A stretch of 33,790 bases of DNA from Candidatus Saccharibacteria bacterium RIFCSPHIGHO2_12_FULL_41_12 (GCA_001790445.1 MGCQ01000009.1:1-33790), one strand, 5' to 3'; counted from the stretch's first letter, positions 1-33,790 are shown. Numbers and translations: made by a program. Notes: generated by a model from the letters alone, not told the origin.

Positions 1-2
1 AA

Positions 3-392
3 GTTATTCAACCAACAGAAGACCCCAACAAAATACCTTTGGGTGAATCTGTAGCAGGGGTCAGTGATGAGATTTCTCCAGCTCAAATGTTCTTACAGGC
101 ACAGACAGAGGCCACAATCACTACACAAACTCTTGCTTTAGCTTCAATACAAGCCCCTTCACCAGAGGCAAATGAACCTCTTGTTTTGGGCATTAATAAT
201 CCTCAGACAAGCTCGAACATAAGTAATAGCTTTAATAATAATGCACCCACTAAAGATAAAGTTCAGAAAATAAGCACACCAGACACAAAACAGAATTATT
301 ATATGCTAGTGCTTATTCCCCCAATTGGTATACTATTATTAATTGCAATTAAATTGATAAGGGTCAGACTGTATGCCAAAGAAAAAAAGTAA
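3..392 (+). CDS. Hypothetical protein, 5'-truncated by window edge, C-terminal transmembrane helix
   Basis: The frame is open from base 3 through the listed TTG start at 39. The C-terminus has a hydrophobic helix (YYMLVLIPPIGILLLIAIKLI) followed by basic residues. Confidence 0.6.
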   Translation, partial: VIQPTEDPNKIPLGESVAGVSDEISPAQMFLQAQTEATITTQTLALASIQAPSPEANEPLVLGINNPQTSSNISNSFNNNAPTKDKVQKISTPDTKQNYYMLVLIPPIGILLLIAIKLIRVRLYAKEKK

Positions 393-915
393 TAAAAAGA
401 GTAAATCTTATAGTCAATCTTGGTTAATTAAATTATCTATATTTATTATTTTGCTAATAATATTAAAAATAACAGTAGGTTATATTGCTACGATCAGAGA
501 TAAAGCAAACTTCAAAAAAATAGAAAAAGATGTATTAACAGTTCAGTCTGAGTTGCAAAAGAAAAATCCACAAATTAATACGGTTGTTAATAGATATTGT
601 GAAGAAAGAAAATTTAAGTTTGATAGTCCCGAAAAATTTTGTACAGTGAAGATTAAGTCAGAAAGATCTTACAGTGAAGAAGAGTTATTAAAAAACACAC
701 AACTTAACAATGATGCAGTAATAAATTCAGGCTTTGTTCAAACACGCCAACCTGACTACAAAAACATTTTTTATACTGGTTCTGTCGAGAAGAAAAGCAA
801 TGGCGCATCATGTAGACTTGATTATGACTCAGATCTATCCTCTCTCAAGGAGAAAGTAGACAAGTATTACTTTAGCTTTTCTTGCACAAGAAAAGTACAC
901 AAATTTATATACTGA
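373..915 (+). CDS. Hypothetical membrane-anchored protein, N-terminal TM, Cys-containing extracytoplasmic domain
   Basis: 180-aa ORF overlapping the upstream ORF by 20 nt. Lys-rich N-terminus followed by a hydrophobic helix. Confidence 0.7.
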   Translation: MPKKKSNKKSKSYSQSWLIKLSIFIILLIILKITVGYIATIRDKANFKKIEKDVLTVQSELQKKNPQINTVVNRYCEERKFKFDSPEKFCTVKIKSERSYSEEELLKNTQLNNDAVINSGFVQTRQPDYKNIFYTGSVEKKSNGASCRLDYDSDLSSLKEKVDKYYFSFSCTRKVHKFIY

Positions 916-973
916 TCGGTCTCCGCGCCCAAGAACAATAATTGTTTAAACCTAAAGTGTATAATGGTTATGT

Positions 974-2716
974 ATGGATGAAAAAGACAAGACTCAGAAC
1001 AGTCTGAATAACGAGGATTTGCTGTTAACACAGGAGCAGAAAGAACGTCTCGCAGAAATGTTTGATGACGACAGTTTTCTTAAGAAAGAAGTGCCCAAAT
1101 CAGAGAATAGTAATTTATCAGAACAAACAGCCAAAACAGTGGTCAGTGCACCCCAAAACATAGAAGATGAGCCAAAAATAGAGATATTTACTAGATCGTA
1201 TAAAAAAACAGTACTAATAATCCTGGGGTTGATCATCCTTGTTGTTTTAACGGGTCTTTTCACGTATAAAATAATTAAAAACCCAAAGTTCCTAAATAGT
1301 ATTGGCCAGAAGTCTTCGCAAGCATCACCACTTGGCTTTCTTGCGAATACAAAGGGCAAAGAGGGTGGGAGACTGATTGTAAAAATAGATGATCAGGCAA
1401 CAGAAGTAAACTATTATTTAGTAGATAACCAGCTTTACCTCGAGATGATACCCAATGCAGATATTATCAATGAAAAGCTTTTGTATTTGTTTAACAAGGA
1501 CATAGAAAATCCTGAGAACAAGATAAAATCAAATGACGAGAAAGCAAATCTCATAAAAGTTAGTAAATATGTTAATTTTAACTTCACTAATATGTACGGC
1601 CTAGAAAGCCTAAACAATTATTCTCCAGATGACTTGTTTAGTCTATATTTACCCTTTGCCACAGGAGATATCTCTATTAAAGAACTTGGTGGTGCAGTTA
1701 ACGAAGAGTCGTCATTTTCATACAGGATATCTAAATTTATCAAAAGACCAAAGTGCCAACCGGCAGCACAGGACGTTAAGAACTATGTTTCCGACGATAG
1801 ATTAAATATTGGCTTATTTGCCCCCAAAGACAAAACAAACCAAGTCGATGCCAAAAATACTTTTCAACTAGACAACTCTAAGCTAAGCGAGTTGTCACAA
1901 AAGCTTGATGTGTATATAGATGAGTGCCTAGTTGACGGGTCAAATGTTGGGCAGTCTGATAAGAAAAATCTTCAAGATATTGCGAAGAAAAGATATGGTA
2001 GTTTACCGAAAGTTACAATAACAGTCGACAAGCAAAAGATTAATATTCAGACAGAACGACAGCTAGAAAACAACCAACCACCCATCAAACAGAACGTAGA
2101 ATTTGAGATATTACAAGCAGTACCTGCAACATCAGCCTATTCCCCGCAGACAGCCAAAAACAAATATTTGAATAGTCGAGTTGTTTCGTACGCACTTGCT
2201 TACGAAGAATGCAGAAACTCGCCAGTTGTTATTAGTGAGAGCCTTGAGAGTTATCACTACATGCTAGAGGACAAGGAGTATTCTTATCCAAGCGCTTTAG
2301 ATTCTGGGTATGTTTGTTTGACGACAGATAAAGCAACAGCTTCTGCTAGTTCAACAGAAAAAAGATCCTTAGACCTTACATTCAGCCTGCAGTTAACGAA
2401 AGAAAGTGAAGAAGAGAAAATGTTCCAAAAATATCACAATATTCGATATTATTTCGAACAGTCCTATAAAAAGAATAATCGATATCCCACAGAACAAGAA
2501 TTGGCAGGTGGTGCAGTTGACGGTGTTACAAAAGAGCTATACTCTCAAAACGTTAAGACAAAGGATGTAACAATGAGATTAGCCTACAAAGGACTGCCAG
2601 ATAAATGTGCATCAGACTGTAAAGATTACGAGCTAAGTTTGGAAATGTACTTCATTAGAACGAATAACCCAGTAACAATAAATAGCCACACGTTTTTTAA
2701 GAAAAGATCCGAGTGA
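974..2716 (+). CDS. Hypothetical single-pass membrane protein with large extracytoplasmic domain
   Basis: 580-aa ORF with a TM segment (TVLIILGLIILVVLTGLFTYKII). TATAAT at 960-965 lies 8 nt before the ATG. The C-terminal segment IRYYFEQSYKKNNRYPTEQEL resembles pilin/pseudopilin-type motifs. Confidence 0.85.
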   Translation: MDEKDKTQNSLNNEDLLLTQEQKERLAEMFDDDSFLKKEVPKSENSNLSEQTAKTVVSAPQNIEDEPKIEIFTRSYKKTVLIILGLIILVVLTGLFTYKIIKNPKFLNSIGQKSSQASPLGFLANTKGKEGGRLIVKIDDQATEVNYYLVDNQLYLEMIPNADIINEKLLYLFNKDIENPENKIKSNDEKANLIKVSKYVNFNFTNMYGLESLNNYSPDDLFSLYLPFATGDISIKELGGAVNEESSFSYRISKFIKRPKCQPAAQDVKNYVSDDRLNIGLFAPKDKTNQVDAKNTFQLDNSKLSELSQKLDVYIDECLVDGSNVGQSDKKNLQDIAKKRYGSLPKVTITVDKQKINIQTERQLENNQPPIKQNVEFEILQAVPATSAYSPQTAKNKYLNSRVVSYALAYEECRNSPVVISESLESYHYMLEDKEYSYPSALDSGYVCLTTDKATASASSTEKRSLDLTFSLQLTKESEEEKMFQKYHNIRYYFEQSYKKNNRYPTEQELAGGAVDGVTKELYSQNVKTKDVTMRLAYKGLPDKCASDCKDYELSLEMYFIRTNNPVTINSHTFFKKRSE

Positions 2717-2737
2717 CAGGGCCGAATCATTTAAAGA

Positions 2738-2782
2738 TAACCTGAGGTTAAGCTTGACATTAACCTGAGGTTCGAGTATACT
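2738..2782 (+). promoter_or_regulatory. Toxin-antitoxin promoter/operator: two AACCTGAGGTT palindromes with TTGACA-17-TATACT
   Basis: AACCTGAGGTT at 2739-2749 (13-bp TAACCTGAGGTTA at 2738-2750) and 2762-2772. -35 TTGACA 2754-2759, 17-bp spacer, -10 TATACT 2777-2782. Confidence 0.8.
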
Positions 2783-2788
2783 TACGTT

Positions 2789-3100
2789 ATGACATATCAG
2801 ACCAAAGAATCAGAATTAATTAGTGTACAACAGATCAGAGATGATCTAAATGGTTTTGTTGATGGGCTGGCAGAAGGAAAGAAATACACAATACTTCGCA
2901 GATCAAAAAAAATTGTCTCCGTCGCACGTGAGACAAATAAAAAACCAGAAAGCCATGCACCGGGCAGCCACGAATCTATAATGAGCTCGCTAGATCTTGC
3001 TTCTCAGGCCAGAAAGCAGGCAAAAGTTAGCCTAGATCCTAAAAAATCATACAAAGAGCTCTATTATGAAGATAAGGCCAAGCAATATGGTCTATCTTGA
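2789..3100 (+). CDS. Antitoxin (Phd/YefM-like candidate)
   Basis: 103-aa ORF with N-terminal 'ISVQQIRDDLNGFVDGLAEGKKYTILRRSKKIVSVAR', followed by an overlapping PIN-domain gene. Confidence 0.75.
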   Translation: MTYQTKESELISVQQIRDDLNGFVDGLAEGKKYTILRRSKKIVSVARETNKKPESHAPGSHESIMSSLDLASQARKQAKVSLDPKKSYKELYYEDKAKQYGLS

Positions 3101-3458
3101 TGCGAATATTCTGATCGAAATAGCCCTAGGTCGCAGCAGGTATAAGAAAATTGAAGAGTTGCTGTCTGTTCAAAGCAACACAGCTCTCAGCATACTCAGC
3201 GTTCATTTGTTGATATATTTTGGTTTAAAATCCGGGATAGACATAAAACTCCTTGAAGCCATAGCTGAAAAACATCAGATACTGGACGTAACATATGATG
3301 ACTATTTGTGGGCAAAGAAGAACTGCGTTAATAATGACTTTGAAGACGCCCTGCAGGTGGCCTGTGCTATTAGGAACGGAGCAACAAAGATCCTGACAAT
3401 TGACAGAGATATGGTAAAAAATTATGGGGATGTACTGAATTTCGAACTGATTAGGTAG
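3087..3458 (+). CDS. PIN-domain toxin (VapC-like)
   Basis: MVYLDANILIEIALG start, central acidic 'DFEDALQVACAIRNGATKILTIDRDM' typical of PIN nucleases. Start reassigned from 3066 to the ATG at 3087. Confidence 0.85.
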   Translation: MVYLDANILIEIALGRSRYKKIEELLSVQSNTALSILSVHLLIYFGLKSGIDIKLLEAIAEKHQILDVTYDDYLWAKKNCVNNDFEDALQVACAIRNGATKILTIDRDMVKNYGDVLNFELIR

Positions 3459-3472
3459 CTATTCATCGTGGG

Positions 3473-3532
3473 TCTTGTGAGATAATGGGTGCAGTGATTG
3501 AGAAATTGAATAAATATTATACCTACTCCTAA
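3473..3532 (+). pseudogene. Duplicated promoter and 12-codon remnant of the 5' end of the O-antigen-ligase-like gene
   Basis: TCTTGTGAGATAATGGG is identical to 6329-6345, followed by GTG ATT GAG AAA TTG AAT AAA TAT TAT ACC TAC TCC TAA (MIEKLNKYYTYS*) versus MIEKINKYYKYA at 6349. Confidence 0.7.
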
Positions 3533-3538
3533 CGATAG

Positions 3539-3567
3539 TTGACTATTCTTACATTTTATAGTACAAT
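3539..3567 (+). promoter_or_regulatory. Promoter TTGACT-17-TACAAT for the 3577 gene
   Basis: -35 TTGACT 3539-3544, -10 TACAAT 3562-3567, ATG at 3577. Confidence 0.65.
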
Positions 3568-3576
3568 AAGCTTAAT

Positions 3577-5250
3577 ATGACTACACAAGGTGCAAATCCA
3601 GAAGAATTCCCTACACAAAGGGAAGCAGTTATTCAAGAAGTAACGCTTGAATCTCGTGCTCCAGAAATCGTAATGCCCGATAATGACATGTGGCCCATGT
3701 TGTTAGATGATGAGGTGTATCGTTTTTCTGCTACTGAACAACTTCCACAACTAGTGCAAACTTTATCTGAACCAATCTCGCCTGCAACGCAAGACCAGAT
3801 TACCAATATATTTGCTCAAAACCCCGGTCAACGACGTAAGCCATGGACATGCACAGGAGGAGAGAATGGTTCTTACACCTTCGCTACCGAAGCCGATGAG
3901 GGACAAACAGACGAAGAAGGTATGAAGTGGTTATATCCTGGTATCAACTATACTTTTGACCAAAATGGTCGTTTAATCAAAAAAGAGCACATTGAAGGTG
4001 GGTCGTCTTATGATCGGGGAAGACCAAATTATCAAGAATTTCTCACTTATGATGATGAGGGATATCTTATCCAACGTGCTACATGGGCAAAGTATAGGCA
4101 TCCTACAGTTACTGACCGTTTTGATTACAAGGTCACTGCTGATGACACCAAAAGTCCTACAAAAATGACAAGAACCATAAAAATAATGGGTGCTAGCCAA
4201 GAAAATAAAGATAGTCGTCCGATGACTGTTGACCTTGCTAATTACGAAGAATGGATTGCAAAGAATCCCAATGGGTTCAAGGTATTAACAAAAAAAGAAC
4301 TTAAGCCGCAAGCATTGCAGATAAAAGATTTCTCAGTTAGTGAGCGTAGAAAAGGCATATTATTTACTGATCCTGAACAATTAGAACACGCCCTAGTGAT
4401 GTATGGGGAAGGTAATTATCCAGCGCCAGGAGGAGAAACAGCACTTGAATTTAACGAACAAGTATTCGCAGAAAAATCTAGCCAAGCGGGTGAGTTATTT
4501 TCCCTATTTACTCGTCGTGGTGATATGGGTGAATTTGTACAAGCTAGAATAATGAACAACGTACAAACGAAATGGGAAGCAGTTCAAAAATCCAGAAAAT
4601 CTGACGTGTGCGAAAGTGTGCACTTTTCTTTTGATTATGATGGGGCCGGACATTTTCATAAAAGTTCTGGCGAAGTAGAAATTACTAAAAATGGTCTCGA
4701 ACTGACACTTGGCGCAGCTTATGTTGGCGACAAGGTAGAAGACCAGTTAGCAAGTGCTATGCGTAAAAAGCGCGGGCTGCGTTCTGCAACTATAGAAATT
4801 CCTGTGAATCAAACCGAGCAAGATGGATACTTCATGGTAGATGTGAGAGCAGTGTGTGATCAGCTTGGGATACTTGTCACAGATGAAGATATAAGTAATT
4901 ATTTACAAAAATACGCAGACTCTAGTCTAACTGACCGTATCGAAAGACAGAATGGGGGACAACCAACGCTCTGGCAAGATGATAAAACTGGGGTTAGTGT
5001 GATGCTGGTTACGCAAAGAATAGATCAAGACCTCAGGGTAGGTTTAGATGAACTTTTTGACCACGATAGGACGTCAATATGGGGTCCACTACCAAAAGAG
5101 ATCCTGCACATAAGTGATGACAAAAGAAACACACCACGAATTAGGGTGACTGTAAAACCTTCTGGAGATCCTTTTGACGAGGAGACTACCAAACGAACTG
5201 ACGAAATTGTGGGAGATTACATGAGCTGGCTTGAACAAGCAACTGCTTAA
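3577..5250 (+). CDS. Hypothetical protein, no recognised family
   Basis: 557-aa ORF with well-formed promoter; no signal peptide or TM seen. Confidence 0.85.
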   Translation: MTTQGANPEEFPTQREAVIQEVTLESRAPEIVMPDNDMWPMLLDDEVYRFSATEQLPQLVQTLSEPISPATQDQITNIFAQNPGQRRKPWTCTGGENGSYTFATEADEGQTDEEGMKWLYPGINYTFDQNGRLIKKEHIEGGSSYDRGRPNYQEFLTYDDEGYLIQRATWAKYRHPTVTDRFDYKVTADDTKSPTKMTRTIKIMGASQENKDSRPMTVDLANYEEWIAKNPNGFKVLTKKELKPQALQIKDFSVSERRKGILFTDPEQLEHALVMYGEGNYPAPGGETALEFNEQVFAEKSSQAGELFSLFTRRGDMGEFVQARIMNNVQTKWEAVQKSRKSDVCESVHFSFDYDGAGHFHKSSGEVEITKNGLELTLGAAYVGDKVEDQLASAMRKKRGLRSATIEIPVNQTEQDGYFMVDVRAVCDQLGILVTDEDISNYLQKYADSSLTDRIERQNGGQPTLWQDDKTGVSVMLVTQRIDQDLRVGLDELFDHDRTSIWGPLPKEILHISDDKRNTPRIRVTVKPSGDPFDEETTKRTDEIVGDYMSWLEQATA

Positions 5251-5360
5251 AAACTAGCAAGTTTATTTATTGATAGATTCTACAAAACAACGCAGAGAAC
5301 CAATCTTGTGAGACAGGTGGATTTTATAGGGCAAAAACTAGCAAGGTTATTATATTGATC
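5249..5360 (+). repeat. Pair of ~28-bp imperfect direct repeats (AAAAACTAGCAAG...)
   Basis: 5249-5276 aaaaactagcaagtttatttattgatag and 5333-5360 aaaaactagcaaggttattatattgatc, 84 bp apart. The second copy carries the candidate -35 TTGATC of the next gene. Confidence 0.75.
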
Positions 5361-5389
5361 AATTAACAACAATGTGATAACATAGCGTA

Positions 5390-6286
5390 ATGACAGGAGA
5401 ACGTGGTTTTGAAACAAGTGGTGGCTCAGCACCAGCAGAGATCCAGCCCGCAAATGGGAGGACTGTACATGAGTTGTATCAAAGAATACTCGAGCTAGAA
5501 CCAAAAGAAGCCGGTGTGGCAGAAGTTTTTCTTATCCCAGGAGATGACAGGCGCCTTGTTTTAGACGAGACAACTGAAAGGACGCAACATTTAGTAAATG
5601 CCCCTGCTGCTATAACACTAATTGACTCCGAACAAAATGAAACCCGCTACGTGATTACCCCTATGTGGCGCAGTAAAGTTATTTCCCGAAAGAGCGTTTC
5701 ACCAGATGGGGAATCTCAAACACAAAGGATAGATGAAACCCCAGTTTCAGAAGAAGAAGCACAGGGTTTACTTGAGCTCATTGAAAACGCAGAGATACAA
5801 CCGGTTACGCAAGAAACCATGCAAGCTCTATGCGAATTTGCTAGGGGAGAACTAACAGGTGAAGGGGTCATTGATGGTGGCAGTTTCAGGAATCGACAGT
5901 ATAAACAAAGCACAGGTGGCGTATGGTCTGTAACTGAGTGGTCGGATTTACCACTTACAGAAGGTAGCAAAAAACAAATTTTAATTTCTCAAAGTGGGCT
6001 ATGTGTTGGGACAGACGATGGAGAAAAACCAAAGCATAGATATGTTAGCTACGCGATAACCCCTGACCCAGAGAGAGATGGTCGTCTTGAGATGAATAGA
6101 CGCACAATAGCTGACTTCGGTGCCTACTCTAATGCAGGAGGTCCCCCCGCTCTACGAGAAGATTCTCCTGTGTCAGAAAGAGAGGCACGAAAACTACTTG
6201 CAGCAGTAGCAACTGCTGAGCAAGAAGCAGTCAAAGGCGAGAGGCTCGTAATTGTTAACCTCAAAACTGGGAGATTTGTTTTCTAG
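5390..6286 (+). CDS. Hypothetical protein with two related internal segments
   Basis: 298-aa ORF. 'RYVITP...DETPVSEEEAQGLLELIENAE' and 'RYVSYAITP...EDSPVSEREARKLLAAVATAE' are similar. TTGATC-17-TAACAT ends 6 nt before the ATG. Confidence 0.8.
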   Translation: MTGERGFETSGGSAPAEIQPANGRTVHELYQRILELEPKEAGVAEVFLIPGDDRRLVLDETTERTQHLVNAPAAITLIDSEQNETRYVITPMWRSKVISRKSVSPDGESQTQRIDETPVSEEEAQGLLELIENAEIQPVTQETMQALCEFARGELTGEGVIDGGSFRNRQYKQSTGGVWSVTEWSDLPLTEGSKKQILISQSGLCVGTDDGEKPKHRYVSYAITPDPERDGRLEMNRRTIADFGAYSNAGGPPALREDSPVSEREARKLLAAVATAEQEAVKGERLVIVNLKTGRFVF

Positions 6287-6348
6287 ATAGAAAAAGATTA
6301 AAAATACAAAGAGCAGGCCAATATCTCGTCTTGTGAGATAATGGGGTG

Positions 6349-7800
6349 ATGATTGAGAAAATAAACAAATATTATAAATATGCGATGGTTGGGCTTTTTG
6401 TTTATATGCCTTTTCATATTTTTCTTAGCCAGTGGTTGAGTACTTTTACTGGCGGGCTGGACTTTTGGAAGATTGGGAAGGATGTTTTTGCTTGGTTACT
6501 TCTTATTTTTGGCTCAATTTTAGTGATCTGGGCCAAAAAAACAAACAAATTATTTTGGGTACTTTGGGGGTTATTGTTGGCATATACGGCAATTCACGCG
6601 ATCTTGTTTGTTACGACTAATCAACCGACAAAAACAGGGGTGCTGGCGATGGTTTATAACACGCGACTGATGTGGTTTGTTCTGATTGGCTACAATCTGA
6701 GCCTTTTGACCAAAAATAAGGGTGAACTAATCAAGCAATTTACCAAATATCTGCTGATTGTGTCTACAATTGTCTGCGTAGTTGGGCTGTTGCAGTGGAT
6801 TTTGCCAAAAGATATAATGACGCATTTTGGCTACTCGTTAGAGCGGGGCGTCAAGCCAGCATTTTTCATCGATGATAAGCCAGATTTGCCTAGGGTAATG
6901 TCCACCATTCGTGATCCGAATTCTCTGGGCGCATTCCTAATCTTGCCAATATTGCTACTGCTCAATCTCCTAATAAAAAACTGGACTATGGTCTCCTCAA
7001 GACAAAAACTGGCTTCTACGCCGAGATCGAGCAACCAGAATAGATTAAACCTCGAGCAACGTGTCCAGACACGCCTTACTCGGTTTTCTCAATTCTACTC
7101 TACTCGAATCAACAGCCTAAAAACACAATTTTTATCTCAAGGAGACCATGCTGACAAAAAAATGATGCTCAGCGGAATTTTGCTACTCCATTTATTAATA
7201 TTATTCCTGACATTTTCAAGAAGCGCATGGTTGGCAATGATAATAGCTGGCGGGCTGCATCTGGGGCTGACCTACAAAAAACAAATCATAAAATACGCTG
7301 TTGCCTATAAATACATAATTATAGCTTTAGTATTGATGTTTGGGCTGTTCACATTTGTCATGCGTGACCAATATATAGTCCAAAACGTTCTGCTCCATAG
7401 TGATGAAAACACCAAACTCCAAGATTCAAACTCTCTGCACGTTACCCAAATAGAAAAGGGCCTAAGTGGCATAGCAAAACAACCCCTGGGTCACGGCCCT
7501 AGCACCGCCGGTCTTGTATCCACACGTTTGCCAACGGGGGGGCTGCTAACAGAGAATTATTTCGTGCAAATTGGTTACGAAGTAGGGGGACTTGGTGTAG
7601 CAGTATTCTTGGGCTGGCTAGGCTGCCTGCTATGGCTACTACGAAAACACACAATCATAATTGTCACATTAATCGGTCTCATAGCCATGAACCTCCTCCT
7701 CCACATCTGGTCCAACGAAGCCGTCGCAGCCAGCGTATTTATATTCATCGGCCTATTACTTTACGATACCAAAAGTAAAAATCCTGCGAAAAGTTCTTAG
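6349..7800 (+). CDS. O-antigen ligase/polymerase-like polytopic membrane protein (Wzy_C-type)
   Basis: Multi-TM ORF with 'LILFLTFSRSAWLAMIIAGGLHL' and 'GHGPSTAG...ENYFVQIGYEVGGLGV', typical of the Wzy/O-antigen ligase superfamily. ATG at 6349 preferred over GTG at 6346. Confidence 0.85.
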   Translation: MIEKINKYYKYAMVGLFVYMPFHIFLSQWLSTFTGGLDFWKIGKDVFAWLLLIFGSILVIWAKKTNKLFWVLWGLLLAYTAIHAILFVTTNQPTKTGVLAMVYNTRLMWFVLIGYNLSLLTKNKGELIKQFTKYLLIVSTIVCVVGLLQWILPKDIMTHFGYSLERGVKPAFFIDDKPDLPRVMSTIRDPNSLGAFLILPILLLLNLLIKNWTMVSSRQKLASTPRSSNQNRLNLEQRVQTRLTRFSQFYSTRINSLKTQFLSQGDHADKKMMLSGILLLHLLILFLTFSRSAWLAMIIAGGLHLGLTYKKQIIKYAVAYKYIIIALVLMFGLFTFVMRDQYIVQNVLLHSDENTKLQDSNSLHVTQIEKGLSGIAKQPLGHGPSTAGLVSTRLPTGGLLTENYFVQIGYEVGGLGVAVFLGWLGCLLWLLRKHTIIIVTLIGLIAMNLLLHIWSNEAVAASVFIFIGLLLYDTKSKNPAKSS

Positions 7801-8760
7801 TTTTTTAGCATCCGGCGGCAGGTCATTTGTGATGATTGTTTTTAAATAAGCTTTATCAACAACTGAGGTCCTTTGAATTGTTCTTCGTTCTTTCAGCTTT
7901 TTTGGGAATAATCTAACAAACATTAACCAACCCTTAAATGCAGACACAAAATTACCTTTGAGCGAGGAACTGATAAATATCGATAGGTAAGCAATAGAAA
8001 ATCGGATATAAATCCCCAAAAACATACTGCGCGGGACGTTTTTGACCAAAATTAGAGGATAATTCTTGAAAGTTTGATATGTGGCAAACCCAGATATTTT
8101 AGAACTTGTAGCGCCTTGAATATGAAAAGCCACCGCTTTTGGCGTAAACAGTATTTTGTAGCCCGCTAATTGGGCACGAAATGAGATGTCGATATCTTCA
8201 TAGTAGGCAAAGAAATCTTCGTCAAACAGACCAATTTTGCGCAGCATAGAGGCTCTGTACAGGCTGGCACCGCCACTGGCGCCAAATACTGGTTCAATAG
8301 CTGTTCTGTGGGTCTCTGACACCAGCAGATCCCTATCTCTTGGATAAGGTAGCCCCCAACTGGTATAGATGTCACCCGTGCTGTCAATGTGTTTTTTGTC
8401 TATTTTTTGGAAGAAACAGGTAATTATCCCCGTATTTTTGTTATCATCAAGAACTTTGACGAGTTGTTCTAGCCAGTCTTTTTTAGCAATAGCGTCGTTG
8501 TTGAATAGGGCAACTGCATCAAACCCATTATCAAGCGCATATCGAATACCAGTGTTCACCCCACCAGCAAAACCTAGATTTTCAGTATTTTCTATCAACT
8601 GAACATCTTTGTTCTTTCTAACAATTTCAACTGATTTGTCTGAAGATGCGTTGTCGACGACAATAATTTTGCATGGATAAGATTGCTCCAAAAGAGAGGT
8701 TAAAGATTCTTGCAAATACTTCTCACCATTCAGATTAGGGATAACAACGGCTACTTTCAT
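7756..8760 (-). CDS. GT2 family glycosyltransferase (rhamnosyltransferase-like)
   Basis: MKVAVVIPNLNG...IIVVDNASSDKS...FNNDA...DEDFFAYYEDIDISFR motifs. The second Met (8760) fits the -10 on the minus strand. Confidence 0.9.
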   Translation of the reverse strand: MKVAVVIPNLNGEKYLQESLTSLLEQSYPCKIIVVDNASSDKSVEIVRKNKDVQLIENTENLGFAGGVNTGIRYALDNGFDAVALFNNDAIAKKDWLEQLVKVLDDNKNTGIITCFFQKIDKKHIDSTGDIYTSWGLPYPRDRDLLVSETHRTAIEPVFGASGGASLYRASMLRKIGLFDEDFFAYYEDIDISFRAQLAGYKILFTPKAVAFHIQGATSSKISGFATYQTFKNYPLILVKNVPRSMFLGIYIRFSIAYLSIFISSSLKGNFVSAFKGWLMFVRLFPKKLKERRTIQRTSVVDKAYLKTIITNDLPPDAKKLRTFRRIFTFGIVK

Positions 8761-8781
8761 GTTCATCTATTATATTCTATA

Positions 8782-9603
8782 ATGAAGTACATTAATAACC
8801 CTATGAAACATATTTTTAGTAAACAGAACAAAGCTCTGCTTTCCGAGCTTGTTAGAACAGACTTCAAGCTTCGCTACCAAGGGTCAGTTCTCGGCTATAC
8901 TTGGTCACTGCTCAAGCCACTCCTATTATTCCTAACTCTGTATATCATTTTTGTAAAGTTCCTTAAATTAGGGGCTGGCATCCCTCATTTTCCTATCTAT
9001 CTGTTGCTTGGTATTGTGCTTTGGACTTTCTTTGCAGAGATTACCTCGCAGGGTCTCAGCTCTATTGTGGGCAGGGGTGATTTGATTAGAAAAATTCGAA
9101 TTCCTCGCTGGATGATTGTGCTTTCTGCCAGCATATCCGCCCTTATAAACCTAGGGCTGAATCTGCTGATTGTTTTTATATTTATGATCGCTAACAACGT
9201 GGATCTGCTTATTACCAGCGTTTGGTTGCCTTTGTTGTTGGTACAGATATATGTTCTTGGGCTCGGAGTTGCTTTAATACTTGCAACAGCATATGTTAAG
9301 TACCGCGACGTAAGCCACATCTGGGAAGTAGTGCTTCAAGCTGGATTTTATGTGACGCCAATATTGTTCCCACTAACGTTGATCACCAATGTTACATATC
9401 AAAAATTATTGCTCCTAAACCCAATGGCTCAAACAATACAAGATGCTAGGTACGCACTTGTTACTCACGAGACATTGACGATCTCAAGTGTTTTTGGCTC
9501 AGGATACTATAGGTTGATACCAGTCATTATGTCAGTTTTGATACTGATTGTTGGCGTACTTTATTTCAAAAAGCAGTCAAAGTATTTTGCGGAGAATTTA
9601 TAG
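8782..9603 (+). CDS. wzm: ABC-2 type polysaccharide export permease (Wzm-like)
   Basis: 'LVRTDFKLRYQGSVLGYTWSLLKPLLLFLTLYIIF' is a polysaccharide ABC-2 permease signature; followed directly by an ATPase gene. The start could also be 8803. Confidence 0.9.
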   Translation: MKYINNPMKHIFSKQNKALLSELVRTDFKLRYQGSVLGYTWSLLKPLLLFLTLYIIFVKFLKLGAGIPHFPIYLLLGIVLWTFFAEITSQGLSSIVGRGDLIRKIRIPRWMIVLSASISALINLGLNLLIVFIFMIANNVDLLITSVWLPLLLVQIYVLGLGVALILATAYVKYRDVSHIWEVVLQAGFYVTPILFPLTLITNVTYQKLLLLNPMAQTIQDARYALVTHETLTISSVFGSGYYRLIPVIMSVLILIVGVLYFKKQSKYFAENL

Positions 9604-10839
9604 ATGAGAGATATTGCGATAAGAGTAAAAGGTGTTAACAAGTCGTTCAAACTACCTCATGAGCAACACAATTCAATTAAGAGTTTATTTGTCAGTGTTT
9701 TTCGCCCAGGCAGAACTTTTGAAAAGCAAGATGTTCTAAAGAATGTATCACTTGATGTTAAACAAGGAGAGTTTTTTGGTATAGTTGGTCGCAACGGAAG
9801 TGGCAAAAGCACGCTACTTAAGCTTATTGCCGGTATATATTCCCCCGATACAGGAGGAATTCAGGTTAATGGCAAACTAACTCCGTTCATAGAACTTGGA
9901 GTCGGTTTCAATCCAGAACTTACCGGTCGAGAAAACGTTTTTATGAACGGTGCTTTGCTTGGCTTTGACCGTAAAGAAATGAATGCTATGTATAATGATA
10001 TTGTCAGCTTTGCCGAGCTCGATAGATTCATGGATCAGAAGCTAAAAAATTATTCATCGGGGATGCAAGTGAGACTGGCATTTTCAATAGCAATACGTGC
10101 GAAAACCGACATTTTGATACTAGATGAAGTGCTCGCTGTGGGAGATCTGGACTTTCAGAAAAAATGCTACAGTTATTTCTTTAATCTGAAAAAAAGCGGA
10201 CAAACAGTTGTTCTGGTTACACATGACATGTCTGTTGTGAGAAAGTTCTGTAACCGCTCTGCTCTTATCAGTGGCGGTGTGATTGAAAAAATTGGTGATC
10301 CAGAAGAGGTAGCTGAGTTATACGAGGAGATCAACCTTCGCGTAGCGGAGGGGAGATTGGCAAACGGAGAAAGCGTAAAGCAGTTCAAGCAACGTGAAGG
10401 CACAAAAGAAGCAGAAATAATTAAAGTAGAAACGTTTGATGCAGAAACTAAACATTCGCAAAATACTTTTAGTGCAAAAGAAAAAATTGGAGTAAGGCTT
10501 ACCTATAAAGCAAACAAGTTGATTGAAAAGCCTTCTCTTAGCTTTATTTTGCAAGACCAAGAAGACCGAACAGTTTTTGCCACAAATAATTGGATCAAAA
10601 AGCAACCAACAAAAAATATTAACTCTGGCGATACAGTAATATTTGAGACGATTATTGATAATGCTTTAACTGACGGAGAATACACAGTAACCAGTGCGAT
10701 TGAAAGTACTGATTTTTCTGTTATCTATGACAGAATTGAGCAACATCATAAATTTATGGTAGGCGGCCACAAATTATCTCATGCACTATCTCATCCGCAC
10801 CACGAAATGACAATACATTACCTAAAAGGGGGTAGATAA
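9604..10839 (+). CDS. wzt: ABC transporter ATPase with C-terminal Wzt-type domain
   Basis: Walker A GRNGSGKST, signature YSSGMQVRLAFS, Walker B ILILDEVLAVGD; ~150-aa C-terminal beta-rich extension as in Wzt. Confidence 0.93.
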   Translation: MRDIAIRVKGVNKSFKLPHEQHNSIKSLFVSVFRPGRTFEKQDVLKNVSLDVKQGEFFGIVGRNGSGKSTLLKLIAGIYSPDTGGIQVNGKLTPFIELGVGFNPELTGRENVFMNGALLGFDRKEMNAMYNDIVSFAELDRFMDQKLKNYSSGMQVRLAFSIAIRAKTDILILDEVLAVGDLDFQKKCYSYFFNLKKSGQTVVLVTHDMSVVRKFCNRSALISGGVIEKIGDPEEVAELYEEINLRVAEGRLANGESVKQFKQREGTKEAEIIKVETFDAETKHSQNTFSAKEKIGVRLTYKANKLIEKPSLSFILQDQEDRTVFATNNWIKKQPTKNINSGDTVIFETIIDNALTDGEYTVTSAIESTDFSVIYDRIEQHHKFMVGGHKLSHALSHPHHEMTIHYLKGGR

Positions 10840-10841
10840 TT

Positions 10842-12521
10842 ATGCTAAACACAGAACTCCAACTTAAGGTGCTTAGAAAGTTCAGTAGACCAGGCAAGGT
10901 CGTTTTGAGACCGGTAATCAACACGCATCATAAATATCAAAAAATGAAATTAAGACTTAGTTATCATCCTTGGGCTTTTGAAAACGAGGAAGAATGTTTT
11001 GTTAGCAAAGAACTAAATGGACCAAAAATTAGTGTAATTGTACCTTTGTACAATACGATCCCAGAGCATTTATTACCCATGATCTACTCCGTTATTAATC
11101 AGCATTATGAAAATTGGGAATTAATCCTCGTTAATGGCTCAACGCAGAATAAAAGCAAAGAATTAATAGCCAAACAAGCAGAAATTGATACACGCATCAA
11201 AATAATAGATCCAGGTCGGAATCTTGGAATTGCTGGTAATACAAACGCAGGAATTGCAAAAGTAAGTGGCGATTTCATAGCGTTCTTAGACCACGACGAT
11301 CTGTTGCATCCTTGTGCTCTACACTCCGTTGTAGAAGAGATTATTGCTAACAAAAGTGAGTTTATTTATACCGACGAAGACAAGATAAACCACGAGGGCA
11401 CTCAGTATACAGACCCCCACCTTAAACCCAAATGGTCTCCACAGTTGTTTGAGAATGTAAATTATATTAATCATTTGACGGTGATTAAAGCAGAGTTTGT
11501 TAATAAAGTAAAAGGTCTTAGAGAAAAACTAGATGGTGCCCAAGATTATGATACGTTGCTTAGGATAATAGATAAATGTGAACCAAAGATAGCACATATA
11601 CCCAGAGTTCTCTACCACTGGCGGGCTGCAGATAGTTCGACAGCAAAAGATATTTCAAACAAAACATATATTTTTAAAGCTGGCGAACAAGCTCTCAATG
11701 ATCATTTTTCTCGGAAAAAGATTGATGCTGATGCAAGAGCAATCAAAGGAAAGCCTGGTTTTTACGGCGTAAAATACAAAAATCAGAATAAATTTACAAT
11801 AGTTATTGGTTCAGTTGGCAAAAAATATGCCAGAATTTCTGCTTGGTGGCTTAACGAATTACTTAAAAAAGAGAAATACCTGAGCGGAGTTGAGCTCGTA
11901 GTCGGTGATTGGTATCGACCATATGCTAAACACAAAAATGTCAAAATCACCTTCGTAGCAGATCAACAGAATTACTGGGAGGAGGTTGCTACATCAATTA
12001 CTAACAACAACGTTATTTGCTTTCAAGAAGCAGTGTTGCCAAGACGCGCAGGTAGTTTGTCTGAGCTTATTGCTATCTCTCATGGTATTTTAGGATCTAT
12101 AGTCTCCCCCGTGATTATCGGTAAGGATGAAATTATTGTTGACGCAGGTTTAGTTGAGTCAGATTATGGCTTGCAACCACTCTTCAAAGGTTGCAAATAC
12201 GGAGAAAGTACGTTTTTTGGTTCAACTGACTGGGTTCGTAATGTTAGCTCTCTAACCCTAGACGTATTTGCTACAAATAAAGACCAGTTCATCCAACTAA
12301 TTAAGAACAACACATCAGCTCAAAAACTGACTGCGGATCTAAGCCAAGACGCAAAAGTACATTCGATAGTTTGGGCGCATACACCGTGCGATTACAATGG
12401 GTTTTTGACCAATCAATCTGTCAAAGATGGTTATTTCAACCAGCAACTGGCAAATGCCTCATATGGGATCAGCATGAAGGTTACTTCAAGGGAGGGTTAT
12501 GATGAGCGAGACGAGACCTAA
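10842..12521 (+). CDS. GT2 family glycosyltransferase, long C-terminal extension
   Basis: 'ISVIVPLYNT...LDHDDLLHP...YHWRAADSSTA' motifs; GGGGGTAG upstream of the start. Confidence 0.9.
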   Translation: MLNTELQLKVLRKFSRPGKVVLRPVINTHHKYQKMKLRLSYHPWAFENEEECFVSKELNGPKISVIVPLYNTIPEHLLPMIYSVINQHYENWELILVNGSTQNKSKELIAKQAEIDTRIKIIDPGRNLGIAGNTNAGIAKVSGDFIAFLDHDDLLHPCALHSVVEEIIANKSEFIYTDEDKINHEGTQYTDPHLKPKWSPQLFENVNYINHLTVIKAEFVNKVKGLREKLDGAQDYDTLLRIIDKCEPKIAHIPRVLYHWRAADSSTAKDISNKTYIFKAGEQALNDHFSRKKIDADARAIKGKPGFYGVKYKNQNKFTIVIGSVGKKYARISAWWLNELLKKEKYLSGVELVVGDWYRPYAKHKNVKITFVADQQNYWEEVATSITNNNVICFQEAVLPRRAGSLSELIAISHGILGSIVSPVIIGKDEIIVDAGLVESDYGLQPLFKGCKYGESTFFGSTDWVRNVSSLTLDVFATNKDQFIQLIKNNTSAQKLTADLSQDAKVHSIVWAHTPCDYNGFLTNQSVKDGYFNQQLANASYGISMKVTSREGYDERDET

Positions 12522-13491
12522 AGTAGCCTATATTATCATTGGCTATAACAACGAAGATTTATTGGCTGAGTGCTTTGATTCGATTCTGTCCCAGACACAC
12601 CAGAACAACTGGATATTATTTATAGATAACATGTCCTCAGACAATTCAGTCAAATTTGTCAAAGAACATTACCCAGAAACCACGATTATTGAACCGGGGA
12701 AAAACACTGGCTTTGCTAAAGGCAACAATATAGGCATAGCTCGAGCACTTGAGGATGAGCAAGTTGGGTATATCGTTTTGCTAAATACCGATGCACGACT
12801 TGATAAAAATTGGACGGAAAAAATTACTACATTTGCCAAGAAAAAACCAAAAGGCGCGTTCTTCCAAGGAACAACACTTGATTACTACGATCATGAAGTA
12901 ATTGATTCGACGCATATCTTTGTATCTCACAATGGGCAAGGAACCCAAGGCAACTGGCGTTATTATGTAACGGACGAGAAAGGTCCTAAAAAGATCTTTG
13001 GTGTTAATGCTGCGGCCTGCATGATATCCCGAAAATTTATTGAGGCTCAACCATTTGGGGCCAAACTATTTGACGAGACATTGTTTATGTATTTAGAGGA
13101 CATCGATCTTGCAGTGCGTTCAACCATGATGGGTTGGGATAATTATCTCGTTCCGCGAGCTCAGGCTTATCACATGGGCTCAGTATCTTCAGGTAAAAAC
13201 CCAGACTTTTCTTTGTATATGACTTTTCGTAATAACAGCGCAATATTATTTAAAAACTTTCCTTTGATAATGCTGACCAAGATGCTGCCAAACATCGTTC
13301 GAGGCGATATTGATACGATTCGTACGCTCCGACGAATAGGGAAGAAAGGTGCAAGCTACAAGGTGGTCAAGGGTAGATTTGTTGGAATTCTACGGTTGCC
13401 TCTATTCTTACAAAAGAGATTAAAACTCAGAAAATATTATCGTAGCATGAATAAAAACTATGTCTGGCAATTGATGAGAAAAGGCTACTAG
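12502..13491 (+). CDS. GT2 family glycosyltransferase (WbbL-like)
   Basis: 'VAYIIIGYNNEDLLAECFDSILSQT...FIDNMSSDNS...LLNTDARL...MYLEDIDLAVR'; upstream GGGAGGG. Overlaps the previous ORF. Confidence 0.9.
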   Translation: MSETRPKVAYIIIGYNNEDLLAECFDSILSQTHQNNWILFIDNMSSDNSVKFVKEHYPETTIIEPGKNTGFAKGNNIGIARALEDEQVGYIVLLNTDARLDKNWTEKITTFAKKKPKGAFFQGTTLDYYDHEVIDSTHIFVSHNGQGTQGNWRYYVTDEKGPKKIFGVNAAACMISRKFIEAQPFGAKLFDETLFMYLEDIDLAVRSTMMGWDNYLVPRAQAYHMGSVSSGKNPDFSLYMTFRNNSAILFKNFPLIMLTKMLPNIVRGDIDTIRTLRRIGKKGASYKVVKGRFVGILRLPLFLQKRLKLRKYYRSMNKNYVWQLMRKGY

Positions 13492-13496
13492 AACTT

Positions 13497-15191
13497 TTAG
13501 AGAGCCCCGACATTAGTGGCAATGTTGCTGAGCCATGCTTGCTGACCTGCAGCCCATGTATGAATTTCAATGCGCCCGCTGCCACTGTTTCTATATTTAA
13601 TCAAAACCAGTTCGTCGATAGCTCCGCCATAAATATTGCCTGATGTGACTTCAATGTCGTTAGGGTCAACGACGGGGTGATTAGTGGCAATGTTGCTGAG
13701 CCACGATTGCTGATTTGGCGTCCAAGTATGCGCTTCGATTCTTCCGCTACCCGTATTTCTATACTTAACAAATACAAGTTCATCTCGTATGTCACCATAA
13801 AGATTTGCTGCAATAACTCGACCATCTGCAGGGTCGATGGCAGGCTGATTAGTCGCTATGTTGGTTAACCAAGCTTGTTTATTAGGTGTCCATGTGTGAA
13901 TTTCTAACTTACCGCTACCAGTATTGCGATATTTGACGTACATAAGTTCATCACGCCCATCACCAGTAACATCGCCAGAAATTATTTCCCCGTCAGCTGG
14001 GTCAACAGCAGGCAGGTTGGTTGCTATGTTATAAACCCAACGTTGGTAAGTATCGTCCCATGTATGAACTTCAACTTTTCCACTGCCAGTATTACGATAT
14101 TTTACGAAGGTAATTTCAGATTTTGAGTCTCCGTGGACATTGGCAGAAATTATCTTTATATCTGCGGGGTTAATCGCTGGATGATTGGTCGCCACGTTAG
14201 TTACCCAACCTTGTTGATTACCCCCCCATGTATGAATTTCAATGCAGCTGGAACCAGTATTATTAGGGAGCGTTAGAGAGAAGGTGGCATTACCCCCTTC
14301 AGTGAATTGGTTAGGTATAACTCTTCCCCCAGTCGGTGTACTTGCTACATTACTAGCTCCCTTACAGGAGTAATCAATTGGTCCATAGGGGCTGCCAAAC
14401 CAATCATTGAAGAGTCGCCAGAAATTACGATTGCCATAAGCACCACAACCATCACCTGTGCCATAAAGATTTGCTAGTGCTGATGCGTTTGGTTGGTAGG
14501 GGGTATAGTTATAAAGTCCAGCTGTTGCTTGATTTTGAATATATACATTTGTGCCACCACAAGCAGCATTGGGGTTATACAACACATAACTATTGGTCCC
14601 GACAGTGTGGTTATAAGAACCAGAATCTCGTGCGTAGCGTTTAAATTGCCGAGCAGCCATGTATACTTGGTTGAAGAATCCGTAGTAAGTGGAATCACAA
14701 GCTGCTGTATCTGGACAACCATATCCAGTTGCACTGCGGTACTGAACATCAAGAGGCCAAGTATCTGTGACCAGTGACTGTTCTTTTTGGAGTAAAACTA
14801 TAAGGACTTGTGGGTTAATCCCGCAACTTTGAGCTACCCATGCAATAGTTTCGGCTGCTGTAGCACCAGAAGCAGTGATGCCATTACACAGACCAGCTTC
14901 AGGAGCTTTAGATGGAATGGAATTACGGAAGTCTTTAAGACAGATAAAAGGAGGGTTCTGACCATAACCAGCACTGTGCCACGTATCACAAACAGGCACT
15001 TTAGAATTTAAGAAAGCTTGAATTTCAGCCACTGACATTGTATCGCCACTGAAGAATTTACTGTCGTCGATAATCCGTCCAGGTTGAAATTCACTACCAG
15101 ACACTGCTCGGACTTGTTGTGATTGTATCGGCAACAGCGTAATCGCAAAAAATAATATTGCCAGCGATAAGGTAAATAAACGTTTAACCAT
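13497..15191 (-). CDS. Secreted protein: N-terminal Cys-rich globular domain plus five FG-GAP/VCBS-like repeats
   Basis: Signal peptide MVKRLFTLSLAILFFAITLLPIQSQQVRA; domain 'LIVLLQKEQSLVTDTWP...TGYGCPDTAACDSTYYGFFNQVYMAARQFKRY'; C-terminal 56-aa repeats. Confidence 0.85.
   Translation of the reverse strand: MVKRLFTLSLAILFFAITLLPIQSQQVRAVSGSEFQPGRIIDDSKFFSGDTMSVAEIQAFLNSKVPVCDTWHSAGYGQNPPFICLKDFRNSIPSKAPEAGLCNGITASGATAAETIAWVAQSCGINPQVLIVLLQKEQSLVTDTWPLDVQYRSATGYGCPDTAACDSTYYGFFNQVYMAARQFKRYARDSGSYNHTVGTNSYVLYNPNAACGGTNVYIQNQATAGLYNYTPYQPNASALANLYGTGDGCGAYGNRNFWRLFNDWFGSPYGPIDYSCKGASNVASTPTGGRVIPNQFTEGGNATFSLTLPNNTGSSCIEIHTWGGNQQGWVTNVATNHPAINPADIKIISANVHGDSKSEITFVKYRNTGSGKVEVHTWDDTYQRWVYNIATNLPAVDPADGEIISGDVTGDGRDELMYVKYRNTGSGKLEIHTWTPNKQAWLTNIATNQPAIDPADGRVIAANLYGDIRDELVFVKYRNTGSGRIEAHTWTPNQQSWLSNIATNHPVVDPNDIEVTSGNIYGGAIDELVLIKYRNSGSGRIEIHTWAAGQQAWLSNIATNVGAL
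13513..14260 (-). repeat. Tandem coding repeat, 168-bp period, five copies
   Basis: Equivalent positions at 13513, 13681, 13849, 14017 and 14185 (e.g. ttagtggcaatgttgctgagcca), each exactly 168 bp apart. Confidence 0.92.
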
Positions 15192-15195
15192 ACTA

Positions 15196-15762
15196 CTATT
15201 GTACTCCTAGGCTAACTGATTGTGTAGAATTGCCGGTTGATGAAGCAGAAGAATAATTTAATGTAATATTCCAGGTTCCAGCACTTAGCTCACCGTAAGG
15301 AAAGGTTACTGCGCCACAAGAAGTGGTCTGAGCATCCTTGCTTGCAGTAGTTGTTTTTGTAACTTTTTTCGCATTATTTTGCATAGTAAATGTACAAATT
15401 CCACCAGCTTCGTAAATACCTGGAACAAATCCAACTACCCTAACGTCTTTTGTTTGAGGATTTTGCCCCCAGGAACTGATTATTGGAGTAACTGGCTTTA
15501 TTTGGCCGGGAGTAGACTCTGTTATAGTACTGTTTCGATTTTCGGCAGCTTGTTTTTCTTTGAACTGTTCGGTCTCTTTTTTCTCTTGTTCAGTTGGTGG
15601 TCCATAGTTAATTCCGCCTTGGACAGGTGGAGGGGCGGTTTTACCTACAAATGGTAAATCGATAACGTCAATTTTCTCTAGTACAAGCAAAGTTCCAACT
15701 GTAATCAACAGCAGAGAGGTGGGTATTAATATTAATTTAGTTTTTTTTGAAATTGTTCGCAT
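15196..15762 (-). CDS. Membrane-anchored/secreted hypothetical protein with Ig-like C-terminal segment
   Basis: N-terminal signal anchor 'LILIPTSLLLITVGTLLVLE', then a Ser/Thr-rich beta-type segment. TATAAT upstream on the minus strand with a ~27-nt leader. Confidence 0.75.
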   Translation of the reverse strand: MRTISKKTKLILIPTSLLLITVGTLLVLEKIDVIDLPFVGKTAPPPVQGGINYGPPTEQEKKETEQFKEKQAAENRNSTITESTPGQIKPVTPIISSWGQNPQTKDVRVVGFVPGIYEAGGICTFTMQNNAKKVTKTTTASKDAQTTSCGAVTFPYGELSAGTWNITLNYSSASSTGNSTQSVSLGVQ

Positions 15763-15834
15763 GCTTTTTGTTTTAATTTAACTGTGCTTATTATACACCA
15801 ATAAGAGTGAACTTTCAAGTAGCAGAAGTTTAAT

Positions 15835-17838
15835 TTAGAAGATAAGCCTATATATGTATAAGGTTTGTAGGGGATATACTACTTCTTCAATTAAAGTAGC
15901 GCATCTGTCGGCTGGGTTAAGTCGTGCAGAGGCAATTAGATAGCGAACATGGTGTTTTTGCAAGAAATCACTACAAGGCTCGGTTGATATACGCAGACTG
16001 TCCTCACCGGTTAGTGAGACTTTCGTAGGGGTTGTTTTGGTCGAGTCTCTATCAAAAGCAAAAATAGTGTGAGAATAGCGATTATATACTTTGTCCTGTG
16101 CCGTAGGGTCGGCGTCGTGCCAAAGAGCGAGTTGTGGGTAAGAATATACACCAGAAAGAGAATGTGCCCCGTTCATAAATACGAAGTTCTCTAGCAAAAA
16201 ATGTTCGGTTGCCCAAGTAGAGTTATCCGTGTTTGAGATGTTTTTGATTTTTGTGGAGATTGGTGTCTGGCTGAGCGCACCGGTTCCTTGATATAGCGGA
16301 TTAACGCGGAAAGTCATATAAAAAGAAAAAAGCAAGAGTCCGCCCATTGCTAGCTCATATCGCTTTCGTAGAAGTAGATAGATTATGATTGGTAATGGAA
16401 TAGCAAAGGCAATAGCTCGTGACGTAGTAATAAAATCTGGTGAATGATTCATAACTTGTTGCCCAATACCAAGCTCAACTAAAAATATTGCAATAGCATA
16501 TAGCAATGCCCATTGAATTTTGATGGTGAAGTTTTTGAAATAATCATAGCGTTTTACAAAAAGGGCTATTTGGAGAATACTTAAGACCCCGAGTCCGATC
16601 AGGAGTCTTGCGTGAGGCACACGCTCTAAAAGTGAAATTTTTCCCAAGAGACCCAGATGGGGAATGAATAGCCAGATAAGTCCTGACAAAAAAAGGACAC
16701 TTGTCAGAATAATAGACCAGTCAATTTCTTGTTTTGTTTTGTAGTATCTATAGGCAAGATACAGCGATGGAAGGAGTAAGAAAGGCAAAATCAAAACAAA
16801 GTTAGAGGTCTCACTCTGATTGGTGTGTCCCCTCGGGGCCTTGTGGTTACCTGCTCTGGGGTCGGTGCTGGGCTGTTTACCAAAATTGCTCGAGAATAGA
16901 TGTAGTGCGTCAAATCCTCCACTTTTCTGTAATCTATTTCCTGGGTATGCGGTATTTTGGATCGTACTAATTATATCTGATCGTGTATTGAGAAAAGTAA
17001 GAGTTATGAAGCCAGTAATTACCAATGCTCCAGCTATAACGGCTAATCTTTGAAACATCATTTTTCTAGGTTCGGTTTTAAATTTCTCTAAAATATAGCC
17101 AATGACAAAGGCTAACATCACAAGGATACACGGGATCTGAAAAGGGGGGTAAAGGATCAGCACGAAACAGGTGGTTATATAGGCAAGCGCTACTCCCCAG
17201 AGCAGGCTTTGTTTGAGCTTCTTGGAATTAAACAATTTTATTAAGATCGCCCCACCAAGTAAACTATATGACACTGCACCTAAAGTGCCTGAGAGATACC
17301 ACCACTGGACAAACGGAGCAAAGAAGAGACCAACTGACAATAGGCCAGCGAGTAATTTTCTGTTTGGAAGAAGAGCCAGTACAAAGAAGTAGCAACTTAG
17401 GATTAACAGGTAACCCATGAACCACCACTTAAAAGCGAAGGCGTTATCAAATGGTATAAAAAAGAAGGCTAGGTTCTGTGGCTTAAATATAACCGACCAT
17501 TCTTTATATGGAGCATCCACGAGTATAGAAAGGTCTTGCCCATTGCCAATGTTTTTGTTAATTCGTGCAAAATCATTGTTTTTTTGAGCTAAAGTCATTT
17601 GTGTATTAACCAACCATTCGTCAGAGCGAATTGATTGCGGTTTGTTGATCAGTAGATTGTTGTCTTTACTGATTTCGCCATAAAATAGAGTGTGATAAAC
17701 ACCCAAAGAACTTCCACTAATTTTAAAAGCGGTCAAGAGGAGCAATAGTAAAGTCAAGGTTATTGGAAAGAGCCAGATACTGCCAAAAAATTTACGTATA
17801 GAAGTCTTAGAAATTGCCAATTTTTTATTTTTACTCAT
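15835..17838 (-). CDS. Large polytopic membrane protein, GT-C/YfhO-like glycosyltransferase candidate
   Basis: 667 aa, ~12 hydrophobic segments, conserved-looking 'SIRSDEWLV' in the first large loop and an extracytoplasmic C-terminal domain. Confidence 0.65.
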   Translation of the reverse strand: MSKNKKLAISKTSIRKFFGSIWLFPITLTLLLLLLTAFKISGSSLGVYHTLFYGEISKDNNLLINKPQSIRSDEWLVNTQMTLAQKNNDFARINKNIGNGQDLSILVDAPYKEWSVIFKPQNLAFFFIPFDNAFAFKWWFMGYLLILSCYFFVLALLPNRKLLAGLLSVGLFFAPFVQWWYLSGTLGAVSYSLLGGAILIKLFNSKKLKQSLLWGVALAYITTCFVLILYPPFQIPCILVMLAFVIGYILEKFKTEPRKMMFQRLAVIAGALVITGFITLTFLNTRSDIISTIQNTAYPGNRLQKSGGFDALHLFSSNFGKQPSTDPRAGNHKAPRGHTNQSETSNFVLILPFLLLPSLYLAYRYYKTKQEIDWSIILTSVLFLSGLIWLFIPHLGLLGKISLLERVPHARLLIGLGVLSILQIALFVKRYDYFKNFTIKIQWALLYAIAIFLVELGIGQQVMNHSPDFITTSRAIAFAIPLPIIIYLLLRKRYELAMGGLLLFSFYMTFRVNPLYQGTGALSQTPISTKIKNISNTDNSTWATEHFLLENFVFMNGAHSLSGVYSYPQLALWHDADPTAQDKVYNRYSHTIFAFDRDSTKTTPTKVSLTGEDSLRISTEPCSDFLQKHHVRYLIASARLNPADRCATLIEEVVYPLQTLYIYRLIF

Positions 17839-18191
17839 TTGCCTAAACTAAGGAAAATAACCCCACTGACAATGAGGACTATGCCCGCTATTTTCATTGC
17901 TGTAAAAGCTTCTTTAAAAATAAAATATGAAGCAACAAAAATAACCACATATACAAGAGCGGTTGTTAACGGAATTATATAACCTAGATCAAATTTAGAG
18001 ATCAAGTATACGTAAAGTAAAAAACTCACTCCGTACAAAAATATACCAATTATATTAAAGAAATTTAAGTGAAATTGTAATTTTTCGGCGCTAAAAGTAA
18101 TGGGCAAGCCACTGCCTGTTCCTTGTTTAATGGCTATAAGCCCAAGTGACGTAGAAAGCACATACAACAATAATATAATGACTTTTAACAC
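17835..18191 (-). CDS. SMR/EamA-type small membrane transporter (ArnE-like candidate flippase)
   Basis: 118 aa, four hydrophobic helices; GTG start; ATGA overlap with the downstream 15835 ORF. Confidence 0.75.
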   Translation of the reverse strand: MLKVIILLLYVLSTSLGLIAIKQGTGSGLPITFSAEKLQFHLNFFNIIGIFLYGVSFLLYVYLISKFDLGYIIPLTTALVYVVIFVASYFIFKEAFTAMKIAGIVLIVSGVIFLSLGK

Positions 18192-18208
18192 CTGTGTATT
18201 ATACAGGT
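18190..18208 (-). promoter_or_regulatory. -10 box inside an inverted repeat ACCTGT-N7-ACAGGT
   Basis: Minus strand TATAAT (18203-18198) lies 6 nt before the GTG start at 18191. Arms at 18190-18195 and 18203-18208. Confidence 0.6.
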
Positions 18209-18223
18209 ATTCTGCTATGAGTT

Positions 18224-19450
18224 CTAGCCAAATATAAAACTGTATAATTTGTTTAGGATCAGGTTTCTTTCAAAATGTTTAATATGATAGGCGCGTGCTT
18301 GATTGCCCATTTCAGATCGTTGTTTGGGGGACAAGCCGTAGATTTTTTTAATGTTAGTTGTTAGTGCTTTTGAATCCTCAGTGGGGCCTACGTATCCACA
18401 TTTAATTTTGTTATTTATAAGATCTTGGACCTCACCATCCATAGCAAGTACCATAGGTTTCCCAGATGCGATATATGACATTACTTTTGCTGGGATTGTT
18501 GCTTCTAGCAAGTCACTTTTTACTAGACAGCCAACTAAAAGGTCTGCTACACCGTTATATTTTGGTATATCGGCGACTGGCTTCATGCCTTCAAAATAAA
18601 AACTGTTAGCAAGACCAGCCTTTTTGACTTCCTCTTCTAGCCATGTTTTTGACATGCCATCTCCCACAATTATCCAATTAATATCGCTCAAACCGTCCGT
18701 TTTAAGATTTTTTGCTGTTTCGATTATAGTTTCAAAAGATTGAGCTGGGCTAATGTTGCCTGCAAAGAGTATGTTAAAACCTTTTTTAAATTTCTGCTGA
18801 AGTACCTTATCGCGAACATCAGTCTCGTAAATCTTTTCACATGCTTGCGGTAAAATAACAATTTTGTCTGGAGATACACCAGTAACATCGATAATACGAC
18901 TGCGCATTTTCTCAGAGAGAACTACAAACTTGTCGATCCGTTTGTAGTGCCAATGCGACACACTAGTAGCAAGTTTTCTCATTAAGGGATTCTTTATATT
19001 AATCACAGAAAAAAGATTTTCTGGCCAAAGGTCAAGTACATACATAGTCGTTTCTATTTTCTTAATTTTGCCAACCAAAATACCGGCTATCGACATCATG
19101 ACGGGTGATAATTGGTAGAGAATTATTTTGTTATATTTTTTGGTCAATAGTCTCGGTATATGAAAAAGACTTGAAAATGGGAAGGAGAGATAATTAATGA
19201 GAATCCGTGGGTTTGAGTTGTTACCTCTAGGTACCTCAAAAGCACGCCTAATTTTTACGTCATTATGAGTCTCTTTGCGCTTTTTGAAATAAGAATACCC
19301 GTCGAAAAATTTACCCTGAGGATAGTTGGGAATACCGCAAAGTACTTCGACGTTCGCATTTTTTTCTACCAGAAAATCACATATATCATTGATACGAAAA
19401 GACTCAGGCCAATAGTGTTGGCATACGACCAGAACTCGCTGTTTTTTCAT
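18224..19450 (-). CDS. wbuB: GT4 glycosyltransferase, WbuB-like (N-acetyl-L-fucosamine transferase)
   Basis: 'RVLVVCQHYWPESFRINDICDFLVEKNANVEVLCGIPNYPQGKFFDGY' is the characteristic WbuB N-terminus, and it sits next to the fnl genes. Confidence 0.85.
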   Translation of the reverse strand: MKKQRVLVVCQHYWPESFRINDICDFLVEKNANVEVLCGIPNYPQGKFFDGYSYFKKRKETHNDVKIRRAFEVPRGNNSNPRILINYLSFPFSSLFHIPRLLTKKYNKIILYQLSPVMMSIAGILVGKIKKIETTMYVLDLWPENLFSVINIKNPLMRKLATSVSHWHYKRIDKFVVLSEKMRSRIIDVTGVSPDKIVILPQACEKIYETDVRDKVLQQKFKKGFNILFAGNISPAQSFETIIETAKNLKTDGLSDINWIIVGDGMSKTWLEEEVKKAGLANSFYFEGMKPVADIPKYNGVADLLVGCLVKSDLLEATIPAKVMSYIASGKPMVLAMDGEVQDLINNKIKCGYVGPTEDSKALTTNIKKIYGLSPKQRSEMGNQARAYHIKHFERNLILNKLYSFIFG

Positions 19451-20578
19451 TTATGACTTGTGCCACACATTTTTATTGACTATCTTTGTATAGCTCTGGA
19501 TAATCTTCACAACTTTTGCGGATACGTTGGTATCGATATAATCAGCGGCAAGAATATTGGGCGTATCAGCTTTTCTCATTTCGTGGGATAGCTCAATTGC
19601 TTGTTCGATATCATTTGCCTCGATACCACCGATTATCACTGTCCCTTTGTCAATGACTTCTGGTCGTTCAGTAGATGTGCGTATAAGTACGCCGTTAAAT
19701 CCTAGAATGGCACTTTCTTCAGACAGTGTGCCACTGTCAGAAAGAACACAAAATGAGTTTTGTTGCAATTTGTTATAGTCGAAAAACCCAAAAGGCTTAT
19801 GTGTCTGGATCAGCGGGTGGAGTTTAAACCCTCTTTTAGTTATACGATCAAGACTTCTAGGGTGAGTTGAATAGATTACGGGGAGCTTGTAGGTCTCGGC
19901 AACATTGTTAAGTGCCGTCATAAGTGACATAAAATTATCCTCGTCATCAATATTCTCTTCGCGGTGTGCAGACACCACTATGTAATCATTTTTCTTTAAC
20001 TGTAGGTTTTTAAGAATGGGGCTATTGTTTATCTGTTGCGAATGGACAGAGAGAACTTCAGCCATGGGTGACCCAGTTACAAAGATATGTTCTTTACTAA
20101 TGCCTTCTGACAGAAGATAGCGTCGAGAGTGTTCAGTGTAGGGTAGATTAATATCTGAAATATGATCAACAATCTTGCGATTTATTTCTTCAGGTACGTT
20201 TTGATCAAAGCAGCGATTGCCGGCTTCCATATGAAAAATCGGGATTTTTAAGCGTTTTGCGGAAATAGCACATAGCGCACTATTAGTATCGCCGAGTATC
20301 AATAGGGCATCAGGTTTCTCTTTTTCAAGTAGCCTGTATGATTTTGCGATAATATTACCAATAGTCTTCCCAAGACTGTCTCCAACGCTTTCAAGATAGT
20401 GGTTGGGTTCGCGTAATTCGAGCTCTTTAAAGAAAACTTGATTTAGTGAATAGTCATAGTTCTGGCCGGTGTGCACAATAGTATGATCAAAATAAACATC
20501 ACATGCTTTCATGACTTCGCTCAATCGAATGATCTCAGGTCTCGTGCCGATAATTGTCATTAATTTCAGTTTTTTCAT
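19451..20578 (-). CDS. fnlC: UDP-N-acetylglucosamine 2-epimerase family, FnlC/CapG-like
   Basis: 'LKLMTIIGTRPEIIRLSEVMKACD...HTGQNYDYSLNQVFFKEL'. Start reassigned from 20644 to MKKLKLM at 20578. Confidence 0.88.
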   Translation of the reverse strand: MKKLKLMTIIGTRPEIIRLSEVMKACDVYFDHTIVHTGQNYDYSLNQVFFKELELREPNHYLESVGDSLGKTIGNIIAKSYRLLEKEKPDALLILGDTNSALCAISAKRLKIPIFHMEAGNRCFDQNVPEEINRKIVDHISDINLPYTEHSRRYLLSEGISKEHIFVTGSPMAEVLSVHSQQINNSPILKNLQLKKNDYIVVSAHREENIDDEDNFMSLMTALNNVAETYKLPVIYSTHPRSLDRITKRGFKLHPLIQTHKPFGFFDYNKLQQNSFCVLSDSGTLSEESAILGFNGVLIRTSTERPEVIDKGTVIIGGIEANDIEQAIELSHEMRKADTPNILAADYIDTNVSAKVVKIIQSYTKIVNKNVWHKS

Positions 20579-20591
20579 AATATAACTCCCA

Positions 20592-21710
20592 TCATTCAAC
20601 TTTATCATAATATGTGTCAGGTGATTTTTTATTAAGAACTTCATTTGCCCAGAATACGGTGATAAGGTCTTTATCCCCTGTGTTTTTAATTGAGTGGACG
20701 TATCCTACTGGGATATCAACGACGTTCGATTCGCCCCCAGCAACTTTGTATTTGATTACGTCTTGTTGATCGATTTTGTTGCGAAATAGTATCTCGGCGG
20801 CGCCTTCAACAACCAGGAATTTTTCTATTTTTGTATTGTGCCAATGGTTGCCTCTTGATTCGCCAGGCTTAGTTCTAGATATAAATATTTGACCAAACTG
20901 GTAAGATTTTATAAATTCAGCTAATTCGCCCCGCTCATCAGCATGAACTTTGAGCTTGTAGGAAAAATTATCAGTAGCTAAATAAGAAACGTATGTCGCG
21001 TAAAGATATTTATTCAAGTCATCTTCTAGGTTAGGCAGGAGCAAAGTTTTGCGGCTATCATGAAGATTCATAATTCTATCCCTAAGATCGCTCAGGCTGA
21101 TTGTAAATGTGGGCGAAATAGAGTAATAGTCCTTGTTATTGCTTTCTTGCTTTTCAACGTGATCAATGAACTTATTGACTACATTGTCAATATATACAAG
21201 AGTAACAGGGATTTTACCATCGGAGATTTTTATAGGTAAATTGTTCGCAATATTGTGACAAAAAGTTGCTACCACAGAATTATAGTTTGGTTTGCACCAC
21301 TTCCCAAATACACCCGGTAGACGATATATATAGACTGGGCTTCCAGATTCTTTTGTCCAGGATAACAAAGCTTTTTCGGCAGCGAGTTTGCTTTTACCGT
21401 AAGGGTTGTCAAGCTCTGCTTGAGTGGACGAAGTAACAAGTAAAGGCGTTTTTTTACCTATACTCCTTAAGATATTGATTATATCTTCTGTCAACTGTTG
21501 ATTGCCGACGGTAAACTCCTTTTCTTCTTTTGGACGATTAACTCCAGCAAGATGGAAAATAAAGTCGGCTTCAGAGACAAAACTGGTTAACTCGTCAAGC
21601 GAATTATCAAGTGTATATTTGATTATGCGTAAATTATCTACATTTTCAAGATTTAGACAGAGATTTTTTCCTATGAATCCAGATGCTCCTGTAACCAGAA
21701 TGGTTTTCAT
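20592..21710 (-). CDS. fnlB: FnlB/CapF-like bifunctional reductase with C-terminal cupin
   Basis: NAD-binding 'ILVTGASGFIGKNL' plus C-terminal cupin 'KPGESRGNHWHNTKIEKFLVVEGAAEI'. Confidence 0.9.
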   Translation of the reverse strand: MKTILVTGASGFIGKNLCLNLENVDNLRIIKYTLDNSLDELTSFVSEADFIFHLAGVNRPKEEKEFTVGNQQLTEDIINILRSIGKKTPLLVTSSTQAELDNPYGKSKLAAEKALLSWTKESGSPVYIYRLPGVFGKWCKPNYNSVVATFCHNIANNLPIKISDGKIPVTLVYIDNVVNKFIDHVEKQESNNKDYYSISPTFTISLSDLRDRIMNLHDSRKTLLLPNLEDDLNKYLYATYVSYLATDNFSYKLKVHADERGELAEFIKSYQFGQIFISRTKPGESRGNHWHNTKIEKFLVVEGAAEILFRNKIDQQDVIKYKVAGGESNVVDIPVGYVHSIKNTGDKDLITVFWANEVLNKKSPDTYYDKVE

Positions 21711-22735
21711 GCTAGTGATCCTGAGTGTCCTTTTAGTTCTTCCTGTATAAAATCTGTTGTTTTGAGCTTGGCTATAACTCCGTCAACATCGAGTCTTTTG
21801 GTGTTGTGTGAAGTATATTCTTCTAATTCAGTGATGGTCTTTTCACCCTCCACAAAAAACTTGTCATAATTGAGATCTCTTGTGTCTGCTGGGACTCTAA
21901 AGTACCCGCCAAGGTCGGTTGATTTTGCTTTTTCTTCACGGGTCATAAGAGTCTCATGTGCTTTTTCTCCGTGTCTGGTACCAATAATCTTAATATTTGT
22001 TTCAGACTTAAAGAGTTTTTTGAGAGCATTTGCAAGATCTATTACTGTACTTGCTGAAGATTTCTGAACGAACAAATCACCCTGCTTGCCATTTTCAAAT
22101 GCAAAAAGAACTAAATCAACCGCCTCGTTAAGATTCATCAAAAATCTTGTCATGTCTGGGTCAGTTATTGTTATTGGTTGTTTGGCTTTCATTTGGCTGA
22201 CAAAAAGTGGAATAACTGAGCCCCTTGATGCCATTACATTGCCATATCTAGTGCAACATATAGTTGTCTTGCTAGGGTCAACATTCCTTGATTTTGCAAT
22301 GATAACTTTTTCCATCATGGCTTTTGATGTGCCCATAGCATTGATCGGGTAGGCCGCCTTGTCAGTGGAAAGACAAATGACTTTTTTGACCCCTTCGTTG
22401 ATGGCAGCAGTTAAAACATTGTCTGTTCCGAGTACGTTAGTTCTTACAGCTTCCATTGGGAAGAATTCGCATGAAGGTACTTGTTTGAGAGCTGCAGCAT
22501 GGAAAATATAATCCACACCACGAACAGCTTCACTGATACTTTCCATATTGCGAACGTCACCTATATAAAACTTTAATTTGTCGTTATTGTATGCCTTTCG
22601 CATATCGTCTTGCTTCTTCTCGTCACGTGAGAAAATACGAATCTCCTCTATGTCACTATCAATGAAACGTTTTAAAACAGCGTTCCCAAATGAGCCTGTG
22701 CCACCAGTAATTAATAAAGTTTTTCCTTTGAACAT
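21707..22735 (-). CDS. fnlA: FnlA/CapE-like UDP-GlcNAc 4,6-dehydratase/5-epimerase
   Basis: 'FKGKTLLITGGTGSFGNAVLKRF...STDKAAYPINAMGTSKAMMEK...RYGNVMASRGSVIPLF'. Confidence 0.92.
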   Translation of the reverse strand: MFKGKTLLITGGTGSFGNAVLKRFIDSDIEEIRIFSRDEKKQDDMRKAYNNDKLKFYIGDVRNMESISEAVRGVDYIFHAAALKQVPSCEFFPMEAVRTNVLGTDNVLTAAINEGVKKVICLSTDKAAYPINAMGTSKAMMEKVIIAKSRNVDPSKTTICCTRYGNVMASRGSVIPLFVSQMKAKQPITITDPDMTRFLMNLNEAVDLVLFAFENGKQGDLFVQKSSASTVIDLANALKKLFKSETNIKIIGTRHGEKAHETLMTREEKAKSTDLGGYFRVPADTRDLNYDKFFVEGEKTITELEEYTSHNTKRLDVDGVIAKLKTTDFIQEELKGHSGSLA

Positions 22736-22833
22736 TTTTAGCAACCTCTATATTAGCTACTACTATTTTAACAGGATATTCTTCATTGGACTAGTCAAAA
22801 TGAGAAGTTAAGCAGACCACCACATATTTGATT

Positions 22834-23589
22834 TTATTTTGGCTTATCTGACTGAGAGGTAACCTTGTAAGTACCAGATTCAAGATCCCGAAGTCCTTGT
22901 TCCTCCGCGCGGATAGTTTCTTTAAATGCCTCTGTTTGTTTTACTCTTTTCATATATTCATCGAAGAGATAGTGTGTTGTACTGAGGACATCTTCTGCAC
23001 ATATAAATCGTACTTGCCCTGTTTTTTCTTTAAATTTTTTTAAAGCTTCTTGAAATTCTGAATTATCCACCAAGGCATCTAGTCGATCATACATCGCTTG
23101 GGTTCTGGGCAAATGATATTTATTGATTACAATGGCAACATTAGTCCAGTTATTCTCGACTGCTTTTTTGACCATCTCTGTTAGCTGAGTTATAGTACTG
23201 AAAGATTCTTCTTCTGTCTCTAGTTTGTTTTCGTCTACACCCCTAGCAACTAGTTCGGTGTTTTCCACAGATGCCATAGTTGGTATTTCATCATCAAATC
23301 GGTTTTTACTGGTGGTTACAATTTTTAGATCAGGGAGGGCTTTTGCAATTTCAGATGTAGCGATGACTCTAGTCCGGCCACCTGTTACTAGCCCAAGTTC
23401 TCCTTTGACGGAAAATGGCAGAGATCTGTACATACTATCTTCATTTGTTCTGCCAATACCCCCACTAAAAGAAAAAAGTACGTCAGGAGTAAGACCATCG
23501 AAGCTATCAATAATCAAATTCTTGACCTCTGTTAATTTGTCAGAGTCCTGTGCTTCAGTGTTGGTCTCTCCAGGAACGACTTCAGGCAC
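22834..23589 (-). CDS. DUF218/YdcF-like protein
   Basis: 'TWNVAIVINKYHLPRTQAMYDRL' and 'FSGGIGRTNED'-type segments; GTG start overlapping the upstream stop. Confidence 0.65.
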   Translation of the reverse strand: MPEVVPGETNTEAQDSDKLTEVKNLIIDSFDGLTPDVLFSFSGGIGRTNEDSMYRSLPFSVKGELGLVTGGRTRVIATSEIAKALPDLKIVTTSKNRFDDEIPTMASVENTELVARGVDENKLETEEESFSTITQLTEMVKKAVENNWTNVAIVINKYHLPRTQAMYDRLDALVDNSEFQEALKKFKEKTGQVRFICAEDVLSTTHYLFDEYMKRVKQTEAFKETIRAEEQGLRDLESGTYKVTSQSDKPK

Positions 23590-23954
23590 TATTTTGACTT
23601 CCTATCTTTAAATAAACGGATTGATAGTTCTTGGTGTAGGTCATGAGTTTGGCGCTCCAGTGTCTCTAGCTTTGTGCGCGTGCGGTTTGCTATATAAAAA
23701 ACAGTAACTATGCCTGTGATTTGTACTACATCGAATAGGCTTAGTGGCTCGCTTTGAGTTAAATTATTGCTGAATAACCATTCGTAGAGAGGCTTAGCAG
23801 CGGCAAGACCAACTAATATAATTGTCCACATTAACATCTGGAATTTTAACCGTCGCTTTGAAGAATTACCTAGCTTGTAGCTAACTACTGCACTTACCAT
23901 AGAGGCGATTATAAAAGGGAGGTTTAAAAGGAATAATAATAGATATCTGCTCAT
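23589..23954 (-). CDS. DUF2304-like small membrane protein
   Basis: 121 aa, three hydrophobic segments and a C-terminal coiled stretch; ATGA overlap with the GT2 gene, the usual DUF2304 context. Confidence 0.7.
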   Translation of the reverse strand: MSRYLLLFLLNLPFIIASMVSAVVSYKLGNSSKRRLKFQMLMWTIILVGLAAAKPLYEWLFSNNLTQSEPLSLFDVVQITGIVTVFYIANRTRTKLETLERQTHDLHQELSIRLFKDRKSK

Positions 23955-24667
23955 GCGAATAACTCCGATAATCGCCTCTTGATTAGGCTTTTAACAATAT
24001 TAATACCGTTCCAATTATTTTGCCCCTTAGTCTTTGAATATTCGGTATAGATTGCTTGTATTGGGTATTCCTGGATATTGAGACCAAGCTGTTTTGCTCT
24101 CCACAACATTTCAGAACAAAATTCATATCCACTAGTTTCCCAGCGTAATTGTTCAAGTGCATTGCGCGAAAAAACTCTCAGACCCGATTGGGAATCTGTT
24201 GAATTTATACTAAATAAAAGGTAAGTAATCATGCTAAGCCCTTTGTTCCCCAGCACTTTAACAGAGCTCATACCATTGCTATTGAGTAGCCTGCTTCCTA
24301 TCAATAGATCTGCTTTAGTTCTTATTATTTCGTCTACACCGCGTATTACATCTTTAGGTGTGTGCTGTCCATCGCCGTCCATTGTTACTGCAATATCAAA
24401 ATTTTCTAACTCAGCAAATCTAAGTCCTGTAGCTGTTGCACTACCAGCCCCGCTGTTAATAATATGCTGAATCACATCGGCGCCACCAGTTTGTGCCTCT
24501 TTGGCTGTATCATCACTTGATCCATCATCAATTACTATGATTTTAGCCTCATATTTTATCTTGCTAAAAGCTTGATTAACAGAATGTACCACATGACGGA
24601 TAACCTTTGCCTCATTGTATGCTGGGATAACAACGCAGATTTTATGCTGATAATTTACTTTACCCAT
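23951..24667 (-). CDS. GT2 polyprenyl-phosphate sugar synthase-like (DPM1-like)
   Basis: 'ICVVIPAYNEAKVIRHVVHSV...IVIDDGSSDDTAKEA...TMDGDGQHTPKDV...GSRLLN...DSQSGLRVFSR'. Confidence 0.88.
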   Translation of the reverse strand: MGKVNYQHKICVVIPAYNEAKVIRHVVHSVNQAFSKIKYEAKIIVIDDGSSDDTAKEAQTGGADVIQHIINSGAGSATATGLRFAELENFDIAVTMDGDGQHTPKDVIRGVDEIIRTKADLLIGSRLLNSNGMSSVKVLGNKGLSMITYLLFSINSTDSQSGLRVFSRNALEQLRWETSGYEFCSEMLWRAKQLGLNIQEYPIQAIYTEYSKTKGQNNWNGINIVKSLIKRRLSELFA

Positions 24668-24672
24668 ATCAC

Positions 24673-25533
24673 TTATTTTAGCAACCCATGGAGGTACACA
24701 CCGTAGCCGGATTTTTTGAGAGGTTCGGCAATTTTGAGAAGTTGATCTTTACTAATAAAACTTTGTTGGTAGGCGATTTCTTCGATGCAGCCGATTTTGA
24801 GGCCGGTTCTTTTCTCTATAACTTCTACGTATTGGGCGGCGTCCATCATTGATCCAAACGTGCCGGTATCTAGCCAAGCATCGCCGCGGTCCATGATCTG
24901 AACTTTTAGCTTACCTCGCTTGAGATATTCATCATTCACCGAAGTAATTTCTAGTTCTCCTCTACCGCTTGGTTTAACATTTTTGGCGATTTCTACTACG
25001 TCGTTGTCGTAAAAATATAGCCCAGTTATGGCATAGTTAGACTTTGGCTTTTCTGGTTTTTCCTCAACAGAAACGGCCTTCATATTTGCGTCAAATTCTA
25101 CAACTCCGTACCTTTCGGGGTCAGATACGGGGTAAGCAAAAATTATGCCACCGTCTGGGTCTACAGAGCATTTTAGTTGGTCCTGGAAGCTGTGCCCGTA
25201 GAAAATATTATCCCCGAGCACCAAAGCAACGCTATCGTTACCAATAAATTTCTCACCGATGATAAAGGCCTGAGCGAGTCCATCTGGGGAGGCTTGGGAA
25301 GCATATTGAATATTTATCCCAATTTCTGATCCGTCCCCAAGCAAATTTTTGAAATTCTGGCTGTCGTGCGGGGTGGTTATCATCAAAATATCTTTGATAC
25401 CGGCTTGCATCAGCGTGCTAAGTGGATAGTAAATCATCGGTTTGTCATAAATTGGTACCAATTGTTTGCTGACACCCTTTGTTATGGGATACAGTCGAGT
25501 TCCTGATCCACCAGCTAGTATTATGCCTTTCAT
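24673..25533 (-). CDS. rmlA: Glucose-1-phosphate thymidylyltransferase
   Basis: '[42 protein letters not shown]...LGDNIFYG...GDAWLDTGT'. Confidence 0.97.
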
Positions 25534-26381
25534 TTAGCCTGCTCCTTTTCTATGTATTCTTTGAGGTTTTCTTGCCAATCTCTGGGTTCAAAGCCCGTAG
25601 CTCTAATTTTATCAAGATTTAGTGCACTTTGCAGTGGGCGGGGAGCAATATTCTCTTTTCCTGCGTAATATTCCAGCGTAGTTGTATCAGTAACAGTTAG
25701 ATCATCTCTGCCCAGTAATTTAAAGATTTCCCTAGTAATATCTGCCCAGCTGGCTGGTTTACCTGAGTTAGAAACATTGTAAGTGCCAAAAGGAGCACTT
25801 TTTGTTAATAAATGGTCGATTGCTCGAACAAGTTCGGATGTAAAAGTAAGTCGGCCGACCTGATCGCTAACAACTGTAGGGGACACATCTTTGTCAGCCA
25901 GTCCCATCATGATTCGCACAAAGTTATGCCCATCGCCGATAACCCAAGAAGTACGCAGGACATAGTGCTTTGGAGTTTTGGTTGTCTCCGTGTCTCCGCC
26001 GGCTTTGCTCCGACCATAGACAGATAGGGGGCTAAATTCTTCATCTTCTGTGTGATTGTCGCGCGTTCCATCAAAAACATAGTCACTTGAAATATGCACG
26101 AGAGTAAGGTCTTTTTTGCTAGCTATTTCTGAAAGATTCGCTACACCAGCGACGTTTATTTTCATGCAAAGCGCTTCATTGGTTTCAGCTCCGTCCACGT
26201 TAGTGTAGGCGGCGGCGTTGAGGATGTGCGTGATATTTGACCAGTCAAAGTTGTTGACGGCTTCTGGGCTAGTTATGTCAAGTTTGTCGCTGTCAACCGC
26301 CAGGGCGTCTGGATACTGGGCTTGAAGGGCTTTCCCCAACTGACCGTACGCACCAATAATTAATAGTTTTGTGTCGTCCAT
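25530..26381 (-). CDS. rmlD: dTDP-4-dehydrorhamnose reductase
   Basis: '[15 protein letters not shown]...[13 protein letters not shown]...[11 protein letters not shown]...YGRSKAGGD'. Confidence 0.95.
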
Positions 26382-26444
26382 TATAATTCCATCCCATTAG
26401 AGACAGGTATAACTTGATAATTTTGTTGGATTATCGCGATCATA

Positions 26445-27020
26445 CTATTGTTTACTTCCTAGGTCTCTAACGGGATCCATCGGGGTTACGTCTTTGAGTA
26501 GTGGGTGGTTAGCATCTTTATCTGAAAAAACAGCTTTTTCTTTGGGAATAGGCCAGTTAATGCCAAGTGTTGAATCAAATAAATTAACAAATGTGTATTT
26601 GGTCTCCGGCGACCAATGAGCGTTTACAAGATATGTGTAGGTAACATTTGACTCTAATGTCTGGTAGCCATTGGCAACACCGCGAGGCACAAAAACGGCT
26701 TTGTCGGGCGTGATCTCAGTAGTGTAGACTTGGCCGAAGCTATCACCGGCTCGCAGATCTACCCAAGCGCCAAAAACGCGCCCATTTGCCACAGAAATAA
26801 ACTTTTCCCAAGGTTCTGCGTGTAGCCCCCGCGTAGCACCAACTTCTTCGTTATATGAAAAGTTATTTTGGACTACTTCAAAGGTGGGGAGCCCCAGTGC
26901 TTCCATCTTGGCTTTTTGATAATTTTCTTTGAACCAACCACGATTATCACCGTGAACAACCAGATCAATCTCAAAAAATCCTGGGATTGGCGTGGTTCTA
27001 ACCGCGAGATCTTTTGGCAT
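26445..27020 (-). CDS. rmlC: dTDP-4-dehydrorhamnose 3,5-epimerase
   Basis: 'FEIDLVVHGDNRGWFKENYQKAKMEALGLPTFEVVQNNFSYNEEVGATRGLHAEPW...FVPRGVANGYQ'. Confidence 0.93.
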   Translation of the reverse strand: MPKDLAVRTTPIPGFFEIDLVVHGDNRGWFKENYQKAKMEALGLPTFEVVQNNFSYNEEVGATRGLHAEPWEKFISVANGRVFGAWVDLRAGDSFGQVYTTEITPDKAVFVPRGVANGYQTLESNVTYTYLVNAHWSPETKYTFVNLFDSTLGINWPIPKEKAVFSDKDANHPLLKDVTPMDPVRDLGSKQ

Positions 27021-28025
27021 TTAATTTTCCTCGCCTTGCATAAATTTTGGTACGTATAATTTTTCCATATATGGTTTCCACCAGGTTTCGTTGTCTTTGT
27101 ACCACTGAATAGTCTGTTTTAGACCTTCTTCGAAAGTTACGCTTGGTTGGTAGCCAAGTTCACGTGATAATTTGCTGTAGTCGATAGCGTAGCGCCGATC
27201 ATGACCCGGTCGATCTGTTACAAATTTCTTTAAACTTGGCTGTTTGCCTAGAATTTCCAGTATTTTGTCTGCTATTTGGACTCCGTTTTGTTCCTCACCA
27301 CCGCCAACACAATATGTCTCACCGGCCACGCCTTTGTGCAAAATCAGATCTATTGCTCGGCAATGGTCTAAAACGTACAAATAATCGCGTACAGACAAAC
27401 CATCGCCGTAAATTGTCAGAGATTTATCTTGCATTGCCATGAGAGCAAAGACCGGGACGATGTTTTCAGGAACTTGATAAGGACCATAATTGTTGGAGCA
27501 GTTAGAGATAGTTACGTCCAGGCCGTAAGTGTGAAAGTATGATCGGGCTAGATGATCGCTGCCTGCTTTTGTTGCTGAATATGGGCTACGAGGGTCGTAG
27601 GGTGTTGTTTCGTTGAATTTATCTGTTGATTCAAGCTCTAAGCTACCAAAAACCTCATCTGTTGATACGTGGTGAAATCGCTTAACCCCATTATCACGCG
27701 ACAATCTTAAAAGTATGTTGGTTGCCAGAACATTGCTATTAACAAAATTGTCCGGGTCTTCAATTGAGCGATCGACATTAGTCTCTGCGGCAAAATGGAC
27801 AACGTAATCTATGCCAGATTTAAAAATTGGTTCCAATTTATCTTCTTCGATCAAGTCAAATTTGTGAAAGCTTATGTCGTTGATTACACTGTCTAAATTT
27901 GCTATGTTGCCCTGTTGGTTGAGCTTGTCGACAACTGTTATTTGATAGTCAAGATAGTTTTGTCGTAAATAATGGACGAAGTTGGAGCCGATAAAGCCAG
28001 CACCACCTGTAACAAGTATTTTCAT
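27021..28025 (-). CDS. rmlB: dTDP-glucose 4,6-dehydratase
   Basis: 'MKILVTGGAGFIGSNFVHYL...HFAAETNVDRSI...STDEVFG...SPYSATKAGSDHLARSY...ISNCSNNYGPYQ'. Confidence 0.97.
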   Translation of the reverse strand: MKILVTGGAGFIGSNFVHYLRQNYLDYQITVVDKLNQQGNIANLDSVINDISFHKFDLIEEDKLEPIFKSGIDYVVHFAAETNVDRSIEDPDNFVNSNVLATNILLRLSRDNGVKRFHHVSTDEVFGSLELESTDKFNETTPYDPRSPYSATKAGSDHLARSYFHTYGLDVTISNCSNNYGPYQVPENIVPVFALMAMQDKSLTIYGDGLSVRDYLYVLDHCRAIDLILHKGVAGETYCVGGGEEQNGVQIADKILEILGKQPSLKKFVTDRPGHDRRYAIDYSKLSRELGYQPSVTFEEGLKQTIQWYKDNETWWKPYMEKLYVPKFMQGEEN

Positions 28026-28201
28026 AGCTTCACACCGCCTTTGCCTGCTACCTGGCAGAGCCAGGAACTCTGCAAAGACTCTTGGACTCTAGCGACTTTT
28101 TCTTTTGCGAGATTCACTTCACAGTACCTCATGTACAGCTCGTTGCATTTCTCAAAGAGAAAAGCCACTAGAGCCTCAAGTGTGAAAGCTATGATTTTCA
28201 T
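28022..28201 (-). CDS. Small ORF (59 aa) upstream of and ATGA-coupled to rmlB
   Basis: Start at MKIIAFTLEALVAFLFEKCNE (28201), preceded by TATAAT (28213-28208, minus) at 6 nt. Its TGA (28024-28022) overlaps the rmlB ATG (28025-28023). Confidence 0.55.
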   Translation of the reverse strand: MKIIAFTLEALVAFLFEKCNELYMRYCEVNLAKEKVARVQESLQSSWLCQVAGKGGVKL

Positions 28202-28207
28202 AGAATC

Positions 28208-28228
28208 ATTATAACAAAATGATATAAT
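28208..28228. promoter_or_regulatory. Interlocked divergent -10 boxes
   Basis: ATTATA (minus TATAAT) 28208-28213 and plus TATAAT 28223-28228, 9 bp apart. Confidence 0.65.
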
Positions 28229-28235
28229 GGAACCA

Positions 28236-28673
28236 ATGAAAACAGTTATTGTCAGTGGCTTTTTTAACCCCCTGCACGGCGGACACTTGGACATGATTGA
28301 GTCAGCTCACGCGATGGGTGACAGATTGATAGTCATTGTTAATAATGATGTTCAGCAAGTGGCTAAGAAAGGCAAAGTTATATTAGATCAGGATAATCGT
28401 GCTCGGCTGATTGCTGCGCTACGTTTGGTTGACGAAGTTTTTATATCTGACGACCAAGACGCCACAGTAGTTGAAACTCTAGAGAGAGTCGCCAAAGAGT
28501 ACTCAGATGATGAACTAATCTTTGCCAACGGGGGGGATAGAGACTCTGTAAAAGTAGTACCAGAGACAGAAGTTTGTACAAAGTATAATATTGTCATGAA
28601 ATTTGGCGTTGGTGGTAACCACAAAGCTGATTCGTCGACTCGTATTAACCAAGCACTAGGTCATAAGAAATAA
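28236..28673 (+). CDS. Cytidylyltransferase/adenylyltransferase-like nucleotidyltransferase
   Basis: 'VIVSGFFNPLHGGHLDMIESAHAMGDRLIVIVNND' HxGH nucleotidyltransferase motif. Start reassigned from 28227 to 28236 because 28227 lies within the -10 box. Confidence 0.85.
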   Translation: MKTVIVSGFFNPLHGGHLDMIESAHAMGDRLIVIVNNDVQQVAKKGKVILDQDNRARLIAALRLVDEVFISDDQDATVVETLERVAKEYSDDELIFANGGDRDSVKVVPETEVCTKYNIVMKFGVGGNHKADSSTRINQALGHKK

Positions 28674-28696
28674 CGATGCGAAAAGAAGACAAATAA

Positions 28697-30052
28697 GTGT
28701 CAGATTTCAAAGTAGATGCATCAGTGTTCAAAGCCTATGACATTAGGGGGACTTACCCAGATCAAATAAACGAAGAACTCGCCTATAGAGTCGGTCGAGC
28801 TTTTGCGACATTTCTTAAGATTGACAAGGTGGTTGTTGGTCGCGATATGCGACTTTCTGGCCCAAAGATGTTCGACGCGCTCACGAAAGGCCTGATGGAT
28901 CAAGGTGTAGATGTTATTGATGTTGGCATGGTCAGCACTGATCAATATTATTTTGCCTGTGCCAAGCTGGGTCAACCAGGTGTTATGGTCACCGCTTCGC
29001 ATAACCCCGCAAATTACAATGGGTTTAAAATGGTCAAGAACATGCCTTATTTGCTCAGTGGTGACGAGGGAATCCAGGACATAAGACAAATAGTAGAAAA
29101 TGATAGTTACGCCGAATCTACAAAAAAGGGCAGCATGACCTCAAGAGATTTGAGTGAAGGTTTTGTTGAGCAAGTTCTGGGCATGGTAGATATCGAGAAA
29201 ATAGCTCCTTTAAAAGTGATTGCGGATACTTGCAATGGTATGGTTGGACCGATACTTCAGAGGATATTTGAGCACATACCGCAGGTAGAATTTACTGGCA
29301 TGTATTTAGAACCAGATGGGAGTATCCCAAATCATGGGCTAGATCCGCTTCAGCCAGAAAACAGAGAGGAACTCGAGAAAAAAGTAGTTGAAACAGGGGC
29401 AGATGTTGGTTTTGCCTTTGATGGTGACGGCGATAGATTCTTTACGATCGACGATAGAGGTAAATTTGTGGCGGGTGATTACATGACAGCATTTCTTGGG
29501 CAATATATGTTGGAGAAATATCCAGATTCAAAAATTTTGTATGATGTTAGAGCGTCTTGGGCGGTCCCAGATTTAATCACTAAAGCAGGAGGCACCCCAC
29601 TTATGGAGAGGGTTGGGCATTCTTTCATAAAAAAGAGAATGGCAGATGAGGGCGCTGTGTTTGCTGGTGAGGTGAGTGGGCACTATTACTTTAAGGACTT
29701 TTTTGGGGCTGATTCTGGCGTCATACCTGCGCTACTAGTACTAGAGATGTTATCTACAAAGAAGATAAAGTTGTCTGAACTTCTCAAACCGCTGGAAGCT
29801 GAGTATATAATTTCTGGAGAGATCAATAGTCGAATCGAAGGAGATGCTAAAGAAAAAATGCAGGAGTTAGCAGAAATATTTCGTGATGGGAAAATGGAAT
29901 GGCTAGACGGGGTGTCAGTCACGTATCCTGATTGGCATTTTAATGTGCGCTCATCAAATACAGAACCACTACTTAGGCTAAATTTAGAGGCAAAGTCATC
30001 AGAAAAGATGATAGAAAAAAGAGATCACCTGCTCGGTATCATAAGAGCCTAA
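28697..30052 (+). CDS. manB: Phosphomannomutase/phosphoglucomutase
   Basis: 'FKAYDIRGTYPDQI...GRDMRLSG...VTASHNPANYNGFKM...FAFDGDGDRFF...GEVSGHYYF'; GTG start. Confidence 0.93.
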   Translation: MSDFKVDASVFKAYDIRGTYPDQINEELAYRVGRAFATFLKIDKVVVGRDMRLSGPKMFDALTKGLMDQGVDVIDVGMVSTDQYYFACAKLGQPGVMVTASHNPANYNGFKMVKNMPYLLSGDEGIQDIRQIVENDSYAESTKKGSMTSRDLSEGFVEQVLGMVDIEKIAPLKVIADTCNGMVGPILQRIFEHIPQVEFTGMYLEPDGSIPNHGLDPLQPENREELEKKVVETGADVGFAFDGDGDRFFTIDDRGKFVAGDYMTAFLGQYMLEKYPDSKILYDVRASWAVPDLITKAGGTPLMERVGHSFIKKRMADEGAVFAGEVSGHYYFKDFFGADSGVIPALLVLEMLSTKKIKLSELLKPLEAEYIISGEINSRIEGDAKEKMQELAEIFRDGKMEWLDGVSVTYPDWHFNVRSSNTEPLLRLNLEAKSSEKMIEKRDHLLGIIRA

Positions 30053-30081
30053 AGAAGCTATTTGATGTATAATATTTGGAT

Positions 30082-31248
30082 ATGGCAAGAGTAAAGATTT
30101 CTGAATTTAGGGCGAAGAATTTGTTGAGCGGAACGCTCGGCTTCCAGTACACGGGGGTTAGTGTTGATTTGTCTCAAGATAATTCAGGGTTGAATTTAAC
30201 AGAGGGAAAACACGTAGTAAAGGTTGATCAAGCTGTCAAAAAGCGAAATAAACTCGGGCTGGTTAAATTAAATAGAACACCAGGAGAAGTACAAGAGGAT
30301 TTGAAGGATTTTGCCAGCCAAGGCTACAGCGGGGCACTAGTTGAGCCGTTTTTTGAACATGACCGTAAAGATGAGCATTTTGTGGCCATGCAGTTAACAG
30401 ATAAAGGCATCGAATTACAATATTCCCCCCAAGGTGGTGTGGAGATCGAAGAGAACAAAGACAGTCTTCAGAGTTGCTTGTTCTCATCTGGTAGCGACGG
30501 GAGCTCCAACACGACAGATTTAAATACAGCAGTTGTTCAGAAACTATTTGATTGTTTTGAGCAAAATCAAATGACCTATCTTGAGATCAATCCGCTGGTG
30601 ATTCAAGGCACTTTGGTAACACCGCTAGATGCAGCCGTTGAGGTAGATTCTGCGGAGGAATTTGGCACCAAAGACTGGTCTGCCCTAGATTATCGAAGCC
30701 CAAAGAAAGAGCTTCAACCGGCGGAAGCAGCGGTTGAAGAGCTGGCTAGCAAAACTCCGGCTTCACTGGTGTTGAAAGTGTTAAATTCTAACGGCAATCT
30801 ATTTTTGTTACTATCGGGTGGCGGAGCAAGTGTGGTGATTTTGGACGAGATAGCAACGCTTGCCGACAAGGACGCTATTGGCAACTATGGCGAATACAGT
30901 GGCAACCCGAATGAGGAAGATACCTATCTGTACACCAAGCAAGTTATCAAACTCATGTTGGACTCAAAGGCGACCAAAAAAGCACTACTCATCGCAGGGG
31001 GTGTGGCCAACTTTACAGATGTAGCCAAGACTTTCAAAGGGATAATTCGGGCGCTAGATGATAATATTGATCAGCTTAAAGCACAAAATATCCATGTAGT
31101 AGTACGTAGAGGTGGCCCTAATCAGAAACAAGGCCTGGAACTTATGAGAAATTATCTACAGTCCAAAGGTCTCAAATCGCAAGTCTATGGCACGGAAATG
31201 TCGCTTGGCGGAGCCGTAAAGTCGATGGTAAGGGAGTTGGGGCTATGA
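30082..31248 (+). CDS. ATP-citrate lyase small (ATP-grasp/SCS-beta-like) subunit homolog
   Basis: 'VVKVDQAVKKRNKLGLVKLNRT', 'MTYLEINPLVI', 'SGGGASVVILDEIATL...NYGEYSGNPNEEDTYLYTKQVIKLM', 'VVVRRGGPNQKQGLELM' closely resemble the N-terminal half of ACLY. Confidence 0.85.
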   Translation: MARVKISEFRAKNLLSGTLGFQYTGVSVDLSQDNSGLNLTEGKHVVKVDQAVKKRNKLGLVKLNRTPGEVQEDLKDFASQGYSGALVEPFFEHDRKDEHFVAMQLTDKGIELQYSPQGGVEIEENKDSLQSCLFSSGSDGSSNTTDLNTAVVQKLFDCFEQNQMTYLEINPLVIQGTLVTPLDAAVEVDSAEEFGTKDWSALDYRSPKKELQPAEAAVEELASKTPASLVLKVLNSNGNLFLLLSGGGASVVILDEIATLADKDAIGNYGEYSGNPNEEDTYLYTKQVIKLMLDSKATKKALLIAGGVANFTDVAKTFKGIIRALDDNIDQLKAQNIHVVVRRGGPNQKQGLELMRNYLQSKGLKSQVYGTEMSLGGAVKSMVRELGL

Positions 31249-31331
31249 ATCACGTTAGAACTCTACAAGAACTGAGAATTATTCCGGATTTTAGCACCAT
31301 TCAATTGCAGTACGGAGTTCTAACGGGATGA
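31245..31331 (+). CDS. Candidate 28-aa microprotein between the two acl-like genes
   Basis: ATG at 31245 overlaps the upstream TGA (ATGA); TGA at 31329-31331 overlaps the downstream ATG at 31328 (ATGA). Translation: MNHVRTLQELRIIPDFSTIQLQYGVLTG. Confidence 0.5.
   Translation: MNHVRTLQELRIIPDFSTIQLQYGVLTG
31253..31325 (+). repeat. Perfect 11-bp inverted repeat upstream of the large acl-like subunit gene
   Basis: cgttagaactc 31253-31263 and gagttctaacg 31315-31325; the second arm ends 2 nt before ATG 31328. Confidence 0.8.
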
Positions 31332-33115
31332 ATATTGACAGCTTAAAACAGAAAAAAGAGATAGGAGCGGTTGTTTTTGGCAACCACGTGGGGATAATTC
31401 AGTCGACTCTTGATTTTGATTATCTTTCAGGCAAAAAGCGGCCAAGTATCCGCGCTGTAATCGGTGTACAACGAAACTATTTACGATATTTCTGGGGGAG
31501 CAAAGAGATTGCTTTGCCCGGCCATGTCTCACTGGACGAAATGTCAAAAGAGGCAAAAGAAGAAGTAGACTTATTCGCCGTAGCTCAGTCAGGACGGCGA
31601 GCAACTAGTGCCTGCGAGGAAGCTTTAGACCAATTACCTAATGTAGTAGGCGGGATGGTTTTTGCAGAAGGCGTGCCAGAGCGTAGCGCTCTAAAACTTC
31701 GGGACTTGGCACAGAAAAGTGGTGTATTTATTCTAGGACCTGCCAGCGTTGGGTTTTTAGTTTCCGGAGTATGCAAAATTGGGGCAATTGGCGGGACGCT
31801 TGCTTCGCAAATTGCAGGGTCTGGTATAACTAAGGCTGGTTTAACAGCTGTAGTGTCGACGTCTGGCGGCATGACAAATGAAATTATTAATGTGATTGCA
31901 GGATTTGGCGGGAGTGTATCTTTCGCTGGTGCAGTGGGTGGGGAGAGATACCCGATACTGGGGCCAGTTGAGCTAGTTGAACTTGCTATCAATGATGATG
32001 AAACAAAAAGCATCGTATTCTTTGGTGAGCTTGGGGGTAGAGACGAATATGAAATTGCCCAAGTCTACAAAAACTCTGGCACGACTAAGCCATTGATCTG
32101 TTATATCGCTGGGGAAGTTGCAGAAAGTTTTGAGTCAGCCCCGCAGTTTGGACATGCCAAGGCCATGGCACAAAGTGAGCAAGAGACCGCTTCAGCTAAA
32201 AAACAAGCTTTGTCAGAAGCTGGCGCAAAAGTTGCAGATAGTTTTAGCCATTTTGAACAATTAATTAAAAACTCAGTTGCCGGGGAGGCGAAAATGAACA
32301 ATAATAAGATTATGAATGACGACATTTCTGACCTAGAAAATAGAAAGCACGCAACTTTTGTCAATAATGTTTCGTCAGACAGTGGTGGCGACGTAACAAT
32401 TTTAGGTAAACCACTTATAGATTTTATTGAAAACAAATCTTTGAGCCAAGTCGCTTTGTCGATGTTTTTAGGCAAAGAACCAAAATCAGAGGAATTTGCG
32501 AGATTTTTTGATCTAAGTTTACGATTGCTCGTTGATCATGGGCCACAAGTATCGGGTGCAGTGAACACTATGGTTACAGCTAGGGCTGGCAGGGACTTAG
32601 GCAGCGGGCTGGCTTCGGGGCTTTTGACTATCGGGCCAAGATTTGGCGGAGCGATCAACGAGGCTGCGAAGAATTGGCTAGAGGCGGTGTCAAAGAACGA
32701 AAATCCACAGGATTTTGTAGAAAGATTTGCTTCCAAAAAAGTATATATTGCAGGTATCGGACACAAAAAATATCGGGTAGACAGCCCAGATCCAAGAGTG
32801 ACGAAGCTTTTGAGCGAATTTCAATCGGGGGAATATACTAATTTTGCTTTGGAAGTTCAAAAAATTACCACAACAAAAAAAGCCCAACTGATCTTGAACG
32901 TTGATGGACTGATCGCAGCACTTACTCTGGACATGCTAGAAAAAGAAGAAGGCTATTCGCCACAACAGCTAAGTGCGCTGATTGATACGGAATTTTTTAA
33001 TGCCATATTTGTCTATGCCAGGAGCGTTGGGTTTATTGCGCATTTCTTAGATCAAAAACGTCAAGACGAAGGACTTTTCCGCCTCCCTGACGACCAAATC
33101 ACCAGCCTAACTTAG
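31328..33115 (+). CDS. ATP-citrate lyase large subunit homolog (SCS-alpha + citryl-CoA lyase domains)
   Basis: 'VAGFGGSVSFAGAVGGERYP', 'QFGHAKAMAQSEQETASAKKQALSEAG', 'DHGPQVSGAVNTMVTARAGRDLGSGLASGLLTIGPRFGGAINEAA', 'GIGHKKYRVDSPDPRV', 'LILNVDGLIAAL', 'GFIAHFLDQKRQDEGLFR'. Confidence 0.88.
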   Translation: MNIDSLKQKKEIGAVVFGNHVGIIQSTLDFDYLSGKKRPSIRAVIGVQRNYLRYFWGSKEIALPGHVSLDEMSKEAKEEVDLFAVAQSGRRATSACEEALDQLPNVVGGMVFAEGVPERSALKLRDLAQKSGVFILGPASVGFLVSGVCKIGAIGGTLASQIAGSGITKAGLTAVVSTSGGMTNEIINVIAGFGGSVSFAGAVGGERYPILGPVELVELAINDDETKSIVFFGELGGRDEYEIAQVYKNSGTTKPLICYIAGEVAESFESAPQFGHAKAMAQSEQETASAKKQALSEAGAKVADSFSHFEQLIKNSVAGEAKMNNNKIMNDDISDLENRKHATFVNNVSSDSGGDVTILGKPLIDFIENKSLSQVALSMFLGKEPKSEEFARFFDLSLRLLVDHGPQVSGAVNTMVTARAGRDLGSGLASGLLTIGPRFGGAINEAAKNWLEAVSKNENPQDFVERFASKKVYIAGIGHKKYRVDSPDPRVTKLLSEFQSGEYTNFALEVQKITTTKKAQLILNVDGLIAALTLDMLEKEEGYSPQQLSALIDTEFFNAIFVYARSVGFIAHFLDQKRQDEGLFRLPDDQITSLT

Positions 33116-33130
33116 ATTAAATATGAAGAT

Positions 33131-33790
33131 TTAGGCGACTTGTTTTAGGTATTCTTTGAGATCTGCGGATATTTCCGGGTTTTTGAGGGCGAAATCTATG
33201 ACGGTTTTGATGTATTCTAATTTGCTACCACTATCGTAATATTTGCCGTTTTTGATTTCTAAGGCTTTGAAAGGTAACCCGTCATTGATCATTTGCTGAG
33301 TTGAGCTGTGAGTAGTAAATTCACCAGATTTGGGATCAAATTCTTTGTTTGCTTTATTGAGATAACTAAAGATTTCTGGAGTAAATAAATAGCCACTGAC
33401 GCTAGCGATGTCAGATGGTGCGTTATCTTTGCCGGGTTTTTCGACAATGCTGGCTAGATCATACACTCCGTCGCCAGTTTGTGTGCCACTGGCATAACCA
33501 TATCTGTCGTAATCTTCTGGTTTGTTGGCTTTGACGCAGGACGCTATGGATGCGCCTGTCTGGTTGTATAGATCGACCATTTGTTTGAACCTGGATGGTG
33601 TGGCTACAAAGAAATCATCAGCAAAAGTGTAGATAAATGGTTCGTCGCCTATGATGTGCTCTGCGTTGAGAACTGGTGTGCCATTACCGTGGTGACCCTT
33701 TTGGCGGATGTAGATAAAGTTGGCGAGATTACTGACAGCGTTGATTAGTTCTAACTCTTTTGTTTTGCCAGACTTAGTTAATTTCTCTAC
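33131..33790 (-). CDS. galU: UTP-glucose-1-phosphate uridylyltransferase (GalU), 5' end beyond the window
   Basis: The frame is open to the window edge: '...NFIYIRQKGHHGNGTPVLNAEHIIGDEPFIYTFADDFF...' continuing into the listed ORF. GalU-like arrangement. Confidence 0.85.
   Translation of the reverse strand, partial: VEKLTKSGKTKELELINAVSNLANFIYIRQKGHHGNGTPVLNAEHIIGDEPFIYTFADDFFVATPSRFKQMVDLYNQTGASIASCVKANKPEDYDRYGYASGTQTGDGVYDLASIVEKPGKDNAPSDIASVSGYLFTPEIFSYLNKANKEFDPKSGEFTTHSSTQQMINDGLPFKALEIKNGKYYDSGSKLEYIKTVIDFALKNPEISADLKEYLKQVA

Follow-up and report, generated by a model that had tools for sequence, protein, structure and literature searches.

A probable insertion scar at the 5' end of a wzy-like gene in a Saccharibacteria genome

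A repeated gene start around two genes

In the window, the whole 33,790-nucleotide stretch of DNA analysed here, the features at the locus lie on the plus strand. An antitoxin-like gene (2789-3100) and a PIN toxin gene running to 3458, together 2789-3458, stand directly to the left of a first repeat copy (3472-3533); orf557 (3577-5250) and orf298 (5390-6286) follow, and a second repeat copy (6328-6376) leads into wzy (6349-7800), which encodes a Wzy_C or O-antigen-ligase-like membrane protein. The ligase-like identity proposed in an earlier note on this DNA was borne out by a match to Pfam PF04932 with 46.3 bits (E = 5e-12; curated cut-off 31.7), and wzy homologues were found in 46 of 61 genomes. 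The PIN assignment of the gene left of the repeat, made in the same note, also held (PF01850, E = 1.1e-8). Gene starts were assigned by inspection.

As the note had claimed, the promoter and start of wzy are present twice, flanking two genes. The copies at 3472-3521 and 6328-6376 form a sharp-edged direct repeat of 50 bp with 86% identity (E = 6.9e-10 across the whole 856-kb genome), and these are its only two copies in that genome. The identical stretch GTCTTGTGAGATAATGGG covers 18 bp, at 3472-3489 and 6328-6345, one base more than the 17 bp first reported (3473-3489 and 6329-6345). A search of the 856 kb with the 17-mer, allowing three mismatches, returned one further, weak match, and shuffled sequence of the same contig contained no comparable repeat. 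A candidate third copy at 5305 was rejected, as 16% of shuffles scored as well.

The repeat comprises an extended -10 promoter element, TGAGATAAT, and the first wzy codons. In the right copy, which holds the working wzy promoter, the element ends at 6342 and the ATG at 6349, opening the intact start MIEKINKYYKYA, lies seven bases on; this ATG is thus the expected +1, and the wzy message is probably leaderless, judging from the motif. Since the duplicated part includes the promoter as well as the start, wzy has retained a promoter of its own. In the left copy, TGAGATAAT occupies 3478-3486, and a GTG at 3494 opens the 12 codons VIEKLNKYYTYS, closed by a TAA stop, while the likeness to the wzy start ceases at 3521. 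This promoter points into orf557 and, by its motif, may add to orf557 transcription; the motif match also makes it possibly a decoy promoter. The two copies are 14% divergent. Five of nine differences at wzy fall at third codon positions (P = 0.14), as do 15 of 25 when three loci are pooled (P = 0.006). The left copy is a gene start ending after 12 codons. Its description as decayed in the earlier note is unproven, since such a third-position lean would be seen between two alleles that had diverged as coding sequence.

A -10-like hexamer lies about 7-10 bases upstream of most genes in the window (starts at 974, 2789, 3577, 5390 and 6349), and leaderless messages may accordingly be widespread in the genome.

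The enclosed piece starts with a promoter-like element of orf557, TTGACT-17-TACAAT (3539-3567, a consensus match only), beginning 17 bp past the left-copy end; a similar element precedes a 60% paralogue of orf557 on contig C7. Apart from that paralogue, orf557 has relatives in just two other genomes among 393 searched in the order, and for orf298 the sole relative, a 26-29% paralogue, sits at the end of contig C8. Neither gene matched a family above its cut-off or a recombinase, and nothing suggests that they are self-moving. Single-sequence models reached pLDDT values of 35-36, unusable for fold-based function. A phage origin was rejected, there being no relatives on viral contigs and no PHROGs matches. 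An imperfect tandem duplication (5249-5382) lies upstream of orf298, its units starting at 5249 and 5333, 84 bp apart with no insert; its score of 22 was reached by 0 of 1000 shuffles. Additionally, orf298 and its paralogue share an almost identical promoter of about 36 bp (window 5354-5389 and L040:3275-3310, minus strand) despite strong protein divergence, a hint that the two are regulated alike. A large serine recombinase gene (9850-11373 of L039) is found some 2.3 kb from the orf557 paralogue on C7 (L039:5920-7593), and the orf557 homologue of another genome (G104, L045) adjoins two tRNA-Met genes.

The gap upstream of wzy in relatives

The genome is that of a Saccharibacterium, the label borne by nearly every relative found in a collection of named genomes. 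In relatives across the order, all of them distant, the wzy start is single and usually lies 14-70 bp from a divergent glycosyltransferase gene; a second wzy start was absent from every relative tested. A head-to-head pairing of the group-1 glycosyltransferase gene (GT1) with wzy was seen in 29 distinct relatives, 16 of which have a gap of 14-70 bp. In the present genome, the left end of contig C8 carries GT1, which faces away, and wzy is placed close to the left end of C9. A frame resembling an SGNH/GDSL hydrolase continues past the C8 end (L040:1-1708), the window starts with an open frame resembling the membrane tail of an SGNH-type protein, with no significant sequence match, and the gene at 373-915 is related to a small neighbour of the SGNH gene in relatives (E = 1.7e-8). 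From the frame on C8 and the tail and neighbour gene within window positions 1-915, the left ends of C8 and C9 very probably adjoin, and we infer that the short gap between GT1 and wzy has widened in this genome to about 10 kb or more.

The antitoxin-like/PIN pair probably entered this gap before orf557 and orf298 did. In other lineages the gap is occupied by unrelated toxin-antitoxin pairs; the orf557/orf298 insert is one piece of a growing pile. We rejected promoter duplication as a general rule at this gap, since 13 of 14 inserted GT1-wzy gaps of relatives lack a duplicated start. In the exception (G010), a 51-nt, largely palindromic direct repeat (L049:4449-4499 and 7101-7151) flanks 2.65 kb of the gap. 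It occurs at two places in that genome and no more, and may represent an operator instead of a scar.

Repeat-flanked inserts at other loci

A genome scan for two-copy direct repeats gave nine loci with repeat-flanked inserts, including wzy, with repeats of 35-100 bp. On C8, the PrgI start is repeated around toxin-antitoxin genes (24297/25943; 54 bp, 100%), with a nested repeat of 99 bp at the same locus, and the RNase J 3' end around a 237-aa gene (101425/102243; 60 bp, 100%). On C7, the promoter and start of an EamA-like gene flank a 556-aa YDG/repeat protein (22794/24980; 100 bp, 88%), further repeats enclose a cation-efflux gene (26739/28049) and an HTH-Fic gene (28021/29276), and the 3' end of a 371-aa gene is repeated around a 142-aa gene (129788/130428). 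On C1, tRNA-Asn sequence is repeated around a KaiC-like gene and its neighbour (125588/128329). RNase J and EamA were named by inspection, PrgI and the cargo by family scan.

All 11 two-copy repeats in this genome were direct and none inverted; one is the pair of an apparent diversity-generating retroelement and two share a tRNA locus, leaving the nine insert loci. Under the same settings, with 400 kb sampled from each, three relatives had one direct and no inverted repeat apiece (3 versus 0 in total), and shuffled sequence had no two-copy repeats. Among scattered repeats, half would be inverted. The repeats of different loci are unrelated in sequence, each with two copies in the genome, and share no att core. 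Common insert ends were not found among the inserts of this genome, nor were terminal inverted repeats (the wzy insert scored 7, reached by 60% of shuffles), and the scanned insert genes included no integrase, recombinase, IS/transposase or restriction-modification family. The wzy scar is not a local accident, as the same architecture recurs.

Two of these sites could be compared in empty and occupied form. At RNase J, three relatives (G003, G037 and G040) lack the 237-aa gene and have the next gene close by; past the right copy, the sequence corresponds to the promoter region that natively lies downstream in G003. The start of PrgI, a type IV secretion gene, was surveyed at 29 loci whose upstream sequence could be used. 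In three lineages (the present genome, G037 and G055) it is duplicated 0.8-1.6 kb upstream, and the duplications enclose different toxin-antitoxin pairs. The G037 insert, flanked by a 53-bp repeat, holds a PhdYefM-like antitoxin and a PIN gene, and that of G055 a PIN-like toxin, identified by inspection, with an antitoxin-like frame upstream. The present locus, reaching 1.5 kb upstream in this survey, gave a partial copy, and the full 54-bp copy came from the genome scan. The PrgI start is single at the other 26 loci, often 5-50 bp past the upstream gene. The displaced PrgI stubs carry a nonsense codon in G037 and have lost the ATG in G055.

Further repeat-like features were noted in passing. 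A diversity-generating retroelement look-alike lies at L103:12462-15341 (C8 92462-95341), with repeats at 13514-13627 and 13927-14040 that differ where the second copy has adenines; an accessory-like frame comes next, and after it a reverse-transcriptase-like gene. A truncated tRNA-like copy precedes an apparently complete gene by 85 bp (L109:3191-3238 and 3276-3321) and is a possible scar without an insert. Related frames of about 60 aa (FEEW..PY..YG.VNTAEEK) stand directly upstream of the PrgI start (L100:4350-4529, minus strand) and the GT1 start (L040:3349-3537, plus strand); their last bases, GGTGTGTAG, are almost the same and fall immediately ahead of the start codon, and the frames are possibly a small element inserting at gene starts.

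Origin of the scar and comparison with known systems

We consider it likely that an insertion of about 2.8 kb, carrying orf557 and orf298, took place at the wzy 5' end and doubled a target of about 50 bp. The incoming piece would have arrived by competence and been joined via offset breaks with fill-in, or through a single crossover over short homology. The target, from the promoter to about codon 10-12, would thereby have come to flank the insert on either side, with wzy retaining an intact promoter and start and the original start remaining upstream as a 12-codon stub; the locus would once have been single-copy in its own lineage. An insertion beside the glycan gene that left a junction scar, as the earlier note had suggested, is the best-supported account, given the single wzy start in relatives, the sharp edges and the same architecture elsewhere. 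Weighing against it, the copies are 14% divergent with a third-position lean that would also suit donor and recipient alleles, and 13 of 14 inserted GT1-wzy gaps of relatives lack such a duplication. Com-dependent natural transformation has been shown experimentally in Saccharibacteria (PMC10633639), which makes DNA uptake plausible under either of two versions of this model. One, in which capture at offset breaks or replication repair copies the target, remains and fits the 100% scars and decaying stubs. The other, in which donor and recipient alleles recombine over short homology, also remains and fits the third-position lean and the alternative C-terminus at C7 129788. Both may be at work.

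It is possible, if somewhat doubtful, that DNA from a related strain brought in the two genes together with its own wzy start, the left copy being the resident and the right copy the donor allele. With the same reservation, the donor DNA would have recombined homologously on the wzy side and been closed by an illegitimate join or a single circle crossover inside the resident wzy start. The pooled third-position differences, the displaced copy at C7 129788/130428 with its own in-frame C-terminus and stop, and the natural transformability of Saccharibacteria (PMC10633639) speak for such an exchange; however, the copies at two of the genome's scars are 100% identical, the PrgI stubs of G037 and G055 show plain decay, and wzy taken alone gives P = 0.14. 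Alternatively, the wzy promoter and start could first have undergone a short tandem duplication, both genes entering between the copies later. This has a counterpart in the insert-free duplication before orf298, but it would not account for the finding that almost every short repeat with two copies in the genome surrounds an insert, and we regard this order of events as unlikely.

An integrase acting in trans could have placed a small island that rebuilds the 5' end of the gene through its att site, consistent with the 18-bp identical core, the intact target gene and the serine recombinase near the C7 paralogue of orf557. Since the repeats differ between loci, one recombinase cannot serve all of them, and no recombinase was found among the insert genes, so this route appears quite improbable. 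Still more improbable is an assembly artefact in which two strain variants of the wzy start were joined in series: the genome, in 9 contigs, looks like a metagenome assembly, but series joining at non-overlapping points is not a usual assembler error, and the same architecture is seen in the independent assemblies G037, G055, G003 and G040, of which G040 consists of a single contig. Least probable of all is selection on the left copy as a leader peptide or second promoter. It retains a perfect extended -10 promoter pointing at orf557, but RNA structure was rejected, as the copy has no stable fold and is less stable than shuffles (z = +1.9), and the second start appears in no relative tested.

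The wzy scar is modest in itself, and its recurrence is the interesting part. Repeat-scarred insertion looks like a recurrent route of gene gain for these tiny bacteria, reduced-genome epibionts in which lineage-specific gene gain is poorly known. The scars are a signature readable from sequence that marks cargo, allows rough dating and shows how an insertion spares its target. At somewhat less than even confidence, we propose a recurrent, integrase-free gene capture in Saccharibacteria, in which toxin-antitoxin or orphan cassettes enter at gene ends with target duplications of 35-100 bp and some targets, such as the PrgI start, are hit independently in different families. If true, important operons could gain addictive cargo without gene loss. 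The PrgI start, where the toxin-antitoxin module differs between three lineages, makes it possible to test directly how such genes are gained. A literature search of incomplete coverage for such insertions in Saccharibacteria returned nothing relevant.

Some integrative islands, SXT at prfC among them, rebuild the 5' end of the gene they enter. The insertion proposed at wzy is likewise at a 5' end, with the gene keeping promoter and start and the displaced start on the other side, but there is no integrase and no common core, and the inserts measure just 0.5-2.8 kb. IS elements and transposons also leave a direct target repeat around the insert; the duplications of IS5 and IS1 are 4-10 bp (PMC3031569), whereas the present repeats are far longer and the inserts of this genome have no terminal inverted repeats and no transposase. 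The architecture matches insertion with long target duplication (ILTD) as described for restriction-modification genes of Helicobacter pylori (Nobusato et al. 2000, Gene 259:99, as described in PMC1643837, PMC3031569 and PMC3874152). Both involve a long, variable direct target duplication, ranging from tens of bp up to about 100 (PMC3874152 gives 'in the order of 100 bp'; here 50 bp at wzy and 35-100 bp elsewhere), a one-copy empty site in relatives (here RNase J and PrgI) and a naturally competent host. The differences are that the cargo here consists of toxin-antitoxin, Fic, transporter and orphan genes instead of restriction-modification genes, with which ILTD is 'frequently associated' in those accounts, an association and not clearly a requirement; that some targets (the PrgI start) are hit in several families; and that the phylum is another and many copies are quite diverged. 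Collectively, these comparisons would extend the Helicobacter phenomenon to a distant phylum, and, as both are naturally competent, the parallel hints at transformation as a common cause.
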